DNA from: Actinotalea subterranea
GTDB lineage: Bacteria; Actinomycetota; Actinomycetes; Actinomycetales; Cellulomonadaceae
Direction: 5' to 3'
Length of the DNA: 64,000 bases
NCBI RefSeq assembly: GCF_008364845.1
Contig: NZ_VTTP01000001.1
Coordinates: forward strand, 148,827 to 212,826
Part shown: piece after piece, positions 1 through 64,000 of the stretch
How positions within the stretch are numbered: position 1 is the first letter of the stretch
Layout: each line of letters starts with the position of its first letter
Notes under the pieces: generated by a model
What the model saw: only the letters and a program-made list of their open reading frames with translations
Databases searched by the model: none
What the model was told of the DNA's origin: nothing
Position numbers and translations under genes: made by a program

Positions 1-816
1 CAGGTGACCTATGACGGGCTCGACGGCACCCCCGTGCGCATGACCGTCGTCGCCCGCGCCGACGCCCTCGGCCCGGACGGCCTGCCCCTGTCCCCGGCGC
101 CGACCATCCTCTACGGCTACGGCGGCTTCCAGGTGAGCCTCGAGCCCGCGTACTCGGCCACCGCCCTCGCGTGGGTCGAGGCCGGGGGCGTGTACGCCGT
201 CGCGAACCTGCGCGGTGGCGGCGAGGAGGGCGAGGAGTGGCACAGGGCGGGCATGCGCCAGCACAAGCAGAACGTCTTCGACGACTTCCACGCGGCCGCC
301 GAGCACCTCGTCGAGCAGGGCTGGACGACGCCCGCGCGCCTCGCCGTGTGGGGTGGCTCGAACGGCGGCCTCCTGGTCGGTGCGGCCGTGAGCCAGCGCC
401 CTGACCTCATGGCCGCGGCGGTGTGCAGCGCACCCCTGCTCGACATGGTGCGCTACCAGGGCTCGGGCCTCGGGGTGACGTGGACCGAGGAGTACGGCGA
501 CGCCGACGAGCCGGCCGAGCTCGCGTGGCTCCTGGGCTACTCGCCCTACCACCGCGTGCTCGCCGACGCGCCGGCACGCCCGGCGTACCCCGCCGTGCTC
601 TTCACGGTGTTCGACGGCGACACGCGCGTCGACCCGATGCACGCGCGCAAGATGTGCGCGGCCCTCCAGGACGCGACGTCCGCGGCGCCCGACGTGGCGC
701 CCGTGCTCCTGCGCCGGGAACGGGACGTCGGCCACGGCGCTCGCGCGCTGAGCCGCACGGTCGCGCTGGGCGCCGAGCAGCTCGCCTTCGTGCAACGTCA
801 GACGGGGCTCGCCTGA
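1..816 (+). CDS. Prolyl oligopeptidase (S9 family), C-terminal part
   Basis: This is the catalytic C-terminal half of an S9 serine peptidase that cleaves short peptides after proline or basic residues (family knowledge). The reading frame is open at the window edge, so the N-terminal beta-propeller lies outside. Seen here are the oxyanion region GYGGF, the nucleophile motif GGSNGG (serine codon at 358-360), the acid in FDGDTRVDP and the base in DVGHGA. That is the Ser-Asp-His order expected for the alpha/beta-hydrolase domain. No signal peptide can be judged. It ends 14 nt before the MscS gene. Oligopeptidase B is an alternative name that the visible part cannot separate. Confidence 0.9.
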   Translation, partial: QVTYDGLDGTPVRMTVVARADALGPDGLPLSPAPTILYGYGGFQVSLEPAYSATALAWVEAGGVYAVANLRGGGEEGEEWHRAGMRQHKQNVFDDFHAAAEHLVEQGWTTPARLAVWGGSNGGLLVGAAVSQRPDLMAAAVCSAPLLDMVRYQGSGLGVTWTEEYGDADEPAELAWLLGYSPYHRVLADAPARPAYPAVLFTVFDGDTRVDPMHARKMCAALQDATSAAPDVAPVLLRRERDVGHGARALSRTVALGAEQLAFVQRQTGLA

Positions 817-818
817 AC

Positions 819-824
819 TACCCT
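819..824 (+). promoter_or_regulatory. -10 box TACCCT of a leaderless start
   Basis: TACCCT followed by exactly six bases and then GTG (831). Transcription would begin at the start codon. Confidence 0.55.
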
Positions 825-830
825 GCCCGG

Positions 831-1832
831 GTGCCCCACCTCGCCCTGCTCCCCCTGGCCGCCCGGCTCCCCATGACCGCCGAGACGGACGCCCTCGAGG
901 CCTCCGCCCGCTGGTTCGACTGGCTCCTGGGCGCGCCGCTGCAGAGCGTCGTGGCCGTCGTCGTCGGGCTGGTCGTCCTGGCCGTCGTGCGCTGGGCGAT
1001 CACCCGCGCCGTGCGGTCGGTCGTCGAGGGTGGCACGGTCGTGCGCCGGCACGCCCGCCGCCTCCTGACGAGCAGCCGGGTCGGGTCCGTCGTCGCCGAC
1101 TCGAGCCCGCTGATGGTCGCGCGGCGGGTCCAGCGTGCCGAGACCATGGGCTCGGTCCTGAGGTCCACGGCCGCCTTCGCGGTCGGGATCGGTGTGCTCA
1201 CGGCGGTCGCGAACATCAACCGCTGGGACCTGGGCCCGGTGCTCGCGTCCGCCGGGGTCGTGGGTGTCGCGCTGGGGTTCGGCGCGCAGACGCTCGTGAA
1301 GGACTTCCTCTCGGGCATCTTCATGCTCGTCGAGGACCAGTACGGCGTGGGCGACGTCGTGGACCTGGGTGAGGCGTCCGGGTCCGTCGAGGCCGTCGGC
1401 CTGCGCGTCACGCAGGTCCGGGACATGCAGGGCACGCTCTGGTACGTGCGCAACGGGGAGATCCTGCGCGTCGGGAACAAGACCCAGGGGTGGTCGCGCG
1501 CGCTCGTCGAGGTGCGGGTCGGCCCGGACGAGGACGTCGAGCGCGTGCTCGGCCTGCTGCAGGGCGCAGCGGCGGACGTCAGCCGCGACGAGGACGTGGC
1601 CGGCCTCCTGCTGGGCGAGCCCGAGGTCACGGCGTTCGAGGACCTCACGGGCGAGTCGGTGATGCTCAGGGCGATGATCAAGACCGCCCCGTCGAAGCAG
1701 TGGGAGGTCCAGCGCGCGCTGCGTGCCCGCATCAAGGACGTGTTCACCGGCCAGGGCGTGCCGCTCGCGCTGCCGCGGCGCGAGGTCCTCGTCGAGCGGC
1801 CGGGGCCGACCGGTCAGGGCACCTCGGCCTGA
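831..1832 (+). CDS. MscS-family mechanosensitive ion channel
   Basis: A small-conductance mechanosensitive channel of 333 aa that releases solutes under hypo-osmotic shock (family knowledge). A hydrophobic segment at residues 30-65, a second around 115-135, and the pore-lining TM3 motif with VALGFGAQTLVKDFLSG and FMLVEDQYGVGD are visible. A soluble beta domain (VEAVGLRVTQVRD, WYVRNGEI) follows. The GTG at 831 is preferred because TACCCT lies six bases upstream and no Shine-Dalgarno precedes the alternative ATG at 873. Its last 19 nt overlap the convergent HAD gene. Confidence 0.88.
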   Translation: MPHLALLPLAARLPMTAETDALEASARWFDWLLGAPLQSVVAVVVGLVVLAVVRWAITRAVRSVVEGGTVVRRHARRLLTSSRVGSVVADSSPLMVARRVQRAETMGSVLRSTAAFAVGIGVLTAVANINRWDLGPVLASAGVVGVALGFGAQTLVKDFLSGIFMLVEDQYGVGDVVDLGEASGSVEAVGLRVTQVRDMQGTLWYVRNGEILRVGNKTQGWSRALVEVRVGPDEDVERVLGLLQGAAADVSRDEDVAGLLLGEPEVTAFEDLTGESVMLRAMIKTAPSKQWEVQRALRARIKDVFTGQGVPLALPRREVLVERPGPTGQGTSA

Positions 1833-2575
1833 GCGTCACCCGGCCCGGCGACAGCCCGGGCCCCGACGCACGCGGCCAGGGGACGCAGGTCCGGCACCGT
1901 GAGGTGCGCCCGGTGCAGCTCGCGCGGCCCGTGGCTCGTCGTGACGCCCACCAGGAGACCGATCCCCGCGGCGTCGGCCGAGGCGAGCCCTGCGGGCGCG
2001 TCCTCGACGGCGACGAGCACGCCCGGGTCGAGGCGGAGGGCGGCAGCGCCGCGCCGGTAGGGCTCGGCGTCGGGCTTGCCGCGCGTGCAGTCCTCAGCCG
2101 TGACCATGGGCAGGTCGGGAGCGCCGAGCGCCTCGACGACGGCCGCGGCCCACTCGCGGCTCGCCGAGGTCACGACCGCGACCGGCAGCCCGACGTCCCG
2201 GCACGCCCGCAGCAGGGCCACCGCGCCGGGCACCGGGAGCGGAGGCAGCCCTGAGCCCCGCAGGGTCGCGATGACGGCGGCCGTGAGCACGGCCGGGTCC
2301 TCGCCCCGCCAGGGCCCGTCGAGGACCGGGAAGACCTCCTCGGCCCGCCGGCCGGCGAACGCGCGCACCACGTCGTCGGGCACGTCCCAGCCGCGTGCGG
2401 CGAAGTACTCCTCGAACGCGGCCCGGTGCATGGGCTCGCTGTCGACGAGCGTCCCGTCGAGGTCGAGCAGGAGCCCCGCGCCCGGCCGACGCAGCGCGGA
2501 CGCGAGGACGTCCGGGACGTCGACCGGCCCGGCGGCTCCCGGGGCGCCCGGCGCCGAGGCCGGGGTCAGTCCCAC
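1814..2575 (-). CDS. HAD-superfamily sugar phosphatase / beta-phosphoglucomutase-like
   Basis: A haloacid dehalogenase-type phosphohydrolase of 253 aa. It shows the nucleophile motif LLLDLDGTLVDSEP (D38 and D40), a threonine/serine motif VVTSAS, GKPDAEPY, and the acidic VEDAPAG, which is the pattern of the beta-PGM/GPH subfamily. The GTG start overlaps the end of the EIIA gene by 10 nt, so it is translationally coupled to phosphotransferase genes. This suggests it acts on a sugar phosphate produced by that system. The substrate cannot be read from sequence. The first 30 residues are Pro/Ala/Gly-rich, so a later start cannot be excluded. Confidence 0.82.
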   Translation of the reverse strand: MGLTPASAPGAPGAAGPVDVPDVLASALRRPGAGLLLDLDGTLVDSEPMHRAAFEEYFAARGWDVPDDVVRAFAGRRAEEVFPVLDGPWRGEDPAVLTAAVIATLRGSGLPPLPVPGAVALLRACRDVGLPVAVVTSASREWAAAVVEALGAPDLPMVTAEDCTRGKPDAEPYRRGAAALRLDPGVLVAVEDAPAGLASADAAGIGLLVGVTTSHGPRELHRAHLTVPDLRPLAACVGARAVAGPGDAQAEVP

Positions 2576-3030
2576 TCGAGGAAGGGCTGGCCCGCCTCGA
2601 CCTTCTGGCCGGGCTCGGCCAGGCCGCGGACCGCCGCCGCGTCACCCTGGAGCGCGACCACGGGGCAGATCGGCGACCGGCCGCCCGCCTCGACCGCGGC
2701 GGGGTCCCACGTCACCACGCGCGCGCCGCCCTGGACGCGGTCACCCTCCGCGACGTGCAGCGTGAAGCCCTCGCCCTGGAGCTGGACGGTGTCCAGGCCG
2801 AGGTGCACGAGCACCGCGCGCGCCTCGTCGGCCTGGATCACGAACGCGTGCGGGTGGAGCTTGACGATGGTCCCGTCGATCGGGGCGACGACGTCGACCG
2901 TCCCGTCCCGCGGGGGGTCGATGCCCAGGCCGGGGCCCACGATCGCACCGGCGAAGACCGGGTCTGGCACGTCGGCGAGGGCGAGCGCGGTGCCGGCGAC
3001 GGGCGCCAGCACCGTGAGGAGCTGCGGCAT
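2566..3030 (-). CDS. PTS glucose/GlcNAc-type EIIA protein (Crr-like)
   Basis: A stand-alone EIIA(Glc)-family domain of 154 aa that carries phosphate from HPr to EIIB. The beta-sandwich motifs VDVVAPIDGTIV, LHPHAFVI and VLVHLGLDTV place the active-site histidines at H61 and H76 (equivalent to the E. coli pair about 15 residues apart). The ATG overlaps the stop codon of the upstream EIIB gene as TGATG, and the HAD gene starts inside its 3' end. In many bacteria EIIA is fused to EIIC or EIIB; here each domain is a separate polypeptide. Confidence 0.93.
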   Translation of the reverse strand: MPQLLTVLAPVAGTALALADVPDPVFAGAIVGPGLGIDPPRDGTVDVVAPIDGTIVKLHPHAFVIQADEARAVLVHLGLDTVQLQGEGFTLHVAEGDRVQGGARVVTWDPAAVEAGGRSPICPVVALQGDAAAVRGLAEPGQKVEAGQPFLEWD

Positions 3031-3260
3031 CAGCGCAGGTCCTCGATGTCCGAGGCGAGCGTGTCCGCCTCCGGCCCGACGACGACCTGCACGACCTTGC
3101 CGGACCGCACGACGCCGAACGCGCCGGTGGCCTTGAGGGCGGCCTCGTCGACGAGCGACGGGTCCTCCAGCTCGACACGGAGCCGCGTGATGCACGGCTC
3201 CAGGTCGACGATGTTCCCGTCACCGCCGAGGGCAGCCAGGATCTGCTCAGCCTTGCTCAT
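3030..3260 (-). CDS. PTS EIIB single-domain protein (first copy)
   Basis: A 76-aa EIIB domain of the glucose/N-acetylglucosamine family. The phosphocysteine motif is LEPCITRLR with C23. The ATG at 3260 is chosen over an upstream in-frame start because AGGAGGA lies four bases before it. It overlaps the EIIA start by one base. It resembles the neighbouring EIIB at 3312-3590 in the cysteine motif and in the C-terminal GKVVQVVVGP segment, so the two are probably tandem paralogues. Confidence 0.93.
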   Translation of the reverse strand: MSKAEQILAALGGDGNIVDLEPCITRLRVELEDPSLVDEAALKATGAFGVVRSGKVVQVVVGPEADTLASDIEDLR

Positions 3261-3311
3261 GGGGTCCTCCTCGTGCCCGACGACGGCCCGGATGCCGCGC
3301 GTCAACAGTAG

Positions 3312-3590
3312 TCACATCAGCTCTTCGAGATCGCTCGCCAGGACGTCGACGGCGGGTCCGACGACGACCTGGACGACCTTGCCCGCGACCATCACGCCGT
3401 GCGCGCCCGCTGCCCGCAGGGCCGCGACGTCGACGCGGCTCGCGTCACGCACCTCGGACCGCAGCCGCGTGGTGCACGGCTCGATCTCGACGATGTTCGC
3501 GACCCCGCCGAGCGCGGCGAGGATGCGGGTCGCCTGGTCGCCCGGGCGACCTGTGGCCTCTCCCGTCACGTGCTCACCGGCCTTCGTCAT
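3312..3590 (-). CDS. PTS EIIB single-domain protein (second copy)
   Basis: A 92-aa EIIB domain with the phosphocysteine motif IEPCTTRLR (C39) and C-terminal GKVVQVVVGP. It carries about 16 extra N-terminal residues relative to the other EIIB and lies 51 nt upstream of it. It starts 24 nt after the GntR regulator stop, so regulator, both EIIBs, EIIA and HAD probably form one minus-strand operon. Two EIIBs for one nearby EIIC suggest that one of them serves a permease outside the window, or that they alternate. Confidence 0.92.
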   Translation of the reverse strand: MTKAGEHVTGEATGRPGDQATRILAALGGVANIVEIEPCTTRLRSEVRDASRVDVAALRAAGAHGVMVAGKVVQVVVGPAVDVLASDLEELM

Positions 3591-3614
3591 GTCGTCCTGC
3601 TCGGGTCGTGGTCC

Positions 3615-4472
3615 TCATCGTGCACCTGCCACCTCGGTCTGCGCCCCTGGTGGGAGCCGGTGGTCCGGCCCGTCGGGGCCCTCGGGCTCGAGGGCGTGCC
3701 CCTCATCGGCGGGCGCCTGGTCGGCGACCGCCCCGGCCGACACGTCCCCACGCGGGGTGAGCGCCCGGCGCGGCGCGCGCAGCGGGACCCACAGCACGTA
3801 GCGGTCGGCGCGGTAGGACGAGCGCGAGTAGGCGCAGGCCACGTCGCCGGCGAACGTGCGGCGCGTGATGCGGAGCACCGCCGCGCCGGGGCGCAGGCCC
3901 AGCAGCTCGGCGTCCTGCGCGTCGACCTCGGACGCGGCGACGGTGTCCTCGCCCCAGTCGGGCTCGAGGCCGCGACGGCGCAGCTCGCCGTAGATGCTCT
4001 CGGGTGCACCGTCCGCGAGGAGGCCCGGCACGAGGCTCGTGGGGACCCAGGTCTGCTCGAGCGCCATGGGCTGCCCGGCGGCGTGCCGCACCCGGTGCAG
4101 GTAGTGCACGCGCTCGCCGGCCACGAGGTCGAGGGCGTCGGCGACGTCGTGCGACGCGGCGACCTCCTCGGCGGCGAGGACGGTCGAGGACGGCTCCATG
4201 CCGCGGCGGCGCATCTCCTCGCCGAACGAGGCGAGGCGGACCTCGAGGTCGAGCTTGGTGGGCGCCACGAAGGTGCCGCGGCCCTGCTCGCGCACGAGGA
4301 GACCCTCGACGACGAGCGCGTCGACGGCCTGGCGCACGGTCATCCGGGACACGGCGAACCTGTCGCACAGCACGCGCTCGGACGGGATGGCGTCGCCCAC
4401 GTCGAGCTCGTGGGTCACCAGCGAGCGCAGGTAGTCGCGGACCCGGACGTACTTCAGGACGGAGGGACGCAC
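3615..4472 (-). CDS. GntR/HutC-family transcriptional regulator (DasR/NagR-like)
   Basis: A one-component repressor with an N-terminal winged helix (IPSERVLCDRFAVSRMTVRQAVDALVVEGLL, then GRGTFVA) and a C-terminal UTRA ligand domain, as in DasR and NagR, which sense glucosamine-6-P or GlcNAc-6-P (family knowledge). It heads the EIIB-EIIB-EIIA-HAD operon and is divergent from EIIC. A near-consensus DasR operator lies in the divergent region. GTG 4472 is chosen because homologues begin just before this helix. ATGs at 4589 and 4622 are in frame but would bury operator sequence in the gene. A Pro/Gly-rich tail of about 45 aa follows the UTRA domain. Confidence 0.82.
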   Translation of the reverse strand: MRPSVLKYVRVRDYLRSLVTHELDVGDAIPSERVLCDRFAVSRMTVRQAVDALVVEGLLVREQGRGTFVAPTKLDLEVRLASFGEEMRRRGMEPSSTVLAAEEVAASHDVADALDLVAGERVHYLHRVRHAAGQPMALEQTWVPTSLVPGLLADGAPESIYGELRRRGLEPDWGEDTVAASEVDAQDAELLGLRPGAAVLRITRRTFAGDVACAYSRSSYRADRYVLWVPLRAPRRALTPRGDVSAGAVADQAPADEGHALEPEGPDGPDHRLPPGAQTEVAGAR

Positions 4473-4511
4473 CGTGGCCGCACCCGCCTTCCTGACGTCG
4501 TCGTCCGCTGC

Positions 4512-4525
4512 CCGGTACGTACCGG
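4512..4525. promoter_or_regulatory. Perfect 14-bp palindrome
   Basis: CCGGTACGTACCGG is an uninterrupted palindrome in the GntR-EIIC divergent region. It could be an operator; the binding protein is unknown. Confidence 0.4.
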
Positions 4526-4559
4526 AACGTGGGGAACCATGCCGATCTCCATGCCGATC

Positions 4560-4581
4560 GCCGGTGTCCCTTGACACCGGC
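4560..4581. promoter_or_regulatory. Inverted repeat over the EIIC -35 box
   Basis: Nine-base arms GCCGGTGTC and GACACCGGC separated by four bases. The right arm overlaps the TTGACA hexamer, so a bound protein would block RNA polymerase. Confidence 0.45.
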
Positions 4582-4600
4582 TGGGCCATTCCATCATGGT
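4571..4600 (+). promoter_or_regulatory. Putative promoter of the EIIC gene
   Basis: TTGACA at 4571-4576, an 18-base spacer and CATGGT at 4595-4600. The expected transcription start lies next to the DasR-like site. Confidence 0.45.
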
Positions 4601-4608
4601 GGTCCGCA

Positions 4609-4624
4609 ACTGGTCCAGACATCT
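4609..4624. promoter_or_regulatory. DasR-like operator (dre) before EIIC
   Basis: ACTGGTCCAGACATCT matches the DasR consensus ACTGGTCTAGACCACT, as I recall it, at 13 of 16 positions. It sits just downstream of the predicted -10 box, a repressing position. A better match precedes ptsH. Confidence 0.65.
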
Positions 4625-4752
4625 AGCGCACCAAGTTCAGGCGGCCCCTCCCACACCCCGGCGGGACCGACCCGAGTCCCCGCGCCGGTCCCGACCCAGC
4701 AGCCCGCCGGTACCCGCCGGCGAGGCGCCGCACACGACGAGGAGTGCACCGC

Positions 4753-6216
4753 ATGACCGCAACGACCGCCAACCAGGTCCGCGAGAAGAGAAGCATCCCC
4801 GGGTTCGCCCAGCTCCAACGCATGGGCCGTTCGCTCATGCTGCCCATCGCCTCCCTGCCCGCCGCCGCACTCCTGCTGCGCCTCGGCCAGCCGGACATGC
4901 TCGGGGCCGACGGCCTCGCCGGTGCGTGGGGCGACTGGCTCCTGCCGGTCGCCGCAGTCCTGGCCTCGGCGGGCGACGCGCTCTTCGCCAACCTCCCGCT
5001 GCTCTTCGCGGTCGGCATCGCCGTCGGCTACGCACGCAAGTCCGACGGTTCGACCGGCCTGGCAGCCGTCATCGGCTACCTCGTCTTCAAGGGTGTCTCG
5101 ACGGCCCTGTCACCCAACGTGCTCGGCAAGCCCGACGAGGTGACGGCGGACAGCGTCCTGGGGTCGGCCGACCCCGCAGCCCTCGACGCCGCGTCGAGCG
5201 GCGACTACAACAGCCTCGTCCTGCACGCCGTGACGGAGGCGCTCGGCGCGCCGTCGCAGCAGCTCATCAACTACGGCGTGCTCGGCGGCATCGTGATCGG
5301 CCTGGTCACGGCACTGCTCTTCCAGCGGTTCTACCGGATCAAGCTCCCCGCGTACCTGGCCTTCTTCGGCGGGCGCCGCTTCGTCCCGATCGTCACGGCC
5401 GGCGCCGCGATCCTCATCGCCGTCGTCGGCGCGCTGATCTACCCCGCGTTCAACGCCGGTCTGACGGCGGTCGGCGAGTGGGTCACGGGCTCCACGGTCC
5501 TCGGCGGCTTCGTCTACGGCACCGCGAACCGCCTCCTGGTCCCGATCGGCCTGCACCACCTGCTCAACTCCCTGCCGTGGTTCCAGTTCGGCGAGTTCAC
5601 CAACGCCGACGGCGTGACCGTCTACGGCGACATCCCGCGCTTCCTCAACGGCGACCCCACCGCGGGCACCTTCCAGGCCGGGTTCTTCCCGATCATGATG
5701 TTCGCGCTCCCGGCCGCGGCCCTCGCCATCACGCACGCGGCGAAGCCGTCCAAGCGCAAGGTCGTCGGCGGCATCATGATGTCCGCCGCCCTGGTCGCGT
5801 TCGTGACCGGTGTGACCGAGCCGCTCGAGTTCGCGTTCGTGTACGTCGCCTACCCGCTGTACGCGATCCACGCCGTGCTCACCGGGACGAGCCTCGCGCT
5901 CGTCAACGCGCTCGACATCCGCAGCGGGTTCGGGTTCAGCGCAGGGGCGATCGACTACCTGCTGAACTTCACGATCGCCGAGAAGCCGCTGCTCCTGATC
6001 CTCATCGGCCTCGGGTACGCGGTCATCTACTACTTCCTCTTCCGGTTCGTGATCGCGAGGTTCAACCTCAAGACACCGGGCCGCGAGGACGAGGGCAGCG
6101 CAGCGGACGCGAACAACGTCCTCGTCGACCAGCCCGAGGACGAGCCCGCCCTGGCCACCGCAGGCGCCGCACCTGACGTGCCCACGGACCCGGGCACCGG
6201 CAGGCCCACCGCCTGA
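4753..6216 (+). CDS. PTS EIIC permease, glucose/N-acetylglucosamine family
   Basis: Membrane-embedded EIIC of 487 aa that translocates and phosphorylates a sugar. Roughly ten hydrophobic segments are visible. Family signatures include SLMLPIASLPAAALLLRLG near the start, GLHHLLNSLPWFQFG in the middle and the sugar-binding VTEPLEFAFVYVAYPLY. No EIIA or EIIB domain is fused; the tail after residue 445 is acidic and Ala/Pro-rich. ATG 4753 is preferred over GTG 4744 because AGGAG lies eight bases upstream. The DasR-like operator, the divergent GntR regulator and nagB elsewhere in the window point to N-acetylglucosamine, but glucose is possible. Confidence 0.9.
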   Translation: MTATTANQVREKRSIPGFAQLQRMGRSLMLPIASLPAAALLLRLGQPDMLGADGLAGAWGDWLLPVAAVLASAGDALFANLPLLFAVGIAVGYARKSDGSTGLAAVIGYLVFKGVSTALSPNVLGKPDEVTADSVLGSADPAALDAASSGDYNSLVLHAVTEALGAPSQQLINYGVLGGIVIGLVTALLFQRFYRIKLPAYLAFFGGRRFVPIVTAGAAILIAVVGALIYPAFNAGLTAVGEWVTGSTVLGGFVYGTANRLLVPIGLHHLLNSLPWFQFGEFTNADGVTVYGDIPRFLNGDPTAGTFQAGFFPIMMFALPAAALAITHAAKPSKRKVVGGIMMSAALVAFVTGVTEPLEFAFVYVAYPLYAIHAVLTGTSLALVNALDIRSGFGFSAGAIDYLLNFTIAEKPLLLILIGLGYAVIYYFLFRFVIARFNLKTPGREDEGSAADANNVLVDQPEDEPALATAGAAPDVPTDPGTGRPTA

Positions 6217-6243
6217 CCTGCACCACCTCACCACAGCACCAGC

Positions 6244-6278
6244 GCGCCGCCCGGGTCCCTCCACGACCCGGGCGGCGC
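6244..6278 (+). terminator. Hairpin between EIIC and ptsI
   Basis: A perfect 14-bp G+C stem (6244-6257 with 6265-6278) and a 7-base loop, without a U tract. It would separate or attenuate EIIC-ptsI read-through. Confidence 0.6.
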
Positions 6279-6298
6279 CGTGACCGGACGGGACAGCC

Positions 6299-8020
6299 AT
6301 GCAGCAGGACGTGCTCATCGGAGTGGGCGTCAGCCCGGGGCTCGGCGTCGGGCCCGTGGCGTGGATGCCACCGGCGGTGGCCGAGCCGGATGCGACCTCG
6401 ACGCTCGGGGCCGAGACCGCGGACGACGCGGTCGCCCGGGTGCGGGCCGCGGCGGCAGCGGTGGCCGCCGACCTGGAGGCGCGAGCCGCGCGCCTCGAGG
6501 CCCCGCGCGGGACGGAGGCCGCGCCGGCGGGCATGGCGCCCGCCGCCGCCGAGGCGGCCACGGTGCTGCGCACCACCGCGATGATGGCCACCGACCCGAC
6601 CCTGCTCGCGGGCGCCGAGACGCTCGTGCGGGCGGGCACGGGACCCGCCCGCGCGGTCTGGCAGGCCGCGGGGACCGTCATCGACCAGCTCTCGGCCCTG
6701 GGCGGGTACCTCGGCGAGCGCACACGCGACGTCGCGGACGTGCGCGACCGGGTCGTCGCGCACCTGACGGGCCACCCGGCGCCCGGCGTGCCGGACCTCG
6801 ACCACCCCTTCGTGCTGGTCGCCGGCGACCTGGCCCCGGCGGACACCGCGACCCTGGACCCGACGCGCGTCACCGCGATCGTGACGCTCCAGGGCGGCCC
6901 CACGTCGCACACTGCGATCCTCGCGCGCAGCCTCGGCATCCCCGCCGTGGTCGCCGCGCCGGGTGCGGCCGCGCTCACGGCGTCGGACGTCGTGCTGGTC
7001 GACGGCGGGGCGGGCACCGTCACGCGCGACCCCTCCCCCGAGCAGGTCGAGCGTGCCCGGGCCCTCGCAGGACGCGCCCGCACGTTCGACGGCGAGGGCC
7101 GCACGGCGGACGGCGTCCGCGTCCCGCTGCTCGCGAACGTCGGCGGACCCGAGGACGCGGTCGCCGCGGCCTCCGCGGGCGCGGAGGGCATCGGCCTGTT
7201 CCGCACGGAGTTCTGCTTCCTGGACCGCACCGAGGCCCCGTCCGTCGACGAGCAGACGACCGCCTACCGCGCGGTGCTCGCGGCGTTCCCCGGCCGCAAG
7301 GTGGTGGTCCGCACGCTCGACGCCGGTGCGGACAAGCCGCTGCCCTTCCTCACCGCCGCCGACGAGCCGAACCCCGCGCTCGGCGTGCGCGGCCTGCGCA
7401 CGAGCGGTCGCGACCCGCAGGTGCTCGACGACCAGCTCGCCGCGATCGCACGCGCCGCGACCGCCGAGCAGGCCGACGTGTGGGTCATGGCCCCGATGGT
7501 CGCGACCGTCGAGGAGACGGAGGACTTCGTGGCCCGGTGCGCGGCGCACGGCCTGACGCACGCAGGCGTCATGGTCGAGGTCCCGGCCGCGGCGCTGCGC
7601 TCGGGCCCCATCCTCGCGCGCGCGGCGTTCGCGAGCATCGGCACCAACGACCTGACGCAGTACGCGATGGCGGCCGACCGCCTGCTGGGCGAGCTCGCGC
7701 CGCTGTCGACTGCCTGGCAGCCCGCGGTCCTCGACCTGGTGGCGGCGACCTGCCGGGGCGGCGCCCAGCAGGCCCGCCCGGTAGGCGTCTGCGGCGAGGC
7801 CGCGGCCGACCCGGCGCTGGCCGTCGTGCTGGTGGGCCTTGGCGTCACGTCGCTGTCGATGACGCCCCGGGCGCTCGCGGACGTCGCGGCGGTGCTCGCC
7901 TCGGTCACGCGTCGCGAGTGCGAGGAGCTGGCCGCGCTGGCGCTCGCCGCCGAGACGGCACAGGGTGCGCGCGACGCCGTCCGGGGCCGCCTGCCCGTGC
8001 TCGTCGAGCTCGGCCTGTAG
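6299..8020 (+). CDS. ptsI: Phosphoenolpyruvate-protein phosphotransferase (EI)
   Basis: Enzyme I takes phosphate from PEP and passes it to HPr; 573 aa, the usual length. The swivelling-domain motif GGPTSHTAI contains the phosphohistidine H204. The PEP-binding barrel shows EGIGLFRTEF, IGTNDLTQYAMAADR and the cysteine motif RPVGVCGEAAADP. The gene lies 82 nt after EIIC behind a hairpin and is convergent with ptsH, an arrangement unlike the classic ptsHI operon. Only a weak Shine-Dalgarno is visible (GGACGGGAC before ATG). Confidence 0.97.
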   Translation: MQQDVLIGVGVSPGLGVGPVAWMPPAVAEPDATSTLGAETADDAVARVRAAAAAVAADLEARAARLEAPRGTEAAPAGMAPAAAEAATVLRTTAMMATDPTLLAGAETLVRAGTGPARAVWQAAGTVIDQLSALGGYLGERTRDVADVRDRVVAHLTGHPAPGVPDLDHPFVLVAGDLAPADTATLDPTRVTAIVTLQGGPTSHTAILARSLGIPAVVAAPGAAALTASDVVLVDGGAGTVTRDPSPEQVERARALAGRARTFDGEGRTADGVRVPLLANVGGPEDAVAAASAGAEGIGLFRTEFCFLDRTEAPSVDEQTTAYRAVLAAFPGRKVVVRTLDAGADKPLPFLTAADEPNPALGVRGLRTSGRDPQVLDDQLAAIARAATAEQADVWVMAPMVATVEETEDFVARCAAHGLTHAGVMVEVPAAALRSGPILARAAFASIGTNDLTQYAMAADRLLGELAPLSTAWQPAVLDLVAATCRGGAQQARPVGVCGEAAADPALAVVLVGLGVTSLSMTPRALADVAAVLASVTRRECEELAALALAAETAQGARDAVRGRLPVLVELGL

Positions 8021-8109
8021 GGCCGCGCCGGGGGCTCGGCCGGCCGCTCAGACGCCTGGGCGGCAGGCCGAGCGCTCAGCGTCGGGGTGCCCTGCGTGCT
8101 CAAACGAGC

Positions 8110-8373
8110 TCAGTGGTCGGGCGTCGTCAGGTAATCGGCGAGCGCGTCGAGCGACGCCTCGGCCCCGTCGCCCTCGGCCTCGAGCACGACCTCGTCGCCG
8201 CCCTTCGCGCCGAGGGCCATGACGGCGAGGATGCTGCCCGCGGGGGCCGGTGCGCCGTCGTCCTTGCGGATGGTGACGGTGGCGGGCTGGGCGCCTGCGA
8301 GCTGGACGAAGAGTGCGGCCGGGCGGGCGTGCAGGCCCTCGGCGATGGCGACGGTGACACGGCGTTCGGGCAC
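8110..8373 (-). CDS. ptsH: Phosphocarrier protein HPr
   Basis: HPr of 87 aa, the small cytoplasmic carrier between EI and EIIA. The active-site histidine is H15 in EGLHARPAALF. The regulatory-serine region AGSILAVM puts the serine at S47, close to the canonical position 46, so kinase control is possible, although no HPr kinase is seen here. GTG 8373 is chosen because it gives the normal length and GCGAGG lies upstream. The gene is monocistronic in the window. A near-perfect DasR-like site overlaps its promoter. Confidence 0.95.
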   Translation of the reverse strand: MPERRVTVAIAEGLHARPAALFVQLAGAQPATVTIRKDDGAPAPAGSILAVMALGAKGGDEVVLEAEGDGAEASLDALADYLTTPDH

Positions 8374-8419
8374 GGGGACCTCGCAGATACGGGACGGCCC
8401 CTGGGGCACCGTCGAGCCA

Positions 8420-8435
8420 ACTGGTCTGGACCACC
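8420..8435. promoter_or_regulatory. DasR-like operator (dre) before ptsH
   Basis: ACTGGTCTGGACCACC matches the DasR consensus ACTGGTCTAGACCACT at 14 of 16 positions and touches the -10 box. Confidence 0.75.
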
Positions 8436-8438
8436 TTA
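8433..8438 (-). promoter_or_regulatory. ptsH: -10 box TAAGGT of ptsH
   Basis: TAAGGT on the minus strand, overlapping the DasR-like operator and about 60 nt upstream of the HPr start. Confidence 0.5.
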
Positions 8439-8493
8439 GCGGGTCGCCGGCCCGACGTCTCCCGCAGCGCCGGGCGTGGGCGACAATGGCTGC

Positions 8494-8895
8494 GTGAGCC
8501 ACGCCGAGCGCCAGCCCAGCGACACGTTCTACGACGCCGTCGGCGGGACCGAGACCTTCGAGCGGCTCGTCGCGGCGTTCTACGCGCAGGTGGCCGACGA
8601 CGACCTCCTGCGGCCCATGTACCCGGAGCAGGACCTGGGCCCGGCCGCCGAGCGGCTGCGGACCTTCCTCGAGCAGTACTGGGGCGGCCCCACCACGTAC
8701 AGCGAGCAGCGTGGCCACCCACGCCTGCGCCTGCGGCACGCGCCCTACAAGGTCAACCCCGCGGCGCGCGACCGGTGGCTCGCACACATGCGCACCGCGC
8801 TCGACTCGCTCGCCCTCCCGCCGCTCCAGCACGCAACGCTCTGGGACTACCTGGAACGCGCGGCGCACGCGATGGTCAACACGTTCGACGACTGA
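8494..8895 (+). CDS. glbO: Group II truncated hemoglobin
   Basis: A TrHbO-type globin of 133 aa, a haem protein binding oxygen or handling peroxide and nitric oxide (family knowledge). Seen are [19 protein letters not shown], the [21 protein letters not shown] stretch with the proximal histidine region, and DRWLAHM with the tryptophan conserved in this group. GTG 8494 is chosen over ATG 8476 because GACAAT, a -10-like hexamer, lies six bases upstream, suggesting a leaderless message. It is divergent from ptsH. Confidence 0.9.
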
Positions 8896-8964
8896 CCCGG
8901 GCGGCCCGCCGCCCACCCACCACCCACGCCGATCCCCGCGCAGGCCGCCCACCCGAGGAGACCG

Positions 8965-9837
8965 ATGCCCCACCCGACGACCGACCCGCTCCGCGCCGTG
9001 CTCGACGTGCTCGCGCTGCGCACGGTCGACGCCGACACGTTCACGGGCGACAGCCTCGACAAGCCCGGCGGGCGCGTCTTCGGCGGCCAGGTCCTCGCGC
9101 AGTCCCTGCTCGCCGCGGCGGCCACCGTCGGCCACGACCGGCTCCCCCACTCCGTGCACGGGTACTTCCTGCGCCCGGGCGACGTGAAGCAGGAGATCAC
9201 GTTCGCCGTCGAGCGCCTGCGCGACGGCCGGTCGTTCAGCGCGCGCCGCACCCACGCGCTCCAGGCGGGCGTGCCGATCCTGGCCATGACGACCTCCTTC
9301 CAGGTGGAGCAGCCCGGCGTCGAGCACTCGGACACGCCACCCTCGACGGTTCCGCGACCCGAGGGCCTGCCGAGCGTCTTCGAGACCCTGGGCCCTATCG
9401 ACCACCCGCTCGCCGCGTTCTGGACGCAGGCCTCGGCCTTCGACCTGCGCCACGTCGAGGAGTCCGTCTACACGGGGCCTGCCGGCGAGCGCACCGACCG
9501 GCAGATGGTGTGGATGAAGGCCCGCGGCCCGGTGCCCGACGACCAGGTGCTGCACCGCGCCCTGCTCGCCTACGCGTGCGACCAGGTCATGCTCGAGCCG
9601 GTCCTTCGGCGGCACGGCGCGAGCTGGTCCACGCAGGCCCTGTCGATCGCGAGCCTCGACCACGCGATGTGGTGGCACCGACCGGCACGCGTCGACGAGT
9701 GGCTGCTCTACGTCCAGTCCGCGCCGTCGGCCCAGGGCGGCCGTGGCCTCGGCGCCGCGCGCGTGTACCGCGAGGACGGGGCGCTCGTCGCGACGATCGC
9801 CCAGGAGGGCATGGTCCGCTTCCCGCTCGACGACTGA
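8965..9837 (+). CDS. tesB: Acyl-CoA thioesterase II
   Basis: A double hot-dog thioesterase of 290 aa that hydrolyses acyl-CoA to free acid and CoA. N-terminal hot-dog: GGRVFGGQVLAQSL, HSVHGYFLRPGD. C-terminal hot-dog: ACDQVMLEPVLRRHG, and SIASLDHAMWWHRP carrying the family's catalytic aspartate. Length matches TesB. GAGGAG lies four bases before the ATG. It follows the globin gene by 69 nt on the same strand and may share a transcript. Confidence 0.93.
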   Translation: MPHPTTDPLRAVLDVLALRTVDADTFTGDSLDKPGGRVFGGQVLAQSLLAAAATVGHDRLPHSVHGYFLRPGDVKQEITFAVERLRDGRSFSARRTHALQAGVPILAMTTSFQVEQPGVEHSDTPPSTVPRPEGLPSVFETLGPIDHPLAAFWTQASAFDLRHVEESVYTGPAGERTDRQMVWMKARGPVPDDQVLHRALLAYACDQVMLEPVLRRHGASWSTQALSIASLDHAMWWHRPARVDEWLLYVQSAPSAQGGRGLGAARVYREDGALVATIAQEGMVRFPLDD

Positions 9838-9852
9838 GCCCCGCCGGGTCGA

Positions 9853-9957
9853 CGACCGGCAGCCCGCGCAGCGACCGGGCAGCCCGCGCAGCGACCGGAT
9901 CGCCCGCGCAGCGACCGGCAGCCCGCGCAGGGACCGGCCAGCCCGCACCGCGACGGT
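9853..9957. repeat. Degenerate 19-20 bp tandem repeat, about five units
   Basis: Units near GACCGGCAGCCCGCGCAGC recur at 9854, 9873, 9893, 9913 and 9932, with a decayed copy near 9952. They fill most of the 168-bp gap between tesB and the topoisomerase gene. No open frame or promoter is evident inside. Confidence 0.8.
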
Positions 9958-10005
9958 TCCGCCGTTCGACGTGCCGCCTGACGTCGGCCGCCCCAGACTG
10001 TCCGC

Positions 10006-10983
10006 ATGCCACGCCTGCGCCGGTCCCGCACGCAGGATGCCGGGTGGTCGCGGCGGCGCCAGGGCCGAGGCACGGTGTACCTCGACGAGCAGGGTCGGCG
10101 GATCACGGACCCCGCGGCCGTCGCCCGCTGCGAGGACCTCGTCATCCCTCCCGCATGGACCGACGTGTGGATCTGCCCGCAGGAGAACGGCCACATCCAG
10201 GCGATGGGTACGGACGACGCCGGGCGTCGCCAGTACCTCTACCACCCGCACTGGCGCGAGCGCCGCGACCGCGCGAAGCACGAGCAGGTGCTCGCGATGG
10301 CGCGACGCCTTCCCGGAGCCCGGCGCACCGTCGCCACCCACCTCGCGCTGCCGGGCATGCCACGGGTCAAGGTGCTCGCGCTCGCGTTCCGGCTGCTCGA
10401 CGAGGCGTACTTCCGCGCGGGCGGAGAGTCCTACGCCAAGGCGAACGGGAGCTTCGGCCTCGCGACGATCCGCCGCACGCACGTCGACGTCGACGACGAG
10501 GGCGTGAGCTTCCGCTACCCGGCCAAGTCGGGACAGCTCCGCGAGACGCGCGTCGACGACGGCGACATCGCCGCCCTCGTGCGCGAGCTCAAGGACCGCC
10601 CCGGGCGCCTGCGCGACCTGCTCGCCTGGCAGGACGGCGCCGGTCGCTGGCACGACGTGACCTCGGCGGACATCCAGGAGTACGTCAAGGACCGCCTCGG
10701 GTCCGACGCCCGGCCCAAGGACTTCCGGACGTGGCACGCGAGCGTCCTCGCGGCCGCCGCACTCGCCGAGGCGGGCCCGCCGCCGTCGTCGGAGCGGGCC
10801 CGGAGCCGCGTCGTGAGCCAGGTCGTGCGGGAGGTCGCCGACGAGCTCGGGAACACCCCCGCGGTGTGCCGCGCGTCGTACATCGACCCGCGCCTGGTCG
10901 ACCTCTGGGAGCACGGACGGACCATCGGCAGGCGCCGGACGCGAGCGGGTGCGGAGAGGGCGCTCATCGCCCTCCTGACGTGA
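10006..10983 (+). CDS. DNA topoisomerase IB (poxvirus type)
   Basis: A 325-aa type IB topoisomerase that relaxes supercoils through a 3'-phosphotyrosyl intermediate. The N-terminal domain has DPAAVARCEDLVIPPAWTDVW and the catalytic domain has IRRTHV, the RLR/SKDFRTWHAS-like segment (KDFRTWHASV) and the nucleophile tyrosine in CRASYIDP. Length fits bacterial short TopIB. CAGACT lies seven to twelve bases before the ATG, so translation may be leaderless. The family is accessory in bacteria, often linked to repair or stress. Confidence 0.93.
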   Translation: MPRLRRSRTQDAGWSRRRQGRGTVYLDEQGRRITDPAAVARCEDLVIPPAWTDVWICPQENGHIQAMGTDDAGRRQYLYHPHWRERRDRAKHEQVLAMARRLPGARRTVATHLALPGMPRVKVLALAFRLLDEAYFRAGGESYAKANGSFGLATIRRTHVDVDDEGVSFRYPAKSGQLRETRVDDGDIAALVRELKDRPGRLRDLLAWQDGAGRWHDVTSADIQEYVKDRLGSDARPKDFRTWHASVLAAAALAEAGPPPSSERARSRVVSQVVREVADELGNTPAVCRASYIDPRLVDLWEHGRTIGRRRTRAGAERALIALLT

Positions 10984-11067
10984 GTGCCCGCGGCGGGCGC
11001 GTGACCTGAGCTCCCGCGACGCGTGCGAGCCCCGCGTGGCCGGCGCCCGTCGCTGCTCGGCCGGTCG

Positions 11068-12501
11068 CTACTCCATGTCCTCGAGCTGACGCCCCTTGGT
11101 CTCGGGCACGAGCCGGAGCACGAAGAAGAACGAGAGCGCGGCGAACACCGTGTACAGGCCGTACGCGACGCCGAGGCCCAGGTCCGCGAGCGCGGGGAAC
11201 GTCGTCGAGATCGCGAAGTTGCCGAGCCACTGCGCCGCCGCAGCGAGGCCGAGCGCGCTCGCCCGGATCGCGTTGCTGAACATCTCCCCGAGCAGGACCC
11301 ACACGGCCGGTCCCCAGGAGACCCCGAAGAACACGACGAACGCGTTGGCGGCGACGAGCGCCACGGGCCCCGCGGAGTCCGAGAGCGCAGGCTCGCCGTC
11401 GACGAGAGGGGCAGTCGCGAACACGAACGCGAGCGTCGCGAGGCTCGCGACCATGCCGACCGACCCGGTCAGGAGCAGCCGGCGCCGGCCCACCTTGTCG
11501 ATCACGGAGATCGCGATGATCGTGACGACGATGTTGGTGACCGACGTGATGACGGTCTGGACGAGCGAGTCCTCCTCGCTGAAGCCCACGCTCTGCCACA
11601 GGGTCGCGGAGTAGTAGAAGATCACGTTGATGCCGACGAACTGCTGGAACAGGGACAGCGCGATCCCGACCCACACGATCGGCCTGAGCCCGAGCGCGGT
11701 GCCGCGCAGGTCGGCGAACGAGGAGCGCGTGTCCATGGACACGGTGCGCCGGATCTCCCGCATGCGCTCGTCGATGCCCGTCTTGAGGACCTGGCTGAGC
11801 ACCTGGCGTGCGTCGTCGTGCTCACCCCGGGACACGAGGTAGCGCGGCGACTCCGGGATGCTCAGCGCCAGCAGGCCGTACGCCACGGCCGGCACGGCCT
11901 CGGCGAAGAACATCCAGCGCCACGCCTCGAGCCCGAGCCAGTGCACCTCGGCTGCACCGCCGGCCGCGGTCGCGAAGAAGTAGTCCGAGAGCAGGGCGAC
12001 GAAGATGCCGGTGACGATGGCGAGCTGCTGGAGCGAGCCGAGCCGTCCGCGGATCGACGCCGGTGAGATCTCCGCGATGTACGCGGGAGCGATGACGGAC
12101 GCGGCCCCGACGCCGAGGCCTCCCACCACGCGCCACAGGATGAGGTCCCACGGCCCCTGGGCGAGCCCCGAGCCGATCGCGCTGACGGTGAACAGCACGG
12201 ACGCGATCAGCATGACCCGGATGCGGCCCTGCCTGTCCGCGAGGCGGCCCGCGAGCCACGCGCCGACGACGCAGCCGAGCAGGGCCGAGGAGACCGCGAA
12301 GCCCGTCAGGCCGCTGCCCATCGCGAACTCGTCGCGGATCGCGGAGACGGCACCGTTGATGACCGCGGTGTCGAAGCCGAACAGGAACCCGCCGAGGGCG
12401 GCGACGCTCGCGAGGAGGATCGCGCGGCCGGTGTCGTACTCCTCAGCCGCGCCCTGCCCCGGCGCCGACCCGCCCGTACCCGTCTCCTGCGTCCCAGCCA
12501 T
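11068..12501 (-). CDS. MFS sugar transporter (sugar/H+ symporter family)
   Basis: A 12-helix major facilitator of 477 aa in the XylE/GLUT family. Signatures seen: GRLADRQGR between TM2 and TM3, PESPRYLV after TM6, FQQFVGINVIFYYS in TM7, DKVGRR between TM8 and TM9 and PETKGR at the C terminus. These are the five classical sugar porter motifs. ATG 12501 has GAGGAGG six bases upstream. It is divergent from the NAD(P)-binding gene. The substrate is unknown; xylose, glucose or myo-inositol are common in the family. Confidence 0.92.
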   Translation of the reverse strand: MAGTQETGTGGSAPGQGAAEEYDTGRAILLASVAALGGFLFGFDTAVINGAVSAIRDEFAMGSGLTGFAVSSALLGCVVGAWLAGRLADRQGRIRVMLIASVLFTVSAIGSGLAQGPWDLILWRVVGGLGVGAASVIAPAYIAEISPASIRGRLGSLQQLAIVTGIFVALLSDYFFATAAGGAAEVHWLGLEAWRWMFFAEAVPAVAYGLLALSIPESPRYLVSRGEHDDARQVLSQVLKTGIDERMREIRRTVSMDTRSSFADLRGTALGLRPIVWVGIALSLFQQFVGINVIFYYSATLWQSVGFSEEDSLVQTVITSVTNIVVTIIAISVIDKVGRRRLLLTGSVGMVASLATLAFVFATAPLVDGEPALSDSAGPVALVAANAFVVFFGVSWGPAVWVLLGEMFSNAIRASALGLAAAAQWLGNFAISTTFPALADLGLGVAYGLYTVFAALSFFFVLRLVPETKGRQLEDME

Positions 12502-12650
12502 GGCGCGCCTCCTCGTCGTGGACCGCTCGACCGTACGTCCACCCCTGCGGCCCCACCACCGGAGGGGTGCCCGGGAACGCACGGCACACCGGGGACGTAC
12601 GGGCACGGACTGCGGCACGCACCGGCCGCGCGCCGCGGCGTGCCCGCGCC

Positions 12651-12656
12651 TACGCT
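12651..12656 (+). promoter_or_regulatory. -10 box TACGCT of a leaderless start
   Basis: TACGCT, six bases, then ATG 12663. Confidence 0.55.
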
Positions 12657-12662
12657 CCGGTG

Positions 12663-14165
12663 ATGAGCAGACTCGTCGCCGTCACGGGCGTCACCGGCTA
12701 TGTCGGCGGCCGCCTCGTCCCTGAGCTCCTCGACGCGGGGTACCGGGTGCGGGCCATCGCACGCAACCCGGGGCGCCTGCAGGGCCGGCCCTGGGCCGAC
12801 CGGGTCGAGGCGGTCGGTGCCGACGCCGCCGAGCTCGACGAGATCCGGGCGGCGCTCGAGGGTGTCGACGTCGCGTACTACCTCATCCACTCGCTCGGGA
12901 CGGGTCGCTTCGAGGCGCGTGACCGGCGCACCGCGCTCGTGTTCGCGCAGGCGGCGCGCGAGGCGGGCGTCCGGCGCATCGTCTACCTCGGTGGCCTCTT
13001 CCCGCAGGGCCAGGACCTTTCGCCGCACCTCGAGTCCCGCAAGGAGGTCGGTGAGATCCTCCTCGCGTCGGGCGTCCCGACGACGGTGCTGCGCGCCGCG
13101 GTGATCCTCGGCTCCGGGTCGGCCTCGTTCGAGATGATGCGCTACCTCACCGAGCGGCTGCCCGCGATGACGGTGCCCCGCTGGGTCGAGAACCGCATCC
13201 AGCCGATCGCGGTCCGCGACGTGCTTCGGTACCTGGTGGGCAGCGCCGACATGCCGGACGACGTGAGCCGTGCCTTCGACATCGGCGGCCCCGAGGTGCT
13301 CACGTACCGCCAGATGATGCAGCGCTACGCCGCCGTCGCGGGCCTGCCCCGGCGCATCATCGTCGGTGTGCCCGTGCTCACGCCGCGCCTCTCGAGCCTC
13401 TGGGTGTCCCTCGTGACGCCCGTGCCGGGTCCCCTCGCCCGCCCCCTCGTCGAGTCGCTGGTCCACGAGGTGGTGTGCGACGAGAAGGACATCGCCGAGC
13501 ACGTGCCCGACCCGCCGACGGGTCTGCTCGGCTTCGACGACGCCGTCCGGCTCGCCCTCCAGCGCATCCAGGACGCCGACGTCGCGACGCGCTGGTCCTC
13601 GGCGTCGGTGCCGGGGGCTCCCAGCGACCCGCTGCCGAGCGACCCCGACTGGGCCGGCGGCTCGCTCTACCGGGACGAGCGGCGCACGCGGGTCGACGCA
13701 CCCGCCGACGTCGTGTGGAGCGTCATCCAGACGGTGGGCGGCGAGCGCGGGTGGTACTCGTGGCCGCTCGCCTGGGAGGTCCGCGGTCTGCTCGACCGCG
13801 TCTCGGGTGGCCCGGGCCTGCGGCGCGGCCGTCGGCACCCCGCGCTGCTCCTCGTGGACGACGCCGTCGACTTCTGGCGCGTCGAGGAGGTCGTCCCGCC
13901 CCGGATGCTGCGGCTGCGCGCCGAGATGCGGGTCCCCGGGCTGGCCTGGCTCGAGCTCGCGGTGCGTCCGGAGGCGGACCCGGGGACGTCGACGCTGCGC
14001 CAGGTGGCGACGTTCCACCCGCACGGGCTCCTCGGCCAGCTCTACTGGTGGTCCGTCGCGCCCTTCCACGGCGTCGTGTTCGGCGGGATGCAGCGGGGCA
14101 TGCGGCGCGAGGCGGAGCGGCTCGCCGCGGAGCTCGCGCAGGGTGAAGGCCCGTCGGCCGCCTGA
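12663..14165 (+). CDS. NAD(P)-binding protein with C-terminal DUF2867 domain
   Basis: A 500-aa two-domain protein. Residues 1-300 form an atypical short-chain dehydrogenase/epimerase fold with the glycine motif TGVTGYVGG at 8-16, YYLIHSLG and RIVYLGG. Residues 340-490 match the DUF2867 (START/polyketide-cyclase-like) domain, for example APADVVWSVIQ and the WWSVAPFHGVVFGGM ending. This fusion is common in actinobacteria; its substrate is not known to me. Translation is probably leaderless. It converges with the thioesterase gene 22 nt away. Confidence 0.85.
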   Translation: MSRLVAVTGVTGYVGGRLVPELLDAGYRVRAIARNPGRLQGRPWADRVEAVGADAAELDEIRAALEGVDVAYYLIHSLGTGRFEARDRRTALVFAQAAREAGVRRIVYLGGLFPQGQDLSPHLESRKEVGEILLASGVPTTVLRAAVILGSGSASFEMMRYLTERLPAMTVPRWVENRIQPIAVRDVLRYLVGSADMPDDVSRAFDIGGPEVLTYRQMMQRYAAVAGLPRRIIVGVPVLTPRLSSLWVSLVTPVPGPLARPLVESLVHEVVCDEKDIAEHVPDPPTGLLGFDDAVRLALQRIQDADVATRWSSASVPGAPSDPLPSDPDWAGGSLYRDERRTRVDAPADVVWSVIQTVGGERGWYSWPLAWEVRGLLDRVSGGPGLRRGRRHPALLLVDDAVDFWRVEEVVPPRMLRLRAEMRVPGLAWLELAVRPEADPGTSTLRQVATFHPHGLLGQLYWWSVAPFHGVVFGGMQRGMRREAERLAAELAQGEGPSAA

Positions 14166-14187
14166 CTGCGGCGGACCGGACGGGTGC

Positions 14188-14682
14188 CTAGACCGCGGTG
14201 CCGTTGCGTGCGCGGCGGCGCATCTGCACGGGTTCCTCGACGTACGGGCCCCACACCGCGCGTTCCTCGTCGCTGATGCGGCGCGGGCGCTCGGTCGTCG
14301 AGTCGAGCAGGACGATCGTCGTGACCGCCTGCACGTGGACCGTGCGCCGGCCGTCGACGAGGGTCGTGAGCTGGTAGGAGACCTCGAGGCTCGCTCCGCC
14401 CAGGTGACCGATCCACATCTCGGCGGTCACGGGTGCGCGCTGGTAGCCCAGCGGCAGGAGGTACTCGACCTCCTGGCGCGCGACGAGCGTGTGCGTCGTC
14501 GCGGTGGGCCCGGCGTCGAGCACGGCCGTCTCCCAGGGGCTCTCGTCGACCGCGGTCGGGTGCTTCCAGAACGCGGCGATGCGGGCCTCCTCGAGGAGCC
14601 GCATGATCGCCACGTTGTTGACGTGCCCGTAGGCGTCGAGATCGGCCCAGCGCAGCGGGACGGGAACCAACAGGCGGGTCAT
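14188..14682 (-). CDS. Acyl-CoA thioesterase, single hot-dog (YbgC/4HBT type)
   Basis: A 164-aa hot-dog protein with the characteristic N-terminal RWADLDAYGHVNN motif, whose aspartate is catalytic in the 4-hydroxybenzoyl-CoA thioesterase family, and EYLLPLGYQ in the second strand region. The natural acyl group is unknown. The ATG overlaps the upstream GTPase stop by ATGA, so it ends a long minus-strand operon-like run starting at 24.4 kb. Confidence 0.88.
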   Translation of the reverse strand: MTRLLVPVPLRWADLDAYGHVNNVAIMRLLEEARIAAFWKHPTAVDESPWETAVLDAGPTATTHTLVARQEVEYLLPLGYQRAPVTAEMWIGHLGGASLEVSYQLTTLVDGRRTVHVQAVTTIVLLDSTTERPRRISDEERAVWGPYVEEPVQMRRRARNGTAV

Positions 14683-16433
14683 CGGGGACCTTCCGGGTCG
14701 GGGGCGACGTGGCCGCGTCGCATCCTGCCACCAGGCCTCGACCCGGCGGACGCGCCCGTGGTGGCGCCCGCGGTCCGGCCTCGACGCGCGGGCGCTGGCG
14801 TCGCCGCGGCCTCCGCTGCCGAGCGGCACTCCGCCCAGCGGGCCAGCACCTCGTCGACGGGCCGGACCACGTGCTCGTCGGCGACCGCGGCGACGGTCGA
14901 TCGCAGCTGGGTCGTCGCGCGGCGCGCTCGCCGCGCGGCCCCCCAGCGGGCGGCGACGCGCGCGAGGCCCGCGACGAGGAGGCCCACGACGGCGCCGCCG
15001 ACGGCCGCGAGCGTGGGCACGGGCACCTCGCCCCACCGCGGCGGCTCGGGCGTGGGCAGCTGTAGCGCGTCGAGCCCGGCGAGCGCACCGAGCCACGCGA
15101 GCCCGCCGAGCATCACGGCGAGCAGGACCCACTGGAGGGCACCCGTCGCGGCCCACCAGCGCGGCCGCCGGCCGGGGACGACGCGTGTCCCGGCGACGGC
15201 GCGGTCCAGCGCGTCGAGGAGACGCGCCCCGTCGTCGCCGTCGGCAAGGCTGCGTGACCGTGCGGCGAGCACCCACGCCTCGGGGGCGCGCGAGGTCGCG
15301 GCGTCGGTGTAGCCCCGCACAGCCGCGCGGGCCCGCGCGTGCTCGGCGGGCCCGGGCGGCGGGACGGACGTCCGTACCAGGTCGGCGTCGACCGCCCCGC
15401 GCTCACGGGAACGACCGGTCCCGGGTGAGGTGCCACCCCCGCCACCCGCGGCGAGGTGCAGGCGACGCAGCGGGTCGACGCGGAAGCGGCTCAGCCACCG
15501 CGTGGGCGGCCAGCCGGTCGCCCGCCAGGCGCGCAGCGACCACGCCGCGCGCACCGCCTCGGCGACCACCGGGACGCCGGCTGCGACGGCGAGGGCCTCG
15601 ACCAGCTCGGCCTGCGCCCCTCGGCGCGGCCCCTCCCCGGCGGGCGCGGGGCCGCAGTGCTCGAGGATCTGCCGCGCGAGGTGGATGACGTCGGCCTCGA
15701 CGCGGGCCGTGGCCGCGAGCCTGCGCGCGGCGGCGTCGTCGAGCGCGGCGCGCAGCTCGGGGATGCCCTGGCCCGTGAGCGCGGAGGCGTCGATCAGTGG
15801 GACGCCTCCGAGGCCGTCGTCGGCGAGCAGCCCCTGCAGGTCCCGGTGGCACGCGGCCCGCTCCTCGGGGCTCAGGCGGTCCACCTGGTTCAGCACCACG
15901 AGGACGACGTCGCGATGGTCGGCGAGCCCGCGCAGGTAGCGCTCGTGCACGGCGGCGTCGGCGTACTTCTGCGGGTCCACGACCCACACCATGAGGTCGA
16001 CGAGGGCCATGAGCCGCTCGGCCTCGAGCCGGTGGGCCGTGAGCACCGAGTCGTGGTCGGGGAGGTCGAGCAGGATCAGGCCGTCGGCGGGGGCACCTTC
16101 GGCGCCGAGCTGGTGACGCCGTCGAACGCCGAGCCAGTCGAGCAGCGCCGCCGACCCGGTCTCGCCGCGCACCACGGCCAGCGCCTCCGAGGTGGTGGGC
16201 CGCAGCACGTCGACCTGGGCGAGCGGGGCCCCGACGATAGCGTTGACGAGCGAGGACTTGCCCGACCCGGTCGAGCCCCCGAGGGCGACGACGGTGTGGT
16301 CGGCCGAGAGCCGCAGGCGGTGGCCCGCGCGCTCCTCGACGTCCTGCGCGACGGCGACGAGGCTCGACGGCAGCACGCCCCGCCCGGCGCGGACGGCTCG
16401 CGCGAGCGCGTCCAGGCGCTCCGTGACGGTCAC
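14679..16433 (-). CDS. Large GTPase with C-terminal membrane segments (pair A, second gene)
   Basis: A 584-aa GTPase of the dynamin-like/YfjP-type group. G1 is GGSTGSGKSS, the switch region is RPTTSEAL, G3 is LLDLPDHDS, and G4 is VLNQVDRLS. The phrase WVVDPQKYADAA recurs in its homologue at 21006-22682. Two hydrophobic segments (around residues 450-475 and 495-515) suggest membrane attachment. GTG 16433 is chosen because it forms a four-base GTGA overlap with the upstream gene. The role is not known to me; pairing with another GTPase suggests a heteromer at the membrane. Confidence 0.8.
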   Translation of the reverse strand: MTVTERLDALARAVRAGRGVLPSSLVAVAQDVEERAGHRLRLSADHTVVALGGSTGSGKSSLVNAIVGAPLAQVDVLRPTTSEALAVVRGETGSAALLDWLGVRRRHQLGAEGAPADGLILLDLPDHDSVLTAHRLEAERLMALVDLMVWVVDPQKYADAAVHERYLRGLADHRDVVLVVLNQVDRLSPEERAACHRDLQGLLADDGLGGVPLIDASALTGQGIPELRAALDDAAARRLAATARVEADVIHLARQILEHCGPAPAGEGPRRGAQAELVEALAVAAGVPVVAEAVRAAWSLRAWRATGWPPTRWLSRFRVDPLRRLHLAAGGGGGTSPGTGRSRERGAVDADLVRTSVPPPGPAEHARARAAVRGYTDAATSRAPEAWVLAARSRSLADGDDGARLLDALDRAVAGTRVVPGRRPRWWAATGALQWVLLAVMLGGLAWLGALAGLDALQLPTPEPPRWGEVPVPTLAAVGGAVVGLLVAGLARVAARWGAARRARRATTQLRSTVAAVADEHVVRPVDEVLARWAECRSAAEAAATPAPARRGRTAGATTGASAGSRPGGRMRRGHVAPDPEGPR

Positions 16434-18262
16434 GGTCGCCACAGCCGCTGCCACCACCCACGCAGGCCGCCGACCTCGTCGGGGGTCGTCCGGTCGGGAG
16501 CCTGCGCGCCTGCGCCCGCGGTGGCGTGCGGCCCACCGGTGCCCGGGCCCGCGGGTCCGACGACCGGGGCGTCCGGCACCGCGAGCCCGACGGCGTGCGC
16601 GGCCGCACGCACCTGCTCACCGCCGCGCACGGACAGGTCGAGCGCGTCGAGGCCGGTCGTGAACCGTGCGGCCTCCTCGGCGAGCAGCCGGCGCATGCGG
16701 CGCACCAGGTCGTCGTGCGCGGTGCGGGTCAGGCGGCGAACCGCGTCGTCGCCGAACACGGCCTCGAGCAGCCGCTGGGCGAGCACAGCGGTGCCGCCCG
16801 CGACACCGACCTCCGCGGTCGTCAGGCCACCCGTGGACGCGAAGATCGCGACCATGAGGGCGGCGCCGAGGCCGTTGACGCCGAAGGAGAGCGCCCGGGC
16901 GGTCGTCCGGCGGCCGGCGCCCTCGGTCGAGACGAGGTCGAGCACACCCGACTGCCACTCCCGGATCTCCGCGGTGACGCGCTCGCGCAGGTCGACCGCG
17001 GAGCGGGAGAGGCGGAGCCCGTCGACGAGCGCGGCACCCGCCGGGTCGGCGCGCCACGAGGCGTAGGCGTGGTCCGCGGCGCCGTCGGCGGCGTCCTGGA
17101 CGAGGTCCACGAGGCCGTGGCCGATCGCGGCGGCGACGGGCTCGGGTGCGGGCCGGCCGTGCAGGAACGCGGACGCGCGGTCACGCCACGTGCTGACCTT
17201 GGCCTCGATGGCACGCAGCAGCTCGCCCGTGCCGACGAACTCCTGCCACCGTGCGAGCACCTCGCCGCGCAGCATCGTGCCGTCGGAGGTCGCGGCCTCG
17301 AGCGAGCGCGCGGCGCCGTCGTACGCCGTGGCCACGACCGACCGCAGGCGTTCGACGTGCGCGACCTGGGCGTCGGCCGCCGACGCGAGGCCGGGTGCCT
17401 GGGCGAGCACGTCCTCGACCGCACCGCGGACGGTCCGCCGCACGAGCGCGTCACGCGCGACCACGTCCCCGGCGACCCCGCGCAGCCACGTCGACAGGTC
17501 GGCGACCGCCACGGTGGGCAGCAGCCCGTCGTGCAAGGTCGCCTCGGGGACGGTGAACAGGTGGGCCTCGGCGAGGCCGTGCTCGGTGAGCATGGCGCCC
17601 AGGTGGCCCGCGACGGCGTCGGTCGCCTCGGGCGCGACGCGGTTGAGGACCATCGCGACCGCTGCCCGACGTCGGGCTGCCGCACCGAGCAGGTCCCACG
17701 GGACGGCGTCGGCGTACCGTGCGGCCGTCGTGACGAAGACCCAGAGGTCGGCGGCGCCGAGCAGCTCCTCGCCGAGCTCACGGTTCTCCACGACGACCGA
17801 GTCGATGTCGGGCGCGTCCAGGAGCGCGAGCCCGCGTGGGACCTGCGGGTGGGGTACGAGGCGCAGGGCGCGGCCCTCGGCGTCGGTGCCCGTGACGCGG
17901 GGCAGGCGCGGGAGCACGCGGTCCGTGGTGAACCAGGCCGTGTCGTCGGGGTGGTGCACCAGGACGGGTGACCGTGTGGTCGGCCGCAGCACGCCCGCGG
18001 CGGTGACCCGCGCACCGAGCAGGCTGTTGACGAGCGTGGACTTGCCCGCGCCGGTCGAGCCGCCGACGACCGCGAGGAGCGGGGCACCCATCTGGCGCAC
18101 GCGGGGCACGAGGTAGTCGTCGAGGTGGTCCACGAGGGCGGCGGCTGCGCGCCGGTCGGCGTCCGCGCCGGGGAGGCCGAGGGGCAGCCGCAGGGTGGCG
18201 ACCGCCGAGCGCAGGCCGACGAGGGCGGCGGCGAGGCGCTCACCGTCCTGCTCGGTGCTCAT
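16430..18262 (-). CDS. Large GTPase (pair A, first gene)
   Basis: A 610-aa protein with G1 motif GGSTGAGKST, RPTTRSPV as switch I, LLDAPDIDS as G3 and VLNRVAPEA in the G4 position. An N-terminal helix LVDHLDDYLVPRVRQ precedes the G domain. A short hydrophobic stretch lies near residues 465-500 (LGAALMVAIFASTGGL). It overlaps the next GTPase by GTGA. It is similar along its length to 22679-24373, including the SADLWVFVTTAARY-like segment (AADLWVFVTTAARYADAVPW). A dynamin-like membrane-remodelling or cell-envelope role is inference. Confidence 0.8.
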   Translation of the reverse strand: MSTEQDGERLAAALVGLRSAVATLRLPLGLPGADADRRAAAALVDHLDDYLVPRVRQMGAPLLAVVGGSTGAGKSTLVNSLLGARVTAAGVLRPTTRSPVLVHHPDDTAWFTTDRVLPRLPRVTGTDAEGRALRLVPHPQVPRGLALLDAPDIDSVVVENRELGEELLGAADLWVFVTTAARYADAVPWDLLGAAARRRAAVAMVLNRVAPEATDAVAGHLGAMLTEHGLAEAHLFTVPEATLHDGLLPTVAVADLSTWLRGVAGDVVARDALVRRTVRGAVEDVLAQAPGLASAADAQVAHVERLRSVVATAYDGAARSLEAATSDGTMLRGEVLARWQEFVGTGELLRAIEAKVSTWRDRASAFLHGRPAPEPVAAAIGHGLVDLVQDAADGAADHAYASWRADPAGAALVDGLRLSRSAVDLRERVTAEIREWQSGVLDLVSTEGAGRRTTARALSFGVNGLGAALMVAIFASTGGLTTAEVGVAGGTAVLAQRLLEAVFGDDAVRRLTRTAHDDLVRRMRRLLAEEAARFTTGLDALDLSVRGGEQVRAAAHAVGLAVPDAPVVGPAGPGTGGPHATAGAGAQAPDRTTPDEVGGLRGWWQRLWRP

Positions 18263-18320
18263 GCGCGCTCCCGTCGGTGGTCGTCCACGGCCAGTCTGGC
18301 GCAGCGTGGTCGATCATGCC

Positions 18321-18356
18321 CGGCACGGGCACGGGCACGGGCGCGGGCACGGGCGC
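18321..18356. repeat. Hexanucleotide tandem repeat (GGGCAC)6
   Basis: Six units of GGGCAC/GGGCGC between the GTPase gene and ettA. Non-coding; probably slippage-generated. Confidence 0.7.
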
Positions 18357-18361
18357 AGACG

Positions 18362-18397
18362 CCGACGACCGGCCACCCGAGGGTGACCGGTCGTCGG
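18362..18397 (-). terminator. Hairpin downstream of ettA
   Basis: Arms 18362-18378 and 18381-18397 pair over 17 bp with one mismatch. It lies about 115 nt after the ettA stop codon and could end the ssb-ettA transcript. Confidence 0.5.
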
Positions 18398-18512
18398 TGC
18401 GGTGCGTGTGCGCCGTGCGTCCTTGCCGTCCGTGCTTGCCGTGCGTGCTTGCCGGGCGTATCCGCTGTGGCGCCCGCCGCGCGTGCGTACGTGCGTCGGG
18501 CGCGGCCCGAGG

Positions 18513-20195
<1,683 letters not shown>

Positions 20196-20305
20196 GTGGG
20201 TGTCTGCTCCTGGGTGTCGTCGGGTGGTCGGTGTGCCGCGGACGGCAGCCCGGGGCCGGCGCGCGGTGGCGCCGGCCCGGCGGGACCACCCGTCAGCCTA
20301 CGGCG

Positions 20306-20920
20306 TCATGCGCCGGCACCGGTGCCCACGGGCTCGAGCGACGCCTCGTCCGCGTGGTCGTCGTCCTCGAGCGCGCCGTCGACCGCCTGGTCGTCCCCGG
20401 CCACGGTCCCGGCGGCGCCGCGGGCGCGTCCGGACGGGTCCGCCGGGTCCGCCGGGTCGGTCGGCCCGGCGGGGTCGGTCGCCCACGGGTCGTCCGCGTC
20501 GGCAGCCCCGGAGCGCGCGACGCCGGTCTGCTCCCCGTCACCCTGCCCGGACGACACGTGCACGGTCCGCGCGAACGTCGAGCGGCCGCGCGTGAGGTCG
20601 TGGCCGAGGGCCTGCGCCTCGAGGACGAGCCCGAAGCGCGGCCCGTTCTCGCCCGCCCACTCCTCGGAGCGCATGCGACCGTGGACGAGGACGGGGTCGC
20701 CCTTGTGCACGGACGCGGCGACGTTGAACGCGACGTCCCGGAACGCCTTGACGGTGAGCCACTCGGTGCGCCCGTCGGTCCAGGCGCCGACGCGGTTGTC
20801 GTACCACCGGGGCGTCGTGGCCACGCGGAAGCTCGTGTACGGCACGCCGTCCCCGACGACCTCGCGCGGCGTGGATGCCGCCCAGCCGACCACTGTCACC
20901 ATCAGCCCGTTGGAGCTCAT
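20306..20920 (-). CDS. ssb: Single-stranded DNA-binding protein
   Basis: A 204-aa SSB with one OB fold: TVVGWAAST, FRVATTPRWYD, EWLTVKAFRDVAFNVAASVHKGDPVLVHGRM. The acidic C-terminal region (about residues 135-204) is long but lacks the canonical DDDIPF tip; it ends in GTGAGA. That is unusual for a main replicative SSB and suggests a paralogue used in special conditions. AGGAGGA precedes the ATG by four bases. It sits between the upstream GTPase pair and ettA on the same strand. Confidence 0.9.
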   Translation of the reverse strand: MSSNGLMVTVVGWAASTPREVVGDGVPYTSFRVATTPRWYDNRVGAWTDGRTEWLTVKAFRDVAFNVAASVHKGDPVLVHGRMRSEEWAGENGPRFGLVLEAQALGHDLTRGRSTFARTVHVSSGQGDGEQTGVARSGAADADDPWATDPAGPTDPADPADPSGRARGAAGTVAGDDQAVDGALEDDDHADEASLEPVGTGAGA

Positions 20921-21005
20921 CGTTCCTCCTGTCCTGGAGGCCGGCTCGTCCGGCCCTCGGGAACGAGCGTCGCGGGGCCGCTCGGGGCCGGCGCGGACGG
21001 ACCCG

Positions 21006-22682
21006 TCAGGGTGTGGAGGAGGGCTCGTCCGTCCCGGGGGCTGGGGAGCCGGCGTCCGGGGCCGGGTCTGTGGAAGGCGCAGCGGCGGGCGGCTCGCCAA
21101 CGGCGGGTGGTTCGGTAGCGGGCCCCGCAACCGTGGGCGCGTCGACGGCGTGCGCGGACCCGTGCCGCCGGTCACCACGGCCGGCGGCAGGCAGCGGGCT
21201 GACCTCCGCGGCCTCGCGCACAACCCGGTGGTCTCCGAGGACGACCGCGGTGGGTGCACCGAGGCACTCGTCGACGACGTGCCCGAGGGCCTCGCGGGCA
21301 CGTCCGTCGAGCTCGGCGCCGGCCCGTCGGGCGGCCGCCCGACGCAGGCCGCGCGCGAGCACGAGGAGCAGCACGGCCGCGACGAGACCACCGCAGGCCG
21401 CGATCGCGAGCGTCACGGCCTCGCCCGTGAAGGTTCCGACGCCGGCCCACGAGCCGATCGCGAGGCCCGCTGCCGTGAGCCCGGCCAGGGCCAGGACGGC
21501 GGCCAGGGCACGGGCGACGGCGGCGCCGCGCGGCGGACGGACGGCGACGCGTGTGTCGGCGAGCCTGCTGTCGACCGCCGAGGCCAGTGCCTCGGCCTCG
21601 GGCACCGCGGCGGTGAGGGCCTCGTTCCACACGGCCGGGAGATCGGGTGTGACGGCGTGCAGCCACGCGCCGCGGACCGCCCGCACCCGGTCCTGCTGGA
21701 CGGCACCGACCCCGGCGGACACGGCACGGCCCGAGCGCACGGCCCGCTCGACGGACGCGACGGTCCCGGGCAGCCCGGTGGCCTCGGCGAGACCGTCGAT
21801 CGCCGAGGAGCGCGGCAGATCGGCGTCGGTGGTCTCGCGGGGTCCGACGACGGCGCCGAGCGCGCGGGCGGCGTCGTCGAGCTCCGCGGTCGCGCGGACC
21901 TCCGCCACGCCGTGGCTCGCGACGGCGCGGGCGAGCACACCGCGGAGCACGGGGATGCCGTCACCGGTGCGCGCCGAGACGCTGTGGACCCCGACCTCCA
22001 CGAGGCCGTCCTCGCGCAGGAGGCGGGACACGTCGCGCAGGAGGCTCGCCTGCGCGTCCACCGGCACGGTGTCGATCTGGTTGAGCACGACGAGCATCGC
22101 GGCCTCGTGGCCCACGAGGTGCCGCAGGTACCCGGTGTGCAGGGCGTCGTCGGCGTACTTCTGCGGGTCGACGACCCACACGAGGACGTCGACGAGCGGG
22201 AGCAGGCGGTCGACGACGGCGCGGTGCTCGGGCTCGACGGAGTCGTGGTCAGGCAGGTCGAGCAGCACGAGGCCGCGCAGGTCCGCCTGGCTCTCGCCGT
22301 CGAGCTCGCTCTCCCGCTCGATGCGCCGGTCGCGGGACACGCCGAGCCAGTCGAGCAGGGGCCTGGCGTCGTGCGCCCACGCGCACGCGGTGACCTGCGA
22401 CGTTGTCGGACGCCGCACACCCACGTCGGCGAAGTCGAGGCCGCTCAGCGCGTTGAAGACGCTCGACTTGCCCGAGCCCGTGCCACCCACGAGCGCGACG
22501 ACCGTGTGGTCCACGCCGAGCGCGAGCCGTTCCCGCACCCCCTGGAGGGTGCGGCGGACCGCGTCGGCCGTGCCCGCGGGCACCCGGTCTCCCCCGCGCG
22601 CGAGCGCGTCCTCGAGGCGTTCGACACGCTCGAGGAGCGCGGCCGTGCGCGGGCCGATGACGGCGCCGGGGATGCTCGTCAT
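21006..22682 (-). CDS. Large GTPase with C-terminal membrane segments (pair B, second gene)
   Basis: A 558-aa GTPase with G1 GGTGSGKSS, RPTTSQVT as switch I, LLDLPDHDS as G3 and VLNQIDTVP as G4. It contains WVVDPQKYADDALH, nearly identical to the pair A protein at 14679-16433. Two hydrophobic segments near residues 395-420 and 425-455 precede a Pro/Ala/Glu-rich tail. ATG overlaps the upstream GTPase stop by ATGA, the same geometry as pair A. Function unknown; see the finding on duplicated pairs. Confidence 0.8.
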   Translation of the reverse strand: MTSIPGAVIGPRTAALLERVERLEDALARGGDRVPAGTADAVRRTLQGVRERLALGVDHTVVALVGGTGSGKSSVFNALSGLDFADVGVRRPTTSQVTACAWAHDARPLLDWLGVSRDRRIERESELDGESQADLRGLVLLDLPDHDSVEPEHRAVVDRLLPLVDVLVWVVDPQKYADDALHTGYLRHLVGHEAAMLVVLNQIDTVPVDAQASLLRDVSRLLREDGLVEVGVHSVSARTGDGIPVLRGVLARAVASHGVAEVRATAELDDAARALGAVVGPRETTDADLPRSSAIDGLAEATGLPGTVASVERAVRSGRAVSAGVGAVQQDRVRAVRGAWLHAVTPDLPAVWNEALTAAVPEAEALASAVDSRLADTRVAVRPPRGAAVARALAAVLALAGLTAAGLAIGSWAGVGTFTGEAVTLAIAACGGLVAAVLLLVLARGLRRAAARRAGAELDGRAREALGHVVDECLGAPTAVVLGDHRVVREAAEVSPLPAAGRGDRRHGSAHAVDAPTVAGPATEPPAVGEPPAAAPSTDPAPDAGSPAPGTDEPSSTP

Positions 22683-24373
22683 GTCAGCCCCTTGAGGACG
22701 GCCAGGCGCAGGCGGAGCCGTGAGGCGGCGTCGTCGGCGAGGTCGTCCGAGTCGAGGACGTCGAAGGCGGCGGCTCGGCCCGCGCGTGCCCGCTCCGTGG
22801 CGAGGATGGTGAGGCGCTCGGTCGGCGGCGCGAGGAGCTCGTCGACGGTGTCGCCCCCCAGGGCGCCTGCGAGCACGTCGCGCGCCTCACCCAGACCGGC
22901 GGCCGCCACGGCCACCATGGTCGTGGCGCCGGGCCTGCCGACGGCGCGGACGAGTCGCGACGCTCGTCGCTGGGCCCGGCGGTCGCCGGCACCGAGCAGC
23001 ACCTCGACGGCTGCGTCGACCGACGCGACCCACGCGTCCACCGCACCGGCGAGGCCTGCCGCGTCGGGCCGTCCGGCGGTGTGCTCGCCGGAGGCGTCCC
23101 CGCGTTCGGCGAGCGCCGCGACGACGGTCGCCGCCCCGGGCGCCTTGCTCGTGGCGAGAGCCGTGTGGACGGCCCGCGCCGCCCTGGCCTGGGCGCTGTC
23201 GAGGGTCACGACGAGCGCCGCGCGCAGCTCGGTGTCGAGGCGGGTGAGCGCGGCGGCCAGCCCGGTCCTTCCGCGCCGCGCGGTCCAGCGCCGGCCCCAG
23301 GCGGACCCGGCGGGGCCGACGGAGCCCCAGGTCCCGCGGACGGGGCCGTCGACGACCCCTCCCTCGGCGACGCTCAGCGCGGTGCGCTCGGCAGGGCCGA
23401 CGACGGCGTCGGCGGCGATGCCCTGGAGGCGGACCCGGGCGTCGACCTGGGCCTGGACGGCCTCCGCGAGGTCGTCGACCCAGGGGCGCAGAGCGGCGAG
23501 CGCCCCGCGCTGGGTGCGCGCGATCACGGACCGGGCACGGTCCGGCCCGGCGACCATGGCGAGCCAGCGGCGGATCGGCGCGACCGCCGTGGGGTCCAGG
23601 AGGCCCTCGTGCGGCCCGACGTCGGGCACCAGGAAGAGCGGGACGGCTGCCATGCCGCGCTCACGCAGGCGGTGCATGAGGTCGGACCTGACGGTGAGCA
23701 GCGCGTCGGACGGGACGCGGTTGAGCACCATCGCCATGGAGGCGCCCCGTGCGCTCGCGCGGTCGAGGACCTGCCAGGGCAGGGCGTCCCCGTAGCGGGC
23801 CGCGGTCGTCACGAACACCCACAGGTCGGCGGCCTCGAGGAGGCGGTGGGCCATGGCGCGGTTGCTCTCGAGCAGCGAGTCCAGGTCCGGCGCGTCCACG
23901 AGTGCGACCCCACGCGGCACCGCCGGGCGGGCGACGACCTCGACGGCCTCACTCAGGGGGTGCTCCGCGAGCAGCTCGGCGTCGTCCGGGTGGTGGGCGA
24001 GCACGGGGCGGCGCGTCGTCGGACGCAGCACGCCCGCGGCGCTCACCTCCTCGCCCAGGAGCGAGTTCACGATGGTCGACTTGCCGGCGCCGGTCGAGCC
24101 CGCGACGACGACGACGGCCGGGGCGGACAGCTCACGCAGGCGAGGGAGCAGGTGGTCGTCGAGCTGGTCGAGCAGCTGGCTGCGCCGTGCCTGCGCATGC
24201 GCGACGCCCTCCAGCTCGAGGGGGAAACGCGTCGCGTCGACGTCACGCCGCAGGTCCGCGACGGCGTCGAGCAGGGAGGCGCTCGCGCGCGGCCGGTCGG
24301 CGGGTGGTGCGGCCGCCGCGGAGCCCGTGCCCCCGCCAGCCACGCTGCGCGGGTTGACCAGGTCGGAGCTCAC
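22679..24373 (-). CDS. Large GTPase (pair B, first gene)
   Basis: A 564-aa GTPase with G1 AGSTGAGKST, RPTTRRPVL as switch I, LVDAPDLDS as G3 and VLNRVPSDA in the G4 position. LLDQLDDHLLPRLRELSAP before the G domain and AADLWVFVTTAARYGDALPW after it align with the pair A protein at 16430-18262. GTG 24373 is the start that leaves a normal length; an earlier in-frame start at 24523 would run into the tRNA-Arg promoter. It heads the long minus-strand run down to 14.2 kb. Confidence 0.78.
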   Translation of the reverse strand: MSSDLVNPRSVAGGGTGSAAAAPPADRPRASASLLDAVADLRRDVDATRFPLELEGVAHAQARRSQLLDQLDDHLLPRLRELSAPAVVVVAGSTGAGKSTIVNSLLGEEVSAAGVLRPTTRRPVLAHHPDDAELLAEHPLSEAVEVVARPAVPRGVALVDAPDLDSLLESNRAMAHRLLEAADLWVFVTTAARYGDALPWQVLDRASARGASMAMVLNRVPSDALLTVRSDLMHRLRERGMAAVPLFLVPDVGPHEGLLDPTAVAPIRRWLAMVAGPDRARSVIARTQRGALAALRPWVDDLAEAVQAQVDARVRLQGIAADAVVGPAERTALSVAEGGVVDGPVRGTWGSVGPAGSAWGRRWTARRGRTGLAAALTRLDTELRAALVVTLDSAQARAARAVHTALATSKAPGAATVVAALAERGDASGEHTAGRPDAAGLAGAVDAWVASVDAAVEVLLGAGDRRAQRRASRLVRAVGRPGATTMVAVAAAGLGEARDVLAGALGGDTVDELLAPPTERLTILATERARAGRAAAFDVLDSDDLADDAASRLRLRLAVLKGLT

Positions 24374-24523
24374 GACCCAATCCTCCCGTGCGGCCGTGCC
24401 CAGGCCAAACACACGCGCCGCACGGGATCGAGCGGCCTGCGCCGGAGGCTGCGTGACGCGGGGCCCACTCGATCGTGACCAGCGTCGGCGCATGGACCTC
24501 TGACGAGCCAGACGTCGGCCCAC

Positions 24524-24529
24524 TACGCT
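24524..24529 (+). promoter_or_regulatory. -10 box TACGCT of tRNA-Arg
   Basis: TACGCT ends 11 bases before the first tRNA base; a TGACG -35-like element lies about 18 bases upstream. Confidence 0.5.
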
Positions 24530-24540
24530 GGACCGGCCCT

Positions 24541-24613
24541 GCCCCCGTAGCTCAGTGGATAGAGCATCGGACTTCTAATCCGCAGGTCGCAGGTTCGAAT
24601 CCTGCCGGGGGCG
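24541..24613 (+). tRNA. tRNA-Arg (TCT)
   Basis: 73 nt cloverleaf. Acceptor GCCCCCG pairs with CGGGGGC, discriminator G. The anticodon loop CTTCTAA has TCT at its centre. T arm GCAGG-TTCGAAT-CCTGC. CCA is not encoded. Confidence 0.97.
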
Positions 24614-24901
24614 CCTTGCGTCCCACCACGTCCGCAGGTCGACTGCCAGCTCCGCGGCGCCGAGCGTCACCGTCAGCCCGAAGTGCTCGGTCAGCTCTCG
24701 ACGCACCCATGCGGCGATGTCGGGCGCCGGACTTCCACGCTCGAGCATGCTCATCAGCGGCCCGACCATGCAGGCGTACTCCCCGGCCGGGCAGTCGTCG
24801 CCGGGGTCCGTGTACACGCCGATCGGGTCCCAGCGGTCGAGGAGGATGCTCAGCTCGCGCGTGCGCTCCTGGTCCTCCTCTGCCGTTGCCGCGTCGACCA
24901 T
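24575..24901 (-). CDS. Hypothetical protein with C terminus encoded antisense to tRNA-Arg
   Basis: A 108-aa protein of no family I can name, with [29 protein letters not shown] and [15 protein letters not shown], a pattern seen in small conserved actinobacterial proteins. CAGACT lies six bases before ATG 24901, a likely leaderless start. The last 13 or so residues (ending [10 protein letters not shown]) are read from the complement of the tRNA 3' half, so the natural stop may have been lost or the tail is tolerated. Real gene likely; its last residues are doubtful. Confidence 0.6.
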
Positions 24902-25060
24902 GCGCCCAGTCTGCCGGGCGCCGGTGTCCGGCGGGTGCTCGGCGCAGACCGGCGGGTCCGGAGCCGGACGGTCGGCTGGGCCCCGGATGGACATGAAGGC
25001 GGTAACCCTCCCCCCGGATCACGGTTCGATCACGGTCCTTGCCGAGCCCCCGCGTTCAGT

Positions 25061-25084
25061 GCTTTATTTAGTCCCGAACAAAGC
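25061..25084. promoter_or_regulatory. Inverted repeat, putative ROK operator
   Basis: GCTTTATTT and GAACAAAGC form nine-base arms with two mismatches around six bases. It is an A+T-rich island just before the ROK repressor gene, typical of ROK/NagC-type operators, and probably overlaps the promoter. Confidence 0.55.
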
Positions 25085-25102
25085 AACGAACGAAGGAGTC
25101 CG

Positions 25103-26320
25103 ATGCGTCAGGCCAGTCGACCCACCAGCTCGCGCGGGGACCTCGTCCCCTCCGCGGTGCTGGGCCTGCTCGGCACACGCGGCCCGACGTCCCGCGCCGA
25201 CGTCGCCCGCGCCCTCGGCGTCAGCCCCGCCACGATCACCCAGATCACCAAGGACCTCATTGCCCGCGGCCTGGTGACCGAGCTGGAGACCGCCAAGTCC
25301 CAGGGCGGACGCCCCGGCCGGCTCCTCGGGCTCGTGCACACCGCGGGCGGGGCCATCGGCGTGAAGGTCACCGCCGACCACCTCGCCATCGTCGACGCCC
25401 GGCTCGACGGCAGCGTGACCTCGTCGTCGGTACGGCCCTTCGACCCCGACGCCCCCGACGCCCTCGACCTCCTCGCCCGCGAGATCGGTGCGGCGGTGAC
25501 CCAGCACGGCGGCCACCTGCTCGGCGTCGGCGTCGGCATCCCCGGTTCGGTCGACTCGCAGGCGTCCGGCGTCGTCTCGGCGCCCACCCTCGGCTGGTCC
25601 GAGGCCCGGGTCGGCGACGTGCTGCGCGCGGCCCTCGGCGTTCCCGTGCTCGTCGAGAACGACGTCAACACCCTCGCCGTCGCGGAGGCGCTCTACGGCG
25701 CAGGACGCGAACACTCGACGTACGTCGTCGTGACGATCGGCCGCGGCATCGGCTGCGGCATCATCGTCGACGGCTCGGTGTTCCGCGGTGCCTCGGGCGG
25801 TGCCGGCGAGATCGGGCACATCCCCGTGGACCCCGACGGGCCGCTGTGCCGCTGCGGCTCACGCGGCTGCCTCGAGGCGCTCGTCGGCGAGGCGGCGCTC
25901 GTGCGCCAAGGCCGGGAGGCAGGCGTCCTCGACGACGCCCAGGGCATGCGGGACCTACGCGCGGCGGCCGACGCCGGTGACGACCGTGCTCGGGAGGTCT
26001 TCGCCCGGGCGGGCCGGCTCTTCGGCCGGACCCTCGCGGGCCTGGTGCACACCGTCGACCCCGAGATCGTGGTGCTCCTCGGCGAGGGCATCGACGCCTG
26101 GCCGCACTGGCGCCGCGCCTTCGAGGAGTCGTTCCGCAGCCACCTCATGCCGAGCCGGCGCACGGTCCCGGTGCTGACCGAGCCGTGGGCGGACGACCGC
26201 TGGGCACTCGGCGCCGCGGCGCTGGTCCTCGCGTCTCCGCTGGACGCGGAGGGCGTGAGCGGCGAGCAGGGCGACCTCGTCCGCGCACGCCTGCACGTGG
26301 CGGGGGGCGACGCCACATGA
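25103..26320 (+). CDS. ROK-family transcriptional repressor
   Basis: A 405-aa ROK regulator. The N-terminal winged helix is [30 protein letters not shown]. The sugar-binding ROK fold follows, with [24 protein letters not shown] and the zinc motif [18 protein letters not shown] lies four bases before the ATG. It overlaps the first permease gene by ATGA, so the repressor is the first gene of the operon it presumably controls, an autoregulated layout. The inducer is probably the imported alpha-glucoside or its product. Confidence 0.9.
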
Positions 26321-27279
26321 GCGCACCCACCGTCGCGGCCGCCACCGCCGCCACCGCACCCCGCCCCCCGGAGCGGGCGCCCGCCGGCCGTCGATCAGGC
26401 CGCGGCGTCCCGCGGGCCAAGCGCGTCGGCTGGATCCTGCTGTTCCTGCTGCCCAGCGCCCTGCCGCTGCTCGCCTTCACGATCGGCCCGATGCTCGGCG
26501 CGGCGTGGATCAGCCTCCACGAGTGGAACCTGCTCTCCCCCATGCGATGGGTCGGTCTCGCCAACTTCGCCGACCAGCTCGGCGACCCCGCGACCCGCAA
26601 CGCGTTCGGCAACACGCTCGCCTACATCGTCGGCTACATGCCGCTCGTCTACGTGGGGGGCCTCGCCCTCGCGCTCGCGCTCAACGCCAGGCTCAAGGGC
26701 CGGTCGCTGCTGCGCGGCATCTACTTCCTGCCCGTCGTGTCCTCCTGGATCGTCGTCGCACTCGTGTGGCGGTGGCTGCTCAACCCGAGCGTCGGCGTCG
26801 TGAACTGGGCCCTCGGGCTGATCGGGATCGACGGGCCCGGCTGGTGGACCGACCCCGCGTGGGCGATGCCGTCGATCATCCTGGCCTCGGCCTGGAAGGA
26901 CCTCGGGTTCGTCATGGTCATCCTGCTCGCCGGGCTTCAGGCGATCCCGACGGACGTCATCGAGGCCGCACGCGTCGACGGCGCGGGCTGGTGGCGGCGC
27001 CTGCGGTCCATCGTGCTCCCGCTGCTCTCCCCCTCGACCTTCTTCGTCGTCGTCATCACGCTCATCAACGGCTTCCAGGTGTTCGACCAGGTGTACGCGA
27101 TGACCGGCGGCGGGCCCGACGGCTCGACCGAGACGGTCGTCCTCCGGGTCCACGCCCTCGCGTTCCGGTACGGGGAGGCCGGGGGCGCCGCGGCGCTCTC
27201 GTGGCTCCTGTTCGCCGTGATCCTCGTCGTCACCGTCATCCAGGTGCGTGGCCAGCGGAGGTGGGTCACCTATGCGTGA
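26317..27279 (+). CDS. Sugar ABC transporter permease (MalF/UgpA type)
   Basis: A 320-aa CUT1-family permease with six predicted membrane helices. The cytoplasmic EAA loop reads [25 protein letters not shown], the contact for the ATPase. The N-terminal 40 residues are Ala/Pro-rich and cytoplasmic. It overlaps the ROK gene by ATGA and the next permease by 8 nt. No ATPase gene is in the operon; CUT1 systems often share an MsiK-type ATPase encoded elsewhere. Confidence 0.93.
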
Positions 27280-28096
27280 ACGCCTGCTCACCCCGCGCTC
27301 GATCGCGCTGCACGCCGTCGTCGTGCTCGGCGCCCTCGTCATGCTCTTCCCGTTCGTCTGGGCCGTCGTCACGTCGATCAGCCCCGGCAGCGGCCTCTCG
27401 GCCACCCCGCAGCTCTTCCCGGACGACCCGTCGATCGCCGCCTACCAGCAGCTCTTCGCCGACCTGCCGTTCGGGCGCGTGGTGCTCAACTCGCTCGGCC
27501 TCGCGGTCGCCGCGACGGTCGCTCAGGTCGTGACCAGCGCGATGGCCGCGTACGGGTTCAGCCGCCTGCCCTTCCGGGGCTCCGGGGCAGTCTTCGCGCT
27601 CTACCTCGTGACGATGATGATCCCGTTCCAGGTGCTCATCGTCCCCCTGTTCGTCGAGATGAAGGCGCTGGGTCTCATCGACACCTACCTCGGCGCACTG
27701 CTCCCGTCGGTCGCCTCGGGCTTCGGGGTCTTCCTGCTGCGCCAGGCCGTGAACCAGGTGCCGCGTGAGCTCGACGAGGCCGCGACCATCGACGGCGCCG
27801 GGCACCTGCGCATCTTCACGCAGGTGGTCCTGCCGAACATCCGTCCCGCGGTCGCGACGCTCGTCGTCTTCGGCTTCATGTCGAGCTGGAACGCGTTCCT
27901 CTGGCCGCTGATCATCCTGCGCTCCCCCGAGCTCCACACCCTTCCCGTGGCGCTCCAGACCCTGCAGGGCCAGTACACGACCCAGTGGGACGTCGTCATG
28001 GCCGGGTCGGTCGTCTCGATCCTGCCGATGCTCGCGCTCTACGTCTTCGCCCAGAAGTACGTCGTCCAGGGCGTCGCGTCCTCGGGCCTGAAGTAG
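27272..28096 (+). CDS. Sugar ABC transporter permease (MalG type)
   Basis: A 274-aa CUT1 permease, the second membrane partner. It has six hydrophobic helices and the EAA loop RELDEAATIDGAGHLRIFTQVVLPNIRP. The start MRERLL overlaps the previous gene by 8 nt, implying coupled translation and equal stoichiometry. The hydrophobic C-terminal helix LPMLALYVFAQKYVVQGV is the family's usual ending. The binding-protein gene follows after 86 nt with its own strong Shine-Dalgarno. Confidence 0.93.
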   Translation: MRERLLTPRSIALHAVVVLGALVMLFPFVWAVVTSISPGSGLSATPQLFPDDPSIAAYQQLFADLPFGRVVLNSLGLAVAATVAQVVTSAMAAYGFSRLPFRGSGAVFALYLVTMMIPFQVLIVPLFVEMKALGLIDTYLGALLPSVASGFGVFLLRQAVNQVPRELDEAATIDGAGHLRIFTQVVLPNIRPAVATLVVFGFMSSWNAFLWPLIILRSPELHTLPVALQTLQGQYTTQWDVVMAGSVVSILPMLALYVFAQKYVVQGVASSGLK

Positions 28097-28182
28097 CCGG
28101 ACGACGCCGCGCCGTCCGTTCCTCGCTCCCCACTGCCCTTACGGCACCCGCTCCCCCACACCGATCGAAGGAGATCACCGCA

Positions 28183-29433
28183 ATGAACAGCAGGTCACCC
28201 ATCATGGTGCTCGCCGCCTCCGCGGCCGTGCTCGCTCTCGCGTCCTGCTCGTCGGGCGGGACGGGAGACGACGCCGGTGGGTCCCAGGACGTCACGCTCA
28301 CGTACACGAACTTCATCTCCAACAACGGCAACGAGGAGAATCTCGACGCGATCGTCGCCGCGTTCGAGGACGAGAACCCCGGCGTCACGGTCGACGTGAC
28401 GACGATGGCCTACGCGGACTACTTCACCGCGCTCCAGACCGACCTCGCGGCCGGGACCGTCTCGGACGTGTTCGACATCGAGTACGGGCAGTACGGCGCC
28501 TACCAGGCGAACGGCGTCCTGGCCGAGGTCACGCTCGACGACCCCGCGGCGTTCGACCCGACCCTCCTCGAGACGTACCAGACCGGCGGCACGCAGTACG
28601 CGATCCCCACGTCGTTCTCGAACGTCGTGCTCTTCTACAACACGACCCTGTTCGACGCCGCCGGCGTCGAGTACCCGACCGCCGACTGGACGTGGGCGCA
28701 GGAGAAGACGGCCGCCGAGGCCCTCACCGACCAGGCCGCCGGCGTCTTCGGCGACTACCAGCCCATCAGCTACTACGAGTTCTACAAGGCGCTCGAGCAG
28801 AACGGTGAGTCGTTCCTGGGCGACGACGGCAAGGCCGCGTTCGACACGCCCGGGGGCATCGAGGCCATCGAGTGGCTCGCCGGGAAGTCCGGCACCGTGA
28901 TGCCGACGCCCGAGCAGGGAGCGGGTACCCCGGACTTCGACTCCGGCCTCTTCGCCGACGGCAAGCTCGCGATGTTCCACAGCGGCATCTGGATGTTCGG
29001 CACCTTCGCCGACATGACCGACGAGTGGGACATCGTCGTCGAGCCCGGCAACACGCAGCAGGCGTCGGCGATGTTCTCCAACGCCGTCGCCGTCTCGGCG
29101 ACCTCGGAGCACCCGGCGGAGGCGACGGCGTTCGCCGAGTTCCTCGCGGGCTCGGACGTCACTGCGCAGCTGCGGCTCGAGTCCGGGTGGGAGCTGCCCC
29201 CGACGTCGGACGAGACGGTCGTCGCGGACTACCTCGCGCTCGGCGCCCCGGCGAACCGGCAGGCCGTCTTCGACTCGCTCGAGAACGTCGCCCTCACTCC
29301 TGACCTGGGCGAGCGCGCGGCCGAGGTCCAGGACGTCGTCGACGCGCTGCTCACCGAGGTGGCTGCGGGGCGCGTGAGCGCCGCCGACGCCGCCGCCCAG
29401 ATGGCCGAGCAGGTCGACGCGATCCTCGGCTGA
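28183..29433 (+). CDS. Sugar ABC transporter substrate-binding lipoprotein
   Basis: A 416-aa extracellular solute-binding protein (family 1). The lipobox LASC places the lipidated cysteine at C22 after a short hydrophobic signal. The mature part begins VTLTYTNFISNNGNEENLDAIVAAFEDENPGV, with the typical hinge region PTSFSNVVLFYNTTLFDAAGV. GAAGGAGA precedes the ATG by eight bases. A hairpin after the stop may keep binding-protein mRNA abundant. Substrate inferred from the downstream GH15 and GH31 as an alpha-glucoside. Confidence 0.93.
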   Translation: MNSRSPIMVLAASAAVLALASCSSGGTGDDAGGSQDVTLTYTNFISNNGNEENLDAIVAAFEDENPGVTVDVTTMAYADYFTALQTDLAAGTVSDVFDIEYGQYGAYQANGVLAEVTLDDPAAFDPTLLETYQTGGTQYAIPTSFSNVVLFYNTTLFDAAGVEYPTADWTWAQEKTAAEALTDQAAGVFGDYQPISYYEFYKALEQNGESFLGDDGKAAFDTPGGIEAIEWLAGKSGTVMPTPEQGAGTPDFDSGLFADGKLAMFHSGIWMFGTFADMTDEWDIVVEPGNTQQASAMFSNAVAVSATSEHPAEATAFAEFLAGSDVTAQLRLESGWELPPTSDETVVADYLALGAPANRQAVFDSLENVALTPDLGERAAEVQDVVDALLTEVAAGRVSAADAAAQMAEQVDAILG

Positions 29434-29442
29434 CCGCTCGTC

Positions 29443-29480
29443 GGCAGGGTGCCCGCCCGTCGGCGGACGGGCACCCTGCC
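29443..29480 (+). terminator. Hairpin between binding protein and GH15 genes
   Basis: A 13-bp perfect stem (29443-29455 with 29468-29480) and a 12-base loop. It may act as a partial terminator or as a 3' mRNA stabiliser inside the operon. Confidence 0.6.
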
Positions 29481-29528
29481 GGCCGCACCGGACCGACCCG
29501 CGCCACGCCCTCCCAGGAGCCCCGCACC

Positions 29529-30692
29529 ATGCCGCACACCACCGCCGAGACCCCCGTGACCGCACGTCTCGTGGCCCTCGCCCGACGCAGCCACGAGGTC
29601 ATCGCCACGCACCAGGCGCCGTCGGGCGCCTACCCGGCCTCCCCCACCTTCTCCGCGTACCGCGGCTACGCCTGGTACCGGGACGGCGCGTTCACCGCCG
29701 AGGGGATGTCCCGCTACGGCGACGTGACGTCGGCCGGCGCGTTCCACGACTGGGCTGCGAGCATCCTGATGGCGCGTGCGGATGCCGTGCGTGGCCTCGT
29801 CGACCGGCAGAGCCGCGGCGACGAGCCCGGCAACGAGGAGATGCTGCCCACGCGCTTCACGCTCGACGGCGCGGACGGCAACGACCCGTGGTGGGACTTC
29901 CAGACGGACGGCTACGGCACCTGGCTGTGGTCCGTGGTGACCCACGCCGAACGGCACGGCCTCGACCTCGCGCGCTGGGCCGGAGGCCTCGCCGTCGCGA
30001 CGGACTACCTCGTCGCCTTCTGGGACCGTCCCTGCTACGACTGGTGGGAGGAGCACGTCGCCCACCGCCACGGCTCGACGTTCGGCGCCAACTTCGCCGG
30101 GCTGACGGCGATCGCCCGGTCCGGCGCGCTCGACGAGGGGAGGGCCGAGGCGGCCGCAGCCGCGGCCGCGGCGATCCGAGCCACGATGCTCGCCGAGTGC
30201 GTGGCCGGCGGCGACGAGCCACCGACGGCCTCGCTCCCGCACCTGACCAAGTGGGCGGGCTCGAGCGCGGTCGACGGCTCACTGGCCGCCTGCGTCGTCC
30301 CGTACGGCATCACCGCGCCGGGGTCACCGCTCGCGACCGGGACCCTCGACGCCATCCGCACCGACCTCGCGACCCCGGGCGTCCACCGCTTCGCGGCCGA
30401 CGTGTTCTACGGCGGTGGCCAGTGGCTGCTGCTGACGTGCCTGCTCGGCTGGAACGAGGCTGCGACGGGGGACGTCGCCTCCGCCCGTGCACGACTCGAA
30501 TGGGTGGCCGCGCACGCGACGCCCGAGGGCGACCTCCCCGAGCAGGTGCCCGACCACCTGCTGCACCCGGCCTCCCGGGCCGAGTGGATCGAGCGTTGGG
30601 GACCCGTCGCCACGCCGCTGCTGTGGTCGCACGGCATGTACCTGATCCTCGCCGACGAACTCGGCCTGCTTCCCCCCGTGGAGAACCGATGA
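29529..30692 (+). CDS. Glycoside hydrolase family 15-like (glucoamylase/glucodextranase catalytic domain)
   Basis: A 387-aa (alpha/alpha)6-barrel hydrolase. GH15-like signatures: YAWYRDGAFTAEGMSRYG (W49-D52), WWDFQTDGYGTWLW, and LPEQVPDHLLHPASRAEWIERWGP with a glutamate in the catalytic-base region, then PLLWSHGMYL. It has no signal peptide, so it acts in the cytoplasm on imported oligosaccharide. It is much shorter than starch-degrading GH15 enzymes, lacking the N-terminal beta domain. AGGAG precedes the ATG. It overlaps the GH31 gene by ATGA. Confidence 0.82.
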   Translation: MPHTTAETPVTARLVALARRSHEVIATHQAPSGAYPASPTFSAYRGYAWYRDGAFTAEGMSRYGDVTSAGAFHDWAASILMARADAVRGLVDRQSRGDEPGNEEMLPTRFTLDGADGNDPWWDFQTDGYGTWLWSVVTHAERHGLDLARWAGGLAVATDYLVAFWDRPCYDWWEEHVAHRHGSTFGANFAGLTAIARSGALDEGRAEAAAAAAAAIRATMLAECVAGGDEPPTASLPHLTKWAGSSAVDGSLAACVVPYGITAPGSPLATGTLDAIRTDLATPGVHRFAADVFYGGGQWLLLTCLLGWNEAATGDVASARARLEWVAAHATPEGDLPEQVPDHLLHPASRAEWIERWGPVATPLLWSHGMYLILADELGLLPPVENR

Positions 30693-32974
30693 CCCTGCGC
30701 CACCGCCCCGCCGGCATCGAGCACCCGTACGCGGCCTCGCCCGACCAACGGACCCCTGTGCTGCCCCTCGTCGGAGAGCCGATCCACCTCGGCGTCGAGG
30801 CCCACGAGGTCCGCGACGTGTGCCTGACCTGGGAGGTCACCGGCGCCGACGGCATACCGCGTGCGACCACCCTGCCCGCCCACGCCCTCGCGACCGACAC
30901 CGCCGACGCCGCAGCCCTCGCGGGCGGGGAGGGGCATCTCGCGGAAGCTCAGGCAGCGCAGCTCGCCAGCTCCGGTGCCTACGGGGTCGACGTCCCTGGC
31001 CTCGCCGACGACGAGCGAGCCCGGTACCGCTTCACCGGGACCGCCACCGACGGGACACCCGTCGAGACGCCCTGGTTCGAGGTCGCCCCGGCTTCCTGGC
31101 GCCCGGAGGGCGGGTCGCTCACCGTCGACGGCATCCCCGTCGACGGGCACCCGCGCGTCGTGCCGGGCTCGGTGACCTGGCTCGCGAGCGCCGACGGGCT
31201 GCACCGCGTACGGTTCTCGCTCCGCATCGCACCGGATGCGCACGTGGTGGGCTTCGGCGAACGCTACGACGCCGTGGACCAGCGTGGCCGGGTCCTCGAC
31301 GCCGTGGTGTTCGAGCAGTACAAGTCGCAGGGCAGGTTCGGGCGCACCTACCTCCCCATGCCGTTCGCGCACGTCCTGCCCGGGCCCTCGGGGGGCGAGC
31401 CGTGGGGGTTCCACGTGCGGACGTCCCGTCGCTCCTGGTACGACGTCGGCGCGACCGACCAGAGTGAGCTGCGGGTCGAGGTCGCCCTCGGCGGGACGCA
31501 CGACGAGGCGCTCGACGTGGGCCTGTACACGGGCGCCCCGCACGAGGTCCTCGATGCCTTCCTCACCGAGGTGGGCCGCCCCGAGGAGCTGCCGGCGTGG
31601 GTCCTGCGGCTGTGGGCGTCTGGCAACGAGTGGAACACCCAGGCCCTGGTCACCGAGCGCATGGCGACGCACGCCGAGCTGGGCATCCCCGTGGGCGCCG
31701 TCGTCATCGAGGCGTGGAGCGACGAGGAAGGGATCATGATCTGGCGGGACGCGGCCTACGAGCCGCGCCCCGACGGGTCGCCGTTCCGCGCGGACGACTT
31801 CACGTGGGGCGACGCGTGGCCCGACCCGAAGGCGATGGTCGACGCGCTCCACGCCCGCGGCATCAAGGTGATCCTCTGGCAGATCCCCCTGCTCAAGACA
31901 CGCCACGACCTGCCGCCGCAGACGCCCGACGACGCCCAGGTGCTCCTCGAGGGCACCGCCATGGTCGAGGGCGGGCACTGCGTGACCGAGGCCGACGGGA
32001 CGCCGTACCGCAACCGCGGCTGGTGGTTCCCGCAGTCGCTCATGCCCGACCTCTCCGTGCAGCGCACCCGCGACTGGTGGACGGCGAAGCGCCGGTACCT
32101 CGTCGAAGACCTCGGCGTCGACGGCTTCAAGACCGACGGCGGCGAGCACGCCTGGGGGGCCGACCTGCGCTACGCCGACGGCCGGCGCGGCGACGAGGGC
32201 AACAACCTCTACCCGGTGCACTACGCACGGGCGTTCGGCGACCTGCTGCGCTCGGCCGGCAAGGCGCCTGTGACGTTCTCGCGGTCCGGGTTCACCGGCT
32301 CCCAGGCGCACGGCCTGTTCTGGGCGGGCGACGAGGACTCCACGTGGGAGGCGTTCCGCTGGACCCTCAACGCGGGCATCACCGCGGCGTCCTGCGGCAT
32401 CGTCTACTGGGGCTGGGACCTGGGTGGGTTCTCCGGCCCGGTACCCGACCCCGAGCTGTACGTGCGATCCGCCGCCGCGGCCACGTTCATGCCCGTCATG
32501 CAGTACCACTCGGAGTTCAACCACCACCGGCCGCCGCTGCGCGACCGCACACCGTGGAACGTCGCCGACCTGACGGGTGACACGGCAGTGGTGGGTGAGT
32601 TCAAGCGCCTCGCACACCTGCGCGAACGCCTCGTGCCCTACCTCGCCGAGCAGGCCGCCGGCACCATCGCCTCGTCACGCCCCCTCATGCGCGGCCTCTT
32701 CTTCGACTGGCCCGACGACGCCGCGGTGTGGGACTGGCCCGCCGAGTACCTGCTGGGCGACGACCTCCTGGTGCACCCCGTCACCGAGCCCGGCGCGACG
32801 ACGTGGCGCACCTATCTCCCGGCCGGCACATGGACCGACCTGTGGTCGGGCGAGGTGCACGACGGCGGCCGCGTGGTCGAGCGCGACGTGCCACGCGACG
32901 TCGTTCCCGTGTACGTCCGGACGAGCGACGACGGCGCGACGGCGTCGGCCCTCCGGGCGGACCTGGGCCTCTAG
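30689..32974 (+). CDS. Glycoside hydrolase family 31 (alpha-glucosidase-like)
   Basis: A 761-aa GH31 enzyme. An N-terminal beta-sandwich (to about residue 300) includes HVVGFGERYDAVDQRGR. The barrel has VGAVVIEAWSDEEG, the nucleophile motif DGFKTDGGE and the acid/base region WAGDEDSTW. A beta domain with LMRGLFFDWPDD and YLLGDDLLVHPV follows. No signal peptide, so it is intracellular. The nucleophile context KTDGGE differs from the KTDFGE of YicI-type alpha-xylosidases, so I call it only alpha-glucosidase-like. Last gene of the ROK-ABC operon; convergent with PAP2 at 7 nt. Confidence 0.9.
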   Translation: MTLRHRPAGIEHPYAASPDQRTPVLPLVGEPIHLGVEAHEVRDVCLTWEVTGADGIPRATTLPAHALATDTADAAALAGGEGHLAEAQAAQLASSGAYGVDVPGLADDERARYRFTGTATDGTPVETPWFEVAPASWRPEGGSLTVDGIPVDGHPRVVPGSVTWLASADGLHRVRFSLRIAPDAHVVGFGERYDAVDQRGRVLDAVVFEQYKSQGRFGRTYLPMPFAHVLPGPSGGEPWGFHVRTSRRSWYDVGATDQSELRVEVALGGTHDEALDVGLYTGAPHEVLDAFLTEVGRPEELPAWVLRLWASGNEWNTQALVTERMATHAELGIPVGAVVIEAWSDEEGIMIWRDAAYEPRPDGSPFRADDFTWGDAWPDPKAMVDALHARGIKVILWQIPLLKTRHDLPPQTPDDAQVLLEGTAMVEGGHCVTEADGTPYRNRGWWFPQSLMPDLSVQRTRDWWTAKRRYLVEDLGVDGFKTDGGEHAWGADLRYADGRRGDEGNNLYPVHYARAFGDLLRSAGKAPVTFSRSGFTGSQAHGLFWAGDEDSTWEAFRWTLNAGITAASCGIVYWGWDLGGFSGPVPDPELYVRSAAAATFMPVMQYHSEFNHHRPPLRDRTPWNVADLTGDTAVVGEFKRLAHLRERLVPYLAEQAAGTIASSRPLMRGLFFDWPDDAAVWDWPAEYLLGDDLLVHPVTEPGATTWRTYLPAGTWTDLWSGEVHDGGRVVERDVPRDVVPVYVRTSDDGATASALRADLGL

Positions 32975-32981
32975 GCGCGAC

Positions 32982-33800
32982 TCACGTCCGCGCGGGCTCG
33001 TCGTCGTCGCCCACCTGGGCGGCGGTGACCCGCGCCGCCCGGACGGCCCGTCGTCGGTCGACCACGACGACCCCACCCAGGACCGCGAGCGCGAGCGTGA
33101 CCGACGCGGCGACGTCGGTCACGAAGTGGTAGCCGAGGTAGAGGCGGCTGAGCGCGACGACCACGATCCCGAGCACGACGGCGAGGACCCACAGGACGAG
33201 CGACCGGACACTCGGGCGCCGGATCCACGCGAGGTAGCCGATGACGAGCAGGAGCGTCGCGGTGGCGATGGTGTGACCCGAGGGGAACGAGTACGTGGAC
33301 TCGACGCCCGCGACGGCCTGGCTGTCCACGGGCGGCCGGGGCCGCGCGACCAGGTTCTTGATGGTCAGCGAGACCACTGTCGAGGCGATCATCGAGCCCG
33401 CGAGCAGCGATGCCTGCCACCACTGGCGTCCCCACAGCCCCCATGCGAGCGCCGCGGCCAGCGCGACGACGGGGAGCACCAGCGGGCCGCTCACCGTCGT
33501 GATCGCGGTCAGGACCGTGGTCAGCACGGGGCTACGGGCACCCGCGAGCCCCTCCAGCACGGGCCGGTCGAGCTCGGCGAGGTCGTCGTTCTCCTGCACC
33601 GCGTCGAGCACGCCCACGAAGCCCGCGGCACCGAGGACGACGAGCGCCAGGCCGACGCCGATCGCGACCTGCGGTCCACGGTCACGCACCTGCTCACCCA
33701 GCCACGCACGGCGCGACCACGCGCGTCGGGCCTCGTCGCGAGCACGATCGATCGAGCCCACGGGTGCGCCGTCGGGTGCGGGTGGCTCGTGACGTGGCAT
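32982..33800 (-). CDS. PAP2-family phosphatase (membrane)
   Basis: A 272-aa integral membrane phosphatase of the type 2 phosphatidic acid family. The three-part active site is KNLVARPRP, SFPSGHT and SRLYLGYHFVTDV. About six hydrophobic helices are visible. Substrates in the family include phosphatidate, undecaprenyl pyrophosphate and phosphatidylglycerol phosphate; sequence does not decide. ATG 33800 is preferred to a TTG three bases earlier. Confidence 0.9.
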   Translation of the reverse strand: MPRHEPPAPDGAPVGSIDRARDEARRAWSRRAWLGEQVRDRGPQVAIGVGLALVVLGAAGFVGVLDAVQENDDLAELDRPVLEGLAGARSPVLTTVLTAITTVSGPLVLPVVALAAALAWGLWGRQWWQASLLAGSMIASTVVSLTIKNLVARPRPPVDSQAVAGVESTYSFPSGHTIATATLLLVIGYLAWIRRPSVRSLVLWVLAVVLGIVVVALSRLYLGYHFVTDVAASVTLALAVLGGVVVVDRRRAVRAARVTAAQVGDDDEPART

Positions 33801-33975
33801 CAACCGAGGATCTCAGGCGCCGGCCCGGGGCGCGCGCCGACGCGTCGGGCGTGACGACCGTGGTGTCCGAAAATGTCGTGCACGGGGAGCCACCCGCCTG
33901 GGACCGTGGTCCTACCGCGGTGAAGGACCTGGCCCGTCCTGCCAACCAGTCCCTTCACGTCCCTGGAGCACCACC

Positions 33976-34272
33976 ATGCATCCCTTGACCGTCTACGAGT
34001 CGTCCGTGCGCGAACGCGCGCACCAGCTCAAGGAGCGCACCCTCGAGCACGAGGTCCAGCTCCGTCGGCGCGAGCGCGGGGCACGCGTCCCGACCTCGCG
34101 CGGCAACCGTCCGACGTCGGCAACGGCCGTCCACCGGGCGACCGCGCGGGACACAGGCGTTCCCCGGACCGCCGGGGCGGGCGCCGGTGAGCACCGGTCC
34201 GCCCCGGCGGGTGCCGGTGATCACCGGGCCGCCGACGCCGCACTGCACGACCGTCACCCCGTGGCCGCCTGA
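33976..34272 (+). CDS. Small hypothetical protein
   Basis: A 98-aa protein with an N-terminal helical, charged region (VYESSVRERAHQLKERTLEHEVQLRRRERG) and a low-complexity Ala/Arg/Gly/His tail. The start MHPLTVYE resembles short conserved actinobacterial proteins of unknown function. GGAG lies seven bases before the ATG. Its stop codon lies inside a strong hairpin. The tail composition makes the last 50 residues uncertain as a folded domain. Confidence 0.55.
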   Translation: MHPLTVYESSVRERAHQLKERTLEHEVQLRRRERGARVPTSRGNRPTSATAVHRATARDTGVPRTAGAGAGEHRSAPAGAGDHRAADAALHDRHPVAA

Positions 34273-34292
34273 CGCCAGGCAGCCACGGGGTG
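34255..34292 (+). terminator. Terminator hairpin overlapping a stop codon
   Basis: Stem of 11 plus 5 bp with a single mismatched bulge and a four-base loop. The TGA at 34270-34272 lies at the loop edge. Confidence 0.7.
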
Positions 34293-34393
34293 ACCCCGTC
34301 TGCGGGCCGCACGCCGCGATCGCGCACCGGCGCCGCCGGGTTCTGCGACCATGGCGCCATGTCCGGCCCCTCCCCCGCCGCAGGCCCCGCCTG

Positions 34394-34639
34394 GTGAGCC
34401 GGCACGGCCCGGACGACGCACTCCCGCGCGACGCACCCGCCGCGGACGTCCCGGCGCACCCCTGGCGCGACCGTGTGGTCCTCGCGGCCATCGGCGGCCT
34501 CGCGACCGGGGCCGTCACCTCGTGGGCCGGCAACCCGTGGTGGCTCGCGGCCGTCGCCGCAGCCGGAGCGGCCGTCGTCGTGCTGGTCGCGGCCTGGGTC
34601 GCGGGCACCGCACCGGCCCCTCCGCGCCGCGACGGGTGA
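34394..34639 (+). CDS. Small membrane protein, two predicted helices
   Basis: An 81-aa product with a charged N-terminal part (SRHGPDDALPRD) followed by two hydrophobic segments, VVLAAIGGLATGAVTSW and LAAVAAAGAAVVVLVAAWVAG, and a basic C terminus. No recognised family and no clear Shine-Dalgarno. It lies between the small hypothetical gene and orn on the same strand. Codon third positions are G/C-rich throughout, as in genes, but evidence is limited. Confidence 0.45.
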   Translation: MSRHGPDDALPRDAPAADVPAHPWRDRVVLAAIGGLATGAVTSWAGNPWWLAAVAAAGAAVVVLVAAWVAGTAPAPPRRDG

Positions 34640-34731
34640 CTGCCGCCGCGTCACCCACGACCCTGACTGCTGGTGCCGCCGCGGGCGCGGCACCCCGGCC
34701 CCTCGTCCCGGGCGACGTGCACGCGAGCCCG

Positions 34732-34737
34732 TACAGT
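34732..34737 (+). promoter_or_regulatory. orn: -10 box TACAGT of orn (leaderless)
   Basis: TACAGT, six bases, then GTG 34744. Confidence 0.6.
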
Positions 34738-34743
34738 GACCGC

Positions 34744-35385
34744 GTGAGCCCTGCGAGCAGCCCGAACGACCGCATCGTCTGGATCGACTGCGAGATGACC
34801 GGTCTCGACCTCGACCGCGACGTCCTCGTGGAGGTGGCCGCAGTGGTCACCGACTCCGAGCTCAACGTGCTCGGCGACGGCGCCGACGTGGTCATCACAC
34901 CACCCGTCGAGGCGCTCGAGCAGATGGACCCCTTCGTCCGGAACATGCACACCACCTCCGGCCTGCTCGAGGCGCTCCCGGGCGGCGTGAGCGTCGAGGA
35001 GGCGCAGGCCCAGGTGCTGGACTACCTGCGCACCTGGGTGCCCGACGCCGGCAAGGCGCCGCTGGCGGGCAACTCGGTCGGCACCGACAAGGCGTTCCTC
35101 GAGCGGCACATGCCCGAGCTCGTGGGCCACCTGCACTACCGCGTCATCGACGTGTCCTCCGTCAAGGAGCTCGCCCGACGCTGGTACCCCCGCATCTACT
35201 TCTCCTCCCCGGAGAAGAACGGCGGCCACCGCGCGCTCGCGGACATCCTGGAGAGCATCGACGAGCTGCGCTACTACCGCGCCGCGATGCTCGTGCCGCA
35301 GCCCGGCCCGGACTCGACGACCGCGAAGCGCATCGCCGCGGAGGTCCTCGCGAGCTCCGTCAAGCAGGGCCGCAACGCGCCGTGA
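34744..35385 (+). CDS. orn: Oligoribonuclease
   Basis: A 213-aa DEDDh exonuclease that degrades 2-5 nt RNAs and pGpG to nucleotides. The motifs are IVWIDCEMTGLD (D and E of DEDD), LAGNSVGTDKAFLERHMPEL, YRVIDVSSVKEL and HRALADILESI. Length is slightly above the 180-200 aa norm because of C-terminal residues. GTG 34744 is set by TACAGT six bases upstream. A strong hairpin follows the gene, shared with the convergent tRNA-His. Confidence 0.97.
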   Translation: MSPASSPNDRIVWIDCEMTGLDLDRDVLVEVAAVVTDSELNVLGDGADVVITPPVEALEQMDPFVRNMHTTSGLLEALPGGVSVEEAQAQVLDYLRTWVPDAGKAPLAGNSVGTDKAFLERHMPELVGHLHYRVIDVSSVKELARRWYPRIYFSSPEKNGGHRALADILESIDELRYYRAAMLVPQPGPDSTTAKRIAAEVLASSVKQGRNAP

Positions 35386-35436
35386 GCTGAGGACAGGCGC
35401 CGCGGGGCGGGACGCCCATCAGTGCGACGAGCTGAG

Positions 35437-35477
35437 ACACGAAGAGCCGCGGGCGCGATGCCCGCGGCTCTTCGTGT
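35437..35477. terminator. Bidirectional terminator between orn and tRNA-His
   Basis: An 18-bp perfect stem (35437-35454 with 35460-35477) with a five-base loop. Confidence 0.85.
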
Positions 35478-35497
35478 CGGCCGCCTCGGCGACCTCG

Positions 35498-35574
35498 TGG
35501 GGTGGCTAACGGGACTTGAACCCGCGACCCCCTGGACCACAACCAGGTGCTCTACCAACTGAGCTATAGCCACC
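35498..35574 (-). tRNA. tRNA-His (GTG)
   Basis: Acceptor GTGGCTA/TAGCCAC, with the extra G-1 (35574) opposite C73 (35501) that marks tRNA-His. The anticodon loop TTGTGGT contains GTG. The 3' CCA is encoded at 35500-35498, unlike the other tRNAs here. Confidence 0.97.
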
Positions 35575-35651
35575 ACGGCCGGTTCGGCACGCACCTCGCG
35601 GCACGGCCAAGGACCGGCGGAAAGTCTACCCGGTCTCCCGGGGTGCTCGGG

Positions 35652-36581
35652 TCAGCGCGCCCGCGCCACGATCGCGTCGGCGAAGCGGTCCAGCGCGCCG
35701 TCGCCGAGGCTCGTGAAGAGGGACGGCTCGACGAGCTCGAGCTCCATGAGGACAGGCTCCTCCTCGTCACCGCTCACCACGTCCACGCGGGCGTACAGGA
35801 AGGGCTCGGGAGGGACCTCCACGCCGTCGGCCGAGGCGGTCAGCAGCCGGCGCGCTACGCGGATGACCTCCCGGGCCACCTCGACCTCCGTCTCGGAGGC
35901 CGTGATGCGCTCCATGCGCTCCTCCTTGTAGACGCCGTCGACGCCGACGTCCGGCCCGTCGAGCATCGCGCCCTTGAGAACGCTGTGCGAGTACTCGCCC
36001 GCGATGAAGACGTGGGCGCGCTCACCGACGGTGTCGACGCTGCGCAGGTAGCGCTGCACCATGACCGTGCGCTCCGCCTCGAGCAGGCGCCGCGCGTGGC
36101 GGATGGCCAGACCCCGTGACCCGGCGTCGATCGCCGTGTAGCGCCCCGTGTCGACCGAGCCCGCGGACACGGCAGGCTTGATGACGAAGTCGCCGTGCGC
36201 CGGGAACCGCGTGTGCAGGGCCCGCGAGGAGAGGTGCCGCTCGGGCTCGAGCCAGATCGTCGGGACCACGGGGACGCCCGCACGCTCGAGCTCGTCGAGG
36301 TAGTGCTTGTCCGTGTTCCACCGGACCACCGGGTAGGGGTTCGCCAGGGTCGAGACCGCCTCGACGCGCGACGCCCACTCGAGGAACTCGCCACGACGCT
36401 GCGCGTAGTCCCACGTCGAGCGGATGACCACGAGGTCGAACGCGCTCCAGTCGACGGCGGGGTCGTCCCAGACGACCGTCTGCGCCTCGACGCCGCGCTG
36501 CAGGAGGGCTCCCAGGAGCGGGGCGTCGTCGGGGTCCAGGTCGGGCAGGGCCGTGCAGGTGGCCAGCGCGATTCGAGTCAC
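35652..36581 (-). CDS. ATP-grasp domain protein (DcsG/RimK-like)
   Basis: A 309-aa ATP-grasp ligase-like protein. N-terminal domain: ATCTALPDLDPDD and FDLVVIRSTWDYAQRR. ATP-binding part: NTDKHYLDELERAGVPVVPT, DFVIKPAVSAGSVDTGRY and VMVQRYLRSVDTVGERAHVFI. The C-terminal part has the metal-binding ELELVEPSLF. The layout resembles the cyclo-ligase DcsG and its many uncharacterised relatives; the natural acceptor is unknown. TAGGGT six bases before GTG 36581 indicates a leaderless message. Confidence 0.85.
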   Translation of the reverse strand: MTRIALATCTALPDLDPDDAPLLGALLQRGVEAQTVVWDDPAVDWSAFDLVVIRSTWDYAQRRGEFLEWASRVEAVSTLANPYPVVRWNTDKHYLDELERAGVPVVPTIWLEPERHLSSRALHTRFPAHGDFVIKPAVSAGSVDTGRYTAIDAGSRGLAIRHARRLLEAERTVMVQRYLRSVDTVGERAHVFIAGEYSHSVLKGAMLDGPDVGVDGVYKEERMERITASETEVEVAREVIRVARRLLTASADGVEVPPEPFLYARVDVVSGDEEEPVLMELELVEPSLFTSLGDGALDRFADAIVARAR

Positions 36582-36587
36582 GGCACC

Positions 36588-36593
36588 ACCCTA
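36588..36593 (-). promoter_or_regulatory. -10 box TAGGGT of the ATP-grasp gene (leaderless)
   Basis: TAGGGT, six bases, then GTG on the minus strand. The remaining bases to 36830 show no gene or repeat that I can support. Confidence 0.6.
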
Positions 36594-36830
36594 GACGGCG
36601 AGCCCCTTCCCGACCTGGGCCGGGCGTCCAGCGGCGGGGTCGACGCCCACCGCGGCGGATCACGGTCGGGGATCCCAGGGCGCATCATGGCGGGTCCGCC
36701 GGACCCGTGCCGACTCACCCGTCCAGGTGACGGGCACGTCCGGGTGCCGCCTCCCGCGATGCCGACCCGCCCGCGGTGCGGTTTGATCAGCCGGGAGGGG
36801 GCAGTCGTCCCGCACGGAGAGGTAGGCATC

Positions 36831-37211
36831 GTGGAGGAAGCGAAGACGGGGGCGGGCGAGTCGGGCATGTCCCTCGAGGCCGAGGCCGACCGCTCGGTGG
36901 TACGTGCCTGGGGCGAGATCGACCTGACCGTGCGACGCGACGCGACGCAGCTGTGCGCCGAGGTCGTGGAGCGTGGCCTCCCCCTCGTCATCGACACCCG
37001 CGACGTGACGTTCATCGACTCGACCGGCATGTCGATCCTCGTCCGCCTCGCACGCGACGCCGAGAGCAACGGCTACCCGGTCGAGCTGCACAACCCGCCG
37101 TGGATGCTCCGCGAGCTGCTCACCATCACGGGCGTCGACCGCATCCTGCCGATCGCCGACGGCGAGAGCTCGGCCGGGCCCGCGTCGGCCGCCGGCGACG
37201 GGCAGGGCTGA
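36831..37211 (+). CDS. STAS-domain anti-sigma factor antagonist
   Basis: A 126-aa SpoIIAA/RsbV-like protein. The phosphorylatable serine is S64 in FIDSTGMSILV. Flanking strands SVVRAWGEIDLTV and PLVIDTRDVTF fit the STAS fold. Such proteins bind and sequester an anti-sigma kinase when unphosphorylated; no partner kinase is adjacent, so its target is elsewhere. GTG 36831 is chosen because GGAGAGG lies eight bases upstream; ATG 36867 would truncate only a non-conserved leader. Confidence 0.85.
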   Translation: MEEAKTGAGESGMSLEAEADRSVVRAWGEIDLTVRRDATQLCAEVVERGLPLVIDTRDVTFIDSTGMSILVRLARDAESNGYPVELHNPPWMLRELLTITGVDRILPIADGESSAGPASAAGDGQG

Positions 37212-37254
37212 GAACCGCAGGGGGCCGGGAGCGAGCCAGGTGCCCGGGTACGAC

Positions 37255-37294
37255 GAAGGCCCCCGACCGGTGTCTCCACTGGTCAGGGGCCTTC
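37255..37294. terminator. Terminator between STAS gene and tRNA-Lys
   Basis: A stem of 14 bp with one mismatch (37255-37268 with 37281-37294) and a 12-base loop. Convergent genes flank it. Confidence 0.75.
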
Positions 37295-37298
37295 ACTG

Positions 37299-37371
<73 letters not shown>

Positions 37372-37531
37372 GCGGTGCACGAGATTAGCACCGGGACGAC
37401 GCCGAAGCGAAACCGGATCCGACCCGCCTACGCACGCGACGCGGTGGGCGTGACGCACGTCACGCCCGGGCCGCCGAGGAGCCCTCGGTGCCGCGCCGAC
37501 TCGACCCCTCGGCAACGCGAGGGCCTGTCGG

Positions 37532-37816
37532 TCAGCCCGCCGTCTGCGGCTCGGACCGCTCGTGGTGGCCCTCGTCGCCGCCGTCCCACCAGGCGACGTC
37601 GGGCAGGCCCTCGTCCTCGAGGATCGCGGGCGAGGCAGGTCCGTCGGGGCTCACGAGGTCGGCGAGGAGGGCCAGCGGGACGCCCTCGGCGAGCAGGTGC
37701 ATGACCTCGGCGCTCGCCTCCTCCTCGACGTGCTCGGCCGCTTCCGTCACGGCAGCGTCGGGCTCGAGGTCGACGAGAGCGTCGTCGTCCTGCCAGGGAG
37801 TGGTCTCCGGGGCCAT
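37532..37816 (-). CDS. Small acidic hypothetical protein
   Basis: A 94-aa strongly acidic protein. It starts MAPETTPWQDDDALVDLEP and ends GLPDVAWWDGGDEGHHERSEPQ. A hydrophobic stretch VMHLLAEGVPLALLADLVSP could be a helix. I recognise no family. It lies downstream of the GroES-like gene on the same strand. The start ATG 37816 is preceded by GAAGAGG about ten bases upstream; in-frame GTGs immediately upstream are alternatives. Confidence 0.6.
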   Translation of the reverse strand: MAPETTPWQDDDALVDLEPDAAVTEAAEHVEEEASAEVMHLLAEGVPLALLADLVSPDGPASPAILEDEGLPDVAWWDGGDEGHHERSEPQTAG

Positions 37817-37952
37817 CACGTGCACCTCTTCCTCGCACTGCTCGAAGGTCTCACTGCACCACCATCGGACCTGGCGCGCAACGGCTGGCGCGCCGCGCGG
37901 CCCCCGTGCCGGACCCGCGCCCGCGTCGTCGGACGCCTCAACGGTCGAACGC

Positions 37953-38303
37953 TCAGAGGTAGAGCCCGGTTCCCTCACCGCTGGCCTCGGGCTCCGCGAC
38001 GCCGTGGATGTCCCGCTCACGCAGCAGCAGGTACTCGACGCCCCCGATCTCCACCTCGGCGCGGTCCTCCGGGTCGAAGAGGACCCTGTCGCCGAGGTCC
38101 ACCTGGCGCACGTGCTGCCCGACGGCGACGACCGCGCCCCAGGCGAGCCGCTTGCCCATCGTCGCGGTCGCGGGGATGAGGATGCCCGAGGAGGACATGC
38201 GCTCCGCGGACTCCGAGTCGACCCTGACCAGGACCCGGTCGTTGAGCATGCGGACGGCGGGACGCGGCTCCGGGGCGGCGGGGACGGGGGCTGTCGGGCT
38301 CAC
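37953..38303 (-). CDS. GroES-like (Cpn10-fold) protein
   Basis: A 116-aa protein with a GroES-like core: VRMLNDRVLVRVDSESAERMSSSGILIPATA, GAVVAVGQHV, VDLGDRVLFDPED and EYLLLRERDIHGVAE. The mobile-loop position is the SSSGILIPATA segment. It is longer at both ends than GroES (about 97 aa), and no groEL is adjacent, so it is a lone paralogue. TACGGT six bases before GTG implies a leaderless message. Confidence 0.82.
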   Translation of the reverse strand: MSPTAPVPAAPEPRPAVRMLNDRVLVRVDSESAERMSSSGILIPATATMGKRLAWGAVVAVGQHVRQVDLGDRVLFDPEDRAEVEIGGVEYLLLRERDIHGVAEPEASGEGTGLYL

Positions 38304-38309
38304 GCGCCG

Positions 38310-38315
38310 ACCGTA
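38310..38315 (-). promoter_or_regulatory. -10 box TACGGT of the GroES-like gene (leaderless)
   Basis: TACGGT, six bases, then GTG 38303 on the minus strand. Confidence 0.6.
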
Positions 38316-38349
38316 CTCGACACCCGGCGGGTCGCGGGTCCGCGGTCGC

Positions 38350-38355
38350 TAGGCT
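38350..38355 (+). promoter_or_regulatory. bcp: -10 box TAGGCT of bcp
   Basis: TAGGCT lies 26 bases before the ATG, leaving a short leader that carries GAAGGAG; a contrast to the leaderless divergent gene. Confidence 0.55.
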
Positions 38356-38381
38356 GGGAGGCCCCCTGCCGAAGGAGAACC

Positions 38382-38849
38382 ATGCCGCGCCTCGACGTCG
38401 GAGACCTCGCCCCCGACTTCACGCTGCCGACGCACGACGGCGGCTCCCTCACGCTCTCCGCGATGCGCGGCGACCACGTGGTGCTCTTCTTCTTCCCCGC
38501 GGCGATGACGCCGGGGTGCACCACGGAGGCCTGCGACTTCAACAGCTCGCTGGACGCCCTGCAGGGTGCCGGCTACCGGGTCGTCGGCATCTCGCCCGAC
38601 CCGGTCCCGAAGCTCGCCGAGTTCGTCGAGTCCGCGGGCCTGACCTACCCGCTCGCCTCGGACCTCGACCGGGCCGTCCTGACCGAGTACGGGGCCTACG
38701 GCGAGAAGAAGCTGTACGGCAAGACGGTCACGGGCGTGATCCGCTCGACGATCGTGGTCGCGCCCGACGGGACCGTCGAGCTCGCGCGCTACAACATCAA
38801 GGCGACGGGCCACGTGGCGAAGCTGCGCCGCGACCTCGGGCTGGACTGA
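38382..38849 (+). CDS. bcp: Thioredoxin-dependent peroxiredoxin (BCP/PrxQ)
   Basis: A 155-aa atypical peroxiredoxin reducing peroxides with electrons from thioredoxin. The peroxidatic cysteine is C46 in MTPGCTTEACDF and the resolving cysteine is C51, five residues on as in BCP. LFFFPAAMTPGC replaces the usual FYPKANTPGC. GAAGGAG precedes the ATG. A thioredoxin gene lies 1.4 kb away and could be its reductant (inference). Confidence 0.95.
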   Translation: MPRLDVGDLAPDFTLPTHDGGSLTLSAMRGDHVVLFFFPAAMTPGCTTEACDFNSSLDALQGAGYRVVGISPDPVPKLAEFVESAGLTYPLASDLDRAVLTEYGAYGEKKLYGKTVTGVIRSTIVVAPDGTVELARYNIKATGHVAKLRRDLGLD

Positions 38850-38857
38850 GGCACGAC

Positions 38858-38884
38858 GGCCCGACGACCACCGGTCGTCGGGCC
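38858..38884 (+). terminator. Terminator after bcp
   Basis: A perfect 12-bp stem (38858-38869 with 38873-38884) and a three-base loop; shared with the convergent CarD gene. Confidence 0.85.
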
Positions 38885-38919
38885 ACCGTCCCGCGCGGGC
38901 TCAGGCGTGGCCGCGTCCC

Positions 38920-39453
38920 TCAGGACGCCGCCGCCATGGAAGCCTCGCCGGGCGCGTCACCGAGGACGGCGTCACCGAGGATGGCGTGATCGAGCACGGC
39001 CTCGGAGGCCTCGCGGGTCAGCGTGAGGGCGAGCGCGAGCTCCGTGATGAGTGGGTGACGTGCGAGCTTGAGAAGGTCCTTCTCCCCGGCTGAGATCCCG
39101 TGGTCGCGCTGACGACGGGCCAGGTCACGCACGACGCCGGCGATGACGAGCAGCTCGCCGGACCGGAGACGCTCCGTGTTCTCCTTCATCCGGCGTGACC
39201 ACATCTCCTGCTGAGGGCCCGTGGCCGATCGCAGCACGTCGAGCAGCGCCGCGACCGCCCGGCCGTCGCTGACCGGGCGCAGCCCGACCTCGTCGGCTGC
39301 GTCGACGGGGACGTCGATGGCGAGCTCGCTGCCGTGCACCCGGAGGGTCACGTAGCTGCGTGCGCGGTCCCGGAACCTGCGGTCCGAGACGCACACGACC
39401 GTCGTGGGGCCGTGGTGGGGGTGGACGACTGTCTGACCTTCGGAGAACTCCAT
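38920..39453 (-). CDS. CarD-like RNA polymerase-binding regulator
   Basis: A 177-aa protein with the CarD/TRCF RNA polymerase-interaction domain at its N terminus (FSEGQTVVHPHHGPTTVVCV) and a helical C-terminal domain (AALLDVLRSATG, EMWSRRMKENTERLRSGELLVIAGVVRDLARRQRDHG, SAGEKDLLKLARHPLITELALAL). CarD stabilises open promoter complexes. The ELLVIAGVVRDL and SAGEKDLL phrases match CarD. Whether it is the essential CarD or a second copy cannot be told here. ATG 39453 fits the domain edge. Confidence 0.9.
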   Translation of the reverse strand: MEFSEGQTVVHPHHGPTTVVCVSDRRFRDRARSYVTLRVHGSELAIDVPVDAADEVGLRPVSDGRAVAALLDVLRSATGPQQEMWSRRMKENTERLRSGELLVIAGVVRDLARRQRDHGISAGEKDLLKLARHPLITELALALTLTREASEAVLDHAILGDAVLGDAPGEASMAAAS

Positions 39454-39694
39454 GTGCGGCCTCTGCTCTGGGCGCGGCACCGCGTTCGGCAGCCCCCGGG
39501 CGTGCCCGGCAGGCCGTCGTCCCGGCGCGCGACCCCGACCTGGGACGGTCGGTGGCCGGCGCGGGAGCGCGGAGGCGGCATGCCCATACGGATGGGTGCT
39601 GTCCGCCGCGAACCGGCCCGACCAGTGTCCCACCCCTGGGGCCGACGGCTCGCCTGTGCGGTTCCTCACAGGCGGTCGTCGGCCCCGGAGCCTC

Positions 39695-39700
39695 TACTCT
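39695..39700 (+). promoter_or_regulatory. -10 box TACTCT of tRNA-Leu
   Basis: TACTCT ends nine bases before the tRNA. Confidence 0.5.
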
Positions 39701-39709
39701 CGTCCCTGA

Positions 39710-39792
39710 GCGCGAGTGGCGAAATCAGGCAGACGCGCCAGGTTTAGGTCCTGGTGCCTTCGGGCGTGCGGGTTCGATTCCCGCCTCGCGCA
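39710..39792 (+). tRNA. tRNA-Leu (TAG)
   Basis: 83 nt with a long variable arm (TGCCTTCGGGCG). Acceptor GCGCGAG/CTCGCGC, discriminator A. The anticodon loop TTTAGGT contains TAG. Confidence 0.97.
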
Positions 39793-39867
39793 CCCCGACG
39801 TCGGCACCTCGACGCGGGATGCCCGACAGGGCGTGCCCGGCAGCGCGGCCGTCATGCCACCGCGGCG

Positions 39868-40293
39868 TCAGTGCTGGTGACCGTGACCCGCGTGGTCGTG
39901 CTCGTGGTCGTGGTCGTGCGCCTCCGGCTCGCCCTCGCGCTGAGCCGCGATCTGCGCGCGGACCGCGTCCATGTCCAGGCCCTTGACTGCCTGCACGACC
40001 TGCTCGAGCGACTGCTTGGGCAGCGCGCCCGGCTGCGCGAACACGAGGACGCCCTCGCGGAACGCCATGAGCGTCGGGATGGACGTGATGTTCGCCGCCG
40101 CCGCGAGGCCCTGCTCGGCCTCGGTGTCGACCTTCGCGTGGACGACGTCGGGGTGCTCCACCGACGACTCCTCGAACACGGGCGCGAACTGGCGGCACGG
40201 ACCGCACCAGGCGGCCCAGAAGTCCACGAGCACGATGTCGTTCGTCGTGACGGCCTTCTCGAAGTCCTGCTCGGTCAGCTCGATCGTCGGCAT
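39868..40293 (-). CDS. Thioredoxin with a histidine-rich C-terminal tail
   Basis: A 141-aa thioredoxin: VLVDFWAAWCGPCRQFAPVFEE contains the WCGPC active site, and NITSIPTLMAFREG carries the cis-proline. The fold ends near residue 110. The tail, about 20 residues after REGEPEA, has nine His within HDHDHEHDHAGHGHQH. Such a tail should bind nickel, zinc or copper (inference). GAGAGGAA precedes the ATG by five bases. It is divergent from the DUF4916 gene. Confidence 0.93.
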   Translation of the reverse strand: MPTIELTEQDFEKAVTTNDIVLVDFWAAWCGPCRQFAPVFEESSVEHPDVVHAKVDTEAEQGLAAAANITSIPTLMAFREGVLVFAQPGALPKQSLEQVVQAVKGLDMDAVRAQIAAQREGEPEAHDHDHEHDHAGHGHQH

Positions 40294-40441
40294 CCTGGTT
40301 CCTCTCGTTCGGGGTCAGCGCGGGCGGCGCGGCGCACCTGCACCCTCCGCGACCCGCACGGTCCGGCCACCGGACCGGCCCTGGGGCCATGCGTGCGTCA
40401 ACGCCTCGGCGGGCCGGGTATTCCCTCCCCCCGCTCACCCT

Positions 40442-40447
40442 TAGGCT
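40442..40447 (+). promoter_or_regulatory. -10 box TAGGCT (leaderless) of the DUF4916 gene
   Basis: TAGGCT, seven bases, then ATG 40455. Confidence 0.6.
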
Positions 40448-40454
40448 CGCGTGC

Positions 40455-41006
40455 ATGACCGACACCGCCGACTACCCCCGGGAGCCGAAGCCCGACGGCT
40501 GGCTCACCGAGCGCGAGCTCGCCGCCGCGCGGGGGCACCTGCCCATGCTGTACGTCGACGCCGTCCCGGTGCGCGTCGACGAGAGCGGGGACGTCATCGC
40601 CGTCGGGCTCCTCCTGCGGGTCAACGGCGCGGGCGAGATGACGCGCGCGCTCGTCTCCGGTCGGGTCATGTTCCACGAGCGCATCCGTGACGCGCTCCTG
40701 CGGCACATCGAGAAGGACCTCGGGCCTGTCGCGCTCCCCCAGATCCCTGCGGCCCCGCAGCCGTTCACCGTCGCCGAGTACTTCCCGACGCCCGGTGTCA
40801 CGCCGTACCACGACGCGCGGCAGCACGCCGTGTCCATGGCCTACGTGGTGCCCGTCTCGGGCGACTGCCAGCCGCAGCAGGACGCCCTCGACCTCGCGTG
40901 GCTCACGCCGGAGGAGGCCTGCGGGAGCCAGGTGCAGGTCGAGATGACCGGCGGGCACGGCTACCTCCTGCGCCAGGCGATGGCGTACGTCGGCCGCCTG
41001 CCCTGA
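40455..41006 (+). CDS. DUF4916 / NUDIX-fold protein
   Basis: A 183-aa protein of the DUF4916 family, a NUDIX-like fold. MLYVDAVPVRVDESGDVIAVGLLLRV is the core strand pair and FHERIRDALLRHIEKDLGP takes the place of the NUDIX box, with the usual GX5E-REUXEE pattern degraded. Catalysis is therefore uncertain. Family members are widespread in actinobacteria and uncharacterised as far as I know. Leaderless start at ATG 40455. Confidence 0.8.
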   Translation: MTDTADYPREPKPDGWLTERELAAARGHLPMLYVDAVPVRVDESGDVIAVGLLLRVNGAGEMTRALVSGRVMFHERIRDALLRHIEKDLGPVALPQIPAAPQPFTVAEYFPTPGVTPYHDARQHAVSMAYVVPVSGDCQPQQDALDLAWLTPEEACGSQVQVEMTGGHGYLLRQAMAYVGRLP

Positions 41007-41084
41007 CCCGGACGGTCCGCGAAGTCCGCACCGCGCCGGCCGGGACCGGTCCGCTCAGCCCGGGGATGCTCAGCCGAGGGCGGG

Positions 41085-42731
41085 TCAGCCCAGGGCGAGC
41101 TCCGGCCAGTGCGCGAGGTCGTGGCGCAGCGCGCGGTCGTGCGTCGCGACCACGACCGCCGCGCTCGTCGTCACGAGCGCCTCGGTGAGCTCGTCCACCA
41201 GCGCCACCGAGAGGTGGTTGGTCGGCTCGTCGAGCAGGAGCACGTGCGGCGCGGCCAGCAGCGCCTTCGCGAGCTCGAAACGACGGCGCTGACCCACCGA
41301 CAGCTCACGCAGGGGCCGGTCGAGGTCGTCCTCGGTCAGCAGACCGAGCGCCGCGACGGGCACGAGGCGCGCCGGGTCGAGGCGCCCGGCGTCGAGCAGC
41401 GCGAGCGCGTGCGCGGCGTAGGCCTCGAACCCCGTGCGCTCGTCACCGGGTGCGGGCGCCGGCTCCTCCCGCGCGTCGTCGTCCTGGCCCAGGAGGCCGA
41501 AGCGGACGCCCGGGGCGGCGTGCCGGACGCCGCGGACCGAGGGCAGGGAACCCGCCAGGACGGCGAGCAGCGTCGACTTCCCGGCCCCGTTGGGCCCCGT
41601 CACGAGCAGCCGCCCGCAGGCCGGCAGGTCCACGCGCACACCCGGCAGGTCGAGGCGCCCGGGGACGTGGACCCCGCGGACCTCGAGGAGCGGGTGCCGG
41701 CCGTCCACGCCCTCGGGGAGCGCCGGCAGGTCCGGGAACGCGAGCGTCAGCGGCGGCACGGGTACCTCGACGGCCTGCGCCTCGAGGCGCTCGACAAGGC
41801 GATCCGCGGCCTTCACGTGGATGCGCGCGCGCGTCGCGCGGCGGTGGCGCTGGCTGCCCTTCGGGGGGCGCCACTCGTCGGAGAGGCCCTCGTAGGCCTC
41901 GTCGAGCCGCTCGGCGAGGGCCAGGGCCCGCTTGCGCTCCGCGGCGTAGCGCGCACGCCAGCGACGAAGCGCCGCGGCGCGCTGGAACCGGTACGTCGCG
42001 TAGCTCGACTCGCCGTACAGGGTCGGACGGCCGTCGACCGACGGGTCGAGGTCGAGGATCGCCGTCATCACGTCGTCGAGCAGCCGGCGGTCGTGCGTGA
42101 CGATCACGACGACACCGGGCCAGGCCCGCAGCTCCTGCGTGAGGTGCTCGATCCCCGCGGAGTCGAGGTGGTTCGTCGGCTCGTCGAGCAGCAGAACGTC
42201 GGCACGCTGGGCGACCCGGCACGCGAGGCGCACCCGGTAGCGCTCGCCGACGGACAGCGTCGCGAGCTCCCGGTCGAGGTCGCGGGGCGCGCCGAAGCGC
42301 GTCAGCGCCTCGTCGGCCCGACGGTCCGCGTCCCACACGCCGAGGCGTTCTGCCCGCCCGAGGACCTCGGCGAGCCGACGCGACGCGGCTGCGACCTCGG
42401 CGCCCGGGGCGTCCCCGGCGAGCGCGTCGACGGCGTGCGTGGCCGCCGCGAGCTCGGCCGCGAGGGCGCGGGCCCCCGCGAGCGCCTCGTCGACCACGTC
42501 ACGGACCGTCACGCCGGCGGGGGCCACGAGCTCCTGCGCGACCGCGACGACGTCGCCCCGCACACGCACCTGCCCCGAGCGGACGGGGATCTCCCCTGCG
42601 AGTGCCCGCAGCAGCGTCGTCTTGCCCGTGCCGTTCTCACCGACGAGGCCGATCCGGTCCCCCGGCCCCGCGGAGAAGGTCACGCCCGAGAGGACCTCGC
42701 GACCGGGGTACCCCACGGCGACGTCACGCAC
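41085..42731 (-). CDS. ABC-F ATPase (non-EttA, resistance- or translation-type)
   Basis: A twin-domain ABC ATPase without membrane segments, 548 aa from GTG 42731. First domain: GENGTGKTT, LSVGERYRVRLA, LLLDEPTNHLDSAG. Second domain: GPNGAGKST, LSVGQRRRFELA, LLLDEPTNHLS. The inter-domain linker (RARYAAERKRALALAERLDE to RATRARIHVKAADRL) is the ribosome-contacting part of ABC-F proteins. GTG 42731 starts inside the first conserved strand, so translation more likely begins upstream, possibly at CTG 42806 overlapping the rdgB stop. Confidence 0.88.
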   Translation of the reverse strand: MRDVAVGYPGREVLSGVTFSAGPGDRIGLVGENGTGKTTLLRALAGEIPVRSGQVRVRGDVVAVAQELVAPAGVTVRDVVDEALAGARALAAELAAATHAVDALAGDAPGAEVAAASRRLAEVLGRAERLGVWDADRRADEALTRFGAPRDLDRELATLSVGERYRVRLACRVAQRADVLLLDEPTNHLDSAGIEHLTQELRAWPGVVVIVTHDRRLLDDVMTAILDLDPSVDGRPTLYGESSYATYRFQRAAALRRWRARYAAERKRALALAERLDEAYEGLSDEWRPPKGSQRHRRATRARIHVKAADRLVERLEAQAVEVPVPPLTLAFPDLPALPEGVDGRHPLLEVRGVHVPGRLDLPGVRVDLPACGRLLVTGPNGAGKSTLLAVLAGSLPSVRGVRHAAPGVRFGLLGQDDDAREEPAPAPGDERTGFEAYAAHALALLDAGRLDPARLVPVAALGLLTEDDLDRPLRELSVGQRRRFELAKALLAAPHVLLLDEPTNHLSVALVDELTEALVTTSAAVVVATHDRALRHDLAHWPELALG

Positions 42732-42802
42732 GGCGAGGTGGGCACCGCCCGACGCCGACGGTCCGTCCGGGCCAGCGCGACCGGGGTCGAGCGGCGTGCT
42801 GC

Positions 42803-43441
42803 TCAGCGGAGCCTCGCCGCGACGACGGGCGCGAGCAGACGGAAGGCCTTGCCCCGGTGGGAGATCGCGTTCTTCTCCTGCGGCGTGAGCTCGGCCGACG
42901 TCAGCAGCCGGCCCGCGGCATGCGCGGGCTGCTCGTCCGGGACGAGGATCGGGTCGTAGCCGAACCCGCCCTCGCCGCGCGGCGCACGCGTGAGGGTGCC
43001 GCGCATGACGCCCGTCTCGACGTGCTCGTAGCCGTCAGGCGTGACCAGGGCTGCGGCGCACGTGAACCCGGCACCCCGGTGCGCGTCAGGCACGTCCGCG
43101 ACCTGCTCGAGCAGGAGCGCGAGGTTCGCGGCGTCGTCACCGTGCCGCCCGGCCCACCGTGCCGAGAACACCCCGGGGGCGCCGCCGAGCACGTCGACGC
43201 ACAGCCCGGAGTCGTCCGCGATGGCCGGCAGCCCGGTGAAGGCCGCCAGCGCCCGCGCCTTGATCAACGCGTTCTCCTCGAACGTCACGCCGTCCTCGTG
43301 AGGTACGGGCGCGGCGACGTCGGCCGAGCCCACGACGTCCTCGGGGCGCAAGCCGGTGACGACGGGCGCGAGGATCGCCCGCAGCTCGGCGACCTTGTGC
43401 GGGTTGTGGGTGGCGAGGACGAGGCGGGCCACGGACGTCAC
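42803..43441 (-). CDS. rdgB: Non-canonical purine NTP pyrophosphatase (XTP/dITP diphosphatase)
   Basis: A 212-aa HAM1/RdgB enzyme that removes ITP, dITP and XTP from the nucleotide pool. Motifs: [14 protein letters not shown] at the N terminus, [38 protein letters not shown], and [13 protein letters not shown]. Length is normal. GTG 43441 overlaps the rph stop by GTGA. It belongs to the rph-rdgB-ABC-F overlapping run. Confidence 0.96.
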
Positions 43442-44196
43442 CCCTGCGGCGTCCCGAGCGCGGCCGCCTGGATCCGGGCGAGCTCGGCGGTGCCACCGAG
43501 CGCCAGGTCGAGCAGCGTGTCGAGCTCGCGGCGGTCGAACGCCGCCTGCTCGGCCGTGCCCTGGACCTCGACGAACAGGCCCTTGCCCGTGACGACCACG
43601 TTCATGTCCGTCTCCGCGCGCACGTCCTCGACGTAGGGCAGGTCCAGCATCGGCACGCCGTCGATGATGCCGACGCTCACGGCCGCGACCGTGTCCGTCA
43701 GCACGGGCCTGGTCCCGGTGATCTTGCCCTCGCGCTGGCCCCAGGCGACCGCGTCCGCGAGCGCGACGTACGCGCCCGTGATCGCCGCCGTGCGGGTCCC
43801 GCCGTCGGCCTGGAGCACGTCGCAGTCGAGCACGATCGTGTTCTCCCCGAGGGCCTTCACGTCGATGACCGCGCGCAGCGACCGGCCGATGAGCCGCGAG
43901 ATCTCGTGCGTGCGGCCACCGATGCGGCCCTTGACGGACTCGCGGTCGGAGCGCGTGCTCGTCGAACGCGGGAGCATCGCGTACTCCGCGGTGACCCAGC
44001 CGGCACCCGAGCCCTTCTTCCAGCGCGGGACACCCTCGGTGAAGGACGCGGCGCACAGCACGCGCGTGCGGCCGAACTCGACGAGGACGCTGCCCTCGGC
44101 CGCGTCGAGCCAGTTGCGGGTGATGGTCACGGGGCGCAGCTCGTCCGGCCGACGGCCGTCGGCGCGCAGCGCGGCCGCAGAGATCTCAGAGGTCAT
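43438..44196 (-). CDS. rph: Ribonuclease PH
   Basis: A 252-aa phosphorolytic exoribonuclease that trims tRNA 3' ends. Seen are [50 protein letters not shown] and the active-site [27 protein letters not shown]. Start ATG 44196 is fixed by TAGGGT seven bases upstream (leaderless), which removes about 80 spurious upstream residues. rdgB follows with a four-base overlap. Confidence 0.97.
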
Positions 44197-44203
44197 GCCC
44201 CGA

Positions 44204-44209
44204 ACCCTA
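44204..44209 (-). promoter_or_regulatory. rph: -10 box TAGGGT of rph (leaderless)
   Basis: TAGGGT, seven bases, then ATG 44196 on the minus strand. Confidence 0.6.
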
Positions 44210-44290
44210 GGCGAAACCAGCGACGTGGCCCGACCTCGTCGCGGCGCGCACGGAGGGCGACAGGTCCTGGCGCGGCCCGCCGTGGTGTCG

Positions 44291-45094
44291 TCAGAGAGCG
44301 ACGACGAGCCCCGGCCGTGCCGTGTCGATCGGCCCCGCGAACACCTCGCGCGCCTCGGCGAGCGCGACGTCCGGGGCGTTCCACGCCGGCACGTGCGTGA
44401 GGAGCAGCCGGGCCGCACCCGCACGCTCCGCGGCCTCGCCGGCACGCCGTCCCGTGAGGTGGATGTCGCGGACCGCGTCGTCGCGACCCTCCACGAACGC
44501 CGCCTCGCACAGCAGCAGGTCTGCGCCCCGCGCCAGCTCGTCGAGGCCCGCGCACGTGTCCGTGTCCCCGCTGTACGCCAGGGTGACGGTCCGGCCGGGG
44601 TCCAGCTCGGCCGGCCCCTCGACGCGCACCCCGTAGGCCGGGACGGGGTGGTTGACGGAGATCGGGGTCAACGTCAGCGGGCCCACACGGACCGCGCGCC
44701 CCGCCTGCCAGGTGTGCACCGCGAGCTGGTCCGTCAGCTCCTCGCCGGGCTCGAGGCCGTAAGCCTCGCCGAGACGCGACGCGGTGCCGAAGGGGCCGTG
44801 CACGGGCAGCGGTGCCCGACGACGGGGAACGCCGTCGACGACCGGCCGGTACCGCAGGTACACGTACAGCCCGCTCACGTCGGCCATGTGGTCGGGGTGC
44901 AGGTGGGAGAGGGCGACGGCGTCCAGAGCAGCCGGGTCGCACACGCGCTGGAGCGGACCCAGCGCCCCGCTGCCCAGGTCGAGGAGCACGTTCCAGGTGC
45001 GGCCCGCCGCGTCGTCGGCCTGCACGAGGTAGCACGACGCCGCCGAGTCCGGGCCCGGGAAGGACCCCGCGCAGCCGACGACCGTGAGCCTCAT
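44291..45094 (-). CDS. Metallo-beta-lactamase-fold phosphodiesterase (Rv1339-like)
   Basis: A 267-aa MBL-fold hydrolase. Metal ligands are in [10 protein letters not shown] (H64, H66, D68, H69), HPVPAYGVR and AYSGDTDTC, and LLLTHVPAW. The neighbourhood murI-this gene-rph-rdgB is the same as in mycobacteria, where the Rv1339 homologue has been reported to hydrolyse cAMP; tRNA-processing RNase Z is more distant. It starts 7 nt after the murI stop, so they are co-transcribed. Confidence 0.88.
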
Positions 45095-45101
45095 CGCGCG
45101 G

Positions 45102-45917
45102 TCACCTCAGGCTCGCCGCGGTCTCGACCGAGAGCACCTCGGGGCCCAGGAACCGGCGCGCGAGGGTCGCGAACGCGTCCGCGTCGCCCGTCGCGAGGAA
45201 CCGGTGGGTGGGTGCACCGAGGCTCGCGTCCCGCTCGAGGCCGTGAGCCACGAGCATCCGGTACACGTCCTTCGCCGTCTCCTCGGCGCTCGAGACGAGG
45301 GTCACGCCGTCGCCCATCACGTAGGAGATGACACCCGTGAGGAGGGGGTAGTGCGTGCACCCGAGGACGAGCGTGTCGACGTCGGCCGCGATGATCGGCG
45401 CCAGGGACTCGCGCGCGACCTCGAGGACCTCGGGCCCCGAGGTGCGACCGGCCTCCACGAGCTCGACGAACCGCGGGCACGCCTGCGACGTGAGGCGCAG
45501 GTCCGCCGCGACCGCGAACGCGTCGTCGTAGGCCTTGGAGTCGATCGTGGCCCGGGTGCCGATCACTCCCACGCGGCCCGTGCGGGTCGCCGCCGCCGCT
45601 CGCCGCGCGGCCGGGAGGATCACCTCCACCACGGGCAGGCCTCGCCGCTGCGTGTACCGCTCGCGGGCGTCCCGCAGCACCGCCGCCGACGCGCTGTTGC
45701 ACGCGATCACGAGCATCTTGACGCCCGCGTCGACAAGGTCGTCCATGACCTCGAGCGCGTGGGCGCGGACCGCCGCGAGGGGCTTGGGCCCGTACGGGCC
45801 GTTCGCGGTGTCACCGATGTACAGGACGGACTCGTGCGGCAGCTGGTCGAGGACGGCGCGGGCCACGGTCAACCCGCCGACTCCCGAGTCGAAGATGCCG
45901 ATGGGGGCGTCGTTCAC
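45102..45917 (-). CDS. murI: Glutamate racemase
   Basis: A 271-aa racemase making D-glutamate for peptidoglycan. Motifs: [37 protein letters not shown] with the first catalytic cysteine, and [11 protein letters not shown] with the second. Start GTG 45917 is set by TAGGCT seven bases upstream. Length is typical. It probably heads a two-gene transcript with the MBL-fold gene. Confidence 0.97.
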
Positions 45918-45924
45918 GCGCCCG

Positions 45925-45930
45925 AGCCTA
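45925..45930 (-). promoter_or_regulatory. murI: -10 box TAGGCT of murI (leaderless)
   Basis: TAGGCT, seven bases, then GTG 45917 on the minus strand. Confidence 0.6.
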
Positions 45931-45997
45931 ACGGCGCCCGCCCACGCCCAGCCCGCCGTCCGACCGGCGCAGGGTGCGACGTGCCTCACAGCACCCG

Positions 45998-46645
45998 TCA
46001 GGCCGGGGCAGTCCCTGGCCGGCCGGGCGCCGCGCCCGGCAGCTCCTCGAGCATGAGCCCGACGAGGGACTCCTGCAGCAGCGTCAGGACGGCGTAGACC
46101 GCCGCGAGGAAGTGCCGCATCGACGCGACCGAGTCCGCCGGTGACGGCGGCTCCTCCTCGGCGGCGAGCCGGTACACGGCCTCGGCGTCGTCGTCGTCGC
46201 GCACGCCGAGCCGCTCCGAGAGGACCAGACGCAGGTCCGTCAAGGCCGCCGCGACCCGGCCCGCCTCGCTCGGCACGACGAGCACCTCGGGTCGGCCGGC
46301 GTCGACCGCCGCACGCAGGGCACGCAGGCCCGCCGCCTTGGTCGCGCGCAGGTCGTCCTCGGTGAGGCGACGGAACTCGGCCGCGACGTCGGCGTCCGGC
46401 GACGCGTCGGGCAGGAGCCGGCGCACGGCCGGGTCTTGGGGCACCTCGAGGGGCGGGCCCGGGATCGTCAGCGCCGACCACCGCTCGGCGTCCGTCGCGT
46501 CCGGCGACGTCAGCGGGTCGCCGAGCAGACGCAGCACCTCGTCGATCACGTCGAGGAGGACGGCCCGCCCGGCGCCGTCGAGACGCGCGACGTACCCCGG
46601 ACCGTCACCGGCCCGGCTGAACGACCACACCGGCTCGTCGCTCAC
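45998..46645 (-). CDS. DUF2017-family protein
   Basis: A 215-aa protein of the actinobacterial DUF2017 family, always found next to clpS. It begins [24 protein letters not shown] and contains [21 protein letters not shown] and [24 protein letters not shown]. Function unknown. GTG 46645 overlaps the clpS stop by GTGA, so the two are made together, suggesting a link to ClpS-guided proteolysis (inference). Confidence 0.9.
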
Positions 46646-46977
46646 TCGCCCGCGACCTGCACGGTCGCCCACAACCCGAAGCCGTGCATCGCCTGCACAT
46701 CGATCTCCATCTGCTCGAGGTTGCCGCGGGAGACCGTGGCACGCCCGTCCTCGTGCACCTGCCGCATCAGCGTCTCCGCACGGTCCTGCGGGTAGCCGAA
46801 GTAGCTGCGGAACACGTAGGTGACGTAGCTCATGAGGTTGACGGGGTCGTTCCACACGATCGTGACCCAGCCGGGCGCCGTCGCCCCCTCCTCCTGCGCG
46901 TCCACCGTGGTGCGCGGCGTCTGGACGGGCACGGCCGACACGTCGGGCGCGGGCACGACGACGGTCGACGGAGGCAC
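46642..46977 (-). CDS. clpS: ATP-dependent Clp protease adaptor ClpS
   Basis: A 111-aa N-recognin delivering N-end rule substrates to ClpC/ClpA. The N-terminal 35 residues are flexible. The core has [26 protein letters not shown], where NDPV is the residue-binding motif, and [10 protein letters not shown] with METID-like [19 protein letters not shown]. Start GTG 46977 is set by TAGAGT six bases upstream. It is divergent from pncB. Confidence 0.95.
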
Positions 46978-46983
46978 CCCACC

Positions 46984-46989
46984 ACTCTA
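46984..46989 (-). promoter_or_regulatory. clpS: -10 box TAGAGT of clpS (leaderless)
   Basis: TAGAGT, six bases, then GTG 46977 on the minus strand. Confidence 0.6.
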
Positions 46990-47057
46990 GGAGGGCACGC
47001 ACGAGCACCGGTACGCCGATCCGCGGACCCCGCACCCTGCCCGCGTCCGTTCACCCT

Positions 47058-47063
47058 TACGGT
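47058..47063 (+). promoter_or_regulatory. pncB: -10 box TACGGT of pncB (leaderless)
   Basis: TACGGT, seven bases, then ATG 47071. Confidence 0.6.
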
Positions 47064-47070
47064 GGTGACC

Positions 47071-48501
47071 ATGAGCGCAGAGCTGCCCTCGCCGTCGGCG
47101 GCACCCACGTCCTCCCCGTCCGCCCCCGGCGAGCCGGTCACCCCCGACGCGCCGCGGTCGTCATGGAGCCGGCAGGGCTCGACGGCGCTCCTGACCGACC
47201 GCTACGAGCTGACCATGCTCCAGGCCTCCCTCGCGGACGGAACCGCCCACCGCCACTGCGTGTTCGAGGTGTTCACGCGGCGGCTGCCGGCCGGCCGGCG
47301 CTACGGGGTCCTGGCGGGCACCGGACGCCTCCTCGAGGCGTTGGCCGACTTCCGGTTCGGCGACGAGGAGCTCTCCTACCTGTCGCGGCACCAGGTCGTG
47401 GACCGCGCGACCATCGACTTCCTCGAGCGCTACCGGTTCAGCGGGTCCATCACCGGGTACGCCGAGGGCGAGTGCTTCTTCCCGAGCTCCCCCGTGCTCG
47501 TCGTCGAGGGCACGTTCGCCGAGGCCGTGCTCCTCGAGACCCTGGCGCTCTCCGTCCTGAACTACGACTCCGCCGTCGCGTCCGCCGCGTCACGCATGAC
47601 GAGCGCCGCCGTGGACCGCCCGTGCCTGGAGATGGGCTCGCGCCGCGCCCACGAGGAGGCCGCCGTCGCCGCGTCGCGCGCCGCGGTCGTCGCGGGCTTC
47701 ACCGGCACGTCGAACCTCGAGGCCGGACGCCGCTACGGCGTGCCGACGATCGGGACCGTGGCCCACGCCTTCACGCTCCTCCACGACGACGAGGAGTCCG
47801 CCTTCGCCTCCCAGCTCGCCGCGCAGGGCACCGGCACGACGCTCCTCGTGGACACCTACGACACGCTCCAGGGCGTCCGCAACGCCGTGGCCGCCGCCGG
47901 CACGGGCCTCGGCGCGGTCCGTCTCGACTCCGGCGACCTGACATCTCTCGCGCACGACGTGCGGGCCCTGCTCGACGAGCTGGGCGCCACGGAGACCAAG
48001 ATCGTCGTGAGCTCCGACCTCGACGAGCACGCGATCGCGGCCCTCGCGGTCGCCCCCGTCGACTCCTACGGCGTCGGGACCTCCGTCGTGACCGGCTCAG
48101 GGGCACCCACCTGCGGCATGGTCTACAAGATCGTCGCCCGTGAGGGAGCCGACGGCGTGCTCGCCCCCGTCGCGAAGGCCTCGGCGAAGAAGAGCACCAG
48201 CGGCGGACGCAAGACGGCGGCCCGCCGCTACGGTCCCGACGGCCGGGTCGTCGAGGAGGTCGTCGTGCACGGCGCCGACGAGGCCGTCGCCGGGTGGTCG
48301 CCCACGGACACGGACCTGCGGCCCCTGCACGTCCCGCTCGTCGTCGGCGGCGCCGTCGACACCCGGTGGACCGGGAGCACCGGCGTCCAGCGTGCGGCGG
48401 AGCGGCACCACGCCTCACGCGCCGAGCTGCCTCGCGGTGCGCGGCGGCTGTCCGCTGGCGACCCGGCGGTCCCGACGACCTGGCTGGCGCTCGAGGCCTG
48501 A
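47071..48501 (+). CDS. pncB: Nicotinate phosphoribosyltransferase
   Basis: A 476-aa enzyme of NAD salvage (nicotinate + PRPP + ATP). Motifs: LLTDRYELTMLQASL near residue 45, CLEMGSRRAHEEAAV with the active-site region, FTGTSNLEAGRRYGVPTIGTVAHAF including the catalytic histidine, and VDTYDTLQGVRNAV and AVRLDSGDLTSL. The first 40 residues are Ser/Pro/Ala-rich, an extension relative to homologues. ATG is set by the leaderless -10 box. clpS is divergent, as in mycobacteria. Confidence 0.97.
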   Translation: MSAELPSPSAAPTSSPSAPGEPVTPDAPRSSWSRQGSTALLTDRYELTMLQASLADGTAHRHCVFEVFTRRLPAGRRYGVLAGTGRLLEALADFRFGDEELSYLSRHQVVDRATIDFLERYRFSGSITGYAEGECFFPSSPVLVVEGTFAEAVLLETLALSVLNYDSAVASAASRMTSAAVDRPCLEMGSRRAHEEAAVAASRAAVVAGFTGTSNLEAGRRYGVPTIGTVAHAFTLLHDDEESAFASQLAAQGTGTTLLVDTYDTLQGVRNAVAAAGTGLGAVRLDSGDLTSLAHDVRALLDELGATETKIVVSSDLDEHAIAALAVAPVDSYGVGTSVVTGSGAPTCGMVYKIVAREGADGVLAPVAKASAKKSTSGGRKTAARRYGPDGRVVEEVVVHGADEAVAGWSPTDTDLRPLHVPLVVGGAVDTRWTGSTGVQRAAERHHASRAELPRGARRLSAGDPAVPTTWLALEA

Positions 48502-48517
48502 GGGGGTCGGACAGCAC

Positions 48518-48559
48518 GACGCCCGGGGCCCGCGGAGCTGTCCGCAGGTCCCGGGCGTC
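48518..48559. terminator. Bidirectional terminator after pncB
   Basis: Arms 48518-48527 and 48550-48559 pair perfectly over 10 bp, with further pairing inside. Convergent genes flank it. Confidence 0.65.
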
Positions 48560-48579
48560 GGTACGCCGGGGTGGTGCCG

Positions 48580-48735
48580 CTACACGCGGGCCTTGCCGCG
48601 GCCGACGAGGCCCAGGATGAGGCTCACGACGAGCACGATGATGCCGAGCCAGATGAGGAACTTGGCGGCCTCGACGGCGACGCCGAGGATCAGCAGGACG
48701 ACGCCGACAAGCAGGATGATCAGCCAGGTAGGCAT
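48580..48735 (-). CDS. Small hydrophobic membrane protein
   Basis: A 51-aa protein with two membrane helices (PTWLIILLVGVVLLILGVAV and FLIWLGIIVLVVSLILGLVG) and a basic end GRGKARV. GAAGGAG precedes ATG 48735 by seven bases, which excludes a longer upstream start. Related small proteins are common in high-G+C actinobacteria and may be stress-related; no specific function is known to me. Confidence 0.75.
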   Translation of the reverse strand: MPTWLIILLVGVVLLILGVAVEAAKFLIWLGIIVLVVSLILGLVGRGKARV

Positions 48736-48881
48736 GTAGGGCTCCTTCCGATGCGCCGTCCGGAGGGGTACCGGACGGTGTCTCTTGTGCTCAACGGTGG
48801 CAGCACTCGTGGGTGCGCGCATCCGGAGCGAGAACGGGCGCACAGGGCCCTGATCTGGTAAGCGAGGATGCCGAAGGGCTG

Positions 48882-49050
48882 GTCAGCGCCGTGCGGCGGG
48901 GCGCGTCAGCGCTGTGCGGCGGGGCGCGTCAGCGCCATGCGGTGGGGCCGTTGGCGCTGTGCGGTGGCGTGCGTCAGCGCCGTGCGATGGGGCACGTCAG
49001 CGCACGGCGATGGGCCACGTCAGCGCTGTGCGGTGGCGCGTCAGCGCCGT
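48882..49050. repeat. Degenerate 23-bp tandem repeat, eight units
   Basis: GTCAGCGC-like starts at 48882, 48905, 48928, 48950 (GTTGGCGC), 48973, 48996, 49019 and 49040. Spacings are mostly 23 bp, so it is not codon-periodic. Consensus pieces are GTCAGCGC, YGTGCGGTGG and GGCGC. The last unit covers the stop codon of the helicase gene. No spacers, so not CRISPR. Confidence 0.88.
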
Positions 49051-50867
49051 CCGACGAACCAGTTGCGGAGCATCGCGGCACGCGCCTCGAGCTGTTCCGC
49101 GCTCGCGAGGGCGACCTCGGGTCCCCCGCAGCGACGCCGCAGCTCCGTGTGGACGGTTCCGTGCGGCTGCCCGCTGCGTCGCGACCACGCGCCGACGAGC
49201 GCGTTGAGCTCCTTGCGCAGCTCCGTGAGCTTGCGGTGGTCGACGGCAGGGGCGCGCGCCGCCCGGTTGGACACCTGGTCGGCCTGGCGCTGGCGGAGCA
49301 GGAGCGTGACCTGATCGGCGTCGAGCAGGCCGGGGAGCCCGAGGAAGTCCTGCTCCTCGTCGGAGCCGACCTCCGCACCCGTGCCGAACTCGCCGCCGTC
49401 GAACAGCACGCGGTCGAACGTGGCCTGCGCGTCGAGGGCCTGGAAGGTCCCTGCGACGCCGTCGGACCCGACGGCGTCCGGCCCGTCGGCGCTTCGGTTC
49501 GCGTCGGCGAGGAGCCCTGCCTCGGGGTCGTACTCGGCCTCGTCCGTCGCGGGGCGGTCGAGCGCGTGGTCGCGCTCGAGCTCGAGCGTCGCGGCGAGCT
49601 CGAGGAGCTGCGGGACGCTCGGGAGGAACACGGAGGCGGTCTCGCCGCGGCGTCGGACCCGGACGAAGCGCCCGACCGCCTGCGCGAAGAACAGGGGCGT
49701 CGCGGTCGACGTCGCGTACACACCGACGGCGAGCCGCGGTACGTCGACGCCCTCGGAGACCATGCGGACGGCGACCATCCAGCGTGAGTCGCCCGCCGAG
49801 AACGACTCGATGCGGTCGGAGGCGCCGTCGTCGTCGGACAGCACGATCGTGGCCGACTCCCCGGTGATGCGGCGCAGGTGCCCGGCGTAGGCGCGCGCGT
49901 CGGCCTGGTCGGTCGCGATCACCAGCCCACCCGCGTCCGGTACCGAGCGGCGCACCTCGGACAGGCGCCGGTCGGCCGCGGCGAGGACCGACGGGATCCA
50001 CTCGCCCTGTGGGTCGAGCGCCGTGCGCCACGCCTGCGCGGTCAGGTCCTTGGTCATGGCCTCACCGAGGCGGGCACTGACCTCGTCGCCGGCGCGCGTG
50101 CGCCAGCGCATGTGACCGCTGTAGGACAGGAAGATCACGGGCCGCACGACGCCGTCGCGGAGCGCGTCGCCGTACCCGTACGTGTAGTCGGCGAGCGAGC
50201 GACGGATCCCGTGCTGGTCGGGCGCGTACGTGACGAACGGGATCGGGGCCGTGTCGGAGCGGAATGGCGTGCCCGTGAGCGCGAGGCGGCGGGTCGCGCC
50301 GCTGAACGCCTCACGCACGGCGTCGCCCCAGGACAGCGCGTCGCCTCCGTGGTGGACCTCGTCGAGGATGACGAGGGTGGGCGCCGCGGTCGTCCGAGCC
50401 GCGTGCAGGGCGGGCTTGGTCGCGACCTGCGCGTAGGTCAGTGCGACGCCGTGGAAGCCCGCGCCGTGGCGGCCCTGGCTGTTGCGGAAGTTCGGGTCGA
50501 GGTGGACCCCGACCCGTGCCGCCGCGTCGGCCCACTGGCGCTTGAGGTGCTCGGTGGGGGCGACGACCGTGACGCGCCGCACGATGCCCCGCTCGAGCAG
50601 GTCCGTCGCGACACGCAGCGCGAAGGTCGTCTTGCCCGCGCCCGGTGTCGCGACGGCCAGGAAGTCCCGCGGTTCACGTGCGTCGTAGGTCGCGAGCGCG
50701 GCCGCCTGCCAGGCGCGCAGCTTGTTGGCGGTACCCCACGGCGCACGCCCCGGGAAGGCCGGCGGGAGGTGCGATGCGGCAGCAGGGGATGGCGCGTGCA
50801 CAGCGGAGTGCGCCCCGGTGACCTCCGGGGTGAACGACTGCCGTGCCGCGTTGCTGTGCGGGCTCAC
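49041..50867 (-). CDS. DEAD/DEAH-box superfamily 2 helicase
   Basis: A 608-aa helicase. After a 45-residue disordered start: LRAWQAAALATYDAREPRDFLAVATPGAGKTT (Q-motif region and Walker A), VILDEVHHGGDALSWGD (motif II, DEVH), LALTGTPFRSD (III), MVSEGVDVPRLAVGVY (V) and QAVGRFVRVRR (VI). The C-terminal 170 residues (DRPATDEAEYDPEAG onward) are outside the helicase core. GTG overlaps the DUF3039 stop by GTGA. Paired with DUF3039, it is conserved in actinobacteria; its nucleic-acid substrate is unknown to me. Confidence 0.92.
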   Translation of the reverse strand: MSPHSNAARQSFTPEVTGAHSAVHAPSPAAASHLPPAFPGRAPWGTANKLRAWQAAALATYDAREPRDFLAVATPGAGKTTFALRVATDLLERGIVRRVTVVAPTEHLKRQWADAAARVGVHLDPNFRNSQGRHGAGFHGVALTYAQVATKPALHAARTTAAPTLVILDEVHHGGDALSWGDAVREAFSGATRRLALTGTPFRSDTAPIPFVTYAPDQHGIRRSLADYTYGYGDALRDGVVRPVIFLSYSGHMRWRTRAGDEVSARLGEAMTKDLTAQAWRTALDPQGEWIPSVLAAADRRLSEVRRSVPDAGGLVIATDQADARAYAGHLRRITGESATIVLSDDDGASDRIESFSAGDSRWMVAVRMVSEGVDVPRLAVGVYATSTATPLFFAQAVGRFVRVRRRGETASVFLPSVPQLLELAATLELERDHALDRPATDEAEYDPEAGLLADANRSADGPDAVGSDGVAGTFQALDAQATFDRVLFDGGEFGTGAEVGSDEEQDFLGLPGLLDADQVTLLLRQRQADQVSNRAARAPAVDHRKLTELRKELNALVGAWSRRSGQPHGTVHTELRRRCGGPEVALASAEQLEARAAMLRNWFVGRR

Positions 50868-51253
50868 CGTCCGCCGGTGCTGCCGGGACCACCGGCGCCG
50901 GGACCGCCCGGGCCACCGGGCCCGCCGGATCCTCCGGAGCCGTTGGCCCCGTCGCCGTCCTGCGGCTCACGCAGCCCGTCGTAGATCTCCTTGCAGATGG
51001 GGCACACGGGGAACTTGTTCGGGTCTCGACCCGGCACCCACACCTTGCCGCACAGCGCGACGACGGGGGTGCCCGAGAGGGCCGAGCTGAGGATCTTCTC
51101 CTTGCGCACGTAGTGCGCGAACCGCTCGTGGTCGCCGGGCTCGATCTCCTCCCGGAGCTCGGTGCGCTCGATGACGCTCGTCGAGGTCCCCGCGCCACCT
51201 GGAGACCCGTACGGATCGTCCGGACCGGTCGCTGGGGGCATCGGCTCGCTCAT
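50864..51253 (-). CDS. DUF3039-family protein
   Basis: A 129-aa protein. The conserved core is HERFAHYVRKEKILSSALSGTPVVALCGKVWVPGRDPNKFPVCPICKEIYDGL, containing four cysteines (LCGK, CPIC) that could bind zinc. The C-terminal 35 residues are Gly/Pro-rich. TAGACT lies seven bases before ATG 51253, so translation is leaderless. It overlaps the helicase gene, indicating a joint function, perhaps as its adaptor (inference). Confidence 0.88.
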   Translation of the reverse strand: MSEPMPPATGPDDPYGSPGGAGTSTSVIERTELREEIEPGDHERFAHYVRKEKILSSALSGTPVVALCGKVWVPGRDPNKFPVCPICKEIYDGLREPQDGDGANGSGGSGGPGGPGGPGAGGPGSTGGR

Positions 51254-51260
51254 GCCGACG

Positions 51261-51266
51261 AGTCTA
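51261..51266 (-). promoter_or_regulatory. -10 box TAGACT of the DUF3039-helicase operon (leaderless)
   Basis: TAGACT, seven bases, then ATG 51253 on the minus strand. Confidence 0.6.
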
Positions 51267-51350
51267 CGTCGCCCCACCGACGCTCCCGCGGCGCACCCCG
51301 AGCCTTACCGCTCTGCCCCGCCACCGGCCCGGCACCGTCGGCCCAGCCAC

Positions 51351-51404
51351 CCGGCACGCCCGGCACGCCGGCACGCCCGGCACGCCCGGCACGCCCGGCA
51401 CGCC
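51351..51404. repeat. 9-bp tandem repeat (CCGGCACGC)
   Basis: Six units of CCGGCACGC, one short by a base, immediately left of palindrome element 1. Non-coding. Confidence 0.75.
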
Positions 51405-51415
51405 GCCCGATCATC

Positions 51416-51481
51416 GAGGTCGACATTCCGCGTCGAGGTCGACACTCCAGCGTGTCGACCTCGACGCGAGATGTCGACCTC
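51416..51481. repeat. 66-bp nested palindrome, element 1
   Basis: Arms 51416-51445 and 51452-51481 pair at 28 of 30 positions around a six-base centre. Each arm holds GAGGTCGACA twice, separated by nine bases (TTCCGCGTC on the left). It lies 34 nt beyond the stop codon of the DUF559 gene and 150 nt before the DUF3039 promoter. Confidence 0.92.
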
Positions 51482-51515
51482 AGCGACAGGCGGAGGGCGG
51501 GACCGGTGGACTGGG

Positions 51516-52811
51516 TCACGGGCGGGTCCGGGCAACGGACGGACGGCCGAGGTCCCGCGGACCCTCACGGGTCCGGGCGACGGGCGAAAGGCCGACGTCC
51601 CGGGATTCGGAGGGGCCCGGGCGACGGGACGGACGGGATCCGGGCTTGGGGAGCGACTCAGCCCCCTGCCGCTGCGCCGCGCGGCGGCACGCGGACCGGA
51701 CGCGACGCACGAGTGCGTCGGGATCCCGCAGGTCGGACCAGGTGACGCGCAGGACCATCCACCCTGCTTCCTCTAGCGCGTCCTGTCGCCGCTTCTCTGC
51801 GAACACCGCCTCCGGTGCCGTCGATCCGAGTGCGCCGGAGTACTTGACGAATCCGTCGAACTCGATGGCCAGGCGCGCAGCGACGAGGCCGAGGTCGATC
51901 CGGAAGACACCGAGCCTCGTCACCACAGGAACCTGCGTCTTGACCGCGTCGAACCCCGCCGAAGCAAGGACCCATCGCGTCAGCGACTCCCCCGGCGACT
52001 CGGCGCCGGCATCCGCGAGCTCCACGACCAGGCGCGCACGGCGTATGCCGCGGTGTCCGGCACGCAGGTCCATGAGTCGCACCATGCGGTCGCGGTCGGC
52101 GCCGCGACGCAGGGCTCCGTCGGCGATGACCAGCGCCCGATCCGGAGCGATCGCCGCCGCACAGTCGATCACGGTGCGCTCGAGGGTCGTCACCGGTAGC
52201 CCGGCCACCACGGTTCGCTCGTTCGACGGCGGCAGGCCGTGGTGGCGCACGAGCTGCGGGTCGCCGCGGCGGTTGGGCCGGTCCGCCTGGATGATGTGGG
52301 TCCGTGTGGGCGTCGGCCACACAGCGCAGCCCCACACCAGCGCGGCCGACTCGTGGCTGAACACGAAGGGGATGCGCAGCTGCTGATGCACCGCTTCGAT
52401 CGTCGCGAGTGTGAGCTGGCCGCCCGCCCGGTTGTCGCCAGCCAGGTCGGCAGCTGCGACGTACGCCCCGCGGCGCAGCTGCCGAACAGCCTGGGCGGTG
52501 CGCCTCCGGCGGAGGTCAGCCGGGTCGACGTCGCGGGCCAGCAGCACGGCGGGCGCGTCCGACAGCTGCGCAGCCCGCGACACCACGCCGTCCGGCCCAC
52601 GGGTGACGAGCTGCGCAGTCGTCGCTGCGCGGGTCGATGCGGCACCGCCGGGCGGCTGCCCCGGCCGCTCTCGTGGCTGCGCGACCGCGGATCCGGGTGG
52701 CAGCGAGCTCGTGTGCGCCCGCGACGAAGCCGCGGACTGATCCCCACACCCGCCGGTCGCGGAGCACGATGACGGCGAGGGGCCAGCAGAGGACCTGTCG
52801 GACGGCGCCAT
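51516..52811 (-). CDS. DUF559 (VSR-like nuclease) protein with AbiEi-like N-terminal domain
   Basis: A 431-aa protein. A winged-helix-like segment (RRRRTAQAVRQLRRGAYVAAADL) resembles the N terminus of AbiEi-type antitoxins. The C-terminal DUF559 domain, of PD-(D/E)XK/VSR fold, shows FRIDLGLVAARLAIEFDGFVKYSG (D and ExD active site) and FAEKRRQDALEEAGWMVLRVTWSDL. About 60 extra N-terminal residues and a 45-residue Arg/Pro-rich tail are outside the domains. ATG 52811 has GACCCT six bases upstream; GTG 52583 is an alternative. No AbiEii partner is adjacent. Both sides carry a 66-bp palindrome. Confidence 0.75.
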   Translation of the reverse strand: MAPSDRSSAGPSPSSCSATGGCGDQSAASSRAHTSSLPPGSAVAQPRERPGQPPGGAASTRAATTAQLVTRGPDGVVSRAAQLSDAPAVLLARDVDPADLRRRRTAQAVRQLRRGAYVAAADLAGDNRAGGQLTLATIEAVHQQLRIPFVFSHESAALVWGCAVWPTPTRTHIIQADRPNRRGDPQLVRHHGLPPSNERTVVAGLPVTTLERTVIDCAAAIAPDRALVIADGALRRGADRDRMVRLMDLRAGHRGIRRARLVVELADAGAESPGESLTRWVLASAGFDAVKTQVPVVTRLGVFRIDLGLVAARLAIEFDGFVKYSGALGSTAPEAVFAEKRRQDALEEAGWMVLRVTWSDLRDPDALVRRVRSACRRAAQRQGAESLPKPGSRPSRRPGPSESRDVGLSPVARTREGPRDLGRPSVARTRP

Positions 52812-52985
52812 GCCGCGAGGGTCTCCCACCTTCAGCGCACGCCGGCCGGGTGTCCGCCGGGCCTGTGGACGACGTCGACGGGGCTGTGGCCTCGGCACGT
52901 CACCGCGTCGACCGCCCGGACACGGATCGCACCGCCGGCCCCACGCCGCCGTCGGCGCGCTCCCTCCCCACCCCGCCCGACCGCT

Positions 52986-53051
52986 GAGGTCGACACTTCC
53001 TGCTGAGGTCGACACGCCGGAGTGTCGACCTCAGCAGGAAGTGTCGACCTC
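52986..53051. repeat. 66-bp nested palindrome, element 2
   Basis: Arms 52986-53015 and 53022-53051 pair perfectly over 30 bp around the six bases GCCGGA. Each arm has GAGGTCGACA twice, separated by CTTCCTGCT. It lies 174 nt upstream of the DUF559 start. Otherwise 52812-53235 holds no gene I can support. Confidence 0.95.
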
Positions 53052-53098
53052 GACGTCCGGGGCGGGGGTGCGGGCGGGGGTGCGGGGCGGTGGCGCCG

Positions 53099-53175
53099 CG
53101 CGGGGGCCGGGGCGCGCGGCGCGGGGGCCAGGGCGCGCGGGGCGCGGGCTAGGGCACGCGGGGCGTGGCGGGCTC
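53099..53175. repeat. 21-bp G-rich tandem repeat, about 3.5 units
   Basis: Units starting at 53099, 53120, 53141 and 53162, near CGCGGGGGCCRGGGCGCGCGG. Non-coding, between palindrome element 2 and the nagB stop. Confidence 0.7.
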
Positions 53176-53235
53176 GTCGGAGCGCGGCTGGGAGCCCGGC
53201 GCCGGGCCGGCGCGGGGCTCCCGTCGGCGGTCGGG

Positions 53236-54021
53236 CTAGAGGCCTTGCCAGGCGGGCTTGTGGCTCCAGGTCTGGCGGTAGTAGTCGGCGAGCTGGAGGC
53301 GGCTCGCGGCACCCTCGTCGAGCAGGACGGTCACGTGCGGGTGGTGCTGGAGCACCGTCGCGGGCCACAGGGCGCTCACGGGACCCTCGACGAGCTGGTG
53401 CACGGCCTCGGCCTTGGCGCGGCCGGTCGCGACGAGCACGAGGTGCCGGGCGCCCATGATCGTGCCGAGGCCCTGGGTGAGGACGTGGCGGGGCACGGCC
53501 TCGACGTCGCCCGCGAAGAAGCGGGCGTTGTCCTGCCGCGTCTGCTCGGTGAGCGTCTTGACGCGGGTGCGGGACGCGAGGGACGAACCGGGCTCGTTGA
53601 ACGCGACGTGCCCGTCGGTGCCGATGCCGAGGATCTGGAGGTCGACGCCGCCGGCGTCGGCCATCGAGCGCTCGTACGCCGCGCACGCCGCGATGAGGTC
53701 CTCCGCCCCGCCCGCGGGTGCCTGAACGGAGCCGGGGGCGAAGTCGACGCGGGAGACCAGCTCACGCTCGATGACGTTCCGGTAGCCCTCGGGGTGGTCG
53801 GCGGGAAGGCCCACGTACTCGTCGAGGAGGAATCCCCGCGCGCGGGCGAAGGACAGGCCCGACTCGGTGTGCCGCCGCACGAGCTCGTCGTACACGGCGA
53901 GCGGGCTGGACCCGGTCGCGAGGCCGAGGACCGCGTCGGGCTTGCTGCGCAGCAGCTGCTCGACTGCGTCCGCGGCCAGTCCTGCCAGGTACTGGCTGGA
54001 CGGGTGGATCACGACCTCCAT
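53236..54021 (-). CDS. nagB: Glucosamine-6-phosphate deaminase
   Basis: A 261-aa isomerase/deaminase converting glucosamine-6-P to fructose-6-P and ammonia. Motifs: VLGLATGSSPLAVYDELVRRH (phosphate loop), FLLDEYVGLPADHPEGY with the catalytic aspartate, LGIGTDGHVAFNEPGSSL with the active-site histidine. Its 5' end overlaps the ROK kinase by 13 nt. Last gene of the ABC-ROK-nagB operon and the meeting point with the phosphotransferase pathway. No nagA is in the window. Confidence 0.97.
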   Translation of the reverse strand: MEVVIHPSSQYLAGLAADAVEQLLRSKPDAVLGLATGSSPLAVYDELVRRHTESGLSFARARGFLLDEYVGLPADHPEGYRNVIERELVSRVDFAPGSVQAPAGGAEDLIAACAAYERSMADAGGVDLQILGIGTDGHVAFNEPGSSLASRTRVKTLTEQTRQDNARFFAGDVEAVPRHVLTQGLGTIMGARHLVLVATGRAKAEAVHQLVEGPVSALWPATVLQHHPHVTVLLDEGAASRLQLADYYRQTWSHKPAWQGL

Positions 54022-55010
54022 GCGACTGCCTCCGTGGTGTCTCGAACGGGTCCGCCCTCGCGGACGGTCAGTGCCGCACCGATGGGTGCGACGAGGGCTC
54101 CGGCGGGGACGAGCGCGAGCCGGTCCGCGACGCGCAGGCGCCGCAGGAACGGCGACCGGTCGGCCTCCGCCGCAACCGTACCCACCACGGCGTCGAGCAG
54201 GGGCGTCCCGACCCCGCTGACGCCACCGCCGAGGAGCACGTGCTCGGGGTCGCAGGTCAGCACGAGGAGCCGGACGGCGGCCGCCACGGCGTCGACGAAC
54301 CGGTCGCGCACGGCGACGGCCGTGGGGTCGCCGGCGGCCGCGGCGTCGAACACCTCGACGGGTGAGGGGCGACCGCGGCTGGGCCAGGCGGCGTCGAGCG
54401 CCGACCCTGAGGCGTACAGCTCGAGGCAGCCGCGCTGCCCGCAGGGGCACGGTGCGCCGTCGGGCACGTACGGGAGGTGGCCGATCTCCCCGGCGGCGCC
54501 GAAGCGTCCGCGGCGCAGCCGGCCGTCGAGGACGAGGCCTGCCGCGACACCGGTGCCGAGCGCCAGGTAGGCGAGGTCGCCGCGCAGCTCGAGCACGCGG
54601 GCGGCGCCGAGCGCGGCCACGTTCAGGTCGTTCTCGACGTCGACGGGGACTCCGCCGAGCCGGGCCGACAGGCGCGCGCCGAGCGGGACGTCATCGTCGA
54701 TGCCGAGGTTGACCGCGTGGGACACGATCCCTGTCGCGGGCTCGACGAGGCCGGGCACGCCGGCGCCGACGCCGGCGAGGTCGGCCAGCTCGATGCCCCG
54801 CGCGGCGCACAGCTCCTCGACGGTCCGAGCCGCCGACTCGACGACGCCGTCGATGCCGCCGACGCTCGCGCGTCTCGCCGCCCCGCGGGTCACGGCGGCG
54901 GCGTCGAGCAGCACGCCCTGCACCTTGGTGCCGCCGATGTCGAGCCCCACCCACCAGCGGCCGGGGCCGCCGGCATGCCCGCCGGTGAGGCCCGCGCCGT
55001 GCACCGGCAT
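54009..55010 (-). CDS. ROK-family sugar kinase (GlcNAc- or glucokinase-like)
   Basis: A 333-aa ROK protein without a DNA-binding domain, so a kinase. GLDIGGTKVQGVL is the phosphate-binding motif, GVGAGVPGLVEPATG and VENDLNVAALGAARVL follow (the aspartate in ENDLN is the catalytic base), and CPCGQRGCLELYASG is the zinc motif. Operon placement between a transporter and nagB suggests phosphorylation of imported amino sugar. ATG 55010 overlaps the permease stop by one base. Confidence 0.9.
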   Translation of the reverse strand: MPVHGAGLTGGHAGGPGRWWVGLDIGGTKVQGVLLDAAAVTRGAARRASVGGIDGVVESAARTVEELCAARGIELADLAGVGAGVPGLVEPATGIVSHAVNLGIDDDVPLGARLSARLGGVPVDVENDLNVAALGAARVLELRGDLAYLALGTGVAAGLVLDGRLRRGRFGAAGEIGHLPYVPDGAPCPCGQRGCLELYASGSALDAAWPSRGRPSPVEVFDAAAAGDPTAVAVRDRFVDAVAAAVRLLVLTCDPEHVLLGGGVSGVGTPLLDAVVGTVAAEADRSPFLRRLRVADRLALVPAGALVAPIGAALTVREGGPVRDTTEAVAWRS

Positions 55011-55939
55011 CAGCCCTTCACCGCCCCGGCGACGAGACCGGCGGTCATCTTGTTCTGCACGAAGAGGAAGAACAGGATCACGGGCACGGCGATGAGCGTG
55101 GCACCGGCCATGACGACGCCCCAGTCCGTGGCCCGGTTCGCCTCGACGAGGCCCTGGAGCCACAGCGGCAGCGTGCGCTGCGCCGGGTCCGTCATGACGA
55201 CGAGCGCGAGGGTGTACTCGTTCCACGCCTGGAGGAACCCGTAGACGCCGGACGCGACGAGGCCGGGGGCGAGCAGCGGGAACGTGATGCGGAAGAACGC
55301 GCCCGTCCGGGAGAGCCCGTCGACCATGCCGGCCTCCTCGAGGTCGATCGGGACCCCGGTGACGAAGCCCCGCAGCATCCAGATGGTGAACGGCAGGATG
55401 GCCGCCACGTACACGATCGACAGGCCGGCGATGGTGTTGACGAGGCGCCACCCGTCGAGCATCTGGTACTGGGAGATGAACAGGCCCTCGGCCGGGATCA
55501 TCTGGACGACCAGGATGGTCACGATGAACGACTTGCGCCCGCGGAACCGGAACCGGCTCACGGCGAGCGCCGCGAGGAACGCGAACACGATCGCCGCCAC
55601 GAGGGTCACGGCCGTCACGCCCAGGGACACCCGGAACGACGCGAAGAACGTCGGGTCGGCGAGCACCCGGCGGAAGTTCGACAGCGTGCCGTCCACCGGG
55701 AAGAACGTCGGCTCCGGGGTGCGGAGCCGGTTCGTCGGCAGGAATGCGCTCTGGATCATCCAGTAGATCGGGAACACCCAGACGACGGCGACGAGCACCG
55801 CGAGGGAGCCCAGCAGCCAGCGCCGGACGGCGGCACCTACCGTGCCCGGCCTGGAGGCGCCCGACGCCGCCCGCGGAGGTCGACCGTCCGGGGTCGCACC
55901 ACGCAGGGCCCGGCCGGTGGGGTGGGTCGTTGCGCTCAC
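55010..55939 (-). CDS. Sugar ABC transporter permease (MalG type)
   Basis: A 309-aa CUT1 permease with six helices. The EAA loop is DLEEAGMVDGLSRTGAFFRITFPLLAPG. The first 40 residues are hydrophilic and Pro/Arg-rich. GTG 55939 overlaps the upstream permease by GTGA and follows GAGGAGGAG. Partner of the genes at 55936 and 57083. Confidence 0.92.
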   Translation of the reverse strand: MSATTHPTGRALRGATPDGRPPRAASGASRPGTVGAAVRRWLLGSLAVLVAVVWVFPIYWMIQSAFLPTNRLRTPEPTFFPVDGTLSNFRRVLADPTFFASFRVSLGVTAVTLVAAIVFAFLAALAVSRFRFRGRKSFIVTILVVQMIPAEGLFISQYQMLDGWRLVNTIAGLSIVYVAAILPFTIWMLRGFVTGVPIDLEEAGMVDGLSRTGAFFRITFPLLAPGLVASGVYGFLQAWNEYTLALVVMTDPAQRTLPLWLQGLVEANRATDWGVVMAGATLIAVPVILFFLFVQNKMTAGLVAGAVKG

Positions 55940-57006
55940 AGCTCCTCCTCGCGCAGCATGCGTCGGATGTAGAACGCGGTCAGGGCGAGCGTGAGCGCGA
56001 GCATGATCGTGGCCATCGCCCCGGCCATCGAGAACTCCTTGGCGAGCGAGTAGATGTACGTGCCGAGCAGGTGCGTCTCCCTGGTGGGGGCACCGGCCCG
56101 CTGGAGCACGTAGATCTGCGTGAAGACGCGCAGGTCCCAGATGATCTGGAGCAGCGCGACGACGAACAGGACGGGCTTGACCATCGGGATCGTGATGAGC
56201 CAGAACCGCTGGCGGGCGTTGGCGCCGTCGAGCTGGGCGGCCTCCATGGTCTCGGCCGGCACCTGGAGGAGTCCCGCGTAGACCGTGAACACGACGAACG
56301 GGACGGACATCCAGACGACGATCACGGTGGCCACCGCGTAGAACGACAGGGGGTCGATGAGCCACGAGTGGTAGCGCAGCCCGTCCATGCCGAGGGGCTC
56401 GGCGAGGAGCCAGTTGATCACGCCGTACTGGGAGTCGAAGAGCCACTGCCAGATGGTCATGGTCGCCAGCACGGGCGTGCCCCAGGCGAGCAGCATGCCG
56501 ACCTGGAGCGTCATGCGCGCCGCGCGCCCGACCTTGGCCATGAGGACCGCGAGGCCCATGCCGATGGCCATGGTGAGTGCCGCGTTGACGAGGCAGAACG
56601 CGACGGACCGCGCGATGACGGTCCACACGTAGGGGTCCGTCAGGAGGGTCACGTAGTTGTCGAGACCCACCCACTCGGCGGGTCGGCCGAACTGCTGCGC
56701 GAGCCCGTACTCCTGGAAGGAGAGCACGAGCTGCCGCACGAGCGGGTAGCCGAGGCCGACGGCGATGGGCACGATCGCGGGGATGAGCAGCAGGTAGACG
56801 CGCAGACGGCTGCGCAGGGGCCGACGGCGGGCCGCCCCGCGCGGGTGGGCGGCTGCGGCGGGTGGCTGCCCGGGGGCGCTCCCGACGGGTGCGACGACCT
56901 GGGCCGACGCGGGCGACCCGGGACCTGCGGGCCCCCCGGGCACGGCGGGGACGGCGGGTTCGGCGGGTGCTGCCCCGGCGTCCGCCGCGGGGTGGGACGT
57001 GGGCAT
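55936..57006 (-). CDS. Sugar ABC transporter permease (MalF type)
   Basis: A 356-aa CUT1 permease. About 60 N-terminal residues are an Ala/Pro/Gly-rich cytoplasmic extension. Six helices follow, with the EAA loop AETMEAAQLDGANARQRFWLITIPMVKP. ATG 57006 is chosen because TGGAG lies eight bases upstream. The next gene on the transcript overlaps by GTGA; the binding-protein gene lies 76 nt upstream. Confidence 0.92.
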   Translation of the reverse strand: MPTSHPAADAGAAPAEPAVPAVPGGPAGPGSPASAQVVAPVGSAPGQPPAAAAHPRGAARRRPLRSRLRVYLLLIPAIVPIAVGLGYPLVRQLVLSFQEYGLAQQFGRPAEWVGLDNYVTLLTDPYVWTVIARSVAFCLVNAALTMAIGMGLAVLMAKVGRAARMTLQVGMLLAWGTPVLATMTIWQWLFDSQYGVINWLLAEPLGMDGLRYHSWLIDPLSFYAVATVIVVWMSVPFVVFTVYAGLLQVPAETMEAAQLDGANARQRFWLITIPMVKPVLFVVALLQIIWDLRVFTQIYVLQRAGAPTRETHLLGTYIYSLAKEFSMAGAMATIMLALTLALTAFYIRRMLREEEL

Positions 57007-57082
57007 GAGGGCTCCAGTGAGCTCGGGCGTACGGGTCCGGGGGCGCGGCGGGGGGTGTGCCACGCCCCCGGTCCCGTACGGG

Positions 57083-58429
57083 TCAGTTGAGCGTGTCGGC
57101 GATGAGCTGGTCGGCCTCGGCCGACGCCTCCGCGATGTCCGCTCCGGACGCGATCTGCTGGAAGAAGTCCTCCAGGATGCGCGCCCCCTCGACGTCCGCC
57201 CACTTCTCGGCGGCGGGCGTCAGCTTGGCGCCGAGGGCCGCGTCGATCGCGGCCGTCGCGTACACGTCGTCACCCATGGCCGACGCGTACTCGGTGTTCG
57301 CCGGGATGAGCCCGTTCTCGGCGAGCATCGTCTGGTAGTCCTCGCTGAAGATGATCCGCATGAGGCTCCGGGCGAGCTCCTGGTTCTGCGACTTCGCGGG
57401 GATGGCGATGTTGGAGCCGCCCGCGAACACCGTGGCCGGCTCGTCGGCCGTGAGGCCGGGCAGGGGGAAGACACCGGTCTTCTCCTCGTTGCACGCCTGC
57501 TGCTCGGCGCGCAGGGCCTTGGCCTCCTCGGACTCGTCCTCGGGGTCCACGCCCTTGTTGCACTCGGGCAGGTCGATGCTCCAGCGCGCCCACGTCGGCG
57601 CGGAGAACATCGCCGACTCGCCGTTGTTGAACGGGACCCACGGCTCGTTGGAGTCGGCGTCCTGGGGCGCGTTCGTCCCCTCGGTGAAGAGCTTCTGGAC
57701 CTGTGCGAGGCCCTCCTGCGACTCGGGGCTGGACAGCGCGCCGGCCCACGCGTCGCCGTCCTGCACGGCGAGGTCGCCGCCGTAGGTGTAGACCCAGGCG
57801 GTGCCGTTGTACCAGTCCTGGCCGGGGAACCAGAAGCCGGAGAAGTTGGGCGTCCCGGCCGGGTTGGCGGCCTGGAGGGTCGTCGCGGCCTGCGCGAACT
57901 CCTCGAGCGTCGTCGGCACCTCGACGCCGGCGGCAGCGAAGAGGTCCTTGCGGTAGAAGACCGCGCGGGCACCGGAGTAGTACGGCAGGGCGTAGACCTT
58001 GCCGTCGGCGGACCCGGCCTCGACGAAGCCCTGGAGCAGGGTGTCGCCACCGAGCTCCGCGTAGAGGTCGCTGACGTCGGAGAACGCTCCGGCGTAGGTG
58101 AAGGTCGGCGCCTGCGTGTTGCCGATCTCGACGACGTCGGGCGTCTGCTCCTCGGAGGTGAGGGCCGTCTGCAGGCGCGGCACGAGGCCGTTCCAGTCCT
58201 GCTCCTCGATGACGAGCGTCGCACCGTCGTTCTCGGCGGCGAACGTGTCGACCAGGTACTCGCGGAGCTCGTCGGGGGTGTCGGTCCCGTTGAGCCACAG
58301 ACGGATCTCGGTGGCGTCGCCCGCGGCGTCGTCCTGGGTGTCAGGCGTGTCGGCGTCGCCGCTGCAGGCGGTGAGGGCGAGCAGGGCGGTGGCGGTGAGG
58401 GCCACGGCTCCGTTCCGTACGATTCTCAC
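57083..58429 (-). CDS. Sugar ABC transporter substrate-binding lipoprotein (DasA/NgcE-like)
   Basis: A 448-aa solute-binding protein. The lipobox is LTAC with C22. After it: EIRLWLNGTDTPDELREYLVDTFAAENDG, PYYSGARAVFYRKDLF and FPGQDWYNGTAWVYTYGG. The neighbourhood (ROK kinase, nagB) favours chitobiose or N-acetylglucosamine, and the fold region resembles DasA; substrate is not proven. GTG 58429 is supported by GGAAGGA about nine bases upstream. Confidence 0.92.
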   Translation of the reverse strand: MRIVRNGAVALTATALLALTACSGDADTPDTQDDAAGDATEIRLWLNGTDTPDELREYLVDTFAAENDGATLVIEEQDWNGLVPRLQTALTSEEQTPDVVEIGNTQAPTFTYAGAFSDVSDLYAELGGDTLLQGFVEAGSADGKVYALPYYSGARAVFYRKDLFAAAGVEVPTTLEEFAQAATTLQAANPAGTPNFSGFWFPGQDWYNGTAWVYTYGGDLAVQDGDAWAGALSSPESQEGLAQVQKLFTEGTNAPQDADSNEPWVPFNNGESAMFSAPTWARWSIDLPECNKGVDPEDESEEAKALRAEQQACNEEKTGVFPLPGLTADEPATVFAGGSNIAIPAKSQNQELARSLMRIIFSEDYQTMLAENGLIPANTEYASAMGDDVYATAAIDAALGAKLTPAAEKWADVEGARILEDFFQQIASGADIAEASAEADQLIADTLN

Positions 58430-58520
58430 GTTGGGGTTCCTTCCCGTTGCACAGGCGGCGCCGGACAGCGTCGCCACAGGGTTGCGTTTCCCGACTTGCG
58501 GGCTGGTCGGCTCGGGGTCG

Positions 58521-59696
58521 TCACGTGACCCCGAGCTGACCGGACAGCACGAGCACGGCGGCCCCGGACAGGGCTCCGTCCTCGCCCAGCGATGTCATCC
58601 GCAGCTCGAGGTCGCTGCTGATGACGGGCATGGTGCGCTCCCGCACGGCAGCCAGCGCAGCGTCGCGCAGGGGGCCGTCGAGGAGCTCGGCGGGACCGCT
58701 GAACACCACCTCGGAGAGGTTCAGCGCACTGATGACCGGCGCCAGGACGATGCCCAGGCGATGGCCGACCGACGCCAGTGCGGCGTCGGCTGCTGCGGGG
58801 TCGAGACCGGCGATGCGGCGCCGCAGTGCGGGCACCGCGAGCACGGTCTCGAGGCATCCCCGGCGCCCGCACGCGCAGGGCTGCGCGGGGCCGAGGGGTG
58901 CGTGCTCGACGTCGTCCCGCTCGTCGACGGCGGTGACGTGGCCGAGCTCGCCGGCGGCGTGGCGCGCGCCCTGGACCAGGGCGCCGTCGAGGACGATCCC
59001 TGCACCGACGCCCTCACCGACGGTGAGGACGAGCAGGCTCCCGGACGCGCCGCCGAACGTGAACTCGCCGAGCACGGCGGTGTTCGCGTCGTTCGCGACG
59101 TGGACGGGGACGCCCAGGGCGTCGCTGAGGGTCGCGGCGAGCGGGACGTCGAACCAGCCGCGGTTGGGCGCCTCGACGACGGTGCCGTGGGCGTCGATGA
59201 CACCGGGCGAGCCGACGCCGACGCCGAGCAGCGGGCGCGTCGCGGCGGCGGCGAGCTCCTGGCAGAACGCGAGGAGGGCGTCGACGGCGGCCTGGCCCGT
59301 GCGGCCGTCGTGGGTCGCTGAGCGTCGCTCGACCACGGCGCCGGCGAGGTCGAGGACCGCGCCGTGCATGCGCTCGTCGTCGGCCAGGTCGACGGCGACG
59401 ATCTGGAAGGCGGAGGTGTCGAGCGCGACGAGACTCGCCGGCTTGCCGACCTTCCCCTCCTGGCGCGCGCCGAGCTCGGTGACGAGCCCCTCGGTGACGA
59501 GTGCCCCGACGAGGTCGGAGACGGTGACGCGCGTGAGCCCGGTGGCCCGGGCGAGGTCGGCGCGCGACCGTGGGCCGGCGTGGAAGAGGTGCTGGAGGAC
59601 CATCGACCGGTGGTGGGCGCGTGCGTGCTCGGGCAGCACCTTCTCGGTGGGGCGCAGGGCCTTGCCCCACCCCTGCCGATGCGTCGTCGCCGTCAC
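58521..59696 (-). CDS. ROK-family transcriptional repressor
   Basis: A 391-aa regulator. The winged helix is RSRADLARATGLTRVTVSDLVGALVTEGLV. The ROK domain has GVGVGSPGVID, VANDANTAVLGEF and CACGRRGCLETV. It lies 91 nt upstream of the binding-protein gene on the same strand and probably regulates that operon. GTG 59696 is chosen; an A+T-rich inverted repeat lies directly before it, suggesting autoregulation. Confidence 0.9.
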   Translation of the reverse strand: MTATTHRQGWGKALRPTEKVLPEHARAHHRSMVLQHLFHAGPRSRADLARATGLTRVTVSDLVGALVTEGLVTELGARQEGKVGKPASLVALDTSAFQIVAVDLADDERMHGAVLDLAGAVVERRSATHDGRTGQAAVDALLAFCQELAAAATRPLLGVGVGSPGVIDAHGTVVEAPNRGWFDVPLAATLSDALGVPVHVANDANTAVLGEFTFGGASGSLLVLTVGEGVGAGIVLDGALVQGARHAAGELGHVTAVDERDDVEHAPLGPAQPCACGRRGCLETVLAVPALRRRIAGLDPAAADAALASVGHRLGIVLAPVISALNLSEVVFSGPAELLDGPLRDAALAAVRERTMPVISSDLELRMTSLGEDGALSGAAVLVLSGQLGVT

Positions 59697-59697
59697 G

Positions 59698-59722
59698 TTT
59701 GTTAGTAGACCTTCCTTACAAA
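59698..59722. promoter_or_regulatory. Inverted repeat, putative ROK operator
   Basis: TTTGTTAG and CTTACAAA (one mismatch) around nine bases, at the start of the ROK repressor gene; resembles ROK/XylR-type operators. Confidence 0.6.
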
Positions 59723-59796
59723 TCACACGTCAAGGATCCACGTGTGACCGTGACCACATCGTGACCCGCAGGTAGAGCGCAGGTAGAGCGCGCAGG

Positions 59797-61383
59797 TCAG
59801 CGCAGCCGCGCCAGGACCCGCGGCGCACGCCCGTCGAAGATGCGGCCACCGACCCGGACCCCGCCGAGCAGCACCCCCGCTCCCCCGAGCACGCCCAGCA
59901 CCAACGTCACGGGCGCGAGCGCAGGGTTCCACCAGAGCGTCGCGCCGTACGCCACGAGCACGGGCAGGGACAGCGCGGCCGTCGCGGCCGAGGTGACGAC
60001 CTGGGCGACCATGCTCGCGCCGACCGACCCGCTCGGCGTCACGAAGGGGCTCGCGCCCGCCTCCGCCACGGGGTAGGGCAGCACCGTGCTGAACACGGCC
60101 GAGACGCCCAGGCCCGCGCCGAGCACCCCGAGCGCCGCCCCCACGGCCGCGGCACCGAGGTCCGGGCGGCCCGCGACCCACGCACCCGCGAGGCTCACCA
60201 CGACGGTCAGCGGCAGCCCCCAGGTGAGGGTCGCGGCGGCACGCCCCAGGCGGTCCGCCCACCCCGGGACCCGCGCGCTGACGTGCATCCAGAACGCCGA
60301 GCCGTCGTACGCGACGTCGTTGTGCCGCCCCCAGCCCACGCTGCCGGCCATGAGCGGTCCCATGCTCAGCGCCACGGCCGCGGGCGCGTCGACCACAGTC
60401 GCGACGAGCAGGACGATCGCGACGGGCGCGACGACGGCGCCGAGCAGGGCGTTGACGTAGCGCGGGTCCGACCCCCAGTACCGCAGCGCCCGGCGCGAGA
60501 CGGCACGCGCGGCGACGAGCCCGGGGCGTCCCACGAGGTCCCGCGCGGGCAGCACGGAGTCCGCACGCCGGCGCACCTCCCCGCCCCGCGCCGGCGGGCT
60601 CACGAGCGCGCGGCGCAGGAGCAGCATCCACGCGAGCACACCCACGACCGCCCAGCCTGCGGCGAGCACGAGGCGCAGCACTCCCCCGGCGACGTCGCCC
60701 TGGACCACGGCTGCCGGCGCCGCCCACGCGAGGCCCAGCGGCGTCCAGCCGAGCACGGTCGCGACGGCCGGCACGCGTTCGAGCGCGCCCTCGATGCCCA
60801 GCGCACCGACGGCAACCACGCCCGGCACGACGGCGCCGACGACGAGCAGGCCGCCGACGGCGCCGAGCTCACGTGAGCGGCGCGACCCCAGGAGCCTCGC
60901 CATGAGCCCCGTGCTCAGGCGCGCCCCGAGCAGGCACGGGGCGAGCGCGAGGGGCGCGGCGACCGCGGCGGTGAGCGCGCCGGCCGGGGCGTGCCCGGAC
61001 CAGGCGAGGACGGGCGCGAAGCAGACGAGCGTCGTGAAGAGCGTCGGGACCCCGAGGAACGACGCGGCCAGGAGCCCGGGGACGAGCCGGCGCACAGGGA
61101 CGCCGAACGTCGCGAAGCGGTCGATGTCGAGCGCGTCGTCGAGCCCCGGGATGAGCACGGGGACAACGGTCCAGCCGACGACGAGCAGGGCGCCGCCGAC
61201 GACGAGGACGTCGTGCGCGACCTCGGCGGGCTGCCCCGAGAGCCACACCATGCCGCCTGCGACGGACGGCAGCATGCTCAACGCCCACAGCGCGCCTGCG
61301 ATCAGGACGACGAGCCGCCACGTCTCGCGCGCGAGGGTGTGACGAAGGATGCGGGCCCTCAGTCGGACGACGGTCGCAACCAC
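59797..61383 (-). CDS. ABC transporter membrane protein (exporter type)
   Basis: A 528-aa membrane protein with about twelve hydrophobic segments and no solute-binding or ATPase domain. It has no EAA loop, so it is not an importer permease. GTG 61383 has GGAG seven bases upstream and overlaps the ATPase gene by 25 nt. Together they form an ABC-2-like efflux pump of unknown substrate. Confidence 0.85.
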   Translation of the reverse strand: MVATVVRLRARILRHTLARETWRLVVLIAGALWALSMLPSVAGGMVWLSGQPAEVAHDVLVVGGALLVVGWTVVPVLIPGLDDALDIDRFATFGVPVRRLVPGLLAASFLGVPTLFTTLVCFAPVLAWSGHAPAGALTAAVAAPLALAPCLLGARLSTGLMARLLGSRRSRELGAVGGLLVVGAVVPGVVAVGALGIEGALERVPAVATVLGWTPLGLAWAAPAAVVQGDVAGGVLRLVLAAGWAVVGVLAWMLLLRRALVSPPARGGEVRRRADSVLPARDLVGRPGLVAARAVSRRALRYWGSDPRYVNALLGAVVAPVAIVLLVATVVDAPAAVALSMGPLMAGSVGWGRHNDVAYDGSAFWMHVSARVPGWADRLGRAAATLTWGLPLTVVVSLAGAWVAGRPDLGAAAVGAALGVLGAGLGVSAVFSTVLPYPVAEAGASPFVTPSGSVGASMVAQVVTSAATAALSLPVLVAYGATLWWNPALAPVTLVLGVLGGAGVLLGGVRVGGRIFDGRAPRVLARLR

Positions 61384-62159
61384 GTCAGCTCCGGGTCCGC
61401 CTGCTCGCCGCCGATGAGCCCGACGAACCGCTGCTCGAGGTCCTGCCCCGCCCTGACCGCGTCGAGGGTGCCGGCCGCGAGCACGCGCCCGCCCGCGACG
61501 ACGGCGACGTGGTCGCACATGCGCTCGACGAGCGCCATCACGTGGCTCGAGAGCACGACGGTCCCACCGGCCGCCACGAAGCCCTGGAGGATCCGGCGGA
61601 TCGCCGTCGCGGAGACCGGGTCGACCGCCTCGAAGGGCTCGTCGAGGACGAGGACGCGCGGCGCGTGGACCAGTGCGCACGCGAGGGCGATCTTCTTGGT
61701 CATCCCCGCCGAGTAGTCGGCGACCAGCGTCGCGCCGGCGGGCGTCAGGTCGAGCGCGCGCAGCAGGTCGTCGCGCCGCGCCTCGATGACCCCGCGCGGC
61801 ATGCCTCGCAGGAGCCCCGCGTAGCTGATGAGCTCGGGCCCGGTGAGGCGGTCGAAGACCCGCAGGCCGTCGGGCAGCACGCCGAGCAGCGGCGCGGCGG
61901 CGGTCGGGTGGCGCCAGACGTCGACGCCGTGCACGTGCACCGTGCCCGCGTCGGGCACCAGCAGGCCCGTCGCCATGGACAGCGTGGTCGTCTTGCCTGC
62001 GCCGTTGGGCCCGACGACGCCGTAGAAGGAGCCCGCGGGGATGTCGAGGTCGAGGCCCGCGACGGCGACCGTGCGGCCGTACCTCTTGACGAGCCCTCTC
62101 ATGGACAGGGCCGGCGACGGCGCGCGGGCGGGCTCGGCGGGCCCGTCCGGTGAGGTCAC
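61359..62159 (-). CDS. ABC transporter ATP-binding protein
   Basis: A 266-aa ATPase. Walker A VGPNGAGKTT, the signature DYSAGMTKKIALACAL (YSAGM in place of LSGGQ), Walker B VLVLDEPFEAVD and SSHVMALVERMCD. A typical partner of multi-span exporters. TAGGGT six bases before GTG 62159 marks a leaderless start. Confidence 0.9.
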   Translation of the reverse strand: MTSPDGPAEPARAPSPALSMRGLVKRYGRTVAVAGLDLDIPAGSFYGVVGPNGAGKTTTLSMATGLLVPDAGTVHVHGVDVWRHPTAAAPLLGVLPDGLRVFDRLTGPELISYAGLLRGMPRGVIEARRDDLLRALDLTPAGATLVADYSAGMTKKIALACALVHAPRVLVLDEPFEAVDPVSATAIRRILQGFVAAGGTVVLSSHVMALVERMCDHVAVVAGGRVLAAGTLDAVRAGQDLEQRFVGLIGGEQADPELTWLRPSSD

Positions 62160-62165
62160 CGCCTC

Positions 62166-62171
62166 ACCCTA
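62166..62171 (-). promoter_or_regulatory. -10 box TAGGGT of the ABC exporter operon (leaderless)
   Basis: TAGGGT, six bases, then GTG 62159. The box lies over the stop region of the CAP gene. Confidence 0.6.
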
Positions 62172-63113
62172 CGGGGCGGTGGATCCCCCGCGACGGCGAC
62201 GGCGCAGCCACAGGGCTCCCGCCGCAGCGGCCATGAGCGCGACCACGAGCGCAGCCCCCAGGGCGACCGTCGGCGCGAGCCCGTAGGTCCGGCCCGTCAC
62301 GACGCCGTCGTCCGGCTGCGCGTCGCGGGCGACGGCTGCCGTCCCCGCGTCGTCCTTCCCTGCGGCGGCCGCCGCACCCCCGTCGCCATCGCTGCTCGGG
62401 GTGGCGGTCGGCTCCGCGGTGGGCACGGGTGTGGGAGCCGGGGTGCCGGGCGCCGGCTCCACGGCGGGCTCGGGTGCGGGTGGCGCAGGAGCGGGCGCCG
62501 GTGCGGGAGCCGGGGCCGGAGCCGGGGCCGGGGCCGGTGCGGGTGCGGGTGCGACCTGCGCGGCAGCGGGCGGCTCGCCGTAGGCGGCGAACACCTGGGT
62601 GCCCCATGCCGCCCCGCCGCCCTCGGCCACCCCGATGCCCACGTGCGTGTAGTCGGGGTTGAGGATGTTCGCGCGGTGCGGCGCCGAGTCCATCCACTGC
62701 GCGTGGAGCTTCGCCACGTCGGCGGGCTTGTTGTAGGCGACGTTCTCTCCGGCGCTCGACCACCCCGCCGGGATCTGCTCCGCGAAGTCCGGGTTGTGCG
62801 ACATCTGCCCGGTGTCCGCCATGTGCTGGCTCCACGCCGCGGCGACCCCGGTCATGGAGGCGTCCAACGTGAGGGGACCGAGGCCGTTGGCCGCACGGTC
62901 CGCGTTGAGCAGCGCGACGAGGTCCTCCGCCGGCCCGCCGTGAGCGGGTGCGGCGAGCCCTGCGACGGCCCCGGTCAGCACGAGGCTCGTGACGACCGCG
63001 AGCACGGCGCGTCGCAGGCCGCGGGCCCCGGGCGCGGTGCTCGGCGGGACTGCGGAGCGGGGCGCGGGGGCGGATCCTGCGGCGGGACGGGATGCTGCGG
63101 TGGAACGGGGCAC
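62169..63113 (-). CDS. Secreted CAP-domain protein with Pro-Ala stalk and membrane anchor
   Basis: A 314-aa CAP/SCP protein. A signal sequence (LRRAVLAVVTSLVLTGAVAGLAAPAHG) is followed by the CAP domain at about 50-180: LLNADRAANGLGPL, WSQHMADTGQMSHNPDF, SAGENVAYNKP, DSAPHRANILNPDYTHVGIG. A Pro-Ala repeat linker of some 30 residues, a Ser/Thr/Pro/Gly stretch and a terminal helix with RRRRRGG follow, so it should be anchored with the CAP domain outside. GTG 63113 is preferred to 63119 because GAAGGA lies seven rather than one base upstream. About 140 nt of leader separates it from the next gene. Confidence 0.87.
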   Translation of the reverse strand: MPRSTAASRPAAGSAPAPRSAVPPSTAPGARGLRRAVLAVVTSLVLTGAVAGLAAPAHGGPAEDLVALLNADRAANGLGPLTLDASMTGVAAAWSQHMADTGQMSHNPDFAEQIPAGWSSAGENVAYNKPADVAKLHAQWMDSAPHRANILNPDYTHVGIGVAEGGGAAWGTQVFAAYGEPPAAAQVAPAPAPAPAPAPAPAPAPAPAPAPPAPEPAVEPAPGTPAPTPVPTAEPTATPSSDGDGGAAAAAGKDDAGTAAVARDAQPDDGVVTGRTYGLAPTVALGAALVVALMAAAAGALWLRRRRRGGSTAP

Positions 63114-63252
63114 TGCCACGTCCTTCGGTCGTCGGGAACGCCCGGGCACCGGACGGTCGGTGGGCCACGGGCGCGGCGCGCATGGCGCGCGGGTCGGCAC
63201 GCGCAGTGCACAGTCTCGGGCCAGGTTCACCCGTTTGCCACATCCTGCCAGT

Positions 63253-64000
63253 TCAGCGCGCGTCGGCGGGCTCCGTCTGTTCGACGGCGTCGGGAGCACC
63301 GACGGGTGCGGAGTCCAGCGCCCACCGGATCGCCCGGGTTGCGGCGCGCCCTGCGGACCTGCCCAGCGTCGCCTCGACGAGCGGCACGTCAGGCAGCCCG
63401 AGCTCGGCGCGGGACCAGCGCGGCATGAGGTCGACGGCCGCGAGCGCGAGCGCCCAGTAGGCGGGGCGTGCGGCCCACGGCAGCGGCGGCGTCGCGAGGA
63501 GGAACCGCGCGGCGTCGCGCGCCTCCTGCCGCCCGTCGAGCACGGGCCGGTACGCACCGAGCTGGCGGTGGAGGTCGGCGAGGGTGGTCGGCAGGTCGGG
63601 CGCGCCGAGGGCCCGGCCGACGACGGCGGCCTGGGCCACGTACTCGTCGCACCCGGCTGCGTCGAGGGGTTCGCGGCCGAGTCGCTGGTGCGCGAGCAGG
63701 AAGCTGTCGGTCTCGGCGAGGTGCACCCACCTCAGGAGCTCGGGCTCGGAGGCCGCGTACGGCTCGCCCTGGGAGGTGGTCCCGCGCACGCGGGCGTGCA
63801 CGGCCCGGACGACGGCGACGGCCTGCTCGGCGTCGGTCTCTACGCCGAAGGTCGTGGTCGCGAGGAAGGTCGCGGTGCGCTGGAGGCGGCCCCACGGGTC
63901 CCCGCGGTAGCCGGAGTGCGCGGCGACGGCAGCCATGGCACGTGGGTGCAGGGACTGCAGTAGCAGGGCGCGCAGCCCGCCGACGAACATCGAGGCGTCG
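63253..64000 (-). CDS. MpaB-type oxygenase (DUF2236), N terminus cut by window
   Basis: A DUF2236 / latex-clearing-protein-like haem oxygenase family member. Seen: GGLRALLLQSLHPRAMAAVAAHSGYRGDPWGRLQRT, TTFGVETDAEQAVAVVRAVHARVRG, RWVHLAETDSFLLAHQRL. Family members run to 280-300 residues; 245 are visible from ATG 63990 and the frame stays open to the window end, so the start lies outside. Substrate unknown. Confidence 0.85.
   Translation of the reverse strand, partial: DASMFVGGLRALLLQSLHPRAMAAVAAHSGYRGDPWGRLQRTATFLATTTFGVETDAEQAVAVVRAVHARVRGTTSQGEPYAASEPELLRWVHLAETDSFLLAHQRLGREPLDAAGCDEYVAQAAVVGRALGAPDLPTTLADLHRQLGAYRPVLDGRQEARDAARFLLATPPLPWAARPAYWALALAAVDLMPRWSRAELGLPDVPLVEATLGRSAGRAATRAIRWALDSAPVGAPDAVEQTEPADAR

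Follow-up and report, generated by a model that had tools for sequence, protein, structure and literature searches.

A nuclease-like gene bracketed by its own palindromes in Actinotalea subterranea: a probable REP/RAYT-like system of unrelated parts

The locus, its palindromes and its protein

Actinotalea is a member of the Cellulomonadaceae, and the genome of A. subterranea considered here is a 4.03 Mb draft in 28 contigs. Within the window, by which is meant the whole stretch of 64,000 nucleotides that was analysed, a nuclease-like gene lies between a DUF3039 gene and a gene for a glucosamine-6-phosphate isomerase, and is accompanied on either side by a nested palindrome. The open frame of the gene extends to 53015, past the GTG start that is placed near 52583. 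The features are as follows.

50864 to 51253, reverse strand: flanking gene, DUF3039 (PF11238, E 2.4e-30)
51254 to 53235, no strand: interval from the DUF3039 gene to the isomerase gene, containing the unit (1,982 bp)
51416 to 51481, no strand: downstream four-box nested palindrome (boxes 51416-51425 and 51435-51444 on the forward strand, 51453-51462 and 51472-51481 on the reverse strand)
51516 to 52583, reverse strand: nuclease-like gene, AbiEi-type part plus Vsr-like endonuclease part (stop at 51516; putative GTG start near 52583)
51693 to 51959, reverse strand: MTES_1575/Vsr-like endonuclease part of that gene (core residues 202-290)
51996 to 52535, reverse strand: AbiEi-model part of that gene (core residues 10-189; PADLOC AbiEi E 7.8e-14)
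52986 to 53051, no strand: upstream four-box nested palindrome (boxes 52986-52995 and 53005-53014 on the forward strand, 53023-53032 and 53042-53051 on the reverse strand)
53236 to 54021, reverse strand: flanking gene, glucosamine-6-phosphate isomerase, nagB-like (PF01182, E 1.5e-22)

The first-pass annotation had described two 66-base elements with a shared nested architecture and arm pairing of 28/30 (51416-51481) and 30/30 (52986-53051), and both the description and the re-computed pairing values agree with it. Each element consists of four GAGGTCGACA boxes, two forward and two inverted, at offsets 0/19/37/56. The downstream palindrome begins 34 nt past the stop codon of the nuclease-like gene, and the upstream one lies 424 bp from the conserved protein core, the largest such distance among 62 genes of this kind. 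All eight perfect GAGGTCGACA matches in the window fall inside the two palindromes; when one mismatch is allowed the count rises to 24, where 10.2 are expected, and none of 100 shuffles reaches it. A short tandem array of CCCGGCACG-like units (51350-51405) adjoins the downstream palindrome.

The gene between the elements had been called DUF559 nuclease-like. The bracketing stands; in Pfam this gene has a match to MTES_1575 at E 1.4e-6, under the curated cut-off, and a non-significant one to DUF559 (E 0.092). Among 67 aligned members of the family, Pfam at E <= 0.01 recognises MTES_1575 in 30, AbiEi_4 in 25, AbiEi_1 in seven and DUF559 in six; PADLOC AbiEi models match all 67, and D223, E234, D236, K240, Y241, E256 and R259 are invariant. 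A profile search of PDB sequences with the protein gave nothing significant. Foldseek was run on the AlphaFold2 model (mean pLDDT 94.8), with Rv2827c (1zel), an AbiEi-type antitoxin, as the sole match at E < 0.001 (3.9e-4), AbiEi 6y8q at E 0.017, the I-Bth0305I catalytic domain (3r3p) at E 0.03 with probability 1.00 and TM 0.74-0.75 by target length, and Vsr (1cw0) at E 0.08; the endonuclease matches overall span E 0.03-0.19, and the AbiEi and endonuclease entries are interspersed with some chance-like mitoribosome matches. The signature of a Y1/HUH tyrosine transposase is absent from the protein, for which Pfam (67 members) and the fold point to AbiEi-type and Vsr-type parts. From profiles and a modelled fold, the protein is predicted to combine a DNA-binding part of AbiEi type with a Vsr-like endonuclease. 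The source genome carries a second MTES_1575 domain, within a 1609-codon open frame (L007, G000:C11:521973-522251).

A box that differs from gene to gene

Two tandem GAGGTCGACA boxes occur in only eight of 221 genomes of the family. A pattern search for them returned two further copies in the source genome, away from its only close homologue of the nuclease-like gene, and others in three more members of the genus, in one of which (G011) two GAGGTCGACA-type copies bracket a different gene, read from its sequence as SPFH-type. Judged by this GAGGTCGACA-only scan, the tie of the palindromes to the nuclease gene could have been put down to chance, a view overturned once the box was left free. A first covariance model built from 12 elements with two GAGGTCGACA boxes recovered elements of like architecture but other boxes throughout the family, and a finder that requires four equal boxes in the fixed geometry, whatever their sequence, showed many homologues in other genomes of the genus to be bracketed, each with its own box. 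The first-pass annotation had proposed a search of related genomes; with the box allowed to vary, homologous elements were found there flanking homologous genes. The box is equal to the left and right of one gene and different between genes, with a consensus of CGAGnTCGnnn in which positions 5 and 9-11 are the most variable.

The extent of the bracketing was assessed in 79 homologues, 19 of the genus and 60 of other genera, the latter a non-random set of one gene per genome, selected manually from the strongest of the matches listed. A joint left/right score of at least 70 was obtained for 62 of the 79 genes and of at least 68 for 65, and 67 was the maximum for 117 mock genes set at other positions within these loci. 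The mock genes are the real control, since reversed sequence gives nearly equal counts with a symmetric geometry and is worthless for the purpose. Of the 14 genes below 68, three lie near a contig end (L058, L179, L209). At a stricter threshold for single elements, both elements were found at 36 of the 60 non-genus genes, and about 520 kb of flanking DNA held eight others. Across the 62 genes the downstream element starts a median of 14.5 nt past the stop codon, and in 16 of them it overlaps the frame's end; on the upstream side about 150 bp separate the element from the conserved protein core. Eight more distant homologues served as a paralogue control, of which seven reached at most 67 and one (L075) 70, a score read as due to a tandem repeat. 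A further homologue, L069, was kept out of this control; it has scoring elements on both sides (42 on the right, 37 on the left), and the edge of the bracketed clade is therefore not sharp. A split gene (L067/L074) stands outside the 79, with elements scoring 42 on both its sides.

Beyond the family, 54 of 396 sampled genomes of the phylum, the source genome included, contain a homologue at E <= 1e-30, and five of 29 loci from the strongest matches reach a joint score of at least 70 with quite different boxes, the rest falling below that level at this spacing. The design of the element outside the family may be variable. At one more distant homologue (L338, G424), inverted repeats sharing GATCAAGAGGTTTG lie on both sides (1240-1293 and 2541-2606) with another spacing. 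A plasmid collection yielded one weak match.

The symmetry of the elements extends beyond the boxes. With the seven elements of unequal spacing set aside, 117 of 124 remain; 67.8% of the positions in their inter-box segments are paired, as compared to 33.9% when shuffled, and the left and right elements of one gene share 69% of inter-box positions versus 33% for random genes (n = 57). The first-pass annotation had noted compensatory change between the two window copies, and the same holds in the wider family: when 42 elements, each from a different gene, are aligned without gaps, every one of the 33 pairs has changed on both sides, with 81.8% of cells paired against 57.4% in shuffled alignments and 32-37% when slid. 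The G-U share of non-Watson-Crick cells is 16.3% and 15.6% is expected, and this lack of excess argues, at the level of sequence, for a constraint acting on DNA symmetry or a DNA hairpin rather than on an RNA hairpin.

Solo copies, residence of the unit and empty loci

A generic model derived from the 42 elements, with hits counted on both strands, matches in 37 of 38 genomes searched. When 57 solo copies, lying away from the cis units, were compared with the boxes of nuclease genes, agreement with the box of the own genome averaged 8.64 of 11 positions versus 6.83 when permuted, the maximum of 1000 permutations being 7.75. This set leaves unused eight of 28 newly added loci (L226 near a cis unit, L228 cis, and L237-L242 without an assigned genome); L279 was excluded as a cis copy, and for L223 and L260 there is no cis gene scoring at least 70. 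The cis box of the own genome ranks among the best three of 59 for 30 of the 57 copies and does not for 27; over the full length, 29 are closest to the cis element of their own genome and 28 resemble a foreign one at least as much. Orphan palindrome families, with no matching gene, are common. In four genomes (G207, G162, G014 and G203) ten of 12 copies are 91-99% identical to the cis element, the other two being 85% and 59% identical, and by eye the likeness of the near-identical copies stops at the edge of the element, with unrelated flanks.

Palindrome abundance follows the gene. The median number of hits is 43 in 36 genomes with the gene and two in 22 without a match (p 3e-8), in a non-random sample in which the 36 were chosen for their cis units, the model was trained on such units, and the 22 comprise 20 of the gene-less genomes, those that had been listed (18 more lay outside the list), together with G200 and G214, which likewise gave no gene match. 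Three genomes (G077, G095 and G026) have 58, 44 and 32 hits, yet no gene match at E <= 1e-30. The G077 assembly is fragmented and six of its hits fall in the first 140 bases of contigs (C223, C259, C328, C158, C345 and C89), beginning within the first 61; the cognate gene may therefore be unassembled, as if the palindromes broke short-read assemblies.

Solo copies lie mostly between convergent genes. Among 69 classified copies, 46 are between convergent genes, 19 between codirectional genes and four between divergent genes, as compared to an intergenic background of 21%, 55% and 24%, respectively; these 69 were classified by their predicted neighbours out of 104 copies, of which 13 overlap a predicted gene and 22 are near an edge, with six loci skipped as cis and the copies of sister genomes non-independent. 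At one position behind a gene (L176, in G076) five orthologous loci have no copy, and these are clean empty sites. The box of the L176 copy is that of the right-hand element at the unit gene of G076, where a left element was not found, and the relatives have, by eye, another hairpin-like sequence behind the place of the copy. No target-site duplication was obvious by eye at elements inspected with their flanks in five genomes, the flanks being G+C-rich.

Several further arrangements of palindromes were encountered. At L183, L184 and L190 they alternate with tandem copies of one neighbour gene whose copy number differs between close species. The indel distinguishing L184 from L190, where a palindrome copy sits next to these tandem duplicates, was considered as evidence of insertion and set aside, because deletion is as likely there as insertion. 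The source genome also holds copies with another box, CGAGGTCGGCC, at positions 6262 and 6397 of L044 (G000:C11, about 588.3-588.4 kb) and in L278 (G000:C6:27694), one of which adjoins a tandem array of forward boxes; these form a second palindrome family for which no cognate gene is known. In G074, tandem +--- arrays of a related box with 17/20/20 spacing occur on two contigs (L042 4860-4940 and L043 1907-1990) and may be the termini of a different mobile element. Inspection of the L043 open reading frames by eye revealed no transposase.

The unit itself is mostly found at a limited number of places. Of the 60 non-genus units, 51 belong to 11 groups of loci with shared flanks, and at orthologous loci (160 pairs) the unit protein has a mean identity of 56.9% versus 78.6% for the best-scoring flanking frame per side, a choice that biases the comparison toward conserved neighbours, with the unit protein the more divergent in 155 pairs. 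In the protein tree none of six tested locus groups is an exact clade; five fall in clades of four to 20 members with one to ten extra, among them the nagB-DUF3039 group of ten, which lies within a clade of 20 (support 0.978) that includes another locus group, and one group of seven units spans the whole tree (support 0.067) and forms no clade. The tree thus fits inheritance at the locus only in part. The correlation of box distance with protein distance is small (r 0.20) and was equalled in none of 2000 permutations; mutual information between box and protein positions picks out a few scattered residues, with no region of the protein standing out.

Loci lacking the unit were found where the first-pass annotation had suggested looking, in the syntenic intervals of relatives. 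Of 30 loci read around DUF3039, 11 have the isomerase gene adjoining and no unit found. The unit is present at two, those of the window and of G094, and at the other 17 no isomerase gene was located within reach. The gap between the two genes at the 11 unit-less loci is 65-124 bp in ten and 337 bp in one, against 1,982 bp in the window.

A proposed REP-like way of life and its alternatives

The closest parallel is provided by the REP/REPIN elements and their RAYTs, REP-associated tyrosine transposases related to IS200/IS605. In Nunvar 2010 (PMC2817692), RAYTs are described as always flanked by two inverted cognate REPs with which they coevolve, as diverging faster than their neighbours at conserved positions, and as correlated with the abundance of the cognate REP. 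REPs are placed behind genes, and between unidirectional and convergent genes, in Di Nocera 2013 (PMC3733652), which also describes CGTC-tagged REPs as palindromic repeats behind genes without a dedicated transposase; REPIN persistence is treated in PMC8049555. The system described here resembles these in having a gene flanked by two inverted cognate palindromes (62 of 79 genes), box and protein that coevolve, an enzyme diverging faster than its neighbours at orthologous loci, dispersed copies that are tied in part to the cognate gene (for 30 of 57 the own genome is among the top three of 59), and a location behind genes and between convergent genes. It differs in its enzyme, which is of AbiEi-Vsr type and not a Y1/HUH transposase, and in its element, which consists of four boxes spaced 19/18/19, their sequence specific to the gene, and is found in Actinomycetes. 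The CGTC-tagged REPs share with it palindromic repeats behind genes, and have another tag and other hosts. No common GTAG or CGTC tag adjoining the palindrome was seen by eye in elements with flanks from five genomes, and the words Actinobacteria and Cellulomonas are absent from the main text of PMC3733652.

Since the box changes with the protein across species and related copies occur elsewhere, the system looks to be of REP type with a different, unrelated enzyme. We consider it probable, at roughly 0.63 on sequence evidence, that an AbiEi-Vsr-type protein and its own palindromic target make up a REP/RAYT-like system of unrelated parts. The AbiEi-like winged-helix part would read an 11-bp box, with four protomers on each nested palindrome, a natural model because Rv2827c is reported (PMC7319586) to bind four inverted repeats of its own promoter at once. 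The C-terminal part would act as a Vsr/I-Bth0305I-like PD-(D/E)xK endonuclease, and the gene would carry two copies of its own target, one per side. The protein may cut at or near such palindromes, and repair or replication of the break would seed and maintain solo copies of 66-68 bp, intergenic and mostly behind genes. Protein and box would change together, so that each genome has its own palindrome families, and the unit would mostly be inherited at a few loci, sometimes lost and rarely moved. The small mobile or self-maintaining unit that the first-pass annotation had entertained gains support from the cognate brackets on homologues, the unit-less relatives, the solo copies and the clean empty sites.

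The same annotation had alternatively read the pair as terminators or operators. This is the weaker main explanation because there is a copy behind the gene, there are solo copies and G-U pairs are not in excess; alongside the main reading, the AbiEi-like part could plausibly confer autoregulation. One form of it supposes that the AbiEi-like protein represses itself through the boxes and that solo palindromes are operators of other genes, a regulon for which the AbiEi-like part in 67 of 67 members and the four promoter repeats that Rv2827c reportedly binds simultaneously (PMC7319586) are suggestive. It is nonetheless unlikely, given a second copy that follows the stop codon at a median distance of 14.5 nt (62 genes), solo copies that avoid divergent promoters (4/69), near-identical copies with unrelated flanks, empty sites, and invariant acidic residues in the endonuclease-like part. 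As bidirectional transcription terminators or mRNA 3' stabilisers, repetitive by chance, the elements would be expected where they are, as long palindromes that lie at 3' ends and where convergent genes meet; we regard this as highly improbable, however, as G-U cells are no commoner than chance, no T-run was seen by eye in the flanks of elements from five genomes, the relatives at the L176 site retain another hairpin-like sequence behind the place of the copy, and the box changes together with the nuclease.

The palindromes might belong to another mobile element, moved by a Y1 transposase or other enzyme encoded elsewhere, with the nuclease gene captured between two copies. Orphan palindrome families, and genomes with many copies and no gene match, are in keeping with such a capture, which is quite unlikely when brackets with a box of their own accompany 62 of the 79 homologues, 11 groups of orthologous loci take in 51 of the 60 non-genus units, and palindrome abundance tracks the gene. 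The gene could otherwise be a homing endonuclease gene whose product cuts the empty intergenic locus, the palindromes serving only gene control. The resemblance of the C-terminal part to I-Bth0305I and the presence or absence of the unit at the nagB-DUF3039 locus would suit homing, but it is very unlikely in view of boxes that covary with the protein and are also present in solo copies, and of units that mostly remain at conserved loci.

The components of the proposed REP-like system have their own relatives. By profile and fold the N-terminal part resembles AbiEi and Rv2827c, antitoxins of AbiE type IV toxin-antitoxin systems, and Rv2827c is also alike in its binding of several inverted repeats, as reported in PMC7319586; unlike these antitoxins, the protein here has an endonuclease-like C-terminal part, with palindromes on both sides of its gene and as solo copies. 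That part is predicted to share the fold and the conserved acidic residues D223, E234 and D236, together with K240, of Vsr/DUF559/MTES_1575 endonucleases, and its modelled fold is likened to the catalytic domain (3r3p) of I-Bth0305I, a Vsr-like homing endonuclease, from which it differs in that the putative target accompanies the gene in two copies and is also found in solo ones. Integron attC sites are also four-box imperfect palindromes in which structure is kept more than sequence; here, the box sequence is tied to the neighbouring nuclease gene. No description of such a nuclease with such elements was found in searches of open-access literature, subscription journals being mostly outside their reach. 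Neither the enzyme nor the element is related to its counterpart, RAYT or REP, and in logic alone the system is of REP/RAYT kind.

To our knowledge REP/RAYT systems are the only ones described so far in which a cellular nuclease gene has cognate palindromes populating the whole genome. It appears somewhat better than an even chance that Actinomycetes harbour a second, independent origin of REP-like palindrome populations, in which a protein that unites an AbiEi-type reader with a Vsr-type endonuclease spreads and maintains its own target and the specificity of the box is repeatedly re-written at conserved loci. If true, this would be a convergent case with an unrelated nuclease, and such a way of life would not be peculiar to Y1 transposases. 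It would likewise place proteins whose only annotation is DUF559, MTES_1575 or AbiEi in a biological context, and the dozens of natural pairs of protein and target would be a source for reading a DNA recognition code.
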